A stretch of DNA of 64,000 nt from Haloferax mucosum ATCC BAA-1512 (GTDB taxonomy: Archaea > Halobacteriota > Halobacteria > Halobacteriales > Haloferacaceae): NCBI RefSeq assembly GCF_000337815.1, contig NZ_AOLN01000013.1, positions 124,001 through 188,000 on the forward strand, read 5' to 3'. Numbering within the stretch: position 1 is the stretch's first letter; every line of letters begins with the position of its first letter. The position numbers and the translations under genes were made by a program. The notes beneath the pieces are model-generated. The model searched no databases, was not told the DNA's origin, and worked only from the letters and a program-made list of their open reading frames with translations. This document shows, piece by piece, positions 1 to 64,000 of the stretch.

Positions 1-556
1 CGCGGAGGATTCGGGGTGTGTTGGCCGCCAACGCGCCGAGAAGACGCTGTGTTGCGGGCGTCGCGTCCGAACACGCAGGCGGCGTCGCTCCGGCGACGAT
101 ATCGACGCTGGTGACTAACTCCGGTCGGGTCGCGGTGGTTGCGAGCGCATACGGCGCACCGCCGGAGAAGGCGACCAAGCCGGCGGGGGCGACACCGACA
201 TCGTCGAGGACGGCTTCGACGACCGCGCCCGTGTCGCGCATCGAGTACTCGTCCCAGTGGGTCGAGCGTCCGTATCCCGGCCGGTCGGGAGCGAGCACGC
301 GTATCGAGCGTTCTCGCGCGGCGGTGTCGAACACTGCACCGAGCCGCCGGGAGCCGGGCGTTCCGTGGAGAAACACGACTGGTTTGCAGTCAGGGTCTCC
401 GTAGGTGGCGTATGCGACCTGTCGGTCACCGTCGAGCGAGACGAGAGCAGTCGATTCCGATTCAGTGTCGCCGGCCGACCGTTGGCTGTCCCGTTTCTGC
501 CTCTCGTCATCTCCTCTCTGGCTCTCGCGCGGTGACCGAGGCGTCTGTGATGCCAT
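1..556 (-). CDS. alpha/beta hydrolase, 3' end beyond window
   Basis: The N-terminal 185 codons of an alpha/beta-fold hydrolase; the gene runs off the left edge. It begins MASQTPRS at an ATG, then has about 40 polar residues that look disordered, then the fold. Visible motifs are an oxyanion-hole HGTPGS, DRPGYGRS after strand 4, and a nucleophile elbow AFSGGAP with the likely catalytic serine. The catalytic Asp and His would lie outside the window. The substrate cannot be predicted. It is transcribed in the same direction as the dioxygenase upstream, about 110 bp away, so co-transcription is possible but unproven. Confidence 0.85.
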   Translation of the reverse strand, partial: MASQTPRSPRESQRGDDERQKRDSQRSAGDTESESTALVSLDGDRQVAYATYGDPDCKPVVFLHGTPGSRRLGAVFDTAARERSIRVLAPDRPGYGRSTHWDEYSMRDTGAVVEAVLDDVGVAPAGLVAFSGGAPYALATTATRPELVTSVDIVAGATPPACSDATPATQRLLGALAANTPRILR

Positions 557-669
557 CGACTGTTGGTTCCCGTCGGAACGGTGAGTGACTGGTGCCGGAC
601 TGGTCCGGGAGTATATACGTCTCTCGGAGCGCAACTGCCGCGGCAGGGTGACTGCCACAACGAGTTACG

Positions 670-1659
670 TTAGTCGTCTGCCTCGGCTGACTCGGCCGAC
701 GGTATCGTCACGTCGGTCAGTCCCGCTTCGATTTGCTCGCGCCGGGCTTCGAACTCGCCGGGAAGCACGAGTCGGCCGCCGAGGTCAGAGAGCGGTTCGT
801 CGCTGGTGTAACCCGGGTCTTTCGTGGCGAGTTCGAACAGGACGCCGTTCGACGCTCGGAAGTAGACGGAGCGGAACCAGTGGCGGTCGATTTGGTTCGT
901 CGGGCGAAGACCGTGTGACTGGACGGCCTCGCGCATCGCGTGTTGGTCCTCGTCGGTCGGCGTCTGGAACGCGACGTGGTGGACCGTCCCGTGGCCCTGT
1001 CGGCTACTCTCGATTGTCGGGACGATATCGACGTACGCACCGACCGGGCCGGCGGCGGCGAACCGTGTCCGCTCGTCTCCCGGCGTGTCGCCCTGTGACT
1101 GTTCGGTACCGGCTTCCGTCAGCCCCATCGTCCGCAGAAGGTCTTCGGTCGGCTTCTGGTCCGCCACCCACAACGTCACCGAGTGGAAGCCTCGAATTGC
1201 CACCGACTCGGGGACGAACTCGGTCCACGGAACGGTCGGGTCGTCCGCGGGAATCTCGACTTCGACCAGTTCGACAGGGAGTCCGTCGGGGTCGCGGAAC
1301 GGCAACACGGTCTCGCCGAATCGCTCGATTCGGTCGTCGTACTCGACGCCGTAGTCGTCGAACCGGGATTCCCAGTAGTCGAGGCTCCCTTCGGGAACTC
1401 GGAACGCGGTTCGAGAGACTTGCCCCGTTCCGACCGTTCCACGCGAGAGCGTCTCCCACGGGAAGAACGTCATGCTCGTTCCGGGCGTCCCCTCGGTGTC
1501 GGCGAAGAAAAAGTGGTACGCGCTTGGGTCGTCTTGGTTGATAGAGCGCTTGACGAGACGAAGCCCGAGTGTTTCGACCCAAAAGTCGATGTTTCGCTGT
1601 GGGTCGCCGGCGATGCACGTGACGTGGTGAATACCCGGTGTCGGGGTGTGGTCTGCCAT
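670..1659 (-). CDS. VOC-family ring-cleaving dioxygenase (PcpA/MhqO-like)
   Basis: A 329-residue cytosolic protein with two tandem vicinal-oxygen-chelate (glyoxalase/extradiol) modules. The first starts with IHHVTCIAG and NIDFWVETLGL; the second has FHSVTLWV, VHHVAFQTP and VLFELAT, which supply the His/His/Glu set that binds Fe(II) or Mn(II) in this family. Relatives cleave hydroquinone-type rings with O2 or belong to the MhqO group induced by quinone stress. The length is typical of the family. The start ATG gives MADHTPTPGIHHV, which puts the first metal histidine in its usual position. The exact substrate is unknown. Confidence 0.85.
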   Translation of the reverse strand: MADHTPTPGIHHVTCIAGDPQRNIDFWVETLGLRLVKRSINQDDPSAYHFFFADTEGTPGTSMTFFPWETLSRGTVGTGQVSRTAFRVPEGSLDYWESRFDDYGVEYDDRIERFGETVLPFRDPDGLPVELVEVEIPADDPTVPWTEFVPESVAIRGFHSVTLWVADQKPTEDLLRTMGLTEAGTEQSQGDTPGDERTRFAAAGPVGAYVDIVPTIESSRQGHGTVHHVAFQTPTDEDQHAMREAVQSHGLRPTNQIDRHWFRSVYFRASNGVLFELATKDPGYTSDEPLSDLGGRLVLPGEFEARREQIEAGLTDVTIPSAESAEADD

Positions 1660-1773
1660 CGTCTCGGAGTATGGGCCGAGACGACTTGAGTCTCTGCTGA
1701 CGTGAGTGTTACCGGGTCTCCGGAAGGGAATCGGTCGTTTTCTCGCGCCGACCAGTGACGAGTGTCGCTTCTA

Positions 1774-2388
1774 TCAGACCGGGAGCAGACGGTCGAACAC
1801 GCGACTCGCCGCGAAGACGAGGATGGACAGCACGCCGGCAGTCACCGCGACGCCGAATACCGGAACCGGAATCGGCGTTCCGGCGAACGGGTTGTTCCCG
1901 CCCGCGGCGAGAAACATCGACATGGCCGGTTTGCCGCCGTGGCCGAGGAGGAAAAAACCGTTGACGGCGACGACGGCGAACAAGCCGGTCACGAGGCTTA
2001 TCATCGACGCCACGTCTTCGATGTTCAGTAGCTGTCGCGCTTCGCGCTCGCTCAACGCGCCGCCGCGCGTGAGTCGTCGATAGCCGACGTAGACGAGACC
2101 GAGCGCGGCGACAGTCTCGATAGCGCCCGCGTACGCCCCCAAGAGGAGAATCTTCGGCGCCGCCCACAGCGGGTCGCCATCGGGGAACAACGCCCGCGTC
2201 GATGCCGGGAGTGTCATCGCCAACGGGAGAACCATAGTCAACGCGGCAAGGATGAGGCTCTGCCACGCGAGCTTTCGCGGAAGCGATTGCTTGAACAGAC
2301 TAAACCGCCGGATTCGGAGCTGTTCGTAGTGCGAGTCGCTGAGGAGTGCGGACGCAATCGGGTCTTCGAAACGTTCGTCGCTGTCCAT
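1774..2388 (-). CDS. hypothetical multi-pass membrane protein, divergent from bacteriorhodopsin
   Basis: I do not recognise this family. The 204-residue product (start MDSDERFED) has an acidic, soluble N-terminus of about 50 residues and then roughly four hydrophobic segments: LAALTMVLPLAMTLPA, ILLLGAYAGAIETVAAL, MISLVTGLFAVVAVNGFFLLG and VFGVAVTAGVLSILVFAA. A longer reading in the same frame reaches back toward 2535, but its first 49 residues look like translated promoter DNA, so the ATG at 2388 was preferred. The gene is divergent from bacteriorhodopsin with about 200 bp between the starts. A role with the rhodopsin is possible only by position. Confidence 0.7.
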   Translation of the reverse strand: MDSDERFEDPIASALLSDSHYEQLRIRRFSLFKQSLPRKLAWQSLILAALTMVLPLAMTLPASTRALFPDGDPLWAAPKILLLGAYAGAIETVAALGLVYVGYRRLTRGGALSEREARQLLNIEDVASMISLVTGLFAVVAVNGFFLLGHGGKPAMSMFLAAGGNNPFAGTPIPVPVFGVAVTAGVLSILVFAASRVFDRLLPV

Positions 2389-2523
2389 ACCGTACGGCGA
2401 CGGGTGCGCAAGCGGGCAATAAAACTCAGTCGGTCCGCTCATCCGTCGGATGTGATGACTGTTCAGCCTTCGTGTGTATCCTCGTATGACTGCCGACATT
2501 GGTGATACACAGCCAGACATTCG

Positions 2524-2566
2524 GTTTCGAAACATGATTGTACAAAATTATTGAATATGTGCTAGC
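2524..2566 (+). promoter_or_regulatory. bacteriorhodopsin promoter region with element shared with fixA
   Basis: An AT-rich block at 2541-2566 carries TACAAAA, TTATT, GAATATG and GCTAGC in that order. The same four blocks occur in the same order upstream of fixA at 56606-56635. A perfect 10-bp palindrome, GTTTCGAAAC, lies just upstream at 2524-2533. AAAATTATT at 2544-2552 could be the TATA box, which would place the transcript start near 2573-2578 and leave a leader of about 20 nt. The block boundaries are read directly from the sequence. The TATA and transcript start assignments are inference. Confidence 0.55.
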
Positions 2567-2594
2567 TTTTGTCTACACAACCGTAACTGGGGAT

Positions 2595-3326
2595 ATGGCA
2601 ACGCCAGGCGCAGAGTCGATATGGCTGTGGGTTGGAACGCTCGGAATGACAGTCGGCACGCTGTATTTCGTCGGGCGGGGTCGCGGCGTCAGAGACCCCG
2701 AAATGCAGAAATTCTACATCGCCACGATATTCATCACGACTATCGCGGCGGCGATGTACCTCCTGATGGCGACCGGGTTCGGTCTCACGGAGGTTCAAGT
2801 CGGGAATCAGACGCTCGACATCTACTGGGCGCGGTACGCCGACTGGGTGTTCACGACGCCGTTGTTACTGTTTGACCTCGCGCTGTTAGCCGGCGCGAAT
2901 CGAAACACCATCGCGACGCTCGTCGGTCTTGACGTGTTCATGATCGTGACCGGCGTCATCGCCGCGTTCGAACAGGTCGCCGCGTACCGCATCCTCTGGT
3001 GGGGTATCAGCACGGGTGCGCTGTTGGTCCTGCTGTACGTCCTCGTCGGTACGCTGTCCGAACAGGCCCGTGAAAAGTCGGGCGAGGTCGCACAACTGTT
3101 CAGCACGCTTCGAAACCTGATGATATTCCTGTGGCTCCTGTACCCCGTGGTCTGGATTCTCGGGACCGAGGGAACCATCGGCGTCCTCCCGCTGTACTGG
3201 GAGACGGCGGCGTTCATGGTGCTCGACCTCACCGCGAAGGTCGGATTCGGCGTGCTTCTCCTCCGCTCGCGGAGCGTGTTGGAGATGGCGACGAAACCAG
3301 ATATGGACGCGACGGCCAGCGCGTAA
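2595..3326 (+). CDS. bop: bacteriorhodopsin, light-driven proton pump
   Basis: A 243-residue, seven-helix retinal protein. Relative to Halobacterium bacteriorhodopsin it keeps R80 (R82), the primary acceptor D83 (D85), T87 (T89), the cytoplasmic donor D94 (D96), D113 (D115), W180, Y183, W187, the proton-release pair E192/E203 (E194/E204), D211 (D212) and the retinal Schiff-base lysine K215 (K216). The helix C motif [15 protein letters not shown] is that of an outward proton pump, not a chloride pump or sensor. The start [12 protein letters not shown] matches the short N-termini known in this family. A TTG-initiated extension to 2538 would translate the promoter and is rejected. No retinal-synthesis gene (brp/blh) is beside it, so retinal must come from elsewhere. 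Confidence 0.97.
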
Positions 3327-3335
3327 CGCGTCGAA

Positions 3336-3365
3336 GACGGCGGGATACCGTCGAGACACTTTTTT
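3336..3365 (+). terminator. hairpin plus T-run after bacteriorhodopsin
   Basis: A 5-bp stem GACGG (3336-3340) / CCGTC (3348-3352) is followed by a run of six T at 3360-3365, ten bases after the rhodopsin stop codon. The T-run is the main signal, since archaeal termination depends mostly on oligo-T. It should separate the rhodopsin transcript from the downstream regulator. Confidence 0.5.
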
Positions 3366-3393
3366 GAGGTTGTTGGCGACCGCGACGTCCACG

Positions 3394-3463
3394 TATAAAA
3401 ATTTCTCGCTGGATTGCAGTCGCCTGCGGCCGACGGAGGGATATGAAATGTGCCGGAGGCGAC
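3394..3463 (+). other. TATA box followed by a 12-bp imperfect inverted repeat; possible small structured transcript
   Basis: This is the most structured part of the 332-bp spacer at 3327-3658. TATAAAA (3394-3400) is followed by GTCGCCTGCGGC (3419-3430) and GCCGGAGGCGAC (3452-3463), which pair as a 12-bp stem with a single mismatch around a 21-nt loop. The loop carries GGAGGG five bases before an ATG that opens a 36-codon reading frame (3443-3553) with no recognisable similarity. It could be a small RNA, a short peptide gene or a long leader for the regulator at 3659. No other gene is seen in the spacer. Confidence 0.3.
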
Positions 3464-3658
3464 ACCAAAAGTGCCGTGCGTCGTCCCGCGTCAAATCGGC
3501 CCTCCAATGAACCCCCGTCTCGTGTTCCAGTTCTGCCATCTACCTTCCGATGAACGATACCGGCGCGCCGGCACGGCTACAGTCTGGACTGTGGTGCGGC
3601 CGCTGTCCTGTGGCCGTGGGCGTCCGACCACCGGAGACAGCACTTATACTACCGAAGA

Positions 3659-4024
3659 ATGACAGGCCCGACAGTGACGGACGAGTCTGACCTCGAAACG
3701 CTCACCTCGCTTTTCGACGACAGACACGTCCGGGCCATCCTCGCCGCGACGAGCGCGGAACCGCATTCGGCACGAGAACTCAGCGAGCAGTGCGACGTCT
3801 CGGTCTCGACGATTTACCGCCGTCTCGAACGCTTAGCGGACGCGGAACTCGTCCACGAACGGACACGTCCGCGGCGCGACGGCCACCACGAAACCGTCTA
3901 CGTGGCCGCGCTCGACCGCTTCGAGTTGACCGTTCGAGACGGTGAACTCGACTGGACCGTCGAACACCACGAAGACGGTACGGACGTCGCCGACGAACTG
4001 ACGCGACTATGGGGGAAATTCTGA
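3659..4024 (+). CDS. small winged-helix transcription regulator (ArsR-like)
   Basis: A 121-residue protein made almost entirely of one winged helix-turn-helix domain. FDDRHVRAILAAT forms helix 1, SARELSEQCDVS the positioning helix, STIYRRLERLADAELV the recognition helix, and the wing runs through ERTRPRRDGHHETVYVA. There is no metal-binding cysteine set and no ligand domain. It lies downstream of bacteriorhodopsin on the same strand and converges on thiD. It is a candidate local regulator, but nothing in the sequence proves its target. It could equally be one of the many orphan haloarchaeal HTH proteins. Confidence 0.8.
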   Translation: MTGPTVTDESDLETLTSLFDDRHVRAILAATSAEPHSARELSEQCDVSVSTIYRRLERLADAELVHERTRPRRDGHHETVYVAALDRFELTVRDGELDWTVEHHEDGTDVADELTRLWGKF

Positions 4025-4058
4025 GTCGGACGGTCCGGCGGTCGAACAGTCGTGAATT

Positions 4059-4892
4059 TTAGCCGTCCAACGCCGCCCAGTCGCCACCGACGAGATGGTT
4101 GACGCTTCCCGCGCCGTCGCCGACAGCCGCCGGTTCCGACAGCGCCGCGTGCGTGAAGTCGATACCGCGTTCGACCGCCTCCGAGAGAGCGTCGCCACGA
4201 GCGAGTCGGGCGGCGATTGCGCTCGACAGCGTACAGCCAGAGCCGTGCGTGGCCGCGGAGTCGATTCGGGGGTTGATGTACGTCGTCGTCTCCGCGGGCG
4301 TGACGAGCGCATCGGTGACAGTCGAGTCGTCGGTTTCGACGTGGCCACCCTTCAACAGGACGGCATCGGCACCCCACTCGAAGAACCGGTCTGCGGCCGC
4401 GTGGCGCGCGGCTTCCGTGTCGGGGAAACGGCCGGTAAGCGCCTCGGTCTCGTCTGCGTTCGGCGTGACGAGCGTCGCCTGCGCGAACAGGTCGGTGTAG
4501 GCGTCGATGGCGTCTTCGGCGAGGAGTCTGTCGCCGGAGGTAGCGACCATCACGGGGTCGAGAACGACCGGACCGTCGTAGTCGGCGAGGCAGTCGGCGA
4601 CCGTCTCGACAGCCTCCGCCGTCGCTAACATCCCGAGTTTGACTGCGCCGATATCGAAGTCGTCGGCGAGCGCGTCGAACTGCGCGCGAATCGCGTCGGC
4701 CGGAAGGACGTGCGTGTCCTCGACACCGCGGGAGTTCTGGGCGGTCGCGGCGACGATGACCGAGCCACCGTAGACGCCGAGTCGCGTCATGGTCTTCAGG
4801 TCGGCCTGAATTCCCGCGCCACCGCCGGAGTCGCTGGACGCAATCGTAACCGCGTACGGCGGCGTCCGCGGAGTCGGCTGTATCGGCGGCAT
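4059..4892 (-). CDS. thiD: hydroxymethylpyrimidine / phosphomethylpyrimidine kinase
   Basis: A 277-residue ribokinase-fold enzyme that phosphorylates HMP and HMP-P to HMP-PP, the pyrimidine half of thiamine. Signature elements are the N-terminal TIASSDSGGGAGIQADLKT, KLGMLA, LDPVMVATSG and the anion-hole HGSGCTLSSAIA with the catalytic-base region near the C-terminus. There is no fused ThiN domain. The start MPPIQPTP was chosen because it follows the thiM stop codon by 1 bp, which makes thiE-thiM-thiD a tight operon with thiD last. A longer reading would overlap thiM extensively and is rejected. Confidence 0.95.
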   Translation of the reverse strand: MPPIQPTPRTPPYAVTIASSDSGGGAGIQADLKTMTRLGVYGGSVIVAATAQNSRGVEDTHVLPADAIRAQFDALADDFDIGAVKLGMLATAEAVETVADCLADYDGPVVLDPVMVATSGDRLLAEDAIDAYTDLFAQATLVTPNADETEALTGRFPDTEAARHAAADRFFEWGADAVLLKGGHVETDDSTVTDALVTPAETTTYINPRIDSAATHGSGCTLSSAIAARLARGDALSEAVERGIDFTHAALSEPAAVGDGAGSVNHLVGGDWAALDG

Positions 4893-4893
4893 C

Positions 4894-5736
4894 TCAGCGC
4901 ACCTCGATCCGTTCGATTCGGCCGGAGAGAGCCGGGGTCTCCGCACCGGCGAGTCCCGCGGCGGCGTCGAGGAAAGAGATTCTGTAGCTCGCCGGGCCGT
5001 GGTAGTCTCCGAATGCCCCGTCGGCCGCAAGTTCGCCGGCCAGTCCGTAGGCGACAGTTCCGGCGAGTGCACCGTCGAGTGGGTCGTCGAGTGCCGCGGC
5101 GAAGACGGTGAGCGTCACGCCGAGCATACAGCCGGTGCCGACGACTTCGCCCATCATCGAATGACCCGCCTGAACCTCGAACGCGGCGGCTTCGGTCGCA
5201 ACGATATCGGTCTCGCCCGACGCGACGACGACGGCACCGGTCTGGCGGGCGCACTCGACTGCGGTCGCGGCGATTTCGGCGTACTCGCCGATGGACTCGA
5301 CGCCGCGCACCTCCGCGTGCTCGCCGACGAGTGCGGAGATTTCGCCGTAGTTGCCGTTGAGCACGTCCACGTCGAGGTCGGTGACGAGACGGTCTGCGAC
5401 CCGAGTGCGGGTCGGCGTCGCGCCGACACCGACGGGGTCAACGACGAGGGGAACGCCGTGGTCGTTCGCGGCCATCCCGGCGGTGAGCATCGTCTCTTCG
5501 CCCGACTCGCTTACGGTCCCCATGTTGAGCAGACAGCCGTCGGCGATGGCGACCATATCGCCGACTTCGCGCTCATCGTCGGACATGACCGGCAGGCCGC
5601 CCCAGTGGAGCGTGATATTGGCCACGTCGTTGATGGTGACGTCGTTCGTGACCGAGTTGACGAGCGGTTGTGCGTCTGCGACGGCCGTGAGCGCGTCGTC
5701 GAGCGTGATTCCGCGGTCGGCGTCGAGACTGCTCAT
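4894..5736 (-). CDS. thiM: hydroxyethylthiazole kinase
   Basis: A 280-residue ThiM family enzyme that phosphorylates 4-methyl-5-(2-hydroxyethyl)thiazole and so salvages the thiazole half of thiamine. Recognisable segments are PLVNSVTNDVTINDVAN near the N-terminus, LLNMGTVSE, VDPVGVGAT, LNGNYGEISAL and GTGCMLGVTL, where the GTGC anion hole is the phosphoryl-transfer site. The middle gene of the operon: it overlaps thiE by 4 bp and ends 1 bp before thiD. With ThiD and ThiE it supports thiamine salvage. Confidence 0.96.
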   Translation of the reverse strand: MSSLDADRGITLDDALTAVADAQPLVNSVTNDVTINDVANITLHWGGLPVMSDDEREVGDMVAIADGCLLNMGTVSESGEETMLTAGMAANDHGVPLVVDPVGVGATPTRTRVADRLVTDLDVDVLNGNYGEISALVGEHAEVRGVESIGEYAEIAATAVECARQTGAVVVASGETDIVATEAAAFEVQAGHSMMGEVVGTGCMLGVTLTVFAAALDDPLDGALAGTVAYGLAGELAADGAFGDYHGPASYRISFLDAAAGLAGAETPALSGRIERIEVR

Positions 5737-6377
5737 CGGCGGTCCCTCCCGTCCGAGACGGCCGACGCGAGTCGTCGTGTCGCGGTCTCCGGGTCGTCAG
5801 CGGCGGTGATGGCGGTGACGACGGCGACCCCGTCGGCTCCGGCGGCGACGACTTCGGGCGCGTTCGACGGCGTGATACCGCCGATACCGACGAGTGGAAT
5901 CGAGACCGCGTCGGCGACCGAAGCGATGCGTTTGACGCCGATTTCGGACTGGTCCGGGGTGGTCTCTTTGGTGGCTGTCGAAAAGACGGCACCGACGCCG
6001 AGGTAGTCCGCACCGGCGTCTTCGGCCGCGTTCGCGCCCGCGACAGTCGAAACCGACCGGCCGACGATAGCGTCCGGCCCGAGTTGCTCGCGCGCGACGG
6101 AGACCGGAACGTCGTCGTCGCCGAGATGAACGCCGTCGGCGTCGATTGCGCGGGCGATATCGACCCGGTCGTTGACGACGAACGAGACGCCCGCATCGGC
6201 CGTCACCTCTCGAATCTCCCGCCCGATTTCGTATCGTTCGCGGGCGCTTGCGTGCTTCTCGCGGAGTTGCACCATATCGACGCCGCCGCGAACCGCGGCT
6301 CGTACCACGTCAGTCGTCGTCCGCCCGTCGGAGCGGTCGGACTGCGTGACGAGGTAGGTTCCCATCGAAGTATTCAT
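5733..6377 (-). CDS. thiE: thiamine-phosphate synthase
   Basis: A 214-residue TIM-barrel enzyme that joins HMP-PP and thiazole phosphate into thiamine phosphate. Visible motifs are VQLREKHAS, VNDRVDIARAIDADGVHLGDDD, IVGRSVSTV, DYLGVGAVFSTATK and GIGGITPSNAPEV, all typical of ThiE. Two starts are possible, MNTSMGTYLV at 6377 or MGTYLVTQ at 6365; the longer is given because both are ATG and the sequence does not decide. First gene of the operon. No TPP riboswitch is found in its leader. Confidence 0.95.
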   Translation of the reverse strand: MNTSMGTYLVTQSDRSDGRTTTDVVRAAVRGGVDMVQLREKHASARERYEIGREIREVTADAGVSFVVNDRVDIARAIDADGVHLGDDDVPVSVAREQLGPDAIVGRSVSTVAGANAAEDAGADYLGVGAVFSTATKETTPDQSEIGVKRIASVADAVSIPLVGIGGITPSNAPEVVAAGADGVAVVTAITAADDPETATRRLASAVSDGRDRR

Positions 6378-6520
6378 TAGTTGTATTCGGAAGTGATTCG
6401 TAAATCGTCAAAATAGTTCCTACTGTGTGTTCGCACGAGGTGCATCCGTTTCTCGCGGTCTGAGAGCCTGTATTTGTGATTAAGGAGCGAGCGCTCGAAT
6501 AGGCCTAGTGGTGGAGAGGG

Positions 6521-7111
6521 ATGTCGTCATTCGTAATTGCGTACGGGTCGCGTGAGGGACAGACCGCAAAGATAGCCGAACGCATCGCCGAGATGCTCGA
6601 CTCCCGCGGCCACGAGACGACGCGCGTCTCGGTTGCCGACCGCAGAAGCGACGTGTCGCTCGCCGACTTCGACGCGGTGCTCGTCGGGTCGTCCATTCAC
6701 ATGGGCAAACACGCGAAAACGGTGTACAGATTCGTCCGCGAGAACCGCGCGGACATCGAATCGCGCCCGAACGGGTTCTTTCAGGTCTCGCTCTCGTCGG
6801 CCGTCGATGACGAGTCCGCTCGCGCTCACGTCGCGGAATACATCGACGAGTTCATCCGGGAAAGCGGCTGGCACCCCGACAAGATAGCCGCCTTCGGTGG
6901 CGCGCTTCGCTACTCGGAGTACGGCTTTCTCACCCGCATGATGATGAAGCGTATCGCCGCCGACGCAACCGGCGACACCGATACCTCGCGGGACTACGAG
7001 TACACAGATTGGGAGGAAGTCGAGTCGTTCGTCGCCGACTTCGCCGCGTTCGTGGAGTCAGGCGGCGGTTCGGCGGATACACCCGGTAGTTCGCCCGAAA
7101 ACCGTGAGTGA
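6521..7111 (+). CDS. flavodoxin-domain protein (HemG/protoporphyrinogen oxidase-like)
   Basis: A 196-residue protein with an N-terminal flavodoxin fold that binds FMN: FVIAYGSREGQTAKIAERIAEML is the phosphate loop, and VLVGSSIHMGKHAKTVYRFV and KIAAFGGALRYSEYG follow. The order and lengths resemble the menaquinone-dependent protoporphyrinogen oxidase HemG family. Whether it oxidises protoporphyrinogen or is a general flavodoxin is not shown by the sequence. A purine-rich GGTGGAGAGGG directly before the ATG looks like a ribosome-binding site. The gene ends 5 bp before the next start. Confidence 0.8.
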   Translation: MSSFVIAYGSREGQTAKIAERIAEMLDSRGHETTRVSVADRRSDVSLADFDAVLVGSSIHMGKHAKTVYRFVRENRADIESRPNGFFQVSLSSAVDDESARAHVAEYIDEFIRESGWHPDKIAAFGGALRYSEYGFLTRMMMKRIAADATGDTDTSRDYEYTDWEEVESFVADFAAFVESGGGSADTPGSSPENRE

Positions 7112-7116
7112 GACCG

Positions 7117-7929
7117 ATGAATCGCCGCACGCTGGGTATCGTCGCCATCGTCGTCGTCCTCGTCGTCGCCGTCGCCGCGGGCGGTCTCTGGGCGGTCGGC
7201 CGGCTTTCGTTTCTCGACTCCTACGGGAGCCAGTACGACTACAGCGTCCGCGTCTCGGCAGACGAGCCGATTTCGAACGTGACGATGTTCGTCCCGCTTC
7301 CGGTCGAAAACAACTCGTCACCGGTCGCCGCCAACGTCGAATCGAGGGAGTACCTCATCCCCGAAACGTGGTCCTACGACGTGGTGGACACGCAGTACGG
7401 CCCGATGCTTCGGATTCGAGCCGACGAGCTACCCGCCGACCCGACGTACCACCGGGCCGTCATCGAGAACGACAGACTGGTTCGCTGGGAGCAAATATCC
7501 GAACGCGAGTACGACCAGAACGACGCTAACACGGTCCGGGTCGAACACGACGCAGTGGACCTATACGCGGACGCGACGGTGAACCGCTCTATCGACACGC
7601 GGTCGCCCGAGGGCACAGAGCCGATTTTCGAACCGCGTCAAAACGTGCGGGCGGTGCCCTGCGAGTGGCCGCACGAAGCCGACGAGACACGGTGTTACGC
7701 CTACGATTCGATGGTCTACCTGCAGTACGACGGTCCGGAGACGACGACCGTCTCCGTAAGCATCGAACTCTACGGGACGAACTCGTGGTGGGTCGGTGGG
7801 TGGAACTACAACGAGTACACCGACCGAATCTACGCGTACGACGTTCCGGCGGACCGGCGCGGATGGGTCGTCGTCGAAGGTGAGTTGCAGACGGGTGTCG
7901 GGAACTACCCGCGGAACCCGCCGCAGTGA
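7117..7929 (+). CDS. exported or membrane-anchored haloarchaeal protein of unknown function
   Basis: A 270-residue protein I do not recognise. The N-terminus MNRRTLGIVAIVVVLVVAVAAGGLWAVGR is a positively charged, strongly hydrophobic anchor or signal segment. The rest is acidic with many aromatic residues (YDYSVRV, SWWVGGWNYNEY) and looks beta-rich, as in surface proteins. Two cysteines (VPCEWP and ETRCYAY) may form a disulphide outside the cell. The ATG 5 bp after the flavodoxin stop was preferred to a GTG nine bases earlier. Confidence 0.75.
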   Translation: MNRRTLGIVAIVVVLVVAVAAGGLWAVGRLSFLDSYGSQYDYSVRVSADEPISNVTMFVPLPVENNSSPVAANVESREYLIPETWSYDVVDTQYGPMLRIRADELPADPTYHRAVIENDRLVRWEQISEREYDQNDANTVRVEHDAVDLYADATVNRSIDTRSPEGTEPIFEPRQNVRAVPCEWPHEADETRCYAYDSMVYLQYDGPETTTVSVSIELYGTNSWWVGGWNYNEYTDRIYAYDVPADRRGWVVVEGELQTGVGNYPRNPPQ

Positions 7930-8070
7930 CGAGACGAGCGACGTGAACCGGTCGGTTCTCAGTCGCGGACGATGCGACGAGACTGACGAACACGAAGGCG
8001 GATTTTTCGCCGAACCTGTTCCTAAAACCACATCTATTTTGTCTCACTACGTGGCACGTCAAACAAGACC

Positions 8071-9261
8071 ATGATAACAACCCCCGCTGTCGGTGAACTC
8101 GTACCGCCGAACCGAACGCTGATGGGTCCCGGCCCGAGCGACGTTCACCCGCGCGTCCTCCGAGCGATGTCCACGCCGCTCGTCGGCCACCTCGACCCGT
8201 CGTTTATCGAGATTATGAACGACGTACAGGAACTCATGCGCTACGTGTTCCGCACCGACAACCAGTGGACAATTCCGGTGTCTGGAACCGGTTCGGCGTC
8301 GATGGAGACCGCTATCGGCAACCTCGTCGAACCGGGCGAGACGGTTCTCGTCCCGTCGAACGGCTACTTCGGCGGTCGCATGGCGTCGATGGCCGAACGC
8401 GCCGGCGGCACCGTCGTTCGCGTCGATGCACCGTGGGGCGAACCGCTCGACTCCGCCGACGTACAGGCCGCTTTCGACGAGCACCAACCGGACGTGTTTG
8501 GGTTCGTCCACGCCGAAACATCGACCGGCGTCAGGCAACCGAACGTCCCCGAACTGACGCGCATCGCTCACGCCCACGACGCCTACGTCGTCGCCGACTG
8601 CGTGACCTCCCTGGGCGGCGTCGAACTCGAAGTTGACGACTGGGACATCGACGTGGCCTACGCCGGCCCGCAGAAATGTCTCTCGTGCCCACCGGGTGCG
8701 AGTCCGCTGACGCTCAGCGACCGCGCGATGGACAAGGTGTTGTCGCGCGAGCACCCGACTCGGTCGTGGTATTTCGACTTATCGCTCCTCGAAGGCTACT
8801 GGGGTGACGAGCGGTCGTACCACCACACCGCGCCCATCAGCAACGTCTACGCGATTCGAGAGGCGCTCAGGTTGGTCGCCGAGGAAGGTATCGAAAACCG
8901 GTGGGGACGACACCTCCGGGTCGCGGGCGCGCTGAAGGCGGGCGTCGAAGCGATGGGTCTCGGGCTGAATCCCACAGACGACTGCTGGTTGCCGAGTCTC
9001 AACGCGGTGGTCGCCCCCGACGGTATCGACGCGGACGACGCCATCGACTACGTGCTCGAACACTACGACCTCGAAATCGCCAGCGGTCTCGGCGCGCTCG
9101 CGGGCGACATCTTCAGAATCGGCTGTATGGGTTACTCGGCACGCCCCGAAAACGTCGCACTTCTCGTGGCGGCGCTCGGTGAGGCGCTGGAAGCACAGGG
9201 CGCAGACGTGGACGTCGCCGCCGGATTCGACGCGATGCGCGGCGTGCTCGGAGACGGATAG
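8071..9261 (+). CDS. class V aminotransferase (serine/alanine-glyoxylate aminotransferase type)
   Basis: A 396-residue PLP-dependent enzyme. It opens with NRTLMGPGPSDVHPRVL, typical of alanine/serine-glyoxylate aminotransferases. VSGTGSASMET cups the PLP phosphate, VADCVTSLGG holds the PLP-binding Asp, and AGPQKCLSCPPG contains the Schiff-base lysine. FRIGCMGYSARPENVALL is the family's C-terminal signature. Relatives transfer amino groups to glyoxylate or pyruvate; the exact donor cannot be told. It stands alone between intergenic regions of 141 and 273 bp. Confidence 0.9.
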   Translation: MITTPAVGELVPPNRTLMGPGPSDVHPRVLRAMSTPLVGHLDPSFIEIMNDVQELMRYVFRTDNQWTIPVSGTGSASMETAIGNLVEPGETVLVPSNGYFGGRMASMAERAGGTVVRVDAPWGEPLDSADVQAAFDEHQPDVFGFVHAETSTGVRQPNVPELTRIAHAHDAYVVADCVTSLGGVELEVDDWDIDVAYAGPQKCLSCPPGASPLTLSDRAMDKVLSREHPTRSWYFDLSLLEGYWGDERSYHHTAPISNVYAIREALRLVAEEGIENRWGRHLRVAGALKAGVEAMGLGLNPTDDCWLPSLNAVVAPDGIDADDAIDYVLEHYDLEIASGLGALAGDIFRIGCMGYSARPENVALLVAALGEALEAQGADVDVAAGFDAMRGVLGDG

Positions 9262-9534
9262 CTAGGACAGGTAGGCAGGGTCAGGCGGTCGCAGGTTATA
9301 ACGTCGATACCGCCTTAGGTTCCCGAGTCTCGGAGACGTGCAGTGTGTTCACGTCACCGAACGCTCACTGCCGGGTTTTGTGTGGGTTGGCTCACTGCTC
9401 GCCTTCAGCGGGCCGTCAACACCCGGGTTAAGCACTTACAAATAGCGGCTAAACGAACCCTATCGAGTGTATTCGGTCAAATTGACGTGAACTATTTTAC
9501 CATTTCATAGGCGCTCGGCACGTTCCGACGGACG

Positions 9535-10122
9535 ATGAAGCGACGAAGCGCAGTCGCGGTCGCCATCGTCGTACTCGTGGTTGTACTCGGCGTCGCGTTC
9601 GGCACCGGACTCGCACCCGGATTCGGTTCGGGAGTGGAAGACGGCGACGCATCCAGTAGTGACTTCCCCACGCAGACGCCAACACCGACTCAGATGTCGT
9701 CTCCGACACCAAGCGAAGAAGCAGAACGCGGCACGCCGACCGAAGACACGTCCACGCCGGACGAGGAGAGCGCAGACCCGCCGTTCGTCTTCGAGATAGA
9801 CAGCATCGAAACGTGCGGACAGACCTGCCGCGACGTGACGAGCACGCTGACCAACCAACAGGACGAACGCGCCGCCGACACCACCGTCTACAGCCGTATC
9901 TTCGTCGGCAACAGCACCGACACCGACGACGTAATCTGGCAGGGCAAAGAGGAAGTCGGCGGTCTCCCAGCCGGCGACTCCTACACGACGACCCGACGCG
10001 TCGAACTCTCTCTCACCGAGGCATTCGCGGTACAGCAGGCCGATGGGTGGATTACGATTCAAACGACCATCGAAACCGACGAGCAGACGCTCACGTACGC
10101 GGAGCGCCGAGACGTTATCTAA
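9535..10122 (+). CDS. exported protein with Thr/Pro/Ser linker
   Basis: A 195-residue protein of unknown function. MKRRSAVAVAIVVLVVVLGVAFG is a signal or anchor segment. Residues of roughly 35-80 are a low-complexity Thr/Pro/Ser/Glu linker, common in haloarchaeal surface proteins and possibly glycosylated. The C-terminal part (FVFEIDSIETCGQTCRD onward) is beta-rich with a CGQTC cysteine pair and resembles cell-surface immunoglobulin-like domains. TATTTTA around 9491-9497 may be the promoter. The gene ends about 70 bp before hisD on the same strand. Confidence 0.7.
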   Translation: MKRRSAVAVAIVVLVVVLGVAFGTGLAPGFGSGVEDGDASSSDFPTQTPTPTQMSSPTPSEEAERGTPTEDTSTPDEESADPPFVFEIDSIETCGQTCRDVTSTLTNQQDERAADTTVYSRIFVGNSTDTDDVIWQGKEEVGGLPAGDSYTTTRRVELSLTEAFAVQQADGWITIQTTIETDEQTLTYAERRDVI

Positions 10123-10193
10123 GCCGGTTTCGGAGCCTCGAAGCGGGCCACCGCTTCCGCAACGACTTTTCGGGCCGCCTGCTAACGCGAGAT

Positions 10194-11480
10194 ATGAACA
10201 TCGAGGCACGCGAACTGGCCGACCTCGGTCCCGACGCTCGACGCGCGTTCTTCGAGCGAGACGCCGGCGTCGCCGACGTTCGCTCGGACGTGCACGACAT
10301 CGTCGAACGCGTCAACCGGGAAGGAGACGTCGCGCTCCGGGAGTTCTCCCGCGAGTTCGACGACGTCGAAGTCGGCAACATCGACGTGACCGACGCGGCC
10401 GAACGCGCCTACGACGAAATCGACGACGACGTGCGCGAGGCCATCGAAACCGCGGCGGCGAACATCCGCGAGTTCCACGAGCGACAGGTCCCCGAGGAGT
10501 GGCGCGAGACGTTCGGAAACGACGGACGCCGAGAACTCGGCCGGCGCTACCGACCGCTTTCCCGCGTTGGCGTCTACGCGCCCGGCGGCACGGCGGCCTA
10601 CCCGTCCAGCGTCCTCATGGGCGTCATTCCGGCCAAGGTCGCGGGCGTCGAACACGTCGCGGTCGCCACGCCGCCGGCCGACACGATGAATCCGGTCACG
10701 CTCGCCGCGATGCACGTCGCCGGTGCCGACGCCGTCTACTCGGTCGGCGGCGCACAAGGCATCGCCGCGCTCGCCTACGGGACGGAAACCGTAAACGCCG
10801 TCCAGAAGGTCGTCGGCCCGGGCAACAAGTGGGTCACCGCGGCGAAAGCCGAAGTGCGCGGCGACGTTGACATCGACTTCCTCGCCGGTCCCTCCGAAGT
10901 GCTCGTCGTCGCCGACGAGACCGCCGAGGCCCGATTCGTCGCCGCCGACCTCGTCGCGCAGGCCGAACACGACCCGAACGCCTCGGTCGTCGCCGTCACC
11001 GACGACGCCGCGCTCGCCGACGAAATCGTCGGGGAAGTCGAGCGACAGGCGGCGGACAGCGCGCGAACCGAGACCATCGAAACGGCGCTGGAAAACGACG
11101 CGTCCGGCGTTCTCGTCGCTCGGTCGATGTCCGAAGCGGTCCTGTTCGCCGAGGAGTACGCCGCAGAACACCTGTCGATTCAGGCCGACGACGACGAGGC
11201 CCTCCTCGACCGCATCGACTCCGCTGGAAGCGTCTTTCTCGGTCCGTACACCCCCGTTGCGGCGGGCGACTACGCCTCCGGGACGAATCACGTGCTCCCG
11301 ACCGGTGCGAGCGCGAAGCGACAGGGCGGTCTCTCCGTGGACCACTTCGTCCGCTCGACGACCGTTCAGCGACTCGACCGCGACGCACTCTCTGGACTTT
11401 CGGAGACGATTACGACGCTCGCCGAAGCAGAGGGGCTTGACGCGCACGCACGGAGCGTCCGCGAGCGGTTCGAAGACTGA
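10194..11480 (+). CDS. hisD: histidinol dehydrogenase
   Basis: A 428-residue enzyme that performs the last two oxidations of histidine biosynthesis, histidinol to histidine, with NAD and zinc. Family signatures are VGVYAPGGTAAYPSSVLM, DAVYSVGGAQGIAALAYGT, VVGPGNKWVTAAKAEV, FLAGPSEVLVVAD and the zinc/catalytic VAQAEHDPNASVV and SGTNHVLPTG. The length is normal. The start MNIEARELADLGPDARR aligns with the usual N-terminus; readings that begin upstream would overlap the preceding gene. Other his genes are not in the window, as is usual for scattered haloarchaeal his genes. Confidence 0.97.
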   Translation: MNIEARELADLGPDARRAFFERDAGVADVRSDVHDIVERVNREGDVALREFSREFDDVEVGNIDVTDAAERAYDEIDDDVREAIETAAANIREFHERQVPEEWRETFGNDGRRELGRRYRPLSRVGVYAPGGTAAYPSSVLMGVIPAKVAGVEHVAVATPPADTMNPVTLAAMHVAGADAVYSVGGAQGIAALAYGTETVNAVQKVVGPGNKWVTAAKAEVRGDVDIDFLAGPSEVLVVADETAEARFVAADLVAQAEHDPNASVVAVTDDAALADEIVGEVERQAADSARTETIETALENDASGVLVARSMSEAVLFAEEYAAEHLSIQADDDEALLDRIDSAGSVFLGPYTPVAAGDYASGTNHVLPTGASAKRQGGLSVDHFVRSTTVQRLDRDALSGLSETITTLAEAEGLDAHARSVRERFED

Positions 11481-11588
11481 ATGTCGGCCGACGAGCGCCG
11501 CAGACACAGCCAACAATCGCTTCCGTCTCGTCGGCGGTCGGTTTCGACCGGCGCCACAGTTAACCGTTCCCACAGTATAACGGGTAGT

Positions 11589-11954
11589 ATGAGCACGGAA
11601 ACCGCGAGTGGCGGCGGCGATGCGGCCGTTACGATAACGCCCGCGGCCGCCGACGAAGCCATCTCGCTCCTCGAAGGTGAGTCGATGGACACAGACATCG
11701 CTGGGCTTCGCCTGTTCGTCCAGCAGGGAGGGTGTGCCGGCCTGTCCTACGGGATGCGGTTCGACGGCGAACCCGAAGACGACGACACGGTGGTCGAACA
11801 ACACGGTCTCCGCGTGTTCGTTGACCCCTCGAGTATGAACTACATCGGCGGCGCGACGCTCGACTACGAAGACGGTCTGCAAGGGGCCGGCTTCAACGTC
11901 GAGAACCCGAACGCATCGAGCAGTTGCGGGTGTGGCGAATCGTTCCGCACGTAG
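11589..11954 (+). CDS. HesB/IscA/ErpA-type iron-sulfur assembly protein
   Basis: A 121-residue A-type carrier that delivers Fe-S clusters to apo-enzymes. The conserved cysteines are present: QQGGCAGLSYGM in the centre and SSCGCGESF at the C-terminus, giving the C-Xn-CGC set. The start at the ATG at 11589 leaves a short acidic lead (MSTETASGGG). It follows hisD by about 110 bp and probably has its own promoter. Whether it serves [4Fe-4S] or [2Fe-2S] targets is not visible. Confidence 0.93.
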   Translation: MSTETASGGGDAAVTITPAAADEAISLLEGESMDTDIAGLRLFVQQGGCAGLSYGMRFDGEPEDDDTVVEQHGLRVFVDPSSMNYIGGATLDYEDGLQGAGFNVENPNASSSCGCGESFRT

Positions 11955-11994
11955 GGACCGACTTCTTAAGCCATCGGCCGTCCAACCGAGTGCT

Positions 11995-12243
11995 ATGAGC
12001 CAACTTAAATCACAGACAGCACCGGGTGGCAAAACTGTCTTCGTCGCAAGCGACGAGTTCGAACGCGGGTCGAAGGGTCCGTTCTACGTCGTTTACTCGA
12101 CCGATAACGCCGAAACACGGTGGGGCTACCGCTGTGGGAACTGCGATTCGTTCGACACGGCGATGGATACGATGGGCCGCGTCGAGTGTAACGAGTGTGG
12201 AAACGTCCGGAAACCCGACGAGTGGGACGCCGCTCACGAGTAA
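11995..12243 (+). CDS. small zinc-ribbon protein (DUF5816-like)
   Basis: An 82-residue protein with two zinc knuckles, YRCGNCDSFD and VECNECGNV, which would bind one zinc between two beta-hairpins. The N-terminal half (VFVASDEFERGSKGPFYVVYSTDNAETRWGYRC) is beta-rich. It resembles the haloarchaeal DUF5816 family; the family name is recalled, not searched. Function unknown. The ATG at 11995 was chosen because the longer reading overlaps the preceding gene and promoter. Confidence 0.8.
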   Translation: MSQLKSQTAPGGKTVFVASDEFERGSKGPFYVVYSTDNAETRWGYRCGNCDSFDTAMDTMGRVECNECGNVRKPDEWDAAHE

Positions 12244-12331
12244 AATCGCCGCCGGAACGATACATTCGTTTAATGCTGTCACCCGATACCGTGGCAATCT
12301 TTATCACAAGTGCGAGTGTACGTTGACCTGC

Positions 12332-12676
12332 ATGGCCCAGGCTTCGATGCCTCCTGTTCAGGAGGCTCGGTCGATATTCGGCCGGCTCGGCTACACCGTC
12401 TCGGGCGACGGTCCCGATATGCTGGCTGAACGCAAGTGGCGTACGGTCCAAGTGACCGCACTGAGTTCGCGCGAAGCGAGCGACTGCCGTCCGGCGCTTA
12501 CAGACGGCGGAACAGAACCGCGATACCGGCTTCGCTGTTTCGTCACGTGGGACGACCACATCAACGCGCTTCGTGAGCGACTTCGCGGTATCGACCTTCC
12601 GTACGAGTGGGCAATTATCGGCGTCTCCGACAACGGAGGTGACGACTACGAGGTCGTCCACGGCGCCAACGCGTAA
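12332..12676 (+). CDS. conserved haloarchaeal protein (DUF7116-like)
   Basis: A 114-residue soluble protein of unknown function, short and acidic, with a clear core: PVQEARSIFGRLGYTVSGDG, AERKWRTVQVTAL, YRLRCFVTWDDHINALRERL and YEWAIIGVSDNGGDDYEVVH. It resembles the haloarchaeal DUF7116 family (recalled, not searched). It has no transmembrane segment and no cysteine pair. It stands alone between the zinc-ribbon gene and the membrane pair downstream. Confidence 0.7.
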   Translation: MAQASMPPVQEARSIFGRLGYTVSGDGPDMLAERKWRTVQVTALSSREASDCRPALTDGGTEPRYRLRCFVTWDDHINALRERLRGIDLPYEWAIIGVSDNGGDDYEVVHGANA

Positions 12677-12747
12677 CCCGAACCGACCCGCGTAACCGGC
12701 GCGATTCGCGCCCAAACGTTTTCTCAGCCCGTCGCCAACGAACGGGC

Positions 12748-13431
12748 ATGACACAGGCCACGCAGACGGGACTCCGTCGATTCGTCCGCAGTAGACGACT
12801 CAACGCGGCACTGGCGTGGCTGTTCGCCGGGTTTCTCGCGGCGGTCGCCATCGGAAGCGTCGTTACCGGCGGCGACCTCGTTTGGGGCGGATTCGCCACG
12901 GTCGTCGCCGCGCTCACCGTCGTTCCGGCCGTCGCATTCCGCGAACCGCAGGCGATGCTCCCGTGGGAAGTCGTCGCGCTCGCCTCGTTCCCGGTCGTCG
13001 CCCGCGTCCTCGTTCGCGGGCAGACCATCGGTGGCGTGACGTTTACGGGCCGCGTTTCGACGTATCTCGCGGTCGCCGCCGTCGCACTCATCGTCGCGGT
13101 TGAGTTGGACGTGTTCACCCCGGTTCGGATGAATCAGGCGTTCGCAATCTTCTTCGTCGTCATCGCTACGATGGCCGCCGCGGGCGTCTGGGCGGTCGTC
13201 CAGTGGCTCTCCGACATCTACCTCGGGACCGAACTGCTGTTCAACGGCCGGGGAGACGATGCCATCGAAGCGGGCTTGATGTGGGACTTCGTCGCCGCGA
13301 CGGTCTCCGGTCTCGTCGGCGGCGTGCTGTTCGAACACTACTTCCGCCGCCGGGCGAGGTCGCGCGAGCGCATCCCGGCAGACGTCGCAGCAGCGAGCGA
13401 GACACCCGCCGAAGATGGTGAGTCCAGATGA
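12748..13431 (+). CDS. multi-pass membrane protein, first of an overlapping pair
   Basis: A 227-residue protein with about six hydrophobic segments (for example LAWLFAGFLAAVAIGSVV, WGGFATVVAALTVVPAVAF, YLAVAAVALIVAVEL, FAIFFVVIATMAAAGVWAVV and FVAATVSGLVGGVLFEHYF) and a polar C-terminal tail. The hydrophilic DIYLGTELLFNGRGDDAIEAGLMWDFVAAT near the end recalls the second protein's C-terminal region, which also carries TLLDLVFDAIGG. Its stop overlaps the next start by 4 bp, so the two proteins are probably translated together and may form one complex. Function unknown. Confidence 0.75.
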   Translation: MTQATQTGLRRFVRSRRLNAALAWLFAGFLAAVAIGSVVTGGDLVWGGFATVVAALTVVPAVAFREPQAMLPWEVVALASFPVVARVLVRGQTIGGVTFTGRVSTYLAVAAVALIVAVELDVFTPVRMNQAFAIFFVVIATMAAAGVWAVVQWLSDIYLGTELLFNGRGDDAIEAGLMWDFVAATVSGLVGGVLFEHYFRRRARSRERIPADVAAASETPAEDGESR

Positions 13432-14087
13432 GAATTCGGTCGAGGCTCCACATCGACGAACACCGCCAACAACAGCTCTCGCGGGTGATGCAACTCGTGC
13501 TCGTCGGGCTGGTGTTCATCGGTCTCGACCGGCCCGATTTCGGTATTGTCGTCAATGCGTCGGTCGGTCTCGGTGTGACCTACCTCCCGGCGATACTCGA
13601 ACGCGACTATCGAATCCCGATGGACGCGGGGCTGACGCTCTGGATATCCTCGGCGGCGTTCTTCCACGCACTCGGAACTGTCGGTCTCCCCGGCACCGAG
13701 ACGAGTTTCTACGCCGGCATCTGGTGGTGGGACCACTTCACCCACGCGCTGTCGTCGTCTGTCGTCGCCGCCGCCGGCTATGCGACCGTCCGCGCGGTGG
13801 ACGAACACACGGCCGACATCTACCTCCCGTCCAAATTCACGTTCGTCTTCATCCTCCTTTTCGTCCTCGCGTTCGGGGTCTTCTGGGAGGTCATCGAGTT
13901 CGCCATCTCAGGTATCTCGTCACTCGCCGGGGCCAGTTCCGTCCTGACGCAGTACGGTCCCGAGGACACGCTCTTGGACCTCGTGTTCGACGCCATCGGC
14001 GGCGTCATCGTCGCTACGTGGGGGACCGCCCACCTGACAGACGTGGTCGGGGCGCTTCGACAGCGACTCGACGGGACAGCCAACTGA
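13428..14087 (+). CDS. multi-pass membrane protein, second of an overlapping pair
   Basis: A 219-residue protein with about six membrane segments. WISSAAFFHALGTVG, WWWDHFTHALSSSVVAAAGY and FGVFWEVIEFAISG place histidine and tryptophan residues near the membrane face, and TLLDLVFDAIGGVIVATW is typical of DUF2238-like membrane proteins. That family has no firm biochemical role. Its ATG overlaps the stop of the upstream membrane gene, which is a strong sign of translational coupling. Confidence 0.78.
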   Translation: MRIRSRLHIDEHRQQQLSRVMQLVLVGLVFIGLDRPDFGIVVNASVGLGVTYLPAILERDYRIPMDAGLTLWISSAAFFHALGTVGLPGTETSFYAGIWWWDHFTHALSSSVVAAAGYATVRAVDEHTADIYLPSKFTFVFILLFVLAFGVFWEVIEFAISGISSLAGASSVLTQYGPEDTLLDLVFDAIGGVIVATWGTAHLTDVVGALRQRLDGTAN

Positions 14088-14240
14088 ACGAGGTTGCGTG
14101 CGTTTTCGTCTCGCGTCTCTCAGAGCTGTTCGGCGATAGTCGACGCGTCGGCGCACCGATTCGGACACGCAGAAACCGCGTTCCTGTCGTGTGAATTCAG
14201 GAATGATTATTTGTGATAGTACGACGAATGGTCAGCCGAG

Positions 14241-14450
14241 ATGGTGTTTAAGAAAATCACCCTCATCGGTCGGAGTAACGAGAGTTTCGACGCCGCGGTC
14301 GATGAAGCTATCGACCGGGCGGAAGAGACGCTGGCGGGCGTCCACTGGGTCGAAGTAGACGAACTCGGCGTCGAGGTCGCGTCCGTCGAGACGCGAGAAT
14401 ACCAAGCCGAGGTCACCGTCGCGTTCGAACTCGAAGCAAAACAAGAGTAG
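14241..14450 (+). CDS. dodecin, flavin-storage protein
   Basis: A 69-residue subunit of the hollow 12-mer that stores riboflavin or related flavins. The flavin-stacking tryptophan W36 (in [11 protein letters not shown]) and the flavin-contacting Q55 (in REYQAEV) fall at the positions known for Halobacterium dodecin. The start [12 protein letters not shown] matches the family. It is followed 115 bp downstream by a 5'-nucleotidase-family enzyme; a link through flavin nucleotide turnover is speculation. Confidence 0.95.
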
Positions 14451-14565
14451 ACCGTCCCGCGGCGGCGTCGGCGGGAGACCACGCGGCCGCTCCGTCTCGC
14501 CGACGTCACCTGCGTGTCGTCCCGATGACTTCTTGTCCACCGGCGCCCCCACATTCGAGAAGCGA

Positions 14566-15948
14566 ATGCCTCGTCTCCTCCACTACTCCGACATCGAGAA
14601 CGTCTTCGACGACCCCATGCGGGCCGGTCGCCTCGCCGGGTGCGTCTCCGCCCTCGACGACGACGACACGCTCGTCGTCGGCAGTGGCGACAACACCTCA
14701 CCCGGCGTCCTGTCGCTCGTCGAACGCGGTGGGCAGGCCCTCGATTTCTACCACGCCGTCGATGCCGACTTCGAGACCTTCGGCAACCACGACTTCGACT
14801 ACGGTCCGGTTCGGACCCGCGAACTCGTCTCCGCGAGTCGGCCCACGTGGATTACGTGCAACGTCCGCGACGAAACCGGCGGTCGCTTCGCCGCCGCCGA
14901 AGGAACCGTGCCGTGGGCCACCCGCGACATCGACGGTCTGACGCTCGGTTTCGTCGGCGTCACAGCCCCGGCGACGAGCGCGACCAACCCGGAAGCCGTC
15001 GATCTCACGTTCACCGACCCCTACGAGGCCGTTGCGGCGGCCGTCGACGACATCCGCGAGGAGGTTGACGTAGACGCGGTCGTCGCACTCTCGCACCTCG
15101 GCAGTGGCGACGACGCTCTCGCCCGTCGCTGTGACGTTGACCTCGTACTCGGCGGCCACGTGCACGCTGAACGCGACGACGTGGTAGACGGCGTTCCAAT
15201 CGTCCGCCCCGGGGCTAACGGCCACGTCATCTGGGAAGTCAGACTCGACGGTGACCGAATCGAGACGGTGCGCCACAGAACGTCCGAGTACCTCCCCGAC
15301 GAATCGCTCGTCGAAGCGCTTCGCGGCCGCGTCGATGCCGCCGGTCTCGGCGACGTGCTCTGTCGAATCGACCGACCGATGGACCGCTCGGAGGAGACCG
15401 TTGCCGCGGGCGAGTGCCGGGTCGGAAACGCCATCGCGGACGCCTACCGCTGGGCGACCGACGCCGACGTTGGACTGCAAAACAGCGGCGGTATCCGCTC
15501 TGGCCCGCCGGTCGGTCCCGACGTGACTCACGCCAATATCGTGAGTCTCGTTCCCTTCGAAGGCCACCTCGTCGTCGCCGAGGTGACCGGCGCGGAACTG
15601 CTGGAAATTTTCGGGGCCGCCCGCGGGTCGGCGATGGGCTTCGGCGAACCGGAGTGGTGGCACGCCCACATCAGTGGCGCGCGAATCGTCTGGGACGACG
15701 CACGCGACGAGGTGGTCGAAGCCTTCGTCGGCGGCGACCCAATCGACCCCGACGCGCTCTATACGGTTGCGACGAGCGATTACCTCCTGCACAGTTCCGT
15801 GGAGTTCGCGGCGCTCACACAGGCCCACCGCGCCGGCGAGTTCGAGATTCAACACGACGTGATAGCGCGATACGCCCGTGAGGTCGGCTTCGACGCCGAA
15901 ATCGAGGGGCGAATCGAACGCCGGTCTAGCGCGCCCGCGTCGGATTAA
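14566..15948 (+). CDS. 5'-nucleotidase / 2',3'-cyclic phosphodiesterase family metallophosphatase
   Basis: A 460-residue protein with two domains. The N-terminal calcineurin-like phosphatase domain has LLHYSDIENVF, VGSGDNTSPG, FGNHDFDYG, VALSHLG and GGHVHAE. The C-terminal 5'-nucleotidase domain has NAIADAYRWA, QNSGGIRSG and a YTVATSDYLLHS segment. The usual DxH in the first metal motif reads SDIEN here, so one canonical His is replaced; this may alter metal binding. There is no signal peptide, so it is probably cytosolic, unlike many secreted relatives. The ATG at 14566 is preferred to a TTG 33 bases earlier. Confidence 0.85.
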   Translation: MPRLLHYSDIENVFDDPMRAGRLAGCVSALDDDDTLVVGSGDNTSPGVLSLVERGGQALDFYHAVDADFETFGNHDFDYGPVRTRELVSASRPTWITCNVRDETGGRFAAAEGTVPWATRDIDGLTLGFVGVTAPATSATNPEAVDLTFTDPYEAVAAAVDDIREEVDVDAVVALSHLGSGDDALARRCDVDLVLGGHVHAERDDVVDGVPIVRPGANGHVIWEVRLDGDRIETVRHRTSEYLPDESLVEALRGRVDAAGLGDVLCRIDRPMDRSEETVAAGECRVGNAIADAYRWATDADVGLQNSGGIRSGPPVGPDVTHANIVSLVPFEGHLVVAEVTGAELLEIFGAARGSAMGFGEPEWWHAHISGARIVWDDARDEVVEAFVGGDPIDPDALYTVATSDYLLHSSVEFAALTQAHRAGEFEIQHDVIARYAREVGFDAEIEGRIERRSSAPASD

Positions 15949-16031
15949 CTGTTCTGTCTCCCGTCGTGACGGCGGCGAACCCGTCCGAGAGGGAAAAGTT
16001 CACGCACGCGCAGTGAGTGGATGCTGACAAT

Positions 16032-16439
16032 ATGACACGGGTCGTGGTTCCGGTCCGGTATCCGCTCTCCAAGCACTCCCGGGCGACGCTCGAAGAGGCC
16101 GTTCGAGTCGCCAGAGAGCGCGACGCCGAGTTGACGGTGTTACACGTGGACCTCTACCAGTCGAACCGCGGCGTGACGCGGACGGAACTCAAGCGAGCGG
16201 TCGAACGCGAGTTCGGCCCGCTCGTCCAGGCCCGGTACGTCGTCCGTCGCGGCTTTCTCGTCGAGGAGACGATTCTCGAAGAAGTCGCGGCCGAAGAAGC
16301 CGACATCGTCGTCATCGGATCGAAGCAGGCGAGCCGCTGGCGGAGGATGCTCCGGCGATTCCTCGACGACCCCGACATCGACGTGTTCCTCCGTGAAAAA
16401 CTCGACTGCACGGTTATCACCGTCCGCGCCGACACCTGA
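16032..16439 (+). CDS. UspA-domain universal stress protein
   Basis: A 135-residue single UspA domain. VVVPVRYPLSKHSRATLEEAVRVARER begins the fold; ADIVVIGSKQASRWRRMLRRFL stands where ATP-binding members carry G-2x-G-9x-G(S/T), and here the glycines are largely missing. It may therefore bind nucleotide weakly or not at all. The start at 16032 (MTRVVVPV) is preferred to an ATG-less upstream extension. It converges with the MscS gene, 80 bp away. Function in stress response is inferred from the family. Confidence 0.82.
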   Translation: MTRVVVPVRYPLSKHSRATLEEAVRVARERDAELTVLHVDLYQSNRGVTRTELKRAVEREFGPLVQARYVVRRGFLVEETILEEVAAEEADIVVIGSKQASRWRRMLRRFLDDPDIDVFLREKLDCTVITVRADT

Positions 16440-16520
16440 GCGTCGTTTTTCATCTCGCCGGTATGCCGCTTCCGACACCTCACTTCTGGCTCCCAGTCTC
16501 CCACTCCCCACTTCTGGCTC

Positions 16521-17618
16521 CTACACGTCGTCCGGCGACGCCGACGAACTCGATTCGTCAGACGCCCCCGACGCACCCGCCGCATCTCCGTTTCCACCCG
16601 GTGGCGACGCGACGACGTGACGCCCGTCTTCTGACTCGTCGTCGAAGATGCGGACCGCGCCGCTCGTCTCGTCGAAGACGAGGTGCGTGTGCGGGTAGGC
16701 GAACTCGACGTTCGCATCGCTGTCTTCGAGGAGAGACCACAGTTTCGTCTGTACCTCCGACTGAATTTTAAGCATCTTGTACGGTTTCATCGCCCAGTAT
16801 CGGAGTCGCAAGAGAACGCCGTTGTCGGCGTACGATTCGATGTACGCGGTCGGCTTCGCCGGGTAGCGAGCGCTTCCGATTCGGATGTCCGGGCCGCCTT
16901 CGAGGACCTCTTCGCAGTCGCGGGCCGCGCGTTCGACCAGATTACGGGCGGTCGAGATGTCGGATTCGTAGGTGACGAGCACGTCGAGCGTCAAACGCGT
17001 GCGTTCGTCCTCGGCGGAGTAGTTGACGACGTCGCGGTTGCGGATGTTCGAGTTTGGCATGACGAGGAACGTGTTGTCGAGCGTGAACACCTTGGTGTAC
17101 CGGAGGTTGATCTCCTCTACGAACCCGCGGGTTCCGTTGTCGAGTTCGATCATGTCACCGATTTCGTAGGGTTGGTCGGCGAGGACGAACACTCCGTTGA
17201 CGACGCTCCCGACGATGGGTGCGAGAACGATACCGAGAACGGCCGAAAACACCGTCACAGAGAGGACGATGTTCCCGAGTTCGAGACCGAGGATGTTCGC
17301 GGCGGCCCCGATACCAGAGAGGATGATAGCGAGTCGGACGATCCGCAGAACCGTCTGTGCGACGCTCTGACGGGTGAACTGTCTGGCGACGGGGCGACCG
17401 AGCAGGCGGACGACGTACTTCGAGAGAACGACCGCCAACACGACGACGACGGCGGCCACGACGAGTCGCCAACCGGGAACCAACAGGAACTCGGGGACGA
17501 ACTCCGGCGGTTGTATCGCTCCCGATTGAAGCGCGACGAGTGGCAGGGACGACTCGGGAGTCGGCACCGCTCCGCTCCCGGCCGCCTGCACGCCTGTTCC
17601 CCCCTCGACTCCGTGCAT
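16521..17618 (-). CDS. MscS-family small-conductance mechanosensitive channel
   Basis: A 365-residue membrane channel that opens under membrane tension to release solutes. An N-terminal segment ([14 protein letters not shown]) leads to [37 protein letters not shown] and the pore helix [30 protein letters not shown]. The beta domain follows with [40 protein letters not shown], the MscS signature. The C-terminus is a long Ser/Asp/Gly tail. The start at the ATG at 17618 is chosen because sequence upstream is not hydrophobic and runs into the divergent trmB promoter. Confidence 0.9.
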
Positions 17619-17801
17619 GAGACTCGCAACGGGAAGGGGCGAAAAAAGGGTTGCCACTGCGGGGGTCCAGGATACGGTGGCGGGTCGCCGAGGGCGAACC
17701 GGAACTTCCAGATGCCCACGTGTGCAGGTGAGAGACACTGCCGCGTTCGATTCGGAGTCCAACACCGACTGCTGGTACCACCTGTTTTCGGAATTCTGTG
17801 C

Positions 17802-17828
17802 TACTCGCTTGTCAGTAAATGATTTAGG
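17802..17828 (+). promoter_or_regulatory. candidate TrmB operator and TATA box upstream of trmB
   Basis: TACT (17802-17805) and AGTA (17814-17817) form an inverted repeat with an 8-nt gap, close to the Halobacterium TrmB consensus TACT-N7/8-GAGTA. The AT-rich ATGATTTA just downstream (17820-17827) could be the TATA box for a nearly leaderless start at 17851. The inverted repeat is read directly; its use by TrmB is inference and would mean autoregulation. Confidence 0.4.
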
Positions 17829-17850
17829 TGATGCCGTACACGTCACGACC

Positions 17851-18912
17851 ATGGCTGACGAACTGCGGCTCACCATGGAGCGAGTCGGTGAGCGCTTCAA
17901 TCTCGGCGAGTACGAAATCGACGCGTACCTTGCCGTCCTCGAACACGGACAGTTGACGGCGAGCGAAATCGCCGACCGAACCAGTATCCCGCAACCTCGC
18001 GTGTACGACACGGTTCGAAGTCTCTCCGATCGTGGCCTCGTCGAACTCCGAGAGTCGCGGCCCATGAAAATCGTCGCGGTTGACCCCGACGATGCCTTCT
18101 CGAACGTCAAAACCTCCCTCGAAGAACTCATCGAGGAACTGGAGGCGCGCTACACGGCGCCCGCCAGAGACACAGAAGCAGTCTCGCTCGTCAAATCGCG
18201 CTCGACCATCCTCCGATACATCGAGGAAATCATCGAGGCGGCCGAGTACGAACTCGTGCTCTCTTTGACGCCGGACCTGCTCCGTCGCTTCCGTGACGAC
18301 CTCGCGGCGGCAATCGACAGCGGCGTCAGCATCGACCTGCTCGTCACGCCCGCCTCTCGCGCACCCGACCCGGACGAGTTCAACTACCTCGACGTGGCGA
18401 CGATCGCTCGCGCTCGCCGCGGTATCACCTCGCCCGTTCTCGCCGTCGCCGACGGCGAGTACTCGATTTACGCCACGCAGGACGCCCTCCGCGACGACCG
18501 CGACCGCTACGGCGTCATCTTCAACCGCTCCGCGCTCGGCTTCCTCGTCAGCGGGTTCTTCGGGACCGTTCTCTGGAGCACCGCCGAGACCATCGTTGCA
18601 AACGGCAAGCGCCGACCCTTCCCGCGCCGCTACGCCTCGATTCGCCGCGCCGTCAAGGACATCCGCGAAATCGAGGGCGACTTCTACGCCTCCGTCTCCG
18701 GCCGCGACGTCGAAACGGGCGACCCCATCGTCGTCGAAGGCCGCGTCATCGAGACGGCGTTCGAAGACACAGAAGAAGTCGCGTCGCTTCATATCGAGAC
18801 CGACGAAGGTATCGTCGAGGTCGGCGGTCTCGTCGCCGCACTCGAAGATATCGAAGGACAGGAAATCGTGCTCGGCCGCGACGAAGTGCCGGACCGCGAC
18901 CAGTTCGCCTGA
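17851..18912 (+). CDS. trmB: TrmB-family sugar-responsive transcription regulator
   Basis: A 353-residue regulator with an N-terminal winged helix (residues about 15-75: [48 protein letters not shown]), a coiled region, and the TrmB PLD-like and sugar-binding C-terminal part ([22 protein letters not shown] and VVEGRVIET). Family members control sugar uptake, glycolysis and gluconeogenesis in response to sugars. Its place beside a sugar ABC importer supports this. The start at MADELRLTM is chosen; a longer reading overlaps the mscS promoter. Confidence 0.92.
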
Positions 18913-18962
18913 GTCGTAATCCGAGCGACCGGCGCTCCGCAGAGTACTAACGGACTTGGGTC

Positions 18963-19034
18963 GGACGCGGGTTCGGACTGGGACTCGGAATCAAACCCGG
19001 ACTGGGAATCAAACCCGGACTCGGATTCGAATCC
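18963..19034. repeat. 18-bp direct repeat, about four units, between convergent genes
   Basis: Three consecutive 18-bp units are clear: GGACTCGGAATCAAACCC (18981-18998), GGACTGGGAATCAAACCC (18999-19016) and GGACTCGGATTCGAATCC (19017-19034). A more diverged unit precedes them at 18963-18980. The array ends 13 bp from the end of the zinc-ribbon membrane gene and lies past the trmB stop. The period is a multiple of three, but no gene with normal composition reads through it. Confidence 0.75.
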
Positions 19035-19047
19035 GAACGCTCGACCA

Positions 19048-19842
19048 CTATTCTTCGTGGAACTCGTAGACGACCGCGCCGCAGTCGACACAGCCGAGCA
19101 CGTCGTGTTCCGGCGAGTCGTGGAGTCCGGCAGTGCCGCCACAGCAATTTCGAGTCGTCGTCTCTTCGACCGGACCGCCGCACTCTGGACACACGTCGGC
19201 AAACATTCGCATCGGCTCTGTCGCGGCGAGCGCGACCATCGAGTCAACCCCGCGTTCGACCACAGTGTAGAGCGTCGCCACGTCCGCGATTGCTTGCGGG
19301 CGCGAGAGCCACACCGACATGGACGGGCCGTCGATGGAGAAGCCGTCGAATTCGGGTGCGACCGTCGCTTCGAACGGGAGGGCGCTCGCAACCGCGTCGG
19401 CGACGTCTTCGTCCGATGCCGTCCGGAGCGTCGCCATCGTCTCTTCCCACTCGCCGCGGGCGTCGTCTGTCAAAAACAGGCCGTCTTCATCTTCCACCAA
19501 CACGTCCGCGTTCAGGAGCGTCGAGAGCATCACGTCAGGGCTGACGTTGGCGTCGAGCGATTCTGACTGTCGGGTGTCGTCCTCGCCGTGGCCGAAGACG
19601 CCGCCGAGACCCACCGCCGCGACGAGCGGCGGCGCAAACGAGGGCGTGCCGGGGACGACGTACCCCCAAAAGTAGACGAAAAGCGCCCCGACGGCGACGG
19701 CGACGAATCCGGCGACCGGAAGCCAGACGACGCCGAGAGCCAACCCGACGAGCACGACGACGAAGACGTTGACCGCGGTACACGGCAGACACCGATTCTC
19801 GCCGGTGTGTTCGGAGTGTTTGAGTGTGTCTATGACAGACAT
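19048..19842 (-). CDS. membrane protein with C-terminal zinc ribbon, unknown function
   Basis: A 264-residue protein I do not recognise as a named family. Near the N-terminus is a CLPC pair (ENRCLPCTAVN), then two close hydrophobic segments (VFVVVLVGLALGVVWLPVAG and FVAVAVGALFVYFWGYVV), a cytosolic helical region, and at the C-terminus DVCPECGGPVEE, NCCGG and GCVDCGAVVYEF, a treble-clef or ribbon-type zinc site. It is the most distal gene after the importer and dehydrogenase genes on this strand, so it may share their transcript. It converges on trmB. Confidence 0.72.
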   Translation of the reverse strand: MSVIDTLKHSEHTGENRCLPCTAVNVFVVVLVGLALGVVWLPVAGFVAVAVGALFVYFWGYVVPGTPSFAPPLVAAVGLGGVFGHGEDDTRQSESLDANVSPDVMLSTLLNADVLVEDEDGLFLTDDARGEWEETMATLRTASDEDVADAVASALPFEATVAPEFDGFSIDGPSMSVWLSRPQAIADVATLYTVVERGVDSMVALAATEPMRMFADVCPECGGPVEETTTRNCCGGTAGLHDSPEHDVLGCVDCGAVVYEFHEE

Positions 19843-19869
19843 GCTGGAAGTGTTTCGCTGTTTGGAGGG

Positions 19870-20958
19870 TTAGTTCACCGGCGGCGTCTCGACGGTGTCG
19901 AGGCGGACCGCACGGCCCGTCTCGGACGACTGATAGATAGCGTCGATGACGCGCTGGACGGCGAGTCCCTGTTCGACCGTATTGCGGCCGGGGTGTTCGC
20001 CCGCCGCAACCGCGTCGAGGAAGACCGCCTGTTCGCTCTTGTGGGTGTCGTTGCGCTGTGTCTCCACGTCGGCAGTCGAGAGGTGGTTTCCGCCGCCGAC
20101 ACCGCCCTCGTAGAATTCGAGGTCGTGGCTCGCGCGGTCGAATCGGACGCCGCCTTCGGTACCGCGGAGGAAGAACTCGTCGTTGGTCGGGCGGTTCGTC
20201 GCCCACGCGACTTCGAGGGAGATTGTCGTTCCCTCGGCGGTGCGGATGAACGCGGTCGCGGAGTCGTCAACGTCGAACCCTTCCGGGCCGACATCGTCGC
20301 CCCACATCTCGACGAAGGTGTAGTCGTCGCGGTCGCCGAACTCAGAGCGGGTGACGCCCGAGACCTCGACGACCTCGGGGAAGTCGAGGAAGTAAAGCGC
20401 GAGGTCGATGGCGTGGACGCCGATGTCGATGAGCGACCCGCCGCCGGCGACGTCTTTCGAGGTGAACCACGAGCCACGGCCGGGAATCCCGCGGCGGCGG
20501 ACGTAGTTGGCCTCGACGTGCGTGATGTCGCCGAAGCGGCCGTTTTCGTAGTGGTGGCGGACGACTTCGACCGGGTTCGCAAAGCGGTTGTTGAACCCGA
20601 CCATGCAGAATCCGTCCGCTTGCTCGGCGGCGTCGGCGATTCGCTCCGCGGATTCGAGCGAGTGTGCGAGCGGTTTTTCGAGCAGTACGTCGAGTCCCGC
20701 GTCGAGCGCGGCGACGGCGTACTCCTCGTGGAAGCGGTTCGGCGTCGTGATGATGACCGCATCGACGTTGTCGAACAACTCCGCTTTCTCTTCGTAGGTA
20801 TTCACGTCGTACTTCTCTCCGAACTGGCGACGGGCGTCTGCCTGAATGTCGAGACCGCCGACGAGGGTGGCACCGAGGTCGAGCAGACGGTCCGCGTGGT
20901 GATGGCCGATGTTTCCGAGTCCGACGATTCCGACTCGGGTCGATGACGATGTACTCAT
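19870..20958 (-). CDS. Gfo/Idh/MocA-family oxidoreductase
   Basis: A 362-residue NAD(P)-dependent dehydrogenase. The Rossmann phosphate loop is VGIVGLGNIGHHHADRLLDLGA; LLEKPLAHSLESAERI is the EKP motif with the catalytic lysine; GGGSLIDIGVHAIDLALYFL is the C-terminal-domain signature with the catalytic Asp and His. Substrates in this family are sugars, inositols and their derivatives. Its position downstream of a sugar ABC importer suggests that it acts on the imported compound. A weak AT-rich stretch before the ATG may be its own promoter. Confidence 0.9.
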   Translation of the reverse strand: MSTSSSTRVGIVGLGNIGHHHADRLLDLGATLVGGLDIQADARRQFGEKYDVNTYEEKAELFDNVDAVIITTPNRFHEEYAVAALDAGLDVLLEKPLAHSLESAERIADAAEQADGFCMVGFNNRFANPVEVVRHHYENGRFGDITHVEANYVRRRGIPGRGSWFTSKDVAGGGSLIDIGVHAIDLALYFLDFPEVVEVSGVTRSEFGDRDDYTFVEMWGDDVGPEGFDVDDSATAFIRTAEGTTISLEVAWATNRPTNDEFFLRGTEGGVRFDRASHDLEFYEGGVGGGNHLSTADVETQRNDTHKSEQAVFLDAVAAGEHPGRNTVEQGLAVQRVIDAIYQSSETGRAVRLDTVETPPVN

Positions 20959-21072
20959 GAGACGATTATTAACTACTACTGGTGTTAAGTTTCACGTTCT
21001 TTAGGCTGATTTACCGGAAGCCGCGATGGAGCCGGCGATGCCGCCGATATCGACGGCCGACGGCGACTCAGT

Positions 21073-21276
21073 TTAGTAGAGTTGTTCCTCGCGTTCCTTC
21101 CGTTCTTGTTCGCGTTGCTGTTCTTCTTTCAACTGCCTGCGGCCGCGGAGGTACTGCCGACCCTTCGGGATGAACTTGTTTTTCACGTCGAGGACGAACG
21201 AAACGATGCCGTACGCCCAGAAGAAAAACAGGACTGTCATCCCGCCGAGATAGAGCAGGCCGAGTTCGGTAACCAT
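21073..21276 (-). CDS. small membrane protein with charged coiled-coil tail
   Basis: A 67-residue protein with one hydrophobic segment (MVTELGLLYLGGMTVLFFFWAYGIVSFVLDV) followed by a basic hinge (KNKFIPKGRQYLRGRRQ) and a highly charged helix (LKEEQQREQERKEREEQLY). No known domain. It lies between the importer ATPase and the dehydrogenase on the same strand, with 182 bp of spacer to the ATPase gene. It is a candidate accessory subunit or adaptor of the importer. The start at 21276 is the first ATG that gives the hydrophobic segment; an upstream extension is low-complexity. Confidence 0.65.
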   Translation of the reverse strand: MVTELGLLYLGGMTVLFFFWAYGIVSFVLDVKNKFIPKGRQYLRGRRQLKEEQQREQERKEREEQLY

Positions 21277-21458
21277 GGTGTGGATGCTGTGAGTGTCGTG
21301 TGGTCGTTTGGTTCGGTTCTGTGCGAGTTCGACGGTGTGGTGTTCGGTGCGGGCCGCGCCGTCCATCGGGTTTCGGTGGTTCGATGAGAGGGGCTTGGCA
21401 GGTGGTCAGTCGGACGGTGGGAGGGTGTTCGGGAGACAGCGGACACCTGAGTCGTCCG

Positions 21459-22646
21459 TCAGTCGTCGCTTTCTGCCTCCGTGCCGGGCGCGCCGCTCGC
21501 CTGAACCATGCTCTCGATACCGTGGCTGAGCGCTTTTCCGGTCTCCGTATCGAAGAGGTGGACCCTGGTGCGGTCGAGGATGACCGTCACGTCTTCGTCT
21601 TCTTCGACGTCCGTGTCGGGTGAGACGCTCATCAGCAGTTGGTCGTTGATGACACCGGTCGCGTCTTCGAGGTCGGCGTGTGCCTCCTCCGAGAGCTTCA
21701 GGTAGACGAAGATTTCGTCGCCCATCGGCTCCAATACGTCGGTCATCGCGTCGATTTGGTGACTCGGGTTTGCCACCTGTCGCTCGTCTTCGATGAGGTA
21801 GACGTCCTCCGGGCGGATACCCATCGTCACGTCGGTTCCGACCTCGACGCCGATTTCCGCGGGGTCGAACTCGACGTTGATGTACGTCGATTCGAACCCG
21901 TAGTCGGTTACCTCGCCGTCGAGGAAGTTCATCGACGGCGACCCGATGAACCCGGCGACGAACAGGTTCGCAGGCTCGTTGTAACAGACCAACGGCGGGT
22001 CGATTTGCTGGAGTCGCCCCGAGTCGATGACGGCGATGCGGTCGGACATCGTCATCGCCTCCGCTTGGTCGTGGGTGACGTAGATGATGGTCGTGTCCAG
22101 TTCCTTGTGGAGGCGTTGGAGTTCCGTCCGCATGTGGACGCGAAGCTTCGCGTCGAGGTTCGCCAGCGGTTCGTCCATGAGGAACACGCCGGGATTTCGG
22201 ACGATTGCGCGGGCAATAGCGACGCGCTGGCGCTGGCCACCGGACATCTCGTCGGGCATGCGTTCGAGCATCCCCTCAAGTTGAACGACGTCGGCGGCGC
22301 GTTCGACCCGGCGTTGAATCTCTTCTTTGTCGTAGTTTCGGAGGCGAAGCCCGAAGGAGATGTTGTCGTAGACATTCATGTGCGGGAATAGCGCGATGTT
22401 TTGGAACACCATCGCCACTCCGCGGTCCTTCGGCGGGAGATTCGTGACCTCGCGGTCGCCGATGAAGACCTCACCCTCTGAGGGGATGGTCAACCCGGCT
22501 ATCATCTCCATCGTCGTCGATTTTCCGCACCCCGACGGACCGACGAGACAGATGAATTCGCCGTCCTGAATTTCGAGGTTCATGTCGTCAACTGCCGTTA
22601 CATCGCCGTAGTGCTTGCTTACGTGTTCGAGTTTAACGTCTCCCAT
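21459..22646 (-). CDS. sugar ABC importer ATPase (MalK/UgpC type)
   Basis: A 395-residue ATPase of the CUT1 class. Walker A is GPSGCGKST, the Q-loop is VFQNIALFPHMNVYDNI, the signature is MSGGQRQR, Walker B is VFLMDEPLANLD and the H-loop is THDQAEAMTMSD. The C-terminal part is the TOBE domain (MGIRPEDVYLIEDE) that carries regulation in MalK proteins. The last residues form an acidic tail. The start MGDVKLEHVSKHYG follows the permease stop by 2 bp. It energises the importer with the two permeases upstream. Confidence 0.95.
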   Translation of the reverse strand: MGDVKLEHVSKHYGDVTAVDDMNLEIQDGEFICLVGPSGCGKSTTMEMIAGLTIPSEGEVFIGDREVTNLPPKDRGVAMVFQNIALFPHMNVYDNISFGLRLRNYDKEEIQRRVERAADVVQLEGMLERMPDEMSGGQRQRVAIARAIVRNPGVFLMDEPLANLDAKLRVHMRTELQRLHKELDTTIIYVTHDQAEAMTMSDRIAVIDSGRLQQIDPPLVCYNEPANLFVAGFIGSPSMNFLDGEVTDYGFESTYINVEFDPAEIGVEVGTDVTMGIRPEDVYLIEDERQVANPSHQIDAMTDVLEPMGDEIFVYLKLSEEAHADLEDATGVINDQLLMSVSPDTDVEEDEDVTVILDRTRVHLFDTETGKALSHGIESMVQASGAPGTEAESDD

Positions 22647-22648
22647 GG

Positions 22649-23608
22649 TTACTCTTTCAGTGCTCCTGCAGTCAGTCCACTCACGATACGCTCCTGTGCG
22701 ATTATGACAAGGATGGCCACGGGTAAGACTCCCACGATGGAAGCGGCGGCCATCAGGTTGAACGGGGTGTCGAACTGGCCCTGATATTTCAGGATACCGG
22801 CGACAATCGGTGCCCACGAGCCGGCTTCGCCGTTGTTCATCAAGAACGAGAAGAAGAACTCGTTGTACACGGAGATGAACGTGAGCACTCCCGCGGTAGC
22901 GACGCCGGGTGCCGAAAGCGGCACGATGACGCGGAACAGCGCCCCGAGCCGTGTCGTTCCTTCGACTCGCGCCGCGTCCTCCAACCCGTCTGGAATCTGT
23001 CCGTAGAAGGTCGTGAGGATGAATATCGACAGTGGTAGGAACAGCGCGCTGAACGGGAACACCATCGGTGCGGGCGTGTTGAACAGGTCCGGCGACGAAA
23101 CGGTCACAGAGCCGATGCTGATGGCGGTGTTGCCGGTGAACAGTTCGAAAAGCGGGATGAGGAACGCCGCCGGTGGGAAGTACGAGATGGCAAGAATGCC
23201 GAGCATGAGTATGCCCTTCCCGGGGAATCGCAGGCGTCCGAAGACGTAGCCGGCGAGACTTGCGATGAGCAACACGAGCACCGTCGTCGTGATGCCGAGC
23301 ACGAAGCTATTGAACATGTACCAGTGGAACGGCACCCGCTGGAACATCTCGATGAACACGGTCAGGTTGAACCCTTTCGGGAGCAGGCCCATGTTCGAAA
23401 TCAGGTTGTTCGGCGTGAGCGCCAAGACGAGAAGCCAGTAGAACGGGAACAGCGTCGTGACGAGGAAGAACACCATTGCGACGTAGAACATCGAACGGTA
23501 GGCTCTATCCGGGTTCTTGATGGCCGTATTGACCCACCGACCGAGCGGGCCGCGTTTCATCTCTGCGTCGTCGGCACCGAGGCCGATTCCGGGGTTTTCG
23601 TTCGACAT
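22649..23608 (-). CDS. sugar ABC importer permease (MalG type)
   Basis: A 319-residue permease with about six transmembrane helices. The EAA loop that docks the ATPase reads LEDAARVEGTTRLGALFRVIVPLSAPG. The C-terminus, ERIVSGLTAGALKE, is the typical MalG ending. The ATG at 23608 (MSNENPGIG) is preferred to one five codons upstream because it falls 1 bp after the preceding permease stop. Together with the other permease it forms the sugar channel. Confidence 0.94.
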   Translation of the reverse strand: MSNENPGIGLGADDAEMKRGPLGRWVNTAIKNPDRAYRSMFYVAMVFFLVTTLFPFYWLLVLALTPNNLISNMGLLPKGFNLTVFIEMFQRVPFHWYMFNSFVLGITTTVLVLLIASLAGYVFGRLRFPGKGILMLGILAISYFPPAAFLIPLFELFTGNTAISIGSVTVSSPDLFNTPAPMVFPFSALFLPLSIFILTTFYGQIPDGLEDAARVEGTTRLGALFRVIVPLSAPGVATAGVLTFISVYNEFFFSFLMNNGEAGSWAPIVAGILKYQGQFDTPFNLMAAASIVGVLPVAILVIIAQERIVSGLTAGALKE

Positions 23609-23609
23609 G

Positions 23610-24635
23610 TTAGACTCCCTCACTTGCGAAGTTCACGATGTAGACCGACACCACGATGGCGATGATGCCGGCGGTGATGAACGCGACTGTCGCCGACGTT
23701 CCGTACAGTGGCGTGTTGAACGTCGTCACGACGAGACACGACAGCGACGGGACGGTCTGACAGCCGGCCATCGTCTCGATGATACCGTAGACGCGCATCG
23801 CGTCGATGGTGCGGAACAGCATCGCAACCAGTACCGTCGGCAGGATGAGCGGGAAGGTAATCAGCTTGAACTGTTGCCAGCGTGACGCGCCCGCGACCTT
23901 CGCCACGTCGTAGAGCGAGCGGTCGATGCTCTGCATTCCGGCGAGGATGAGAAGCGCCATGAACGCGCTCGTCTTCCACACGTCGGCGACGATGATGAGG
24001 AACAGCGAGTCAGCGGTGTCGCGCAGTGGCGTCGTTCCGATGAAACCGAGTTGATTCAACAGCGCCGGGTTTTCGCTCGTGCCGACGAGGAACCCGATGT
24101 TCGGCTGGAACATCAGGAAGAAGATCATTCCTTGGATGACGATGGGTACCGCCCAGGGGATGATGATAGCGACACGGACCCACCTTCGACCACGGAAGTC
24201 CTGGTCTAAGATGAGTGCTTGACCGAAGCCGATGAGCGTTTCGAACAGCACACTGAACGCGGTGAAGATGAGCGTCACCATGAGTGCGCTTGAGTAGATG
24301 TCCGTGACGAAAGGGAACTCCGTGCTGAACGTCGGAAGGAACGCCGACGGAAGTGCGAAGTTCCGCGCGCCGGTGAACAGGTCGATGTAGTTCTGCAACC
24401 CGACGAACTCGCCAAGCCGCGCGGTCCCCGTCAGCCGGTCGGCGAAAAGCGACATGCTGAACGTCGATGCCAGCGGGTAGACCGCGATGACGCCCAAGAG
24501 GATGAGTGCGGGGGCGAGAAGCAGGTACGCGAACTGTGTCTCCGAGAGCATCTCCATCCAGTTGATGACCGACGCGTAGGGGCCGGTTCGTCGGGGCTCG
24601 GAAATCGCCTCCCCGGATTGTTGTTCTGTAGCCAT
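23610..24635 (-). CDS. sugar ABC importer permease (MalF type)
   Basis: A 341-residue permease, six or more transmembrane helices, that pairs with the MalG-type permease. After a soluble N-terminus (MATEQQSGEAISEPRR) come FAYLLLAPALILLGVIAVYPL, VTLIFTAFSVLFETLIGFG and VAIIIPWAVPIVIQGMIFFL. The ATPase-docking loop is LYDVAKVAGASRWQQFKLITFPLILP. It lies 48 bp downstream of the binding-protein gene and is expected to be co-transcribed with it. Confidence 0.94.
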   Translation of the reverse strand: MATEQQSGEAISEPRRTGPYASVINWMEMLSETQFAYLLLAPALILLGVIAVYPLASTFSMSLFADRLTGTARLGEFVGLQNYIDLFTGARNFALPSAFLPTFSTEFPFVTDIYSSALMVTLIFTAFSVLFETLIGFGQALILDQDFRGRRWVRVAIIIPWAVPIVIQGMIFFLMFQPNIGFLVGTSENPALLNQLGFIGTTPLRDTADSLFLIIVADVWKTSAFMALLILAGMQSIDRSLYDVAKVAGASRWQQFKLITFPLILPTVLVAMLFRTIDAMRVYGIIETMAGCQTVPSLSCLVVTTFNTPLYGTSATVAFITAGIIAIVVSVYIVNFASEGV

Positions 24636-24683
24636 GTCAAATGGTAACTTGTATATTTATTTGTGGATTCTCTGGACGTTGGG

Positions 24684-26228
24684 TTAGGCGTTTTGCTCGA
24701 TCTGTTCGAGTTGCGACGCGAGGTCAGACATTGCCTGTTCGGGCGACTTCTCCTGTGCGTACGCGGCGTTGACTTCCTGAGCGATGCGACCGGACTGCTG
24801 TGGCCAGACGACGGTGACGGGACGGGGAATCGCGTTCTCGCCGGCAACCTTCAGCGCGTCAAGGTGGCGGCCGACGATTTCGACTTCGGCGGCTTCGTCG
24901 GAGTCGAGAAGCGACGGACGCGGCGGAATCCAGCCGATGATGCGGAACAGATCGAGTTGGAACTGTTCGTCTTGCATCGTTCGAAGCACTTGCACCGCGG
25001 CCTGCTTCTGTGCGTCCGACGAGTTCGGATTCATCGTCATGTGCCAGCCACCGAGGGCGGCGACGGGTCCGCCGGTCCCCTCGTACTGGGCCTCGTCGGC
25101 CGTGACGCCGTACGGAATCGGCATGACGCCGAGGTCCTCGCCGAAGCCGGTCTGGTCGTTCTCCTCGGACGGCTCTGCGCCGTTGATGACGATGGAGTAC
25201 GGCCAGTTGCGGTGCATAATCGCGTTGCCGGTCGTAAACGGTTGCCGCGACGGTTCTTCGGTCCACTGAAGAACCGCCTCCGGTGCGACCTTCCCCGTGA
25301 TGCCGTCGAGAGCGTGTTCGTCGTCCTCGCCGTGGATGAGAGTTCGAACCATCCGGATGGAGTCGAGGACCGGCTCTTCTTCGACCGTAATCGGGCGGTC
25401 GCCGACGGGACCGAAGAGGTTCTCGCGGCCACCGAAGTACGCGCCACCGTAAGAGGTCATGAACTCGTTGAAGTCACAGCACGAAAGTCCCTCGTAGACG
25501 TTCGCTTGGAACGTGTATCCGTACTGGATGTCAGGGTTGGCTTCGAGCGCTTCGCTCGTGATTCGTGAGAAGTCCTCCCACGACATCGACTCGGTCGCCC
25601 ACGTGTCGAAGTCGTCGTCAGTGTAGCCCGCGTTTCGAAGCAGGTCCTTTCGATACTGCATCGTCGGGAAGTCAGGGAACAACGGTTGGCCGTAGAGGTC
25701 ACCGTTGACCCCTTTGGCGGTTGCGACGCTCGCCTCGAAATACTCGTTTTCGACCGTCTCGGTCAGTTCGGACGGGAGCGACTGTGTGAAGTTCTGGAGT
25801 TGGTTGCGTGCGATGAACGGAATCGTCCACCCGCTGTCCATCATCAGCAACGTCGGTTCCGACCGGCCGCCGGACAACCACTGCTGGTATTGGGCCTGTC
25901 GGTTATCGGTTACCTGCGACCCGGCGATGATGTCAAGCGAGATATTATCTGGCAAACCAGCGTCGCGGAGCGCTTGGAAGACCTCGTCTTCGGCGTCCGC
26001 AACGCGGGTGTCCGCCGCCCACTGAACCGTGATGTCTTCGGTCGGCGCGTCGGTGTTAATCGGCGTATCCGTGTCTCCGTCGCCGTTTCCGCCGCCGTTT
26101 CCGTCGCCGCCACCCGTGCTAATACAACCGGCAAGACCAACAGCGACGCCTGACGCGCCAGCGGCCTTGACGAAGCTACGGCGAGAAACTCTGGCCCGAG
26201 TACCTGTGTGTGAGTCAGTATCAACCAT
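24684..26228 (-). CDS. sugar ABC importer substrate-binding lipoprotein (Tat-exported)
   Basis: A 514-residue extracytoplasmic solute-binding protein of the family 1 type. The twin-arginine signal is SRRSFVKAAGASGVAVGLAGC; the cysteine is in a lipobox (LAGC), so the protein should be folded in the cytosol, exported by Tat and anchored by lipid. A Gly/Asn/Asp linker follows. The remaining sequence has the two-lobed binding-protein pattern (QYRKDLLRNAGYTDDDFDTWATESMSW is typical). The ligand cannot be read from sequence; the neighbouring TrmB regulator and dehydrogenase suggest a sugar or oligosaccharide. First gene of the importer operon. Confidence 0.93.
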   Translation of the reverse strand: MVDTDSHTGTRARVSRRSFVKAAGASGVAVGLAGCISTGGGDGNGGGNGDGDTDTPINTDAPTEDITVQWAADTRVADAEDEVFQALRDAGLPDNISLDIIAGSQVTDNRQAQYQQWLSGGRSEPTLLMMDSGWTIPFIARNQLQNFTQSLPSELTETVENEYFEASVATAKGVNGDLYGQPLFPDFPTMQYRKDLLRNAGYTDDDFDTWATESMSWEDFSRITSEALEANPDIQYGYTFQANVYEGLSCCDFNEFMTSYGGAYFGGRENLFGPVGDRPITVEEEPVLDSIRMVRTLIHGEDDEHALDGITGKVAPEAVLQWTEEPSRQPFTTGNAIMHRNWPYSIVINGAEPSEENDQTGFGEDLGVMPIPYGVTADEAQYEGTGGPVAALGGWHMTMNPNSSDAQKQAAVQVLRTMQDEQFQLDLFRIIGWIPPRPSLLDSDEAAEVEIVGRHLDALKVAGENAIPRPVTVVWPQQSGRIAQEVNAAYAQEKSPEQAMSDLASQLEQIEQNA

Positions 26229-26250
26229 TACAGTTTGTAACCTACAATTA

Positions 26251-26303
26251 GTAATTATTTATAGTTTTGGTGCTGGCCACTACCGCTGTTGTAGTAAATT
26301 ACT
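26251..26303 (-). promoter_or_regulatory. promoter and inverted repeats of the sugar importer operon
   Basis: On the minus strand a TATA box (TATAAATAA, plus positions 26255-26263) lies about 30 bp before the binding-protein start. Just upstream of it are two palindromes: ACTAC (26279-26283) / GTAGT (26291-26295) with a 7-nt gap, and AGTAA-A-TTACT (26293-26303). Their place upstream of the TATA box suits an activator. They are candidate TrmB sites, but the match to the published Halobacterium consensus is only partial. Confidence 0.45.
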
Positions 26304-26379
26304 TGTCAATATTACCGACACTCCGGAATCCAGTTAACAAATCTATAATTATTATTAGCTATGTTTGTTTTCAGAGGTA

Positions 26380-27357
26380 TTAGTCTTTGTCCGGTGCGGG
26401 CCACCGCGGTGTCTTCGGCGCTTCGATGCGCGCCATCTCTTCGTCGGTCAGGTCGATTTCGAGCGCCCCGACGTTCTCGTCGAGATGATCGAGACGACGA
26501 GGGCCGATGATTGGCGCGTCCACGACCGGTTTGTGGAGCAACCACGCGAGCGACACCTGCGCCGGCGTCGCGTCTTTCGCGTCGGCGATGTCGCGGATTT
26601 CGTCGAGAACGTCCCAGTTTTCGTCGGTGAAGCGGTCCGACGTGTACTCGTCGGATTCCGCTCGCGTGTCCACGGGAATCTCGCCGTCACGTTCGTATTT
26701 TCCGGTGAGGAACCCGCCGGCCAGTGGCGACCACGGAATGACGCCCACGCCTTCGCCCTCGCAGACGGGGAGCAGATTCGCCTCCTCGTGGCGGTCAACC
26801 GCGTTGTACTCCGGTTGCATGCAGGCGAACCGTTCAAAGTGCTCTACGTCGGCGGTGTAGAGCGCCTTCGTGAACTGGTAGGCCGACATCGTGCTCGCGC
26901 CGATGTAGCGGACGAGTCCCTCATCGACGAGGTAGTCGAGGGCAGAAAGCGTCTCTTCGATGGGCACGCGGTCGTCCCATCGGTGAATCTGGTAGAGGTC
27001 GATGTAGTCGGTGCCGAGACGGTCGAGACTCGCGTGCGCCTGGTCGACGATGTGTTTTCGGGAGAGACCAGATTTGTTCGGGCCGTCGCCCATCGGGAAG
27101 TAGACTTTCGTGGCGAGAGCGAGTTCGTCGCGGTCGCGGTCGGCGATTGCCTCGCCGACGATGTCTTCGGACTCACCGCGGGAGTAGACGTTCGCCGTAT
27201 CGAGGAAGTTGATACCGGCGTCGAGCGCGTGGTCCAAGAGTTCGAGACTCGCCTCGCGGTCGTTCATCATCCACGTCGCGCCGGACCCGAAGTTCATACA
27301 GCCGAGACAGAGCCGCGATACTTCGAGACCGGTCGTTCCAAGCCGTGTGTACGCCAT
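26380..27357 (-). CDS. aldo/keto reductase
   Basis: A 325-residue NADPH-dependent TIM-barrel oxidoreductase. The Asp of the tetrad is in GINFLDTANVYS, the Tyr in that same helix (NVYSRGESE), the Lys in ALATKVYFPMG and the His in YQIHRWD. LAGGFLTGKYERDG is the cofactor-side loop. The start MAYTRLGTTGLEVSRL is the usual family N-terminus; an ATG three codons upstream (27366) is possible. It lies upstream of the sugar importer operon on the same strand with a 151-bp AT-rich spacer, so it is probably a separate transcript. Physiological substrate unknown. Confidence 0.9.
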   Translation of the reverse strand: MAYTRLGTTGLEVSRLCLGCMNFGSGATWMMNDREASLELLDHALDAGINFLDTANVYSRGESEDIVGEAIADRDRDELALATKVYFPMGDGPNKSGLSRKHIVDQAHASLDRLGTDYIDLYQIHRWDDRVPIEETLSALDYLVDEGLVRYIGASTMSAYQFTKALYTADVEHFERFACMQPEYNAVDRHEEANLLPVCEGEGVGVIPWSPLAGGFLTGKYERDGEIPVDTRAESDEYTSDRFTDENWDVLDEIRDIADAKDATPAQVSLAWLLHKPVVDAPIIGPRRLDHLDENVGALEIDLTDEEMARIEAPKTPRWPAPDKD

Positions 27358-27474
27358 CCCAGACATGGATAGACATTCACTAACAAGCAACAAAAACGTG
27401 CGCACGGTGAGAGGCTCGCCCACGGGCGCACGGAGACGTAATCGCTTTAGTCCCGCCTCGGGAATCCGGGGTGT

Positions 27475-28638
27475 ATGGACGGGCGCACACGCGAGTATCT
27501 GGAAGGACGCTTCGGTGATTACTACCGGAGCACCGACGTTCCGCTCCCACCCGCACCGAGCGAGCGGGAGTGGGGCGTCATCCCGTGGTCCGCCGGCGGA
27601 ACGCGGATGCACCGTCACCAATCGTTACTCGATTTGGGCGAACTCTCGGATTACCTCGCGCGCAGTGCGCCCCGGCACGTCTACTTCTCGTCGGCCCGTT
27701 TCGCCGACCCCGGTGCGGCCACGATGGACGACAAAGGCTGGCGCGAAGCCGACCTCGTCTTCGACATCGACGCCGACCACCTCCCCGACATCGACCCCGA
27801 AGCGACCGGCTACGCCGACATGCTCGAAGCGGGTAAACAGGCGCTTTTGGACCTGCTCGACCTGCTCGAAACCGACTTCGACTTCGACTTCGACGAGATG
27901 CAGGCAGTCTTCTCCGGCGGCCGCGGCTACCACGTCCACGTCCGCGACGAGTCCGTCCGCGGTCTCGACAGCGAGGCGCGCCGCGAAGTTGTCGATTACA
28001 TTCGCGCCATCGACCTCGATTTCGACGCTCTCATCGAGACGCGACAGCACGGGACGACGACGCAACGCGTCCTCCGAACCGAAGGCGGATGGGGACGCCG
28101 AACCCACCGCCGACTCCTCGACTTCGTCGATGGCCTGCTGGAGATGGAAGAAGACGCCGCGCTCGAACGGCTCAAGGAACTCGACGGCATCGGCGACGGC
28201 CGGGCAAAAACGATCCTCGGCGCGTTTCAGAACAACCCGGACGCAATCCGCGAGGGCAACGTCGAAGCCGGCGGCCCCGGCGTTCGGACACTGGTCGAAG
28301 CGCTCGCACAGGAGACTGTCGAAGCCGAAACGTCGCCAATCGACGAGCCAGTGACGACCGACACGAAACGGTTGATTCGGCTCCCAAAGAGCCTCCACGG
28401 CGGTTCCGGACTCGTCGTCGAACCGCTCGACCGAGACGAAATCGACGACTTCGACCCGCTTGTCGATGCCGTCCCCGACCGGTTCCGCGGGAGCGAGATT
28501 ACGGTCGAAGTCACCGACCCCGGTGCGGTGACGTTCGATGGCGATAGCTTTACACTCGAATCCGGCGTCCAATCGGTACGCGAAAGCCTCGGGGTGTTTC
28601 TCATGACCCGCGGTCGAGCAGAGAAGGTGACAGAATGA
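27475..28638 (+). CDS. priS: DNA primase small (catalytic) subunit
   Basis: A 387-residue archaeal/eukaryotic primase catalytic subunit that makes primers at the replication fork. The metal-binding motif is [21 protein letters not shown] contains the conserved Gly-rich turn and His, and [16 protein letters not shown] is the third conserved block. The length is normal. The stop overlaps the GINS start by 4 bp, so the two are translationally linked. The large subunit (priL) is not in the window. Confidence 0.97.
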
Positions 28639-29624
28639 ACGTAGACGACCTCAGGAGTGTGCTTCGAACGGAGCGACAGAAAGATAGCTTACAGCAACTC
28701 CGCGAGTCGTTCTACGAGGATGTCGCGGAGTATATCGCTCAGCAGAAAGCGAAGCGAGAGCAGAAAGCCCAACAGCTCGGGACGCCCTATTCGCCCGATA
28801 TTCGACGTCTCACCGACGAAATCGAGACCGCAGAGGAGGTCGTCACCTCAATCTACGAACGCCGGGTCGGCAAAGTCGTCAAGGCCGCAAGTTTCGCCGC
28901 CGCCGGGATGGCTTCTGAGACCGACGGCCTGACCACCGAAGAACAGCGGCTGTTCGACGACTTGGTCGCGCGAATCGAGAAGAATCGCGGGACCGTCCTC
29001 CCGGCGCTCGAAGACGTTGCGGCCGCCGACTCCGCTCGGCCCGAGATTTCGGCGGGCGACGTGGCGACCGCAGAGCCGACGGAAGCCGGATTGGAATCTG
29101 ATTCGTCGTCAGCCACCACACCGGCGTTTGGTGCCACAGGAGAATCCGACTCCGACCCGACGATTCCGCCGGACGAGCCTAGCCCCGAAACCGCTGGGGC
29201 CGCGACCGAATCCGACACGGGGACAGCGGACGCCGGCGGCGTCCTCGCCGACGCGATGGGCGCTGACGCGAGCGATTCGGCGTCGCAGTCCGCACAAGAC
29301 ACCACGCCCACGCCTGCAAGTGAGAGCGGGAGCGGGAACGAAAACGGGAGCAACGACAGCACGCCCGCGGCCGACCGACCGGCGGACGAAGCGGCGGCCG
29401 TCACCAATGACTCGACCCCGACAGCAGACACAGAACCGGCCGAAGACGACCCGCTTGCCGGACTCGGCGACGAGCGCGAGACCGTCCGCATCACGGCCGA
29501 CGTGGGAACGATTCTCGGTGTCGATGAACGCGAGTACGACCTCACTACTGAGGACGTGGTGACGCTTCCCGCCGCCAACGCCGACCCACTGGTCGAACGC
29601 GGTGCCGCCGAAAAACTAGAGTGA
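28635..29624 (+). CDS. GINS complex subunit (Gins51/Gins15 type)
   Basis: A 329-residue replication factor that, with MCM and the Cdc45/GAN-type nuclease, builds the fork helicase. The N-terminal helical domain spans roughly residues 1-120 ([32 protein letters not shown] onward). A long Ser/Thr/Asp/Glu/Ala-rich linker covers about 135-275. The small C-terminal beta domain follows ([31 protein letters not shown]). The linker is much longer than in most archaeal GINS proteins and is typical of salt-adapted disorder. Coupled to priS by a 4-bp overlap. Confidence 0.88.
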
Positions 29625-29660
29625 GAAAGACCCTTCTTCGCGCCGCCTGAACTGAGCACA

Positions 29661-30119
29661 ATGCTCGAAATTGGCGACGAAGCCCCCGACTTCGAACTGC
29701 GCGACCAACACGGCGACACCGTCTCGATTTCTGATTTCCGCGGCGAGCGCGTCGTCGTTTACTTCTACCCACGTGCGGACACGCCGGGCTGTACCACCGA
29801 AGCCTGCGGCTTCCGCGACGCGTGGGACGAGTTCGAAGCACAGGACGTGACCGTCCTCGGCATCAGCGACGACCCCGTTTCGGACCTCGATTCGTTCGCC
29901 GAAAAATACGACCTGCCGTTTACGCTCCTGTCCGACGAAGACGGAGCGATCTCGGAGAAGTACGACTCCTACGGCGAAAAGAACATGTTCAGAAAGACGT
30001 TCGACGGCGTCTTCCGCAACACGTACGTCGTCGGCTCCGACGGCACAATCGAACACGTCTACGAAGGCGTCTCGCCCGAGGGCCACGCGGAAGCGATTCT
30101 CGACGACATCGACGCCTGA
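29661..30119 (+). CDS. BCP-type peroxiredoxin
   Basis: A 152-residue thiol peroxidase of the PrxQ/BCP group that reduces hydroperoxides. The peroxidatic C44 is in DTPGCTTEACGFRD, and C49 five residues later is in the position of the resolving cysteine in this subgroup. The rest (LSDEDGAISEKYDSYGEKNMFRKTFDGVFRNTYVVGSDGTI) is standard. It follows GINS by 36 bp and may be co-transcribed, although the function is unrelated. Confidence 0.95.
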   Translation: MLEIGDEAPDFELRDQHGDTVSISDFRGERVVVYFYPRADTPGCTTEACGFRDAWDEFEAQDVTVLGISDDPVSDLDSFAEKYDLPFTLLSDEDGAISEKYDSYGEKNMFRKTFDGVFRNTYVVGSDGTIEHVYEGVSPEGHAEAILDDIDA

Positions 30120-30608
30120 GAGACGACTCGCGCGCCGCGACCGACGACACGATTTTTCGACTCTTTCGTCAGTTTTCCGAGTGCCGCGTCCACCCTCTGA
30201 GTGCCGCGTCCATCGTCCGGGCTGTTTGTCCATAGATTCCAGTCAGTCTCTGGAATTTCCTCGGAGTTCTGTAGCCGCGAGTATTCTCACGAGACGCAAA
30301 AACGACTACCGTAATCCGAGTACATAGTTTTACAAACCAAACGGGGCACACCGGATTTCCGGTGAAACAAACGCAGAATTCGTTGAAAATTGCGTATCCC
30401 GAGAACCGCGTACTCCTACATAGCAGACAAGAGTAATAAGAACGTATCGGTTACGCCGTTTCGGATGGGTTCGAATGCGACGTGATAAGGTTCACAACGG
30501 GCGCGACCGGGCCGAACTGTGTGAGTGAAGAGCCGGGAACAAGCGTGAAACGGGGCGGCCAGAGCGCCGAAATCGGGTGCAGACCGGTGGAGTGGTGACC
30601 GACCCGCC
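30120..30608. other. 489-bp gene-free spacer between convergent genes, with repeats and hairpins
   Basis: No convincing gene is seen. The block GAGTGCCGCGTCCA occurs twice at 20-bp period (30179-30192 and 30199-30212). Three hairpins are visible: ATTCCAG/CTGGAAT (30236-30256), CACCGG/CCGGTG around ATTT (30349-30364), and CGGGT/ACCCG enclosing CGGT/ACCG (30574-30606). The last one begins 3 bp past the cdc48 stop and may help end that transcript. The middle part is more AT-rich than the flanking genes. No motif of RNase P RNA, SRP RNA or tRNA was found. Confidence 0.5.
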
Positions 30609-32873
30609 TTATTGGAAGGTCCGCCCGACCTCGCCTTGGCGGTCGCGTTTGACGTCGCTCTTCTGGAAGCGCTCTTCGATCTCCTCGTAGCGGCGGCGGA
30701 CGTCGTCGGTGACGCTCGGGCCGATCTCGTCGAGGGCGTTCTCGAAGTGCTCCATCGTCACGCGAACGTTGCCGACGCTCTCTTCGATCTCCTCTTTCGT
30801 CACGCTCTGGATGAACTCGCGGGAGGCGTTCATCGACGCCTCGCGGGCGAGTGCTTCGATGTCTGCACCGACGTAGCCCTCGGTCTTCGACGCGATTGCA
30901 TCGAGTTCAACGTCGTCGGCGAGCGGCTTGCTCCGGGTGTGCACGTCGAGGATAGCGCGACGCGCGTCCTCGTCCGGCACGGGGACGTGGACGTGGCGGT
31001 CGAGACGACCCGGGCGCAGGAGCGCCGAGTCGATGAGGTCGGGCCGGTTCGTCGTCGCGATGACGACCACGTCTTCGAGTGCTTCGAGTCCGTCCAACTC
31101 GGTCAGGAGTTGCGAGACGACGCGCTCCGTGACGCCCGAACTCGTGGAGTCGCGGCCGCGTTCAGCCGCGATGGAGTCGATTTCGTCGAAGAACACGACC
31201 GTCGGCGCGTTCTCGCGGGCTTTCTTGAACACCTCGCGGACGCCCTTTTCGGACTCGCCGACGAACTTGTTCAGGAGTTCCGGTCCCTTGATGGAGATGA
31301 AGTTCGACTCGGCCTCGTTGGCGACGGCCTTGGCGAGAAGCGTCTTGCCGGTCCCCGGCGGGCCGTACATCAAGACGCCCTTCGCGGCGTCCATATCCAT
31401 CGTCTGGAAGACCTCGGGATATTCGAGCGGCCACTGGATGGTCTCGCGGAGGCGTTCCTTGGTGGTTCCGAGACCGCCGACGTCCTCCCACGTCACGTCG
31501 GGTACTTCGACGAACACCTCGCGGAGCGCGGATGGTTCGATGCTCTTGAGCGCCTCTTTGAAGTCGCTTTCAGTGACGCGGAGCGTCTCCAAGACCTCGG
31601 CATCTATCTCCTCGGCGTCGAGGTCGAGTTGCGGGCGGATGCGCCGAAGCGCGTGCATCGCCGACTCCTTGGCAAGAGATTCGAGGTCGGCACCGACGAA
31701 GCCGTGGGTGCTGTCGGCGTAGGCGTCGAGGTCGATATCGTCGGTCAGCGGCATGTTCCGCGTATGGACCTGCAGAATCTCCTTGCGGCCGTCGCGGTCG
31801 GGAACGCCGATTTCGATTTCGCGGTCGAAACGACCGCCGCGGCGGAGTGCCGTGTCGATAGCGTCCACGCGGTTCGTCGCGCCGATGACGACGACTTCGC
31901 CGCGTTCGTCCAGCCCGTCCATGAGCGAGAGCAGTTGGGCCACGACGCGGCGTTCGACGTCGCCGCCGGCCTCGCCGCGCTTGGGCGCGATAGAGTCGAG
32001 TTCGTCGATGAAGACGATTGCCGGTGAGTTCTCCGTGGCCTCCTCGAAGATTTCACGGAGTTGCTCTTCGGACTCACCGTAGTATTTCGACATGATCTCC
32101 GGACCGGAGATGGTGTGGAACGAGGCGTCGATTTCGTTGGCGACGGCTTTGGCGATGAGCGTCTTGCCGGTCCCCGGCGGGCCGTGCAGGAGCACGCCTT
32201 TCGGCGGTTCGATGCCGAGGCGCTTGAACAGTTCCGGGTGGCGCATCGGGAGTTCGATCATCTCCCGAACCTGTTCGAGTTCCTTGTCGAGACCGCCGAT
32301 GTCTTCGTAGGTCACCGAGGGACCGGTTCCACCGCCGGATGCGGCGTCTTTGATTTGCTCGGCGGGCTTTTGGCTCACTTGGAACTCGGTGTTGTCGGTG
32401 ACGACGACCGTCCCGTCAGGGTCGGTCGAGGCGATTTTGATGGGGACAGATTGGCTCGACGCGCTCATGAAGCCGAAGCCGAGCGGGAGCTGAATGCTCT
32501 GGCCCTGCGTGACGGGCTGTCCGGAGAGCTTATCGCGGATGTACGTCCCGATATTGCCGCCGATACGGAGGTTCTGCGGGAGCGCAATGGTGACCCGGTT
32601 CGCGGGTTTCACGTCCGCTTTTTCCACGTTGACGCGGTCGTCGATGCCGACGCCGGCCTGCTGTCGGAGCCGTCCGTCGATACGGATGATACCCGTCTCT
32701 TGGTCTTCGGGATAGCCCGGCCAGACCCGCGCGATTGCCGTGCCGTCGTTCGGTCCCTCGATACGGATGAAGTCGCCGCCTTCGAGGTCGAGTTGTGAGG
32801 CGGCGGCTCGGTCGATTGCGGCGAGTCCGCGGCCAGCGTCCTTCTGTTTGAGCGGTTTGACGATGAGTTTCAT
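30609..32873 (-). CDS. cdc48: Cdc48/p97/VCP-type AAA ATPase
   Basis: A 754-residue unfoldase that extracts or unfolds proteins for the proteasome and for remodelling. The N-domain (double-psi barrel, residues to about 190) is followed by two AAA modules, each with Walker A GPPGTGKT and Walker B (VFIDELDS and VFFDEIDS). Arginine-finger-region residues are visible in both modules ([23 protein letters not shown] and [21 protein letters not shown]). Its start directly abuts the Hsp20-like gene, so the pair is one operon behind a heat-shock-type operator. Confidence 0.97.
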
Positions 32874-33122
32874 TTACTTGTGGATGGTGATGGTGAGCAC
32901 GCCGTTTCGAACCTCCACGTCGGCGTCGCCTTCGGGGAGTTCGAACTCCGTCTCGGTCACGCGGTTGCCAGTGTCGGCGACGACGATGGCGGTCGAACCG
33001 ACGATATCGACGTCGATTTCGTCCGCCGTGAGAGCGACGTCGGCCGCGATGACCCAGCTGTCTTCGTATTCGTACCGGCGGGCGAAACGCTCGTCTCCAC
33101 CGGTGAACTGTTGCATGCTCAT
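32874..33122 (-). CDS. short Hsp20/alpha-crystallin-like protein (DUF7127-like)
   Basis: An 82-residue protein. The C-terminal half, EFELPEGDADVEVRNGVLTITIHK, follows the alpha-crystallin pattern of LP-acidic turn plus NGVLTI strand, and the first half is beta-rich. It is shorter than normal Hsp20 proteins and lacks the C-terminal IXI tail. The recalled haloarchaeal family name is DUF7127. It immediately precedes cdc48 with no spacer, so it is probably a chaperone partner or substrate holder. A start six bases downstream (MQQFTGG) is also possible. Confidence 0.75.
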   Translation of the reverse strand: MSMQQFTGGDERFARRYEYEDSWVIAADVALTADEIDVDIVGSTAIVVADTGNRVTETEFELPEGDADVEVRNGVLTITIHK

Positions 33123-33129
33123 GATGAGT

Positions 33130-33161
33130 CTAACCTCAGGTTAGCGTTTTAGTTATTTAAG
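33130..33161 (-). promoter_or_regulatory. heat-shock-type operator (CTAAC-N5-GTTAG) and TATA box of the hsp20-like/cdc48 operon
   Basis: CTAAC (33130-33134), CTCAG (33135-33139) and GTTAG (33140-33144) form a perfect palindrome with 7-bp arms around one central base. It matches exactly the CTAAC-N5-GTTAG site bound by the archaeal heat-shock regulator HSR1 of Archaeoglobus, which also sits before a cdc48/hsp20 operon. The minus-strand TATA box CTTAAATAA is at 33153-33161, so the palindrome lies between TATA and the start at 33122, a repressor position. Confidence 0.75.
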
Positions 33162-33368
33162 CTTTACTCTGGTTAATCGGGCGACGGTAGCGTATTGGTA
33201 TATTTCGGTTGAATTGCGGTTCACACCCATCACGCCTCACCATGTAGTTCTCACCGGAGTAACGTCAAACTAGTGGCTACACCAGTAACTCGGACTCGAC
33301 ACGCCGAGCAACCGAGAAAGTCGGCTACGGCGTGGGGCTTTATTCGCTCGGGGCGTACAAATCTCACC

Positions 33369-34151
33369 ATGGATGCGGCTACGGTGGACCACCACGGACG
33401 GACGATAGCATACCGGCATCGCGGTGCAGACGGGACCAGACCGACGATACTCTGTATTCACGGCAGTGGCGGCTCACACGCCGTCTGGCGCGGACAGTTC
33501 CGTATCGCCCGCGACTACCCGGTCGCCGCGCTCGACCTGAGCGGCCACGGCGACAGCGACGATGTCGATGCCGACCCGGGATACGAGACGCTTTCTGCCT
33601 ACGTCGATGACGTGGTCGCCGTCGCCGACGCGACGGACGCGAGCGTTCTCGTCGGCAACTCCCTCGGTGGGGCCGTCGCGCTGACGCTCGCGCTCGAACG
33701 CGACTTCGACCTCGACGCGCTCGTCCTCACCGGAACCGGGGCCAAACTCGCCGTCCTCGACGATCTCTTGGATTGGCTCGACGACGACTTCGACCGCGCC
33801 GTCTCGTTTCTCCACGGTGACGACAAACTGTTCCACACCGACGACGAGCGGTTCCGCGAAGGCTCGAAACAGGCGATGTACGACGCGGGACACGCCGTGG
33901 TCCGACGCGATTTCCGCTCGTGTCACACGTTCGATGTGCGCGACGAACTCGACCAACTCACCGTCCCCACCCTGGCGCTCGTCGGCGAATACGACCGTCT
34001 GACGCCGCCATCGTACCACGAGTATCTCGACGACGAACTCCCCGATTGCGAGTTCGGAACCATCGAAGACGCCGCTCACCTCGCAATGTTAGAACAACCG
34101 GCGGCGTTCAACGATGCGGTGACTTCGTTCCTCGACCGACGGGTCGAATAA
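33369..34151 (+). CDS. alpha/beta hydrolase
   Basis: A 260-residue alpha/beta-fold hydrolase. CIHGSGGSHAVW is the oxyanion loop, ALDLSGHGDSD the usual turn after strand 4, and VGNSLGGAVAL the nucleophile elbow with the catalytic serine. An Asp near VGEYDRLTPP and the His in EDAAHLAMLEQP would complete the triad. The substrate is unknown. The ATG at 33369 gives a compact start (MDAATVDHHGRTIAYRH); the upstream in-frame sequence is not typical of the family. It is divergent from the hsp20-like/cdc48 operon. Confidence 0.88.
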   Translation: MDAATVDHHGRTIAYRHRGADGTRPTILCIHGSGGSHAVWRGQFRIARDYPVAALDLSGHGDSDDVDADPGYETLSAYVDDVVAVADATDASVLVGNSLGGAVALTLALERDFDLDALVLTGTGAKLAVLDDLLDWLDDDFDRAVSFLHGDDKLFHTDDERFREGSKQAMYDAGHAVVRRDFRSCHTFDVRDELDQLTVPTLALVGEYDRLTPPSYHEYLDDELPDCEFGTIEDAAHLAMLEQPAAFNDAVTSFLDRRVE

Positions 34152-34190
34152 CAGACTCCTCGGTGGACTCCCCGCTGGACGGCCGTCAGT

Positions 34191-35000
34191 TCAGTACAAC
34201 TCGTCGAGGTCGTCTTCGACGTGACTGTGTTCTTCGGCCGGGAACTCGCCGGCTTCGACAGCATCTTTGTAGCCCTCGACGGCGTTTTCCATCTCGGATT
34301 TGACGTCGCCGAACGTGGTTGCGAACGGCGGAACGTGGTCGCTCATGCCGACAACGTCGTCGATGACGAGGACCTGTCCGTCACAGTCCGGCCCGGCACC
34401 GATGCCGATTGTCGGAATGTCGAGTGCTTCTGTGACCTGTTTTGCGACGTTCGCGGGGACGTGTTCGAGGACGAGCGAGAACGCGCCGGCCTCGACGTGC
34501 GCCTTCGCAAGGTCGAGGATTTCGCGGGCGGCGTCGCGGTCGGTCCCCTGTCTGCTGTAGCCGAGTTGCTTGACGCGCTGTGGCGTGAGTCCGAGGTGCG
34601 CCATCACCGGAATCCCGAGTTGCGAGAGTCGCTCGGTCAACTCGACGGTGTGCGGCCCGCTTTCGAGTTTGACCGCGTCGGCATCGGCTTCTTTCAGCAT
34701 CCGTCCGCAGTGTTCGATACTCGACGCCTCGTCTACGCCAAAGGAGAGAAACGGCATGTCGGCGACGACGAGAGCGTCGTCAGTCGCGCGCGCGACGGCG
34801 GCGGTTCGGCTCTGCATCTCTTCGACCGTGACCGGTAGCGTCGAGTCGTAGCCGAGTTCCGTGTTGCCCATGCTGTCGCCGACGAGAATCACGTCGATAC
34901 CGGCGTCATCGACGATTCGAGCCGTCGATGCGTCGTACGCCGTGAGCATCGTGATTGGCTCGTCTCCAGCCTTCGACCGAAGGGAACGTACCGTGACCAT
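34191..35000 (-). CDS. panB: 3-methyl-2-oxobutanoate hydroxymethyltransferase
   Basis: A 269-residue TIM-barrel enzyme that transfers a hydroxymethyl group to ketoisovalerate, the first step to pantothenate and coenzyme A. Signatures are ITMLTAYDASTARIVDDAGIDVILVGDSMGN (with the metal-binding Asp), MAHLGLTPQ and LVLEHVPANVAKQV with the catalytic Glu. The start MVTVRSLRSKAG at 35000 is chosen because an upstream extension (MRAGLDSSRK) is not family-like. It converges on the hydrolase gene. Confidence 0.96.
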   Translation of the reverse strand: MVTVRSLRSKAGDEPITMLTAYDASTARIVDDAGIDVILVGDSMGNTELGYDSTLPVTVEEMQSRTAAVARATDDALVVADMPFLSFGVDEASSIEHCGRMLKEADADAVKLESGPHTVELTERLSQLGIPVMAHLGLTPQRVKQLGYSRQGTDRDAAREILDLAKAHVEAGAFSLVLEHVPANVAKQVTEALDIPTIGIGAGPDCDGQVLVIDDVVGMSDHVPPFATTFGDVKSEMENAVEGYKDAVEAGEFPAEEHSHVEDDLDELY

Positions 35001-35077
35001 GCAGGCCGTTCGCACGTCCGGGTTATGAGCGTCACCCTTGCGGGACGAGTCCAAACCGGCACGCATTAGCCCCCGTC

Positions 35078-35374
35078 ATGATATCTCTACACGTGCAACC
35101 AGTCGAGCGGTCGAATCCGGAGGGCGTCGATTACGGGTGGGTCATGCAGATGACCTTCGTGACGACGATTCTCGTCGGGTCGCCTATCGTCGCGCTCCTC
35201 TCGTTGAACGCCGGTCTCCAGACGTGGGGTGCGCGCGCCGAGTTCGCCATTCGAGTCGGTGCCGTCATCTGGTTCGTGACGGCCGTCGCGCTGTTCGTGT
35301 ACGCCAAGCGAACCGACGCGGGTGACGGCGGGAGCACTCCCAACACCGACGGGCAAACAAACAGCGAAAACTGA
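35078..35374 (+). CDS. small two-helix membrane protein (DUF5822-like)
   Basis: A 98-residue protein with two transmembrane segments, MTFVTTILVGSPIVALLSL and IRVGAVIWFVTAVALFVYA, and a polar tail (GDGGSTPNTDGQTNSEN). The N-terminal VERSNPEGVDYGWVMQ block is what I recall for the haloarchaeal DUF5822 family. Function unknown. It is divergent from panB, which starts 78 bp away, so the two may share a promoter region. Confidence 0.75.
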   Translation: MISLHVQPVERSNPEGVDYGWVMQMTFVTTILVGSPIVALLSLNAGLQTWGARAEFAIRVGAVIWFVTAVALFVYAKRTDAGDGGSTPNTDGQTNSEN

Positions 35375-35473
35375 GGTCTCGAACCGCGGAATCGACATCC
35401 CGGCCGTTCCCGAACCCGACGCGCCGGCGATGAGTGCCGGAAACTCTTTCACACGATACAGCGACGTTCGCGT

Positions 35474-36322
35474 ATGATAGACGAGACCATCGAGGAGATT
35501 CGTGAGATGCAGACGCACAGCTCCTCGGTCGTCGCCGTCAAGGCCACGCAGTCGCTCGCAGAGTTGACCGAGCGCGACTACGCGACCGTCGAGGAGTTCG
35601 AACGCGACCTCGAACGGAACGTCGGCGCACTCAAGCGCGCGAACCCCTCGCACGCGTCGCTCTACAACGCACTGCAGGACGTACTCCAGAGTGTCCAAGG
35701 CGAGACCGACAGCCTCGACGAAGCGCGGGAACTCACTCACGAGACCATCGCTCGCGTGGTCGAAAACGTCGAGACCGGAAAGCGCCGCGCGGCCCAAGAG
35801 GCGGCCAAGACCATCGAAGACGGCGATACGTTCCTCACCCACGACTATTCGTCAACCGTGATGGAAGCCGTCGAAATCGCTGTCGCCGACGGTGCCGAAC
35901 TCACCGCCTACGTCACCGAGGCCCGCCCGCGATATCTCGGCCGGAAGTTCGCACGCGAACTCGCCGCCGTCGAAGACGTCGAACCGCATCTGATGGTTGA
36001 CGGCGCGTCGGGGTTGTTCTTGCCCAAGTGCGACCGGGTCATCATCGGCATGGACTGCATCGTCGAAGAGACGCTCTACAACCGCATCGGAACGTTCCCA
36101 CTCGTCGCCGCCGCCAACGAGGTCGGCGTTCCCGTCACCGTCGTCGGGTCCGGCGCGAAAGTCGTGGATGGCGGCTTCCGCTTCGAAAACGAGATTCGGT
36201 CACCCAGTGAAGTCATGCTCGAACCCGTCGAAGGCATCGAACTGGAAAATCCCGCCTACGACGCGACGCCGGTCGAACTCATCGACGAGGTCATCACCGA
36301 CGACGGCGTGCTGACGTTCTGA
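35474..36322 (+). CDS. e2b2: ribose-1,5-bisphosphate isomerase (eIF2B-like family)
   Basis: A 282-residue member of the eIF2B-alpha-like isomerase family. TARPRYLGRKFARELA-type sequence (here TEARPRYLGRKFARELAAVE is split over the motif), VDGASGLFLPKCDRVIIGMDCIVEETLYNRIGTF and VVGSGAKVVDGG are the family blocks. In archaea such proteins convert ribose-1,5-bisphosphate to ribulose-1,5-bisphosphate in nucleoside breakdown, with the haloarchaeal route ending in central metabolism. Confidence in the exact substrate is moderate; translation-factor annotations of this family are outdated. Confidence 0.85.
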   Translation: MIDETIEEIREMQTHSSSVVAVKATQSLAELTERDYATVEEFERDLERNVGALKRANPSHASLYNALQDVLQSVQGETDSLDEARELTHETIARVVENVETGKRRAAQEAAKTIEDGDTFLTHDYSSTVMEAVEIAVADGAELTAYVTEARPRYLGRKFARELAAVEDVEPHLMVDGASGLFLPKCDRVIIGMDCIVEETLYNRIGTFPLVAAANEVGVPVTVVGSGAKVVDGGFRFENEIRSPSEVMLEPVEGIELENPAYDATPVELIDEVITDDGVLTF

Positions 36323-36359
36323 GTCGCGTTCTCTTTCGTACACTCGCTGTTGCGGTTTT

Positions 36360-36741
36360 CAGGGTTGGCCAACGAAGAGTGCGCCAACGAACAGTACGAG
36401 ACAGTCGGCGCCGAATACAATCGACGCGAGCACACGCCTTCACTGATGTTTTTTGGGAAGCCGAGGAACCCAAACAGCGCACCAATCGGGGGCGAAACGA
36501 TAGTAGCGATCACCACAAGGTTGTCCCGAGGGCACCGGGGACGACACGAAAGTACGCTGAACCGAGCGTGGCAAGCGGAAAGATCGCTCCAGCGACGAGC
36601 GCCGTAGTTCCAAGTTATAGTCGAGATACCGACGGGCCGTGTAGACGCCGAGTTACGATGCCAGCGACGACACTGACAGCCGTACCGAAGACCAACAGGC
36701 CGAAGATCGAAGATAAGCGGCTGGCTGAAGACCATCAACGA
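36360..36741 (-). pseudogene. decayed small membrane-protein gene (stop codon plus frameshifts)
   Basis: In the 467-bp spacer between e2b2 and the dehydrogenase, the minus strand still encodes hydrophobic stretches spread over several frames. One frame reads SSIFGLLVFGTAVSVVAGIV, then an in-frame TAA, then LGTTALVAGAIFPLATLG up to GALGTTLW and a TGA. Another frame continues with LVVIATIVSPPIGALFGFL and GFP. A third ends SIVFGADCLVLFVGALFVG before a TGA at 36360-36362. Together they look like a three- or four-helix membrane protein destroyed by at least two frameshifts and a nonsense change. The original family is not known. Confidence 0.65.
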
Positions 36742-36789
36742 ACATAGCAGAGAATAGGCATGAAATCTGCTGGGCCGTTTTCAGCCCCG

Positions 36790-37926
36790 TTATTCGAGAC
36801 TGACCCACTCGCCGCTGTCGTCCGACCGCTCGATGGCGTCAAGAACCTTCTGTACTTCGTAGGCGTCCTCGAACGACGGGTGGAACTCGCTACCGTCTGC
36901 GACCGCCGAGAGGAACTCGTAGTTCTCGTGGACGAAGGTGTGTTCCCAGCCGATGACGTGGCCCGGCGGCCACCAGTTTCTCACGTAGGGGTCCGATTCG
37001 TCGGTGACGAGCACGGTTTCGTAGCCGCGGGCGTCGCCCGTCTTCACCCTGAGTTCGTTGAGGCGTTCGAGCGAGAACGTCAGACTCCCATCGGAGCCGT
37101 GAATCTCGATGGTGTGGTCGTTTTTGTGGCCGTCGGCGAACCGGGACGCCTCGAACGAGCCGACCGCGCCGTTTTCGAACGCGGCCTGCGCAGTGTAGGC
37201 GTCATCGACGGTGACGGGTTTGTACTCGTCCGTTCCGGGGACCGGTCGTTCGTCTACGAAGGTCTGGAGGTGGCCGGACACGCGTTCGATGTCGCCCGCG
37301 ACGTCGGCGACGAGGAAGCGCGCGAGGTCGATGGTGTGTGCGCCGAGATCGCCGAGCGCGCCGGACCCGGCGAGGTCTTTGTCCATGCGCCACGCCCACG
37401 GCGCTTCGGGGTCAACGAGCCAGTCTTGAAGATAGCGCCCGCGAACGTGTCGAATCTCCCCAAGTTCGCCGTCTTCGATGAGGCCTTTCGCGTACTGAAT
37501 CGCCGGGACGAAGCGGTAGTTGAACGCACACCCGGCCACGCCGTCGGCGTCGCGGGCGGCGTCGCGCATCGCTTCTGCCTCGTCGAGCGTCGGCGCGAGC
37601 GGTTTCTCGCAAAAGACGTGTGCGCCGGCTTCGAGGGCCGCAATCGAGGGTTCCGCGTGGAGGTGGTTCGGTCCGAGGTTGTAGAACACGTCAACGTCGT
37701 CCACGACGTCGCGCCAATCGGTCGCCGTCGATTCGAAGCCGAATCGGTCGGCGGCGTCGGCGAGGGCCTCCTCGTCGCGGCCGACGATAACGGAGCGCTC
37801 GACGTCGGGCGCGTCGGGGAAGAACATCGGGAGGCGCGCGAGGGCGTTGGAGTGGGCTTTGCCCATGAAGCGGTAGCCGAGGACACCGACTTTGAGGGGT
37901 TCAGATGATGAATTAGAGTCACTCAT
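36790..37926 (-). CDS. Gfo/Idh/MocA-family oxidoreductase
   Basis: A 378-residue NAD(P)-dependent dehydrogenase, second of this family in the window. The N-terminal loop is VGVLGYRFMGKAHSNALARLP, the EKP motif is CEKPLAPTLDEAEAMRDAA, and GALGDLGAHTIDLARFLV holds the catalytic Asp/His pair. It is 6 bp downstream of the TIM-barrel isomerase gene, so the two form a pair that would oxidise and isomerise a sugar or polyol. The substrate is not readable from sequence. Confidence 0.9.
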   Translation of the reverse strand: MSDSNSSSEPLKVGVLGYRFMGKAHSNALARLPMFFPDAPDVERSVIVGRDEEALADAADRFGFESTATDWRDVVDDVDVFYNLGPNHLHAEPSIAALEAGAHVFCEKPLAPTLDEAEAMRDAARDADGVAGCAFNYRFVPAIQYAKGLIEDGELGEIRHVRGRYLQDWLVDPEAPWAWRMDKDLAGSGALGDLGAHTIDLARFLVADVAGDIERVSGHLQTFVDERPVPGTDEYKPVTVDDAYTAQAAFENGAVGSFEASRFADGHKNDHTIEIHGSDGSLTFSLERLNELRVKTGDARGYETVLVTDESDPYVRNWWPPGHVIGWEHTFVHENYEFLSAVADGSEFHPSFEDAYEVQKVLDAIERSDDSGEWVSLE

Positions 37927-37932
37927 ACAGAA

Positions 37933-38901
37933 TCACTCCGCCCAGTAGGCGTCGCCGGGTTGCGTCTCGAAGACGGCCCGGTCGAGCACGTCCACGGCCT
38001 TTTCTAATCCCTCGTTCGAGGACGTGAGCGCGTCCTCGTGTTCGATAGAGAGCACGCCCTCGTAGCCGACCATGCGCAGAGTGGAGACGACGTCCTTCCA
38101 GTGGCCTTCGTCGTGGCCGTAGCCGATAGAACGGAAGAGCCACGAGCGGTCGGCCGTATCGGCGTAGGAGGTGGTGTCGAGAACGCCTTTGACCTTCGAG
38201 TGGTGGTCGTAGACCTTCGTGTCCTTCGCGTGGAAGTGGTGGATGGCGTCGTGGTCGCCGAGGAAACGAATCGCCTCGGTGACGTCGATATCCTGCCAGT
38301 AGAGGTGCGAAGGGTCGAAGTTCGCGCCGATGCGCTCGTTTGTCGCCTCCCGGAGTTTCAACATGCCCGTGGGTTCGTAGACGAGCATGTTCGGGTGCAT
38401 CTCGATGGCCATATCGACGCCGTGGTCGTCGGCGAAGGCGGCGAGGTCGGACCAGTAGTCGATGGCAACGTCCCACTGGTACTCGTGGGCGTCGGCGTGC
38501 TCTGTCGGCCACGGTGCCGTAATCCAGTTCGGAACCTCGTCGTTCGGACCGCCCGCGGGGAGACCGGAGAAACACGTAACCGTGTCCACGCCGAGCGCGT
38601 CGGCGAGTTCGATTGCCTCTCGGAGTTCCGTGTCCGCGTCGGCCGCTGTCTCCTCGTCAGGGTGGAGCGGGTTGTTGTGCGTCGCTAACGCGCTAATCTG
38701 CATCTCGCGGCGCTCGACGGCGGCGAGGAGGTCGGCCTGTTTGTCCTCGTCGTCGAGGACGGCCGTCCGCGAAACGTGGTCTTCGCCGGGCCAGCCGCCG
38801 ACGCCGAGTTCGACGCCCTCGACGCCGATACCCGACAGATAGTCGAGCGCACCGTCGAGAGATTCGTTTCCGAGCGGGACAGTGAGCACTCCGATGTACA
38901 T
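37933..38901 (-). CDS. sugar phosphate isomerase/epimerase-type TIM barrel
   Basis: A 322-residue xylose-isomerase-like TIM-barrel protein. Metal-binding residues are expected in VDMAIEMHPNM, GANFDPSHLYW, IHHFHAKDTKVYD and LSIEHEDA, giving the Glu/Asp/His/Glu set. VTCFSGLPAGG and WDVAIDYWSDLAAFADDHGV are family helices. It is the promoter-proximal gene of a two-gene unit with the dehydrogenase. Relatives act in inositol, sugar-acid or tagatose-type catabolism; the exact reaction is unknown. Confidence 0.88.
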   Translation of the reverse strand: MYIGVLTVPLGNESLDGALDYLSGIGVEGVELGVGGWPGEDHVSRTAVLDDEDKQADLLAAVERREMQISALATHNNPLHPDEETAADADTELREAIELADALGVDTVTCFSGLPAGGPNDEVPNWITAPWPTEHADAHEYQWDVAIDYWSDLAAFADDHGVDMAIEMHPNMLVYEPTGMLKLREATNERIGANFDPSHLYWQDIDVTEAIRFLGDHDAIHHFHAKDTKVYDHHSKVKGVLDTTSYADTADRSWLFRSIGYGHDEGHWKDVVSTLRMVGYEGVLSIEHEDALTSSNEGLEKAVDVLDRAVFETQPGDAYWAE

Positions 38902-38999
38902 ACACTGTCATACTACTACGAAGCGAATAAAAATTAAGGATGCGGGCAACCGCTCTCAGGAGCGATTTTGGTCGGGACGAGAACTCGCCAGCGGGCCTG

Positions 39000-39476
39000 T
39001 TATCGGAGTAAGAACTCGGAGAGACGCTCTCTGAGACCCGCTTCCTCGCCGAGTCGGAGGTAGAATGCCGAGCCACCGTCTTCGTAGTAGTTCTCGATTC
39101 GCCGGCGAACCGTGAAGCCGATGTTTTCGTAGAAGTCGAGGGCGTTCCGGTTCGTCGTTCTAGCGTGACAGGTCACGACTGGGTGTTCCTTTGCGACTTC
39201 GGCGACGAGTCGTTTGCCGTGTCCTTCGCCGCGGGCCTCTGGCAAGACGGCGAGAAAGAGAATGTATCCGTCGCGTCGGGTCGAAGCGAAGGCGACGAGC
39301 GCGTCGTTTTCGAAGAGGAGATACGTCATCGACCGGCGGTAGGCGTCCATGAAGAAGCCTCGGCGTTGCTTCAGGAGGCCCTCATCGACCCGAATTCGTT
39401 CTTTCAGGTCCCACGCGTCCTCAGCGTACTCCTTTTGGCCGGGGGCGTCGGTCCGCATCTCCACGTTGACGCTCAC
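39000..39476 (-). CDS. GNAT-family N-acetyltransferase
   Basis: A 158-residue acetyl-CoA-dependent transferase. The acetyl-CoA loop is VLPEARGEGHGKRLVAEVA; NALDFYENIGFTVRRRIENYY is the C-terminal motif B that fits RimI-like proteins. The start is a GTG (MSVNVEMRTD) that matches what I recall for haloarchaeal members; an ATG six codons later is the alternative. Substrate unknown, possibly protein N-termini or a small amine. It is divergent from archease with about 150 bp between starts. Confidence 0.85.
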   Translation of the reverse strand: MSVNVEMRTDAPGQKEYAEDAWDLKERIRVDEGLLKQRRGFFMDAYRRSMTYLLFENDALVAFASTRRDGYILFLAVLPEARGEGHGKRLVAEVAKEHPVVTCHARTTNRNALDFYENIGFTVRRRIENYYEDGGSAFYLRLGEEAGLRERLSEFLLR

Positions 39477-39629
39477 AGTCCGAGGTTACCGGAGCGAGAA
39501 TATAACTCCACCGTCCGTCAGGACGCGACGCGCGGAGTTCCGGCGGGTGCTATGGAACGCCGTCTTCCGGTCGTGTCGCGCGCGCCGACGACCGAAAGGA
39601 CGACGGTACGCGGTCACCCTGTGTCAGCT

Positions 39630-40040
39630 ATGAGTTTCACACTCCGGGAACATACAGCCGACGTGGCGGTCGAAGCCACCGGCGAAACCCTCGGCGACGC
39701 GTTCGCGGCGGTCGCAGACGGTCTCACCGCGGCGATGTGCGACCAGTTAGTCGAGACGGGCGAGCGATTCTCGTTTTCCGTCCGGGCGGAGAGTCTGGAG
39801 GCACTGCTGTTCGACTATCTCGACCACCTCATCTACGAACGTGACGTGCGCGGCGTCCTCCCGGCCGCGCACGAGTCGATAGTCCGCGAGGCCGACGACG
39901 AGTGGGTCGTTGACGCCTCGGCGCGCGGCATCCCCTTCACCGACGTTGACGCTCGGGACGTGAAGGCCGTCACGTACTCCGAGATGCGACTCGAACGGAC
40001 CGACGAGGAGTGGGACGCGTACGTCGTCTTCGACGTGTGA
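39630..40040 (+). CDS. archease, RtcB activator
   Basis: A 136-residue archease that speeds guanylylation of the RNA ligase RtcB. Characteristic parts are the start FTLREHTADVAVEATGETLGDAFAAVADGL, ALLFDYLDHLIYERDVRG, and the conserved Asp-rich C-terminus RGIPFTDVDARDVKAVTYSEMRL with VVFDV at the end. The gene precedes rtcB by 309 bp on the same strand, the expected functional pair in tRNA splicing. Confidence 0.95.
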   Translation: MSFTLREHTADVAVEATGETLGDAFAAVADGLTAAMCDQLVETGERFSFSVRAESLEALLFDYLDHLIYERDVRGVLPAAHESIVREADDEWVVDASARGIPFTDVDARDVKAVTYSEMRLERTDEEWDAYVVFDV

Positions 40041-40349
40041 CGTTCAGATTCAATCGTTTCATACCTTCTGTCGCGGTTTCTCTGCTGTATTCCGGACGAC
40101 CTCGTGCTGGCGCACATCTCGCTTTTCGGTCTCGTCTCGGCACGGCTCGTGACCGGTTGCGGGCCGTTCTCGGTAGACGCCGCACCTCCAGCCGCGAGGT
40201 CACCGACGACGGTGAGACACCCGGCCGACCCGCGGGTGCGGACTGACCCGTCTCGGTCGGGCCGAAACGGATCGAAACACGCCAAAACGTCGCAACCGCG
40301 CGCGGCGCGTGACGGAATCCTATTGAGTCGCCGTCTCGATTATTCGAAC
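40041..40349. other. 309-bp GC-rich spacer between archease and rtcB, no gene seen
   Basis: No reading frame with normal haloarchaeal composition and no tRNA or repeat array was recognised. The stretch directly before rtcB (CTATTGAG, near 40321) may hold a promoter for a nearly leaderless transcript. The size suggests that rtcB has its own promoter rather than relying on archease. Confidence 0.5.
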
Positions 40350-41810
40350 ATGACCACGCGCGAGTTCGGCACCATCGAACTGCGACGAGTTCGTGAGCAC
40401 GTCTGGGAGATTCCGCAGGAGGGCGAGATGAACGCCCCCGCGCGGGTGCTCGCCTCCGAGGCGTTGCTGGAACAGATCGGACAGGACAAGACGCTCGAAC
40501 AGTTGCGAAACGCGACGCACCTGCCAGGTATCACGAAACACGCCATCTGCATGCCTGACGGCCATCAGGGGTACGGTTTCCCCGTCGGCGGCGTGGGCGC
40601 GACTGACGCCCAAGATGGCTGTATCTCGCCTGGCGCGGTCGGCTACGACATCAACTGCGGCGTCCGCATGATGACGACGAACCTCACCTACGAAGACCTC
40701 CAGGGGAAGGAGGCGGAACTGGTTGACGCCCTCTTCGAGGCGATTCCGTCCGGTCTCGGCGGCGGCGGCGTCGTCAAGGGCGATGCAGAAACCATCGACG
40801 ATATCCTCGCACACGGGATGGAGTGGGCGCTCGACGCCGGCTACGCGACCGACGACGACCTCGCACACTGCGAAGACGAAGGCTTCCGCGACGACGCGCA
40901 CCCCGAATACGTCTCACAGAAGGCCAAAGACCGCGGCCGAAACCAGATCGGCAGTCTCGGCTCCGGGAATCACTTCCTCGAAGTCCAGCGGGTGACCGAC
41001 GTGTACCGCGACGACGTGGCCGAGTCGTTCGGTCTCGAAGCCGACCAAATCGTCGTCCTCATCCACTGTGGCTCTCGCGGTCTCGGCCACCAAACCTGTA
41101 CGGACTATCTCCGCCGTATCGAGAAGGAACACGCCGACCTCCTCGACGACTTGCCGGACAAGGAACTGGCCGCCGCACCCGCTGGATCGGAACTCGCCGA
41201 GGAGTACTACGGCGCGATGTGCGCCGCCATCAACTTCGCGTGGGTGAACCGCCAACTCATCATGCACCGAACGCGCGAGGTGTTCGCCGACGTATTCGAC
41301 CGCGACTGGCGAGACATGGAGATGCGACTGCTCTACGACGTGGCCCACAACATCGCCAAGAAGGAAGTCCACACCGTTGACGGCGAGGACCGAGAACTCT
41401 ACGTCCACCGTAAGGGTGCGACCAGAGCGTTCCCCGCGGGCCGACCCGAACTCCCGCCCGCGTACGCTGGCGTGGGACAGCCTGTCATCATTCCCGGGAG
41501 CATGGGTGCCGGAAGCTACGTCCTCCGCGGCGGCGACTCCTCGCTCGACCTCACGTTCGGTTCGACCGCCCACGGTGCGGGTCGGTTGATGAGTCGCACG
41601 AAGGCGAAACAGGAGTTCTGGGGCGAGACGGTACAAGAAGAACTCCGCGAGCAACAGAAAATCTTCGTCAAGGCACAGTCGGGTGCGACAGTCGCCGAGG
41701 AAGCGCCTGGCGTCTACAAGGACGTAGACGAGGTTGTCCGCGTTTCGGACGAGTTAGGAATCGGTGACAAAGTGGTCCGTACGTTCCCCGTCTGCAACAT
41801 CAAGGGGTAA
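40350..41810 (+). CDS. rtcB: tRNA-splicing RNA ligase
   Basis: A 486-residue GTP-dependent ligase that joins tRNA exon ends (2',3'-cyclic phosphate to 5'-OH). Metal and GMP-site motifs are MPDGHQGYGFPVGG, GYDINCGVRMM, IGSLGSGNHFLEVQ, VLIHCGSRGLGHQTC, YDVAHNIAKKE and the C-terminal GSMGAGSYVLRGG. SLDLTFGSTAHGAGRLMSR contains the His that becomes guanylylated. There is no intein in this copy. It acts with the archease encoded just upstream. Confidence 0.97.
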   Translation: MTTREFGTIELRRVREHVWEIPQEGEMNAPARVLASEALLEQIGQDKTLEQLRNATHLPGITKHAICMPDGHQGYGFPVGGVGATDAQDGCISPGAVGYDINCGVRMMTTNLTYEDLQGKEAELVDALFEAIPSGLGGGGVVKGDAETIDDILAHGMEWALDAGYATDDDLAHCEDEGFRDDAHPEYVSQKAKDRGRNQIGSLGSGNHFLEVQRVTDVYRDDVAESFGLEADQIVVLIHCGSRGLGHQTCTDYLRRIEKEHADLLDDLPDKELAAAPAGSELAEEYYGAMCAAINFAWVNRQLIMHRTREVFADVFDRDWRDMEMRLLYDVAHNIAKKEVHTVDGEDRELYVHRKGATRAFPAGRPELPPAYAGVGQPVIIPGSMGAGSYVLRGGDSSLDLTFGSTAHGAGRLMSRTKAKQEFWGETVQEELREQQKIFVKAQSGATVAEEAPGVYKDVDEVVRVSDELGIGDKVVRTFPVCNIKG

Positions 41811-41831
41811 ACCGAAGCGAGAAACGGCGGT

Positions 41832-42179
41832 TCAGGCGCCCGCGGCCGCAACGGCCTGGCGCTTGTAAAAGTAGTACACGAGCGCCGCGAGACCGACGAA
41901 GGCGGCCGTGATACCCTCGCCGACGGTACCACCGGAGAGGACCGACGAGACGACGTTTCCCAGCCCGAGCGCGAGGAGTAATAGGCCGCCGCCAAGAATC
42001 CACGCTCGCGGGTCGTTGTTAACGTCCGCGTACTGGCCGCTTTCGATGAGCGCCATCTCCTTTCTGTATTCGAGATACAGAATCGCGGTCCCGAAGCCGA
42101 TAATGGCGATTCCGAGGATGACGAACGGCGTGAAGAACAACGCGTCGGCGAGACCGCTTCCGGACTGAATGGGAATCAT
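41832..42179 (-). CDS. small membrane protein with three hydrophobic segments
   Basis: A 115-residue protein of unknown function. Segments FFTPFVILGIAIIGFGTAILYL, WILGGGLLLLALGLGNVVSSVL and GITAAFVGLAALVYYFYKR are separated by polar loops. The first is followed by EYRKEMALIESG, a pattern found in DUF6249-like proteins. It lies on the strand opposite rtcB, with the stop codons 22 bp apart. No neighbour suggests a function. Confidence 0.7.
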   Translation of the reverse strand: MIPIQSGSGLADALFFTPFVILGIAIIGFGTAILYLEYRKEMALIESGQYADVNNDPRAWILGGGLLLLALGLGNVVSSVLSGGTVGEGITAAFVGLAALVYYFYKRQAVAAAGA

Positions 42180-42268
42180 ACCACTCGTTCGACGGGTGAG
42201 CTATTGAACTCGTAGTGAGAACTGCTATCTCAGCGTCTCTTCACGACAATCGACCCGTCTCTCGAGAG

Positions 42269-42673
42269 TTAGAACCCATCCGGCCCACGTGGGCCAGCGT
42301 CCGGGCCTCTCGGACTCGGCGGTCCGTCCCCGCCGATGACGACGTAGTCGCTTTCGGGGACTGCCTCCACCTCGCGGCCGTGTTCGTACTTTACGAACGA
42401 GAGGTAGAACTCGCGGCCGCACGGTGCATCGCTCTCCGGGTTCTCCACGTCGTCGGCGTCGCTCACGGCTTCGGTCCACGTCAGGCCGGGTGCGTCGCTC
42501 TCGCCGCAGACGAAGTGGACGCCGTCAGAATCTTCGAATGCCTCGGCTGGGTCGGCGTACGCCCACCCTTCTAACGGATACGGCGTCACCGACTTATCCG
42601 CGAGATAGCCGCCTCGTTCGAGTTCGACGACCGCGCCGCAGTGCGGACAGTAGTACGTAACCGGGAATCCCAT
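42269..42673 (-). CDS. zinc-ribbon protein of unknown function
   Basis: A 134-residue cytosolic protein. YYCPHCGAVVELERGGYLADKSVTPYPLEGW holds the first CPxCG knuckle and VHFVCGESDAPG plus APCGREFYLSFV hold further cysteines that could complete one zinc site. The C-terminus is a low-complexity Gly/Pro/Arg tail (PPSPRGPDAGPRGPDGF). It resembles conserved haloarchaeal hypothetical proteins; no named family is certain. It stands alone between spacers of about 90 and 210 bp. Confidence 0.7.
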   Translation of the reverse strand: MGFPVTYYCPHCGAVVELERGGYLADKSVTPYPLEGWAYADPAEAFEDSDGVHFVCGESDAPGLTWTEAVSDADDVENPESDAPCGREFYLSFVKYEHGREVEAVPESDYVVIGGDGPPSPRGPDAGPRGPDGF

Positions 42674-42880
42674 GTCGTGGTGGTAGGACTCGGCGGGCTT
42701 AACGCCCTCGGCGATTCAGACGTGTCGTTCGGGCGGCGGGCGACGCGGAGACGGGACTTTATCACGGAGAACGCGGCCACACCCGTCGTGCGATAGGTAT
42801 CGCCGCGAGACGTGACGCGGGTGTGCGGCACGCCGTCTCGCGGAGCGGTCGTGCCGCCTGCCAGCAACCGTCTGCCCGGG

Positions 42881-43435
42881 TTAGACTCCTGACGGGCCGC
42901 CATCGACGTATCTGAACGCGACGCCGGCGCGTTCTGCTGTCGTCTCGTCACGGACGGAGTCGCCGACGAACACCGCGGCGCCGGGGTCGGTATCCATCCG
43001 ACCAAGTGTTTCGAGGAGCGGTTGGGGGTCCGGTTTTTGCGTCGCTACCGTGTCGCGGCCGACGACGGCGTCAACGTAGTCCGTGAGGTCGTGTACGTCG
43101 AGTGCGACCCGACACGCACCCTCGGCGTTGAGCGAGCAGACGCCCGACGGAACGCCGTCGTCCAGAAGATGATCAGCGAGGGGGAGGCGGTCTGAGACCC
43201 ATGCACCCTGTCGCTCGTGTGCCGATAGCTCCTGCTCCAGTTCGTCGCGGACACCGGCCTCGTCGGCAATGTCGAGCATCCCCCAGAGGTCCATCGAGTC
43301 GGCGTCCACGCCGGCGTCTCGCAGAACGAGCGCGGCGTCGTGGGCGGCCTCGTTCCAGTCAACGCGGAGGTTGACGAGCGTGCCGTCGAGGTCGTAGACG
43401 ACGGCGTCGAAATTCGAGAGGTCGGGGAGCATCAT
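42881..43435 (-). CDS. HAD-superfamily hydrolase (phosphoglycolate-phosphatase-like)
   Basis: A 184-residue small phosphatase. The nucleophile motif is VVYDLDGTLVNLR (DxDGT), the phosphate-binding Ser/Thr region is SGVCSLNAEG, the Lys is in VATQKPDPQPLLE, and motif IV is VFVGDSVRDETTAERAG. A helical cap of subclass I lies between motifs I and II. Substrate unknown; family relatives remove phosphate from phosphoglycolate or sugar phosphates. The start MMLPDLS or the next ATG fits equally. Confidence 0.88.
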   Translation of the reverse strand: MMLPDLSNFDAVVYDLDGTLVNLRVDWNEAAHDAALVLRDAGVDADSMDLWGMLDIADEAGVRDELEQELSAHERQGAWVSDRLPLADHLLDDGVPSGVCSLNAEGACRVALDVHDLTDYVDAVVGRDTVATQKPDPQPLLETLGRMDTDPGAAVFVGDSVRDETTAERAGVAFRYVDGGPSGV

Positions 43436-43552
43436 TGAACGCAGTACGGGACCGGAGCGAAAAGACGCTTCGGGAGGTCCTCGATACCGCCGCGCGGAAC
43501 ACCCGCTCTGTGACCCGCCTGCATCGGAGTTGGGAATCGCGCGTGCGCGAAC

Positions 43553-44698
43553 TCAGTCGAGGAGCGACCGCGCGATAATTTCTTTTTGAATCTCGCTCGT
43601 TCCCTCGTAGATGGTCGTAATCTTCGAGTCGCGGTAGTATCGCTCCACGTCGAAGTCGGTCGTGTAGCCGTAGCCGCCGTGGACCTGTACGGCCTCGTTG
43701 GTCACGTCAACCGCGGCCTCGCTTGCGAAGTACTTCGCTATCGACGCGGCGGTTCGTGGGTCGTCACCAGCGTCGGCGACGCGGGCGGCCTCGCGGACCA
43801 GCATGCGCGACGCGTGAACCTGCGTCCCCATGTCTGCAATCTTGTGGCGAATCGCCTGAATCTTCGAGATGGGCTTGTCGAACTGCTCGCGTTCGTTCGC
43901 GTAGTCGATAGCGTCGTCGAGGGCGGCCTGCGAGAGACCGACGGCCTGCGAAGCGATTCCGATACGGCCGCCCGTCAGGATGCGGAACGCGGCCGAGAGT
44001 CCCTTGCCCACCTCGGTGAGTCGGTTTTCGGCCGGGATTCGGACGTCGTCGAAGATGAGCGCCGTCGTGTCCGACGCGCGGAGACCGAGTTTCTCTTCTT
44101 TCTTGCCGACTTCGTAGCCGGCCTCCTTGGGAACGAGGAACTGCGTGACCGACGACGGGTCCTCGGGGTCCGTCTTGGCAAAGAGGATACAGACACCGCC
44201 GCGCTGGCCGTTCGTTATCCACTGTTTCTTCCCGTTGATGACGTACTCGTCGCCCTCGCGGCGGGCGACGGTTGACATTTGTGCGGGGTTCGAACCAGCC
44301 TCGGGTTCGGAGAGACCGAACATACCGACGGGGCGGCCACGAGCCATCTTCGGAAGCCACTCTTCTTTCTGTTCTTCGGTGGCGAACTCGGCGATACACT
44401 CGGTTGCGAGACAGTGGACCGAAAGGGCGGTCGCAACGGCGAGTTGGCCGTAGGCGACCTCTTCGTTGACCACCGCGTAGGTCGCACGGTCGGCACCGAA
44501 TCCACCGTACTCCTCGGGGACGGTGAGACCGGTCAAATCGAGTTCGGCGAGACCGTCCCACACGTCTTCGGGGAACGTCTCCGTCTCGTCGGCCTCGCGT
44601 GCAGTCGGGCGAATCTCTTCGACTGCGAACTCGTGGACCACGTCGCGGATGGCCCGTTGCTCCTCGGTCAGTCCCGTTGCAGACCCTACGGTTTCCAT
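43553..44698 (-). CDS. acyl-CoA dehydrogenase
   Basis: A 381-residue FAD enzyme that introduces a 2,3 double bond into acyl-CoA and passes electrons to an electron transfer flavoprotein. The N-terminal helical domain, the central FLSEPEAGSNP-type loop (here GLSEPEAGSNPAQMST), the FAD loop and the C-terminal YRDSKITTIYEGTSEIQKEIIAR are all present, with the catalytic Glu in YEG. The chain-length class is not certain. It is unlinked to the fixABCX operon 12 kb away, but its electrons would need such a carrier. Confidence 0.94.
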   Translation of the reverse strand: METVGSATGLTEEQRAIRDVVHEFAVEEIRPTAREADETETFPEDVWDGLAELDLTGLTVPEEYGGFGADRATYAVVNEEVAYGQLAVATALSVHCLATECIAEFATEEQKEEWLPKMARGRPVGMFGLSEPEAGSNPAQMSTVARREGDEYVINGKKQWITNGQRGGVCILFAKTDPEDPSSVTQFLVPKEAGYEVGKKEEKLGLRASDTTALIFDDVRIPAENRLTEVGKGLSAAFRILTGGRIGIASQAVGLSQAALDDAIDYANEREQFDKPISKIQAIRHKIADMGTQVHASRMLVREAARVADAGDDPRTAASIAKYFASEAAVDVTNEAVQVHGGYGYTTDFDVERYYRDSKITTIYEGTSEIQKEIIARSLLD

Positions 44699-44819
44699 GC
44701 TCGTCTGTACGGACCGTCATTGAAAAAGATGATTGAAGTGTCGGCGCGCGCGTCAGCGGACTAACGAGTCCGGCGTCGTCGCCAGCGTCTGCGACGCGGG
44801 CGGCCGGCGGTCACACGCC

Positions 44820-46013
44820 TCAGCCACGGATGTACGCCAGCACCTCGTCGGCGGCGGCACCGAGACCGCCGCCCTGTGCAAACGTCGGCCCACCGCCGCC
44901 ACCGCCGCCGAACTCGTCTGTCACGTCGGAAACGACATCGTCGGCGGCGAGGTCTCCGGCGCTGGCGACGACGAGAAACGGCGCGTTCGATTCGCCGACG
45001 GCGACGAATAGGTCGGCGTCGGTCTCACGCCGTGCGTCCTTCGCCGCGTCGCCGACTTCGTTTGCGTCGAATCCCGATACTGAGCCGATTTTCCACGTCC
45101 GACCGTCGCGTTCGACCGTCTCGAAGTCAGCCAGCCGCGCGCGAAGGACGGTCTCTTTCAGGTTGGTGAGTTCGGATTCGAGTTCGTCTCTCGTCGCAAC
45201 TACGTCTGCGGCCACCTCACCGAGCGATTTGAGATTCGTTCCGAGCGCGCGGGCCGCCGCGTACGAGGCGGCCCGTACGTCGGCGCTGTGGGCAACCGCT
45301 GTCGGGCCGACTGCGAACTCGACGCGAGCGAGTCCTTCACCGGGATTCGACCGGTCGAGAACGGCGACGGGACCGATTTCGACGGTGTTAGAGACGTGGG
45401 TGCCGCCGCAGGCCGCCCAGTCCCACCCGTCGATGGTGACGACGCGAACCGCGTCGGCGTCGGCGAAAACGCCCGCTTCAGTTTTGACGTTGAACGCGAT
45501 TTCGTCGCGCGAACGGGTCTCAGAGACCGAAATCTCGTTCCACGAGACTGCTCGCGCATCCCAGACGGTGCGATTGACCAGTCGCTCTAACTCGACGAGC
45601 GCGTCGTCGTCAACCTCGGTCGTCGTTTCGAAATCGACGCGCACTTTCTCCGCAGAGATGTCGAAGCCGCCGTAACCGAGGTCGTCGAAGATGCGGCGAC
45701 CTGCACCGTAGAGGACGTGGCTCGCGGTATGCGCCCGCATACAGTAGGTTCGGAAATCGTCGTCAACGACGCCAGTTACCGCGTCGCCGACCTCGAATTC
45801 GGGGACTGCGGCGAGGTCGTGGACGACAGTTTCGTCTTCAGACCGGACGTGTTCGACTTCGACACCGCCGAGAACGCCGCGGTCGGCGGGTTGCCCGCCG
45901 CCTTCGGGATAGAAATACGTCTCGTCGAGGACGACCGACCGACCGTCGATGCGCGTCACGGCCGATTCGAACGACCGAACTGCGGGCGAGTCGGGTGCGA
46001 GAGACTGCGACAT
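44820..46013 (-). CDS. alaX: alanyl-tRNA editing protein (AlaX type) with DHHA1-like C-terminus
   Basis: A 397-residue protein that hydrolyses mischarged Ser- or Gly-tRNA(Ala). The zinc motif is MRAHTASHVLYGA, and the second half of the site is CGGTHVSNTVEI. GGGQPADRGVLGG is the usual N-terminal turn. The C-terminal third ends GGGGGGGPTFAQGGGLGAAADEVLAYI, the DHHA1 glycine-rich signature, so this is the long AlaX form. It lies upstream of the acyl-CoA dehydrogenase gene, with a spacer of about 120 bp. Confidence 0.92.
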   Translation of the reverse strand: MSQSLAPDSPAVRSFESAVTRIDGRSVVLDETYFYPEGGGQPADRGVLGGVEVEHVRSEDETVVHDLAAVPEFEVGDAVTGVVDDDFRTYCMRAHTASHVLYGAGRRIFDDLGYGGFDISAEKVRVDFETTTEVDDDALVELERLVNRTVWDARAVSWNEISVSETRSRDEIAFNVKTEAGVFADADAVRVVTIDGWDWAACGGTHVSNTVEIGPVAVLDRSNPGEGLARVEFAVGPTAVAHSADVRAASYAAARALGTNLKSLGEVAADVVATRDELESELTNLKETVLRARLADFETVERDGRTWKIGSVSGFDANEVGDAAKDARRETDADLFVAVGESNAPFLVVASAGDLAADDVVSDVTDEFGGGGGGGPTFAQGGGLGAAADEVLAYIRG

Positions 46014-46048
46014 GTGGGCGTCGAGACGCCCGAAGAAGAAAAAGCGTG

Positions 46049-46570
46049 CTACTCGTCTACAAGCGACACATCGAGGCGCTCTTCGAGCGCGCGAATGACA
46101 GAGCCACCGACGTTCGCACGCGTCGCCCGGCCCTGTTCGATAGCGAGGAGTTGTTTCTCTTCGAGGTCGAGTTCTGCGGCGAGTTCGGACAGTTGAAGCC
46201 CGGCGTCTTGGCGGGCGGATTCGACGGTACCGCCGTATCCGGAGACGAGATACGGGAGCCGGTCTTTCTCGTAGTTCGTCCCCTCTTTTTCCCAGTGTTT
46301 CGAGTCGCCTTTGGCGTTATCGTACATCTTGGCCGTGCGCTGTGCGGCGCGCTTGCGTCGGCTTCGTTCGGAGTCGTCGCGGGTGCTGTCGGTCGATTCG
46401 CGCTTGCTGTCTGTGTGGCGGTTGTCGCCGTGCGGCGCGCAGTCCGAACAGACGAGGAGGTCAGCGCCGGCCACGTTCGCGCGGCGGAGTTTCGTCGTCG
46501 TCCGACCGCAGAGTTCGCAACTGTCTCCGTCGGAGCCACCACCGCCCCGGTTCGTCGAGTACTTGGCCAT
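46049..46570 (-). CDS. Mbf1-like helix-turn-helix protein with N-terminal zinc ribbon
   Basis: A 173-residue protein related to multiprotein bridging factor 1. The N-terminus holds a zinc ribbon (DSCELCGRTTTKLRRANVAGADLLVCSDCAPHG), followed by a low-complexity charged linker, and a C-terminal XRE-type HTH (LVSGYGGTVESARQDAGLQLSELAAELDLEEKQLLAIEQG). Archaeal Mbf1 proteins are linked to translation and stress, and their DNA-binding role is debated. The start MAKYSTNRGGGG at 46570 is chosen. Its stop lies 35 bp before the alaX start on the same strand, so the two may be co-transcribed. Confidence 0.88.
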   Translation of the reverse strand: MAKYSTNRGGGGSDGDSCELCGRTTTKLRRANVAGADLLVCSDCAPHGDNRHTDSKRESTDSTRDDSERSRRKRAAQRTAKMYDNAKGDSKHWEKEGTNYEKDRLPYLVSGYGGTVESARQDAGLQLSELAAELDLEEKQLLAIEQGRATRANVGGSVIRALEERLDVSLVDE

Positions 46571-46817
46571 GGCGCGTGTTACTCGTTCTACCCTTTTAAA
46601 CTCGCGGCACGGCGTCAGGTCGGGGCGGGATACTGACGACGCAGGCACAGTACACGGGTCGTACAGCAGTTGCTCTCGGCGGACGGGTCGGTCGGCTCAG
46701 AGACAGCCAACCAGTCACTGTCACAACGCAGTCACTATCAGTGTGGTGTAGAGACGGCGTAGAAACCCACCGAGAGGAGTCTCTCGGGGGAGTAGTGTTC
46801 GGAAGGATTGTGCGTGG

Positions 46818-46841
46818 GTGATGTCCGTGTAGGGACGTCAC
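46818..46841 (-). terminator. hairpin downstream of tRNA-Leu
   Basis: GTGATGTCC (46818-46826) and GGACGTCAC (46833-46841) can pair as a nine-base stem with one non-Watson-Crick position. It begins 14 nt beyond the tRNA 3' end on the tRNA strand. There is no strong T-run, so the assignment as terminator or processing signal is tentative. Confidence 0.35.
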
Positions 46842-46854
46842 CTGCATCTTGCGA

Positions 46855-46939
46855 TGCGTGGGACCGGATTTGAACCGGCGGACCTCTACAGGACAGCGCC
46901 CTCAACGCTGCGCCGTTGGCCTGGCTTGGCTACCCACGC
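46855..46939 (-). tRNA. tRNA-Leu (anticodon GAG)
   Basis: An 85-nt class II tRNA without encoded CCA. The acceptor arms are GCGTGGG (5') and CCCACGC plus discriminator A (3'). The anticodon stem CAGCG/CGCTG encloses the loop TTGAGGG, giving anticodon GAG for CUC/CUU leucine codons. A long variable arm follows, as leucine tRNAs require, then a T-arm with GGTTCAAATCC. No intron is visible. It is transcribed away from the DUF420 gene. Confidence 0.95.
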
Positions 46940-47080
46940 TCGCTGTGTCTTACTGCATTCCACGTTACCCCGCGGTAATTTAAATGACTTTCCTTTCGAC
47001 TCGGCAATGTCGGGCGTTTGCAGGCGTCGTGGGGCGGCCGCGGACAGAACGATTTTGCCGTTACGTCCCCCACTACAGCT

Positions 47081-47647
47081 ATGGAATTTCGTGCACGCGA
47101 CCACGTCCGCGGCCTGACCGCCCTCCTCTCGGTCGTCTCGCTCGCGCTCGTCTTCGGCGCGGTGCTCGGGGCGATACCGCGCGCGGCGATTCCGACCGCA
47201 CCTGACGCCGTGTTCGACGCGATTCCACACGCGAATGCGCTCATCAGCACTGTCGCAATCGTGACCATCGTCACCGGTGTTCGGTTCATCAAACGCGGTG
47301 ATGTCGAGAAACACCAGCGCATGATGCTCGCTTCGTTTCTCCTGTTTGCGACGTTCCTCGTCCTCTATCTCTACAAGGTCGTGGTCAAAGGGACGACGCC
47401 GTTCCCGGCCCAAGGACCGGAGGTCGTCTACCAGTTCATCTATCTCCCGACGCTGGCGATTCACATCCTCCTCGCCGTCATCTGTGTTCCAGTCGTCTAC
47501 TACGCCATGTTGTTGGCGCTGACGCGACCCATCTCGGAGGTCTTCGGGACGCAACACGCCCGGTTCGGCCGTATCGCGGCGTCGCTGTGGCTCGTATCGT
47601 TCGTGCTCGGAAACGTCGTGTATCTGCTCCTCTACGTCGTCTACTGA
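47081..47647 (+). CDS. DUF420 family membrane protein
   Basis: A 188-residue protein with about five transmembrane helices. Typical blocks are PHANALISTVAIVTIVTGVRFIKRGDVEKHQRMML (with conserved His/Asn and KHxxxM), FLVLYLYKVVVKG, LPTLAIHILLAVICVPVVYYAM and HARFGRIAASLWLVSFVLGNVVYLLLY. DUF420 proteins often sit near haem-copper oxidases and cytochrome assembly, but no such gene is adjacent here. The start MEFRARDHVRG is chosen because the upstream frame overlaps the tRNA promoter. Confidence 0.88.
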   Translation: MEFRARDHVRGLTALLSVVSLALVFGAVLGAIPRAAIPTAPDAVFDAIPHANALISTVAIVTIVTGVRFIKRGDVEKHQRMMLASFLLFATFLVLYLYKVVVKGTTPFPAQGPEVVYQFIYLPTLAIHILLAVICVPVVYYAMLLALTRPISEVFGTQHARFGRIAASLWLVSFVLGNVVYLLLYVVY

Positions 47648-47981
47648 GTCGAACGGCTCGTTGCTCGTTGGGTGTCTCGTGAGCCGAATCGGTGACTGAG
47701 TCGGTAAATGTCGCTGAAAGGGAGTGTCCCGTCCGGACACCGCGATGACAGTCGTCCGTGGCGGTCTCCGAGACGGGTGCATAGTGCGCGTCTCGACCGG
47801 CAGGTCACGAAGGGGGGTGTGCGGAAATCCCCGCAGACTCACAACCACCCCGCCTTCAGTATCGCACTCCGTACTCCGTCTCGCCACCCGGTTCCCGGCG
47901 AGTCGAAGTACACACGAGGGTACGGACTCGGAGTAAAAGAAACGCCGCGTTGACTATGCTACCGGGTTTTTGAGCGAGTAG
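47648..47981. other. 334-bp spacer between convergent genes, one nested hairpin
   Basis: No gene is recognised. A nested hairpin is formed by GGGGTG (47814-47819) with CACCCC (47846-47851), enclosing TGCGG (47820-47824) and CCGCA (47831-47835). The flanking DNA is GC-rich and has no strong T-run until TTTTT near 47966, beside the purF stop. It could hold a small RNA, but no promoter was identified. Confidence 0.4.
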
Positions 47982-49460
47982 TCAGTCGCTCAGCGGCGCG
48001 CCGGCATCGACCGCGGGACGGGTGACGTCGCGGTCGGTCGCTTCGTCGTCGATGTCGTATGGATACTCGCCGGTGACGCATCCGAGACAGAGGTCGGAAC
48101 GGGATTTGTTGAGCACCTCCGCGATGGCGTCGATAGAGAGATAGCCGAGACTGTCGGCATCAATCGTCTCGCGCACGTCTTCGACCGACTTGTCCGAGGC
48201 GATGAGTTCCTCGCGGGTAGCCATGTTGATGCCCATGTAACAGGGCGCGACGATAGGCGGCGCACCGATTCGCATGTGCACTTCGGCCGCGCCGGCGTCG
48301 CGGAGGAGTTGCACGAGTTGCGTCGAGGTCGTTCCCCGAACGATGCTGTCGTCGATGAGAGTCACGGACTTGCCTTCGACGGTGCTTTTTATCGGGTTGA
48401 GTTTCAGGCGGACGGCGCGTTCGCGTTCGTCTTGGGTCGGCATGATGAACGTCCGGCCGACGTAGCGGTTCTTCATCAGGCCCTCAGCGAATTCGACGCC
48501 AGCGCCGTCCTCTTGGGCCGCCTCGGCGTATCCGGAGGCGAACGCGCGGCCCGAGTCGGGAACGGGCATCACGACATCGGTATCGACGCCGCCTTCCTCC
48601 CAGAGTTTTTGGCCGAGTCCGCGCCGCACCTCGTAGACGAGTTCGTCGTTCATCACGGAGTCGGGACGGGCGAAGTAGACGTGTTCGAAAAAGCAGTGAG
48701 CGGTGTTGTCGAGTTCGACCAGTTGGTACGAATCGAAGCCGGAGCCGTCGGGCTTGAGGACGACGAGTTCGCCGGGGCGGACGTCGCGGACGAGGTCGCC
48801 GTCGAGCGTGTCGATAGCGGCGGATTCGGAGGCGAGGACGTAGCCGTCGTCAACCTCGCCGATACACAGCGGCCGATTGCCTTCTGGGTCGCGGACGCCG
48901 AGCACCGTTTCGTCGTGCATAATCGTCAGCGCGTACGAGCCGTGGACTCGCTCCATGGTTCGTTTGACCGCGCGGACGAGGTCCTCTTCGAGCAGGTTGC
49001 GCGCGAGGTCGTGGGCGATGACTTCGGTGTCGCCCGTGGAGGTAAAGGCGTGACCGACGTTCTCCAGTTCGTCGCGGAGTTCGTCGGCGTTGACGAGGTT
49101 TCCGTTGTGTGCGAGACCGAGCGACCCGGATTTGAACGAGACGGCGAACGGTTGAGCGCACGACTTCGACACGTCACCGGCGGTCGGATAACGGACGTGA
49201 CCGATACCAGCAGACCCGTTCAGCCCGTCCAAATCGTCCGCGCCGAACGCGTCGCCGACGAGACCCATCTCGACGTGGCTGTGCTGTTGGAAGCCATCGT
49301 GGGTGACGATGCCAGCGGACTCCTGTCCGCGATGTTGGAGGGCGTACAGCGAGTAGTACAGGGGTCGTGCGGCGTCTCGACCGCCGAGTGCGACGCCGAC
49401 GACACCGCACTTCTCGGTCGGTCCGCTGATGTGGTGGGAGTCGTCCCGCCCAGTTGCCAT
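47982..49460 (-). CDS. purF: amidophosphoribosyltransferase
   Basis: A 492-residue enzyme that makes phosphoribosylamine from PRPP and glutamine, the first step of purine synthesis. The nucleophile cysteine (C18 in EKCGVVGV) must be exposed by removal of a short N-terminal propeptide. QHRGQESAGI, GIGHVRYPTAG and NGNLVNADEL are Ntn-glutaminase blocks; the PRPP loop is VTLIDDSIVRGTTS. Cysteines in CYMGINM and DLCLGCVTGEYPYD suggest the [4Fe-4S] cluster of the Bacillus type. Start at the ATG at 49460. Confidence 0.97.
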   Translation of the reverse strand: MATGRDDSHHISGPTEKCGVVGVALGGRDAARPLYYSLYALQHRGQESAGIVTHDGFQQHSHVEMGLVGDAFGADDLDGLNGSAGIGHVRYPTAGDVSKSCAQPFAVSFKSGSLGLAHNGNLVNADELRDELENVGHAFTSTGDTEVIAHDLARNLLEEDLVRAVKRTMERVHGSYALTIMHDETVLGVRDPEGNRPLCIGEVDDGYVLASESAAIDTLDGDLVRDVRPGELVVLKPDGSGFDSYQLVELDNTAHCFFEHVYFARPDSVMNDELVYEVRRGLGQKLWEEGGVDTDVVMPVPDSGRAFASGYAEAAQEDGAGVEFAEGLMKNRYVGRTFIMPTQDERERAVRLKLNPIKSTVEGKSVTLIDDSIVRGTTSTQLVQLLRDAGAAEVHMRIGAPPIVAPCYMGINMATREELIASDKSVEDVRETIDADSLGYLSIDAIAEVLNKSRSDLCLGCVTGEYPYDIDDEATDRDVTRPAVDAGAPLSD

Positions 49461-49515
49461 GGAAGACGATAGAGAGTCGAGGGGGTAAAAAACCCGTCCA
49501 TATGCAGTAACGACG

Positions 49516-49538
49516 GGTTCTAGAACCGAGAAATAAAC
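49516..49538 (-). promoter_or_regulatory. 12-bp palindrome and TATA-like box upstream of purF
   Basis: GGTTCTAGAACC (49516-49527) is a perfect palindrome, 56 bp upstream of the purF start. On the minus strand TTTATTTC (plus positions about 49530-49537) lies just upstream of it and may be the TATA box. A palindrome immediately downstream of TATA is a usual repressor position. No regulator is known for it from this sequence. Confidence 0.4.
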
Positions 49539-49712
49539 ACATCCATGCATTGTTCCAAGATACGACGGCACAATGAGCTACGTAACACGTACCGGTGGTT
49601 CTCGGAGCGACTGTCGGCCACCCAGCACGGACATCCGCTGTGGAAATATGTTTACCGGTACCAAATAGCATAGAACAGCACGCAAGACGGATGTCGGCAA
49701 CGCGGTGTCGTT

Positions 49713-49762
49713 CTCGCCGCCGAACGGCGAGATAGAAGACAGAGTGACGGTCGGAGACCGTC
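49713..49762 (-). terminator. tandem hairpins downstream of rpl37e
   Basis: Two strong hairpins follow the rpl37e stop on its strand: GACGGTC/GACCGTC with a 3-nt loop (49746-49762) and CTCGCCG/CGGCGAG with a 5-nt loop (49713-49731). Neither is followed by a long T-run. They could protect the 3' end of the lsm-rpl37e message or terminate it. The rest of the 313-bp spacer to purF (49461-49773) holds only the purF promoter region. Confidence 0.4.
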
Positions 49763-49773
49763 GAACGGTATTC

Positions 49774-49950
49774 TTAGTTGTCGCCGGACTTCGACTGCCA
49801 GGCGTAGCTACGACGCTTCTTGGATTTGCCGAAGCCGCAGGACGAACAGACCTTCTTCTTCACGTGGTAGGACTTCTCGCCACAGCGACGGCACTTGACG
49901 TGCGTCGTCTTGTTCTTCTTTCCTTGGCTAGGGGTTCCTGCACCCGTCAT
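49774..49950 (-). CDS. rpl37e: large-subunit ribosomal protein eL37
   Basis: A 58-residue, highly basic ribosomal protein with a C2-C2 zinc finger. The N-terminus [14 protein letters not shown] leads to [32 protein letters not shown], with CxxC twice. The length and order are those of the family. The start codon overlaps the last bases of lsm by 4 bp, which fixes it and indicates translational coupling. It is encoded on the minus strand. Confidence 0.97.
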
Positions 49951-50177
49951 GCTTTGATGGTCACGACGTTATCGCCGCGTATAATGGTTGTGTCTTCGAC
50001 TTGCTCGAGGTCGATATCCCCGGGCACAGCGTCTTCATCCAGCGCTTCTTCGAGTACGACGTTCATGTGCTGGTCGTAGCCAGCGAGGACGCCGTAGTAT
50101 GCATTTCCGTCCTTGAGGAGAACTGTCACCGGTTCGTCGAGTGACGCTTCGAGGACGTCGAGGGGTCGGCCGCTCAT
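49947..50177 (-). CDS. lsm: Lsm/Sm-like RNA-binding protein
   Basis: A 76-residue single Sm fold. Sm1 is [29 protein letters not shown] and Sm2 is [12 protein letters not shown], the IRGxxV signature. It forms a heptameric ring that binds U-rich RNA and small RNAs. Its pairing with rpl37e, by a 4-bp overlap, is conserved in haloarchaea as I recall. It is divergent from RNase J, separated by a 367-bp spacer. Confidence 0.96.
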
Positions 50178-50544
50178 GTTTCAAATCCGTCTCGTAGTTA
50201 TCTTAAAGGTGCCGGACCGACCGAAGGGATTGCCTGTTTTTACTCGCCAACGACGAAACATATCAATTGAATCTCCGTGTTCGCGTGTACGACCCGTCGC
50301 AGGCAGGCGTGCGGGCGCGGTGAACCCACGTAGTTTTTAGTACCCGCACGAGTAGAACCCAGTACCAGAAACCCGCGGGTAAGTGCGGGCGTGCCCAATT
50401 CACGCGACTCGGGCCGCCTCGCACGCGGGGTCTATCGACCGACGAGCTGCAAGACGCCGGGGCCGGTGGCCCCCAGACACCCGTCTTTCCGTGAGCACCC
50501 TCGCCACACTGTGGCTTTCGATGCTCGGAACTACGAGACAAACC
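50178..50544. other. 367-bp divergent spacer between lsm and RNase J
   Basis: The spacer holds promoters for both genes. GTTTTTAG near 50332 may be a TATA-type element for rnj, some 210 bp upstream of its ATG, so a long leader is possible. A stable hairpin GGGGCC/GGCCCC with loop GGT occurs at 50459-50473 inside that leader. No gene is recognised. Confidence 0.4.
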
Positions 50545-51897
50545 ATGGAAATCGAAATTGCAACCATAGGCGGATACGAAGAAGTCGGCCGTCAGATGAC
50601 GGCCGTTCGTGCCGGAGACGACGTCGTCGTCTTCGACATGGGTCTCAACCTGTCGCAGGTCCTCATCCACGACAACGTCGAGACCGAAAGGATGCACAGC
50701 CTCGACCTCATCGACATGGGCGCCATCCCGGACGACCGTGTCATGAGCGACCTCGAAGGAGACGTAAAGGCCATCGTCCCCACGCACGGCCACCTCGACC
50801 ACATCGGGGCCATCTCCAAGCTCGCCCACCGCTACGACGCGCCCGTCGTGGCGACGCCGTTCACCATCGAACTGGTGAAACAGCAGATCGAAGGCGAGAA
50901 CAAGTTCAACGTCAACAACAACCTCGTCAAGATGGAAGCTGGCGAGACCATGTCCATCGGCGACTCCGGACAGGTCGAACTCGAGTTCGTCCACATCACC
51001 CACTCCATCATCGACGCCATCAACCCGGTCGTCCACACACCGGAGGGCGCAATCGTCTACGGGCTTGACAAGCGTATGGACCACTCGCCGGTCCTCGAAG
51101 ACCCCATCGACATGAAGCGCTTCCGCGAGATTGGCCGTGAGGGCAACGGCGTCCTCGCGTACATCGAAGACTGTACGAACGCCGGCCGGAAGGGCCGTAC
51201 GCCCTCCGAGTCCGTCGCTCGTCGCCACCTCAAGGACGTTATGACCTCCGTCGAGGACTACGATGGCGGTATCGTCGCCACGACGTTCTCCTCGCACATC
51301 TCGCGTGTGTCCTCGCTCGTCGAGTTCGCCAAGGATATCGGCCGTCAGCCGGTCCTCCTCGGCCGCTCGATGGAGAAGTACTCCGGCACCGCCGAGCGCC
51401 TCGGCTTCGTCGACCTGCCGGACGACCTCGGAATGTACGGTCACCGCAAGTCCGTCGACCGCACCTTCAAGCGCATCATGAAGGAGGGCAAGGAGAACTA
51501 CCTTCCCATCGTCACGGGCCACCAGGGCGAGCCGCGCGCGATGCTCACCCGCATGGGTCGCGGCGAGACGCCGTACGAGATTGACGACGGCGACAAAGTC
51601 ATCTTCTCGGCGCGCGTTATCCCGGAGCCGACCAACGAAGGACAGCGCTACCAGTCCGAGCGTCTCCTCCGCATGCAGGGCGCACGCATCTTCGACGAAA
51701 TCCACGTCTCGGGCCACCTCCGCGAGGAAGGCCACTACGAGATGTTGCAGGCGCTGCAGCCCCAGCACGTCATTCCGGCTCACCAGAACCTGAAAGGCTT
51801 CGCTCCGTACGTGGACCTCTGTGAGTCTCAGGGGTATGCCCTCGGTCGTGACGTCCACGTGACGCGGAACGGCAACATGATCCAACTGGTGGAGTGA
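50545..51897 (+). CDS. rnj: ribonuclease J
   Basis: A 450-residue metallo-beta-lactamase/beta-CASP exonuclease that degrades RNA 5' to 3'. The metal motif is [17 protein letters not shown] (HxHxDH), [18 protein letters not shown] and [11 protein letters not shown]-type blocks follow, and [29 protein letters not shown] holds the beta-CASP B and C motifs. The start [18 protein letters not shown] is the usual N-terminus; an upstream reading is low-complexity. Its stop overlaps the next gene by 4 bp. Confidence 0.95.
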
Positions 51898-52943
51898 TGA
51901 GCCCGGACGCGACGGAACAGCGAGTGCTCGAAGCGATTGGCCAGCGACGCGAACTCATCAACGACGCACTCGACGAGGATATCCCGATGGCCGAGCCAGC
52001 GCGGCTTTATGAGGCCTCGCGGTACCTCCTTCAGGCCGGCGGCAAGCGCCTCCGACCGACTGTCTCCCTCCTGACCGCTGAATCCCTCGCGGATGTCGAA
52101 CCGATGTCGGAGGACTACCGTTCGTTCCCGACGCTTGCGGGCGACCCCATCGACGTGATGATTGCCGCCGTGAGCATCGAGGTCATCCAGTCGTTCACGC
52201 TCATCCACGACGACATCATGGACGACGACGACCTCCGGCGCGGCGTCCCGGCGGTCCACAAGGAGTACGACACGGAGACGGCGATTCTCGCTGGCGACAC
52301 GCTGTACGCCAAGGCGTTCGAACTGCTGACGAAGACCGGCGCGGACCCGGCCGACGGACTCGAAGCGATCCGACGCCTCGCAACCACCTGCACCCAAATC
52401 TGCGAGGGGCAGGCGCTCGACATCGAGTTCGAGCGACGGACCGAGGTGCCGCCGGACGAGTACCTCGAAATGGTCGAACTCAAGACAGCGGTTCTCTACG
52501 GGACCGCGGCCGCCGTCCCGGCGGTTATCATGGGCGCTGACGACGACGTCGTCGAAGCGCTCTACCAGTACGGCATCGAGTCGGGAAGCGCGTTCCAGAT
52601 TCAAGACGACGTGCTCGACCTGACGGTCCCGTCCGAGAAACTGGGCAAACAGCGCGGCTCCGACCTCGTCGAAAACAAGGAGACGATTATCTCCCTACAC
52701 GCCCGCCGACAGGGTATCGACGTGGACAATCTCGTCGAGGCCGAGACGGCCGAAGCGCTCACCGAAGAGGCGGTCGAAACCGCCGTCGCCGAACTCGACG
52801 ACGCCGGAAGCATCGACTACGCGCGCGACATGGCCAAAGACCTCACCGAGCAGGCGAAAGCACGTCTCGAAGTCCTCCCCGACAACGAGGCGCGTGATCT
52901 GCTCCGAGACATCGCGGACTACCTCATCACGCGCGGGTACTGA
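51894..52943 (+). CDS. idsA: prenyl diphosphate synthase (geranylgeranyl/farnesylgeranyl type)
   Basis: A 349-residue all-helical enzyme that builds C20 or longer isoprenoid diphosphates from IPP, the precursors of archaeal lipids, carotenoids and quinones. The first Asp-rich motif is [15 protein letters not shown], the second is [22 protein letters not shown] is the IPP-binding block. Product length cannot be fixed from sequence alone. It overlaps RNase J by 4 bp. Its lipid product also feeds retinal precursors, though not by linkage. Confidence 0.93.
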
Positions 52944-53101
52944 GGTATCGGCGACTCGCCGGAACGAACAGCTCATTCTCACTTTTTCGTCGCAACTCGC
53001 CACGAGTTGTATCGTCGTCGTCGGAATCCATATTTACTCACAAATGGTACCATATACCGTACCCCTGCCCGCGCGAGGACCCGTTCCCGCAATCCGGGCC
53101 T

Positions 53102-53109
53102 GTTTTTAG
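53102..53109 (+). promoter_or_regulatory. TATA-like box for a leaderless gltX transcript
   Basis: GTTTTTAG lies 24 to 31 bp upstream of the gltX ATG, the spacing at which haloarchaeal transcripts often begin at or near the start codon. No ribosome-binding site is visible, which fits a leaderless message. Confidence 0.45.
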
Positions 53110-53132
53110 GCGCGCCGCGGAATCGAACGGTA

Positions 53133-54845
53133 ATGGACGACGACCTTCGAGAGCGCATCGAGACAGCGGCGGAGAAACACGCCCTCCTCAATGCGGTCAA
53201 ACACGAAAGCGACGCGGACGTGGGCGCTATCATGGGTCCACTGATGGGAGAGAACCCGGACTTCAGACAGCACGGCGGCGAGATTCCGGGGCTTATCGGT
53301 CCCGTCGTCGCGGAGGTCAACGGCCTCTCGAACGCCGAGAAGCGCAACCGACTGGAGGACCTCGCACCCGAGGAACTCGCGGAGATGGAAGCCGAGGAAG
53401 AAGCAGACGACTCACTGCTTCCCGACCTCCCGAACGTGGAGGCGTACGACGAGGTTCGGATGCGCGCCGCGCCGAACCCCAACGGCCCGTGGCACCTCGG
53501 CCACGCCCGCATGCCCGCCGTCATCGGGACGTACAAAGAGATGTACGACGGCTCTTTCATCGTCCGCTTCGACGACACCGACCCGGAGACGAAGCGCCCC
53601 GACCTGACGGCTTACGAGGCGATTCTCGACGATATCGACTACCTCGGATTCGAACCCGACGACGTGATTCGCGCCTCCGACCGCGTGGAGACCTACTACG
53701 ACCACGCCCGCGACCTCATCGAGATGGGCGGCGCGTACACCTGCTCGTGTTCCGGCGAGGACTTCTCGAACCTGAAGAACAACGGTAAGCCGTGCCCCCA
53801 CCGCGACAAGGACGCAGAGACGACGCTCGACGAGTTCGAAGCCATGGTCGCAGGCGAGTATTCGTCCGGCGAGATGGTCCTCCGCGTCAAGACCGACATC
53901 GAGCACAAAAACCCCGCCCTGCGCGATTGGGTCGCGTTCCGGATGATAGACACGCCACACCCGCGCGAAGAAGCCGAGTCCTACCGCGCGTGGCCGATGC
54001 TGGACTTCCAGTCCGGTATCGACGACCACCTCACGGGCGTCACCCACATTATCCGCGGCATCGACCTCCAGGACTCCGCGAAGCGCCAGCAGTTCGTCTA
54101 CGACTACTTCGGCTGGGACTACCCCGAAGTCGTCCACTGGGGCCACGTCCAGGTCGATGCGTACGACGTGAAGATGTCAACGTCGAGCATCAAAGAACTC
54201 ATCGACGCGGGCGAACTCGACGACTGGGACGACCCGCGCGCGCCGACCATCAAGAGCCTCCGTCGCCGCGGTATCCGCGGACAGGCAATCGTTGACGCGA
54301 TGGTCGGTCTCGGCACCTCGACGTCTAACGTTGACCTCTCGATGTCCACCATCTACGCGAACAACCGCGACCTCGTTGACGACGAGACAGACCGCTACTT
54401 CCTCGTCCGAGACGGGGAGTCGTTCGCGGTCGAAGGCGGTCCCGACACCGCACACCCGCCGCTCCACCCGAGTTTCGAAGACCGGGGCGCCCGCGACATC
54501 CCCGTCGGCGACGCAGTTCGTCTCGAATCCGGCGACGTGCCCGCCGAAGGCGACCGCGTCTGGCTGAAGGGCTTCGGCTGTGTCCGCCGCGAGAGCGACA
54601 CGCTCGTCCACACCGGCGACGACCTTGACGTCGTCCGCGAAGGCGACGTAGACGTGATTCACTGGGTGCCGACCGAGGGCGTGCAGGTCCGCATGCGCAC
54701 CATGGACGGTGACGTGACGGGCGTCGCGGAACCCGACTTCGGCGACGTATCCGAAGACGAACTCATCCAGTTCGAGCGCGTCGGCTTCGTCCGCGTTGAC
54801 GACCGCGACGACGACGAGACGGTCGTCTACTTCGCACACAAGTAG
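53133..54845 (+). CDS. gltX: glutamyl-tRNA synthetase
   Basis: A 570-residue class I synthetase that charges tRNA-Glu and, as in other archaea lacking GlnRS, probably tRNA-Gln for later amidation. The HIGH-like motif is PNGPWHLGHARMP, the KMSKS-like motif is DVKMSTSSIKEL, and the zinc-region cysteines lie in YTCSCSGEDF and KPCPHRD. An N-terminal helical domain (residues about 1-90) and a C-terminal beta-barrel anticodon domain frame the catalytic fold, the archaeal/eukaryotic form. The ATG at 53133 is chosen over upstream codons. Confidence 0.96.
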   Translation: MDDDLRERIETAAEKHALLNAVKHESDADVGAIMGPLMGENPDFRQHGGEIPGLIGPVVAEVNGLSNAEKRNRLEDLAPEELAEMEAEEEADDSLLPDLPNVEAYDEVRMRAAPNPNGPWHLGHARMPAVIGTYKEMYDGSFIVRFDDTDPETKRPDLTAYEAILDDIDYLGFEPDDVIRASDRVETYYDHARDLIEMGGAYTCSCSGEDFSNLKNNGKPCPHRDKDAETTLDEFEAMVAGEYSSGEMVLRVKTDIEHKNPALRDWVAFRMIDTPHPREEAESYRAWPMLDFQSGIDDHLTGVTHIIRGIDLQDSAKRQQFVYDYFGWDYPEVVHWGHVQVDAYDVKMSTSSIKELIDAGELDDWDDPRAPTIKSLRRRGIRGQAIVDAMVGLGTSTSNVDLSMSTIYANNRDLVDDETDRYFLVRDGESFAVEGGPDTAHPPLHPSFEDRGARDIPVGDAVRLESGDVPAEGDRVWLKGFGCVRRESDTLVHTGDDLDVVREGDVDVIHWVPTEGVQVRMRTMDGDVTGVAEPDFGDVSEDELIQFERVGFVRVDDRDDDETVVYFAHK

Positions 54846-54889
54846 TCGAACACAAACACTCGTTTTACCGCCGGCGTCGTAGCAATAGT

Positions 54890-55539
54890 GTGACCCTCGT
54901 AGACCTCACTCGCCGCGTCGAATCCGGGATGCCGACGTATCCCGGTGACCCTCCCGTCTCGGTCGCACCGCACGCCGATTTCGACACCGACGGCTACCGC
55001 GTTTCACGGCTCGAACTCGGGAGCCACGCGGGGACGCACGTCGATGCCCCGGCACACACGGAACCGAATGGCGCGACGCTGGATTCGTACTCGGTCGAGG
55101 AGTTGCGCTTCGTCGCGCGACTCGTCGATTGCCGTGACGTCGGTGCGAACGAACTTATCGGACCCGACGCGATACCGTCCCGCCTCGAACCCGGCGTCGA
55201 TTGCTTGGTCTTTCGAACCGGGTGGGAAAACGAGTGGGGCACAGACCGAATGACCGACCATCCCGGTCTCGCTCCCGCGACCGGACAGGCATGCGCCGAG
55301 CGCGGCCTGTCGGTCGGCATCGACGCGCTCAGCCCGGACGTGACCGGCGGTGGCGGCGTCCCGGTTCACCACGCTGTCCTCGGCTCCGGGGCACTCATCG
55401 TAGAGAATCTGTGTGGATTAGACGCGCTTCCGACTGGCCGGACGTTCGACCTGCTCGTCATGCCGTTGCGCGTCGACGCTGACGGCGCGCCCGCTCGGGT
55501 CGTCGCAGAGGTCGAACGCGGACTGGTTCGGAACCCTAG

Positions 55540-55543
<4 letters not shown>
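54890..55543 (+). CDS. cyclase-family hydrolase (kynurenine formamidase-like)
   Basis: A 217-residue Mn/Zn-dependent hydrolase of the cyclase family. The signature LGSHAGTHVDAPAHTEPNG holds the two metal histidines and an Asp. MPTYPGDPP near the start is the typical PGDP turn. Relatives hydrolyse N-formylkynurenine, isatin or cyclic amides; no kynurenine gene is near, so the substrate stays open. The start codon is GTG. It converges on the DUF456 gene with a 4-bp overlap of the stop regions. Confidence 0.9.
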
Positions 55544-56499
<956 letters not shown>

Positions 56500-56599
56500 C
56501 CGGGACGCGACGCGGCGGACTGACCCGGGCGCGACGCGACGGTCTGTTTTCACGACTCGGTCCGAATTTCGAGCACGCGCTCTCGGAGACGTTCCAGTT

Positions 56600-56635
56600 T
56601 ACTAGTACAAAAGATTATTATGAATATGAGCTAGC
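56600..56635 (+). promoter_or_regulatory. fixA promoter region with element shared with bacteriorhodopsin
   Basis: The blocks TACAAAA, TTATT, GAATATG and GCTAGC occur in that order at 56606-56635, separated by 2-bp and 1-bp gaps. They match the element upstream of bacteriorhodopsin at 2541-2566, where the order is the same but the two 2-bp gaps are absent. TACTAGTA (56600-56607) is an 8-bp palindrome overlapping the first block. AGATTATTA (56612-56620) could be the TATA box. GGAG at 56643-56646 could be a ribosome-binding site for the ATG at 56657. Confidence 0.5.
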
Positions 56636-56656
56636 ATTAACTGGAGAGTGTTCTCA

Positions 56657-57535
56657 ATGCACATGGTGGTACTTACAAAAGGTGTGCCCGACTTCCGCGA
56701 GGGCCAGGTATCGTTCGACGAGGATGGGCATCTTGAACGAGGAAAGACGCCCACGGTGATGAACCCAAACGACCGATTCGCACTGGAAGCCGCGTTGCAG
56801 ACGCGGGTTCGACACGGCGGCCGAGTCAGCGTCATGAGTATGGGTCCACCGGGCTACAAGGAGGTACTTCAGGAGGCGATGGCGTCCGTGTACGCCGACG
56901 ACCTTCACCTCGTCTCTGACCGCGAGATGGCCGCCGCCGACACGTGGGCGACGGCCATCACGCTCAGCGCAGGTATCGAAACACTCGGTGAGCCAGACGT
57001 CGTCTTTGCGGGCTTCAAGACCGCAGACGGCGAGACGGGCCACACCGGGCCACAGACGAACTGGTGTCTGGATATGCCGCTTGTCACGCACGTCATCTCG
57101 CTCGACATCGACGAGGACGAGGGCGTATTGCGGGCGAAACGACTCGTCGAAGGCGACATCGAGGAGGTCGAAACGGTCGAAACGTCGCTTCCGGCGTTCG
57201 TCGTCACCGACCCGGAGTTCGTCCCGTCGTATCGAACCGCGGGCGAGCGTCTGACGCTCAAAGACCTGCGCGCGGAGACACAGGAGCGCGCCGAACAGTA
57301 CGAAGACTTCCTGACGGTCCGAGACCACGCCGACATCAACGTTGACCCGGATTACATCGGTCTCGACGGCTCGCCAACCATCGTTTCGTCGGTAGACCCG
57401 ATTCCGAAAGCCCCGGCAGAACGCGAGGCGACGATGGTTAACCCGAGCGATTCGGCGGCGATGCAGGACGTCCTGGAGGCGATGCAATCGGCGCTCGGAA
57501 ACGGCGGCGATGTCGCGGCCGCGGGGGGTGACTGA
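56657..57535 (+). CDS. fixA: electron transfer flavoprotein beta subunit
   Basis: A 292-residue ETF beta subunit of the FixA type. VVLTKGVPDFREGQVSFDEDG, NPNDRFALEAALQTR, VMSMGPPGYKEVLQEAMA and DGETGHTGPQTNWCLDMPLV are the family blocks that help bind AMP or FAD. The start at 56657 (MHMVVLTK) is chosen; a GTG three codons upstream is possible. It ends 2 bp before fixB, and together with FixB carries electrons to FixCX, either to quinone or in a bifurcating complex. Confidence 0.93.
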   Translation: MHMVVLTKGVPDFREGQVSFDEDGHLERGKTPTVMNPNDRFALEAALQTRVRHGGRVSVMSMGPPGYKEVLQEAMASVYADDLHLVSDREMAAADTWATAITLSAGIETLGEPDVVFAGFKTADGETGHTGPQTNWCLDMPLVTHVISLDIDEDEGVLRAKRLVEGDIEEVETVETSLPAFVVTDPEFVPSYRTAGERLTLKDLRAETQERAEQYEDFLTVRDHADINVDPDYIGLDGSPTIVSSVDPIPKAPAEREATMVNPSDSAAMQDVLEAMQSALGNGGDVAAAGGD

Positions 57536-57537
57536 CC

Positions 57538-59247
57538 GTGACCGACTTCGACCCCGGCGACTACGAGATTTCGGAACTCGGCCCGGCAATCAAGGACATC
57601 GACGACCGCGGCGAGTTAGAGGAAATCCTCCAAGCCGAACACCGCGGCGAGAACCGCGCACCAGCAATCGCGCTCATCGAAAGTCGCATCGAGAAGTTCA
57701 CCGAAGACGACGAGGAGACGACCGACACAGAGGGACTGGACCTCGCGTCGATGAGCACCGCGGAGGTCGGAAACGCCCTCCAGAACGTCGATGCGGTGGC
57801 CGACCTCGAATCGCTCCTCGAACGCGAAGCGGCGGGCGAGAACCGCGACTCGGTGACGCGACTCATCCGCAACCGTCTCGACTCGGTCCGCGGGAGCGAC
57901 GACGAGGCCGCCGAAGCCGAAATCGACGACCGCCCGCCGGAAGAACGCCATCCGGACCTCGACCATCCGACCCGCGACAAGCGTCACGTCCGGTCGCTTC
58001 GCGGCGGGACCTACCGCGACATGTGGGTCTACTGCGAGACGCAGGCGGGCGAACTCGTGGACGTGTCGAAGGAGATGCTCGGCAAGGCCCGCGAGTTGAT
58101 GGACACCTACAACGACGACTACGAGGCCGACGAACGAGTCGTCGCCATCCTCATCGGTCCTGACGTGACGAACCACGTCGATGACGTCGTCGCCTACGGC
58201 GCGGACGCGGTCGTCGTCCGCGAAGACGACCGTCTCGACCGCTTCCAGCACAAACCGTACACCGAAATCTTCTGCGACATGGCCCGCGCGGGTGCGTCCC
58301 ACGACGGGGGCGCGGTCCACGGCGGCCGCGACGAGGAGTGGCGCGACTACGACAAGCCGCGGTACGTGCTCTTTCCGGCGACGAACAACGGCCGCGACCT
58401 CTCGGCGCTCGTGCAGGCCGAACTCGACTCGGGTCTCGCAAGCGACTGTTCCGGTCTCTACATCACTGAGGAAGTCATCTCGAACCCCGTCAAGACCGGC
58501 GTCGCGGGCGAGAAAAAGGAGTTCGAGCGCGTGCTTCACATGAAGCGGCCGGACTTTTCGGGGTTCGAGTACTCGACGATTCTCTGCATCGACAATCCGA
58601 CGCGGGAGTTCCACCCGCAGGGCGCGTCCGTCATCCCCGGTAGTTTCGACGTTCCGGACCCGGACCCGACCCGCGAGGGCGTCGTCATCGAACACGACGC
58701 GCCGCTCGAAGACGACTGGTTCCGCGTCACCGTCACCGAGTACGACCAGTTGGACGAGGGTATCGACCTGACTGGTCACGAGGTCATCGTCGCGGTCGGC
58801 CGCGGCATCGACGACGACCCGACGAAGGGTATCGAACTCGCCATCGAACTCGCAGACCAATTCGAGGATTCTGAAGTCGGCGTGACACGCGGCATCGTCA
58901 CCGGGTCGTTCCAGTTCGACGCCCACGTCGAACAGTACACTCACGAAGACAGGCAAATCGGCGAGACCGGACAGGTCGTCGCGCCGAAACTCTACGTCGC
59001 GGCGGGCATCTCCGGTGCGGTCCAGCACAAAGTCGGGATGGACGAATCGGACACTATCGTCGCCATCAACACCGACCCGAACGCGCGCATCCGCGACTTC
59101 TCCGATTACTTCATCGAAGGCGACCTCTTCGAGGTGCTCCCGCAGTTGACGACGGCGCTGAAAGAAGGGCAGTTCGAGGCGGTAGTCGCCAGCGACGGCG
59201 GGCTAGCAGACGCCGACCGAACCGAACCGAGAGGTGATTCACGATGA
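57538..59247 (+). CDS. fixB: electron transfer flavoprotein alpha subunit with N-terminal repeat extension
   Basis: A 569-residue protein, about 150 residues longer than usual FixB. The ETF alpha region starts near residue 157 (YRDMWVYCETQAGELVDVSKEML) and includes the FAD-binding IVTGSFQFDAH-type and APKLYVAAGISGAVQHKVGMDESDTIVAINTDPNA blocks that end the fold. The extension holds two copies of a 40-residue helical repeat: about residues 13-52 and 76-115, both with GENR near their middles. The start is a GTG 2 bp after fixA. It overlaps fixC by 4 bp. Confidence 0.93.
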   Translation: MTDFDPGDYEISELGPAIKDIDDRGELEEILQAEHRGENRAPAIALIESRIEKFTEDDEETTDTEGLDLASMSTAEVGNALQNVDAVADLESLLEREAAGENRDSVTRLIRNRLDSVRGSDDEAAEAEIDDRPPEERHPDLDHPTRDKRHVRSLRGGTYRDMWVYCETQAGELVDVSKEMLGKARELMDTYNDDYEADERVVAILIGPDVTNHVDDVVAYGADAVVVREDDRLDRFQHKPYTEIFCDMARAGASHDGGAVHGGRDEEWRDYDKPRYVLFPATNNGRDLSALVQAELDSGLASDCSGLYITEEVISNPVKTGVAGEKKEFERVLHMKRPDFSGFEYSTILCIDNPTREFHPQGASVIPGSFDVPDPDPTREGVVIEHDAPLEDDWFRVTVTEYDQLDEGIDLTGHEVIVAVGRGIDDDPTKGIELAIELADQFEDSEVGVTRGIVTGSFQFDAHVEQYTHEDRQIGETGQVVAPKLYVAAGISGAVQHKVGMDESDTIVAINTDPNARIRDFSDYFIEGDLFEVLPQLTTALKEGQFEAVVASDGGLADADRTEPRGDSR

Positions 59248-60908
59248 CTGAACACGAACACTACGAAGCACTCGTCGTCGGGGCGGGACCCGGCGGTGCG
59301 GCCGCGGCCGCGACGTTCGCCAACTACGGCATCGAGACGCTCGTTCTCGAACGCGGCGTCGAAGCCGGGTCGAAGAACGTCTCGGGCGGGCTCATCTACG
59401 CCGAGCAATCCGCGCCGTACACCATCGACGACCTCTTTCCGGACTTCCGCGAGGAGGCGTCAGAGCGACCAATCACGAGGTACCGCATCCACAACATCGC
59501 CGGCGAGCGCGTCGAGTCGTTCGACCTGTCCAACCTCCACGAACACGACACCGAGTGGTCGGACTCCGTCCTCCGTCGAAAGATGGACTCGTGGCTCGAA
59601 GACCGCGTTCACGAGCGAACCAGAGAGACCGGCGGCGGGCTCCTGACGGGCGTCCACGTCACCGGTCTCTACCGCGAAGACGGGAAAATTGTCGGCGTCG
59701 AGACCGAGGAACTCGACCCGATAACGGCCGACGTTATCGTCGCCGCCGACGGTGTGAACTCCGAACTCGCCCGCGACGCAGGGCTGATGGACTGGGACGA
59801 ACCCGACGAGTGGTTCCAAGGCGTGAAAGCCGTCGCCGACGTGCCGAGCGACGTTATCGCCGACCGCTTCGATATCGGTGCCGACGAGGGTGCCGCACAC
59901 CTCTTTTCGGGCGACCTCTTCGAGGGCGTCCGCGGCGGCGGGTTCCTCTACACCAACCGCGACACGCTCTCGTTGGGGACCGTCTTCCATCTCGATAGCC
60001 TCGTCGCCGAGCGGGCGGAACCGCACGAACTGCTCGATTCCCTCTTGACGCACCCGCTTTTGGCACAGTGGCTCGGCGACGATTACACCGAACTGGAGTA
60101 CAGCGCTAAACTCGTCCCCGACTCGAAGAAGGTGGCACTCCGCGAACCGCACTTCGGTCGCTTACTCCTCGTCGGCGACGCCGCCGGCCAGATGCAGGCA
60201 CAGGGAGCCATCATCAAGGGGATGAATCACGCCGTCACCGCGGGGGCGCTCGCGGCAGAGGCGTACGCGCAGGCGAAATCCCGAAACGAACCGGAAAAGG
60301 CGGGAACGCGCTACTCGCGGAAACTTCGGGACGAGGGCGTGATGAAGAAACTCCGGCCGCGCGGGTACGAGTTGGTCCGTGGCCTCGCCGAGGACGACGG
60401 GGTGACCGAAATAGTCGATTCCGTGCTCACTTCGGCCGTCGGCCGTGCCGGAATCCGTGCCCTCTCCGGACAACTCGGGCGAGTCTACAACGTCCCGATG
60501 CTGTCGGCGATGATGCCCGATACGCGAACGCCGTACGTCACGCTTCCGACGGTCATCGCCGAAGAACTGGGGACGCGAGTGCGCGAGGAGAGTTCAGTGA
60601 CGCCGCCGAGTCTCGAAGCCCGCATCGGCGACCTGACCTACGACACCGACATCGGGTCGCCGCACATCACGGTCCTCGACAACTCCTACGAGGCGAGTGG
60701 GGCCGCCGTCACGGCCTGCCCGGTTTCGGCCGTCGATTTCGGCGGTGGCTGTTACCGCGAGGAAGTCGTCCGGACGAACGGCTCCGAAGAACGCGTCGTC
60801 AGCCTCGACACGCAACCCTGCGTCGAATGCGGCACCTGCGCCGTCGTCGCCGACACCGAGTGGGAACACCCGCGCGGCGACAAGGGTGTCGAGTTCAAGT
60901 GGGGGTAG
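59244..60908 (+). CDS. fixC: FixC flavoprotein fused to a FixX ferredoxin domain (ETF-quinone oxidoreductase-like)
   Basis: A 554-residue FAD protein that takes electrons from FixAB and passes them to quinone. The dinucleotide loop is VVGAGPGGAAAAATFANYG, VIVAADGVNSELARDAG is the second FAD block, and LLLVGDAAGQMQAQGAIIKGMNHAV is the third. The last 100 residues form a FixX-like domain: TACPVSAVDFGGG and QPCVECGTC give four cysteines for a [4Fe-4S] cluster, and the chain ends in HPRGDKGVEFKWG. So FixC and FixX, separate in many bacteria, are one chain here, as in ETF-QO. Confidence 0.93.
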   Translation: MTEHEHYEALVVGAGPGGAAAAATFANYGIETLVLERGVEAGSKNVSGGLIYAEQSAPYTIDDLFPDFREEASERPITRYRIHNIAGERVESFDLSNLHEHDTEWSDSVLRRKMDSWLEDRVHERTRETGGGLLTGVHVTGLYREDGKIVGVETEELDPITADVIVAADGVNSELARDAGLMDWDEPDEWFQGVKAVADVPSDVIADRFDIGADEGAAHLFSGDLFEGVRGGGFLYTNRDTLSLGTVFHLDSLVAERAEPHELLDSLLTHPLLAQWLGDDYTELEYSAKLVPDSKKVALREPHFGRLLLVGDAAGQMQAQGAIIKGMNHAVTAGALAAEAYAQAKSRNEPEKAGTRYSRKLRDEGVMKKLRPRGYELVRGLAEDDGVTEIVDSVLTSAVGRAGIRALSGQLGRVYNVPMLSAMMPDTRTPYVTLPTVIAEELGTRVREESSVTPPSLEARIGDLTYDTDIGSPHITVLDNSYEASGAAVTACPVSAVDFGGGCYREEVVRTNGSEERVVSLDTQPCVECGTCAVVADTEWEHPRGDKGVEFKWG

Positions 60909-60911
60909 TCG

Positions 60912-61331
60912 ATGACGGGCGACACCGCATCGCGGGCCGCGACCGACGCCGACCGCGACCCCGAACACGTCAGGTTCGGCGAGCGCGTCAGGGACCTCGC
61001 GGCCGAGGCGCGGCAAGCGAAATCGGCGTTCGACCCGCCGCCCGAATCCGCCGCCGACGAGCGCGCCCTCGAATGCGCCCGCGACGGAGTCGGCCCGGCG
61101 GTCGCACTCTATATCGAGGCGCGGACCGGCGGTCGGATGGTCGAATTCACCGAGCGCGAGTTCCGACTGCTCCACCGGACGCTCAACGACTGGCTTTCGC
61201 TGTACACCCGGTGTTACGGGGTCGAACTCGACGCCGACTTCACGATTCGGGAGGCCGCAGAAGTGCTTCTCAAGACGCACAACACCCGCGACACGGCGCA
61301 ACTGCTGACCTGTGTTCCGGCACGACACTGA
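60912..61331 (+). CDS. small helical protein of unknown function, last gene of the fix operon
   Basis: A 139-residue soluble protein I do not recognise. It is predicted to be mostly helical, with a variable acidic lead (MTGDTASRAATDADRDPEH) and conserved-looking blocks VRFGERVRDLAAEARQAKSAF, GPAVALYIEARTGGRMVEFTEREFRLLHRTLNDWL, CYGVELDADFTIREAAEVLLKTHNTRDTAQLLTCVP. Two cysteines (TRCYG and LTCVP) are present. It begins 3 bp after fixC, so it should be part of the operon and may be an assembly or regulatory partner of the Fix complex. Confidence 0.7.
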   Translation: MTGDTASRAATDADRDPEHVRFGERVRDLAAEARQAKSAFDPPPESAADERALECARDGVGPAVALYIEARTGGRMVEFTEREFRLLHRTLNDWLSLYTRCYGVELDADFTIREAAEVLLKTHNTRDTAQLLTCVPARH

Positions 61332-61422
61332 GTCCCAACGCCGAATTTTCGTTTGTCTCCACCCGTCGTTCACCGAATCCACCACGAACAACAATTATTA
61401 ACCATGGGTGTGATTGTGTACC

Positions 61423-62157
61423 ATGGAAGTAACTGATAGTCTCAACTTCGGACACAAAGACCGGAAAGATATCTACGAATACATCGAGCGTCACGGAACC
61501 GTTCGGGAGGACGAAGTGCGGCGCGCGCTCAACTTCGAACCGGCGGCGCTCGGGTCGCATCTGACGATTCTTCGACGCGATGGCTACATCCGAAAGGTCG
61601 GCAAACACGTCGAGGTCGCGTACGCGCCCGGCGAGGAGGAGACGGTCGAACTCGACGGTCTCGACGTAACGATTCGGATGGCGCAAAACGTTGACCTCGA
61701 AAGCCTCGTCGAGGCCATCCACGAGGTTGCAGACGAGGGGCGCTACATCGAAGCCGAGACCGTCGCCGACGTGCTCGACCACGAGGAAGTCGTTCTCCGG
61801 CACAACGACGTCAGTTCCCGAATGGTGTTCGTCGCAACCGTCGGAGATGAACTCGCGGGATGGGTCCATCTCGACCTGCCCGAAGCCGAGAAATTGAGCC
61901 ATACGGCCGTCCTCACCGTCGGCACGCGGCCGGAGTTCCGCGGCCACGGCATCGGGAGCAAACTCCTCGACCGCGGCGTCGGGTGGGCGCGCGACCACGG
62001 TTTCGAGAAACTGTACAACAGCGTGCCGGCGACCAACGAGGTCGCAATCGAGTTCCTCGAAGGCCACGGCTGGGAGACCGAAGCCGTCCGCGAGAATCAC
62101 TACAAAATCGATGGCGACTACGTCGATGAAGTGATGATGGCCGCCTCGCTCCGGTGA
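61423..62157 (+). CDS. winged-helix domain fused to a GNAT acetyltransferase
   Basis: A 244-residue protein with two domains. Residues 1-70 form an HTH (DRKDIYEYIERHGTVREDEVRRALNFEPAALGSHLTILRRDGYIRKV). Residues 90-244 form a GNAT fold with the acetyl-CoA loop GTRPEFRGHGIGSKLLDRGVGWARDHGFEKL and VPATNEVAIEFLEGHGWETEAVRENHYKIDGDYVDEVMM. It could be a regulator that senses acetyl-CoA, or an acetyltransferase guided to DNA-bound targets. The start MEVTDSLNFG is set at 61423. It converges on the 54-residue zinc-finger gene. Confidence 0.82.
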   Translation: MEVTDSLNFGHKDRKDIYEYIERHGTVREDEVRRALNFEPAALGSHLTILRRDGYIRKVGKHVEVAYAPGEEETVELDGLDVTIRMAQNVDLESLVEAIHEVADEGRYIEAETVADVLDHEEVVLRHNDVSSRMVFVATVGDELAGWVHLDLPEAEKLSHTAVLTVGTRPEFRGHGIGSKLLDRGVGWARDHGFEKLYNSVPATNEVAIEFLEGHGWETEAVRENHYKIDGDYVDEVMMAASLR

Positions 62158-62277
62158 GACGACACGCGGCACGCGGTACGCGCCGTATCACATCACAGAC
62201 TCGAACCCTGATTTCTGCGACGGAACGGCGAGCGCGAGCGCGACACGAAAATCGAGTCCCGGCCACCAGCGGCGGCG

Positions 62278-62442
62278 TTACGACCAGTGTTCTTCCGCGC
62301 CGTCGAGCGGTTCGGCGACGACGCCGTCCTGTTGGACGAGCGCCCTCGCGTGGGCTGGGCAGACGTCTCTGTCGGCATCCCACGGGATGTAGAGTCTGAC
62401 CGCCGCGACGTTCGCACAGTCGGGTTCGCTACACTCGGCCAT
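62278..62442 (-). CDS. 54-residue zinc-finger protein
   Basis: A small protein too short for most gene callers: MAECSEPDCANVAAVRLYIP, then WDADRDVCPAHARALVQQDG and a short acidic end, EEHWS. Cysteines at positions 4, 9 and 28 with His31 (CxxxxC ... CPAH) could bind one zinc. It has a normal start ATG and stop, haloarchaeal composition and a place 39 bp before the tmcA stop on the same strand. It may be co-transcribed with tmcA. No named family. Confidence 0.75.
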   Translation of the reverse strand: MAECSEPDCANVAAVRLYIPWDADRDVCPAHARALVQQDGVVAEPLDGAEEHWS

Positions 62443-62481
62443 ACGGAAGCAGTCGTCGCGGAGGCGTATCGGTGTGTTGGA

Positions 62482-64000
62482 CTACAGGAATCGGTCGCGT
62501 TCTTCGCGTGCCGCATCGCCACCGTACTCGTCCACGAGCGGTTCGTAGGCGTCGCCGAGGGCGCGCATCGCCTGCGCGGTGGAGTGGAAGTCGAGTTCGT
62601 CGGCCACGTCCGGCCACGGTCGCGTTTGTAACACTTTTCGGACGAGCAAGCGCTCCGCTCGCGCCGACAGCGAGGCGCGGCCGGGCGACGTGAGATGCGC
62701 GAGTGCGAGCCGCCGGAACGCGCCCGGCGCAGTCGTGTACAGTCCGGGACCGTACGAGGCCCCGACGACGACGCGCCATTCGTACGCCGAGAGGTCGGCG
62801 TCGTAGTCGGTGTCGGCGGCGGCGAGTGCCGCACGGGCGACGTCGGGGTCGAGGTCAGAGAGCGCGTCGCCGAGCACGTCGCCGATGCGGTCACAGAACC
62901 AGTCGGCGTGTCTGTCGTGAAGTTCGCGGCCGAGGTCGGAAAGCGGGTGCAACATGAGCGCGGAGTACTCCCCGCTGGTGTCGTTACGGGTAGTCGAAAG
63001 GTGTACACACCCGTAGTCGTTCTCGCGCCAAAACGAGAGGAGTTCGGGAGTCGCGCCGAATCCGACGCCGAGATAGTCCGCGTCGGTCTCGAACTCGGCT
63101 CGAATCTCCGAGAGCAGTCGAGAGCCGAGACCGCTGGACCGAACCGCGTGATGGGTGGCGATTCGCATCACTCGGTAGCCGACGGGCACGCCGGCGTCCT
63201 CGTCGCGGAGTTGGCTGGTGAACACGTCGGGGAGCATGTTCCCGCGGATGCGCCCGCCGTCGTACATGTGTCGGCGCGTTTCGGCGTCGAGACCGCCCTC
63301 GCGGGCGAGCAGTGCGACGGAGACGATTCGGCCGTCGTGCGTGAGCGCCCGGAGCGTCAGGTTCGGCGCATCGAGGAGACGGGCTAAATCGTCCGGTTCA
63401 GTCCGGTAGTGTGCGAGAACGAGCAAGCCGAACGCCTCGCGCAGGCGATGTTCGTCCGCGAGGAGGTCGTCGGGCGTGAGCGTCCGGTACGAGACGGTTT
63501 CGGGAGTCGCGTCCGCGACCAACTGGTCAACCGGCGGGCGAGCGTCGAGGAGGAGCGCGCGGAACGCCCACGATTCGACCGGGTCGCCGGCGGCGTACCG
63601 AATCGGGTCGGCAAGGCGAACCGAGCTGACGTCGTGGTCCGAGTCGTCGAGTCGGTCGCGGAACCGGACGGCGAACCCGCGACCTGCGCCCTCGTACCCG
63701 CGAACCGTCGTACAGAACGCGACTGCGGGTGTATCGAGGAACGATTCGAGAAGCCGAACCGGGAGCGCGGCCGCCTCGTCTACGACGAGCGCGTCGGTCT
63801 CGGCAGACGCCGCGGCGGCCCCCGCCTCGGTCGGTGGGACGTACGAGATGCATCCACCGGTCGTTGCCGACAAGTGGTAGTCGTCCGCGCTTCCGTCGGC
63901 GAGTGTGCCGAGCGTGGAGAGGAGTCGCTCCGCCCGGACGAACACCTCGGCGGCGTTTCGCTCGTCGGGGGCGGTCACGACGACAGTCCGTCCCTCGGCC
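62482..64000 (-). CDS. tmcA: tRNA(Met) cytidine acetyltransferase, C-terminal part; 5' end beyond window
   Basis: The final 505 codons of TmcA, which makes N4-acetylcytidine in RNA; in haloarchaeal and other archaea it acts on tRNA and rRNA. The visible part holds the end of the P-loop ATPase/helicase domain (DALVVDEAAALPVRLLESFLDTPAVAFCTTVRGYEGAGRGFAVRF), the GNAT domain (GYRVMRIATHHAVRSSGLGSRLLSEIRAEFE, FGATPELLSFWRENDYGCVHLSTTRND) and a C-terminal tRNA-binding region. The Walker A motif lies past the right edge. Confidence 0.94.
   Translation of the reverse strand, partial: AEGRTVVVTAPDERNAAEVFVRAERLLSTLGTLADGSADDYHLSATTGGCISYVPPTEAGAAAASAETDALVVDEAAALPVRLLESFLDTPAVAFCTTVRGYEGAGRGFAVRFRDRLDDSDHDVSSVRLADPIRYAAGDPVESWAFRALLLDARPPVDQLVADATPETVSYRTLTPDDLLADEHRLREAFGLLVLAHYRTEPDDLARLLDAPNLTLRALTHDGRIVSVALLAREGGLDAETRRHMYDGGRIRGNMLPDVFTSQLRDEDAGVPVGYRVMRIATHHAVRSSGLGSRLLSEIRAEFETDADYLGVGFGATPELLSFWRENDYGCVHLSTTRNDTSGEYSALMLHPLSDLGRELHDRHADWFCDRIGDVLGDALSDLDPDVARAALAAADTDYDADLSAYEWRVVVGASYGPGLYTTAPGAFRRLALAHLTSPGRASLSARAERLLVRKVLQTRPWPDVADELDFHSTAQAMRALGDAYEPLVDEYGGDAAREERDRFL

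Follow-up and report, generated by a model that had tools for sequence, protein, structure and literature searches.

A Conserved Candidate HSR1 Operator at the DUF7127-cdc48 Operon of Haloferax mucosum and at a Haloarchaeal TFB Gene

Introduction

The heat-shock regulator HSR1 of Archaeoglobus fulgidus (AF1298) has the operator CTAAC-N5-GTTAG (Rohlin et al. 2005, as cited in PMC9133787), and the related Phr excludes RNA polymerase at its own site (PMC9133787). According to a 2022 review (PMC9133787), halophilic archaea had yielded no mechanism of this kind; their heat-shock model is directed by TFB and is drawn from TFB2 of Hfx. volcanii and from TFBb and hsp5 of Halobacterium (Lu et al. 2008, as cited in PMC9133787). 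In Methanonatronarchaeum, a relative of the haloarchaea, an HSR1-family protein and Cdc48 are both up at high temperature (PMC5852551).

The window analysed here, a stretch of 64,000 nucleotides from Haloferax mucosum ATCC BAA-1512, carries the palindrome CTAAC-N5-GTTAG in front of a small-chaperone-like gene and cdc48. Is this palindrome an operator in a haloarchaeon and, if so, which regulator would act on it?

The Operon and Its Promoter

Both genes lie on the minus strand. The first (32874–33122) encodes an 82-amino-acid DUF7127 protein (PF23444, E = 9.8e-47) and the second (30609–32873) a 754-amino-acid Cdc48 AAA+ ATPase (TIGR01243, 1041 bits), whose start codon directly adjoins the DUF7127 stop codon; the operon's nearest named relatives are those of Haloferax species. 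By sequence PF00011 gave no match to the DUF7127 protein, PF23444 being its sole domain match, and the top PDB match of its AF2 model (pLDDT 81) is the Hsp20.1 alpha-crystallin domain 4rzk (E = 1.9e-4, TM 0.70), from which an alpha-crystallin/Hsp20 fold is predicted. Because the predicted structure matches Hsp20 alpha-crystallin domains, "hsp20-like" is a fair label, and the hsp20-like/cdc48 pair named in the initial annotation is borne out by the 4rzk and TIGR01243 matches. The two kinds of gene targeted by HSR1 and Phr, a small-chaperone-like gene (DUF7127) and cdc48, are thus both present.

On the minus strand, a TATA-like box, CTTAAATA (33154–33161), is followed after 9 nt by the putative operator CTAACCTGAGGTTAG (33144–33130), which contains CTAAC-N5-GTTAG, and after a further 7 nt by the ATG at 33122. 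This site, read as CTAACCTCAGGTTAG on the plus strand at 33130–33144, has 7-bp arms around a 1-nt centre. The palindrome with its arms, the start codon at 33122, and the placement of the one between TATA box and the other are as the initial annotation had described them; the TATA box, which it had put at 33153–33161, is also present, but one base off that span. The A-rich AGTAAAG that immediately precedes the TATA box (33162–33168, minus strand) is probably a BRE, given the A/G-rich columns conserved in orthologous promoters. From the TATA spacing, transcription is predicted to start at about 33130–33131, inside the GTTAG half and 23–24 nt past the TATA box. An operator between TATA box and start codon is what would be expected of a member of an HSR1/Phr regulon, and its sequence, together with its conservation in orthologues, marks it as a predicted HSR1 dimer site. 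That CTAAC-N5-GTTAG is indeed the published HSR1 motif was confirmed in the literature (PMC9133787).

Conservation of the Palindrome

The genome-wide search for CTAAC-N5-GTTAG that the initial annotation had proposed returned one exact match to the 10-base pattern, compared with two for a reversed control pattern. Bare motif counts were rejected as evidence, the genome-wide counts being no higher than those of the control. A blind search for a TATA box, a 9-nt gap, and the operator with one mismatch allowed gave a different picture, with matches in 162 of 195 haloarchaeal genomes and in about six for the reversed control. Judged by these counts, the features that rise above chance are position and conservation, not mere occurrence.

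Orthologous DUF7127-cdc48 promoters were gathered across the order, and the operator is present in every one of the 132 that lie outside a single genus, g10, discussed below. The right half, GTTAG, is invariant in all 132, and in 128 of them 9 nt separate the TATA box from the operator. Left halves are CTAAC (92 promoters), CTTAC (18), ATTAC (16), ATAAC (3), and GTTAC (3). The position of GTTAG over the expected start site may explain its greater strictness. Only the five outer bases on each side are conserved, the columns between the half-sites and the leader being variable, and the two extra bases in each arm are peculiar to the H. mucosum genome. Protein identities within the set fall to about 32%–45%, and the conservation of the site is therefore not a matter of close relatedness. 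What looked like an ordinary palindrome turns out to be a putative operator, conserved throughout the order, for which a candidate regulator is now identified.

The HSR1 Orthologue

The initial annotation had supposed that an HSR1/Phr-type winged helix was encoded elsewhere in the genome and had suggested searching for an HSR1 homologue. The search found one full-length orthologue, in single copy and on another contig (G000:C8:14429–15079; 217 amino acids), adjoining a gene that we named by eye as phosphoglycerate mutase. It has both parts by which we define an HSR1 orthologue, an ArsR winged helix and a PF24270 C-terminal region, and its top match among solved structures is Pyrococcus Phr (2p4w, E = 1.9e-21); these matches place it in the Phr/HSR1 family of ArsR-type winged-helix proteins. 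A wide distribution in euryarchaea is on record for the family's arCOG01684. With its gene on contig C8 and the operon on C13, regulator and operon are unlinked, and the arrangement of an autoregulated operon containing its own regulator is not found here.

Regulators from outside the haloarchaea lead to the same protein. A profile built from eight proteins of family f21, which lies in the same phylum but outside the haloarchaea, found one strong homologue per haloarchaeal genome (E = 1e-40 to 1e-58), with other winged-helix proteins scoring far below it, and f21 (SPKAVIDHLRKLEEAG) and haloarchaea (APKVVIEHLEKLEKAG) have almost identical recognition-helix regions. With haloarchaeal members added to the profile, 389 of the 391 haloarchaeal genomes that are at least 90% complete yielded an HSR1 match, always with E = 1e-55 or better.

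About 50 promoters of HSR1 genes were read. A recognisable site resembling CTAAC-N5-GTkAA stands just before the start codon in about seven, and those of Haloferax have no recognisable operator. Autoregulation was rejected as a general feature, the sites being weak and limited to certain lineages; in haloarchaea it would be a remnant at best.

Joint Loss in One Genus

The two genomes of the 391 in which the profile search found no HSR1 (G168 and G360) both belong to genus g10. In all five g10 genomes searched, one of them only 73% complete, HSR1 is missing, and the best matches (1e-5 to 1e-9) cover the wing domain only; in seven genomes from six sister genera HSR1 scores 1e-85 to 1e-95. Where the operator would stand, with the distance to the TATA box unchanged, all five g10 genomes have CTATT-N5-AATAG, CTATT-N5-AGTAG, or CTATT-N5-AACAG. 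We considered CTATT-N5-AATAG in G168 as an operator of new specificity and rejected it: its congeners have CTATT-N5-AGTAG or AACAG, so that the symmetry is lost and the changed site looks like decay. Presence of regulator and presence of operator therefore coincide, g10 being the sole lineage with neither. This co-loss is one evolutionary event, strong evidence but not a statistic.

Upstream of DUF7127-cdc48 there is a panB-like gene, which we named by eye as ketopantoate hydroxymethyltransferase, in the window (34191–35066, minus strand) as well as in g10 (L203:5870–6676, minus strand); the neighbourhood is therefore retained even where operator and HSR1 are gone.

The Operator on Other Genes

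The same site is found before hsp20 and cdc48 where these are not joined to DUF7127. In the deep families f9 and f11, which have no DUF7127, the operator precedes hsp20 and cdc48 separately. It lies between TATA box and hsp20 start codon in G009 and G025 (PF00011 E = 1.5e-10 and 2.3e-13) and, before a gene with a weaker Hsp20 match, in G011; cdc48 of G025 has it in this same place as well. The ancestral pair therefore keeps the site even when its genes are separated. In f21, which we take from its operons to be Archaeoglobaceae, the palindrome heads a gene cluster that encodes, in order, an ArsR-type winged-helix protein, Cdc48, and Hsp20, and it also precedes a lone hsp20. This gene order, HSR1-cdc48-hsp20, is the published HSR1 arrangement (PMC9133787).

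A second kind of target is a gene for the general transcription factor TFB (TFIIB). Promoter-embedded operators with the same TATA spacing precede TFB genes in families f1, f4, f10, f12, and f17 (loci L282, L302, L310, L330, L331, L333, L336, L338, L346, and others). Nearly all of about 27 further promoter-embedded sites read in haloarchaea lie before TFB, the exceptions being L337 and L344. The main group of operator-bearing TFBs is about 65%–94% identical, and there is a second, more distant subgroup. The Haloferax TFB site is CTTAC-N5-GTAAG. In the window's genome, where the TFB gene was located by synteny with G192, the operator lies at L411:17124–17138 (C1, about 57.13 kb), 9 nt after CTTATATC and before a 92%-identical TFB. 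Within the 1.18 Mb of this genome that were read, no operator other than those of DUF7127 and TFB is preceded by a TATA box at 9 nt, and the control pattern with the TATA spacing does not occur. The recurrence before TFB suggests that HSR1 governs a general transcription factor as well as the chaperone operon.

Published expression data touch on both targets: tfb2 of Hfx. volcanii rises up to 8-fold on heating (PMC2121645), and tfbG and cdc48b rise 2.4-fold and 5.6-fold in the Halobacterium heat shock (PMC1971269), although each of these genes may or may not be the operator-bearing copy.

Two irregular sites were seen near TFB genes. In L411 a second operator-like site, CTAACTGGACGTAAG, lies about 136 bp further upstream than the TFB operator; we rejected it as a further operator since it is absent in relatives. 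In L280 (G009:C11:17709) an operator-like site lies upstream, not downstream, of the TFB TATA box, possibly by chance or for activation.

Proposed Mechanism and Alternatives

We consider it highly probable that the palindrome is the operator of the haloarchaeal HSR1 orthologue, which would repress DUF7127-cdc48 until heat or protein damage occurs, with TFB as a second tier. Bound to CTAAC-N5-GTTAG, an HSR1 dimer would occupy the stretch from TATA box to start site and keep RNA polymerase from being recruited, so that the DUF7127 small-chaperone-like gene and cdc48 would be kept low; heat, or unfolded or damaged protein, would release it. At the TFB operator the same release would free a general transcription factor as well, forming a second, amplifying tier. 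HSR1 might then be the master of a two-tier cascade, in which it represses the small-chaperone/cdc48 operon and TFB, and the freed TFB activates the operator-less promoters of hsp5 and the thermosome. We rate the chances of this larger scheme as even; if it holds, a bacterial-type repressor gates a eukaryote-type general transcription factor.

The orthologue might bind the operator and yet respond mainly to a signal other than heat (salt, redox, or general proteotoxic stress), or act as an activator at some promoters. Haloarchaea are exposed to salt and redox stress, the hsp genes of Halobacterium are also salinity-responsive (PMC1971269), and a redox regulator, SurR, belongs to arCOG01684 too (PMC9426492). 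Phr and HSR1 are nevertheless heat regulators, the targets are their classic pair of hsp20-like gene and cdc48, and the site follows the TATA box, a position from which repressors act. We judge this version unlikely.

That a different unlinked regulator, another ArsR or TrmB protein, binds the site and HSR1 is incidental seems very improbable: haloarchaeal genomes do encode many winged-helix proteins, but the motif is exactly that of HSR1, stands directly before HSR1 itself in f21 genomes, and is missing in g10, the only genus where HSR1 is missing too. There is less still to be said for a core-promoter or leader element (an initiator or translation signal), which would suit a GTTAG that never varies at the expected start site beside a left half that does, but hardly a sequence that is palindromic, precedes unrelated genes (hsp20, cdc48, TFB) with leaders of differing length, occurs in distant thermophiles, is lost only together with HSR1, and keeps its symmetry in the CTTAC-N5-GTAAG sites of Haloferax-type TFB.

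Relation to Known Systems

The proposed HSR1 switch shares its operator, an orthologous regulator, and the kinds of target (hsp20-like and cdc48) with A. fulgidus. It differs in that the regulator gene is unlinked, that HSR1 mostly lacks a clear autoregulatory site, whereas that of A. fulgidus is autoregulated, that in most families a DUF7127 protein takes the place of hsp20, and that a TFB gene is added as a target. With Phr of Pyrococcus furiosus it would share the protein family (2p4w), small heat-shock protein and AAA+ ATPase targets, and binding at the start site, whereas the Phr site, TTTA/TGGTAA/AAAA (PMC9133787), is not the haloarchaeal palindrome. Like the TFB-directed model, it involves a heat-induced TFB and chaperone genes in haloarchaea; in that model, as PMC9133787 recounts it, hsp5 needs no more than its core promoter, and no step upstream of the TFB is named. 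The operator on the TFB promoter could be the missing step upstream of the heat-shock TFB.

Operator, regulator family, and the pairing of small heat-shock protein with cdc48 were already known from A. fulgidus. What appears to be new, as far as the literature consulted shows, is the putative haloarchaeal pair of operator and regulator, a regulator that is unlinked and mostly not autoregulated, the co-loss, and the candidate TFB target. The initial annotation had missed both the second target, TFB, and the fact that HSR1 usually has no clear autoregulatory site. Haloarchaea thus gain a testable candidate for the heat-shock switch they were said to lack, with operator, regulator gene, and two target genes named in Haloferax, a genus with good genetics, and with g10 as a natural double loss. 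The TFB operator, a candidate answer to how the heat-shock TFB is induced, is the most valuable lead.

Variation in HSR1 and an Isolated Site

In family f9 (L184 in G009, L187 in G025) HSR1 has 162–182 amino acids and no C-terminal part, the operators still being kept. In the HSR1 of some other lineages (L189, L190, L191, and L192) a long, mostly acidic insert of about 40–60 amino acids separates the winged helix from the C-terminal region. One of the exceptions among the promoter-embedded sites, L344 (G153:C12:313256), is an operator-like site with one mismatch, 3 nt before a 71-amino-acid open reading frame that is ribbon-helix-helix-like; a similar site occurs in G076.
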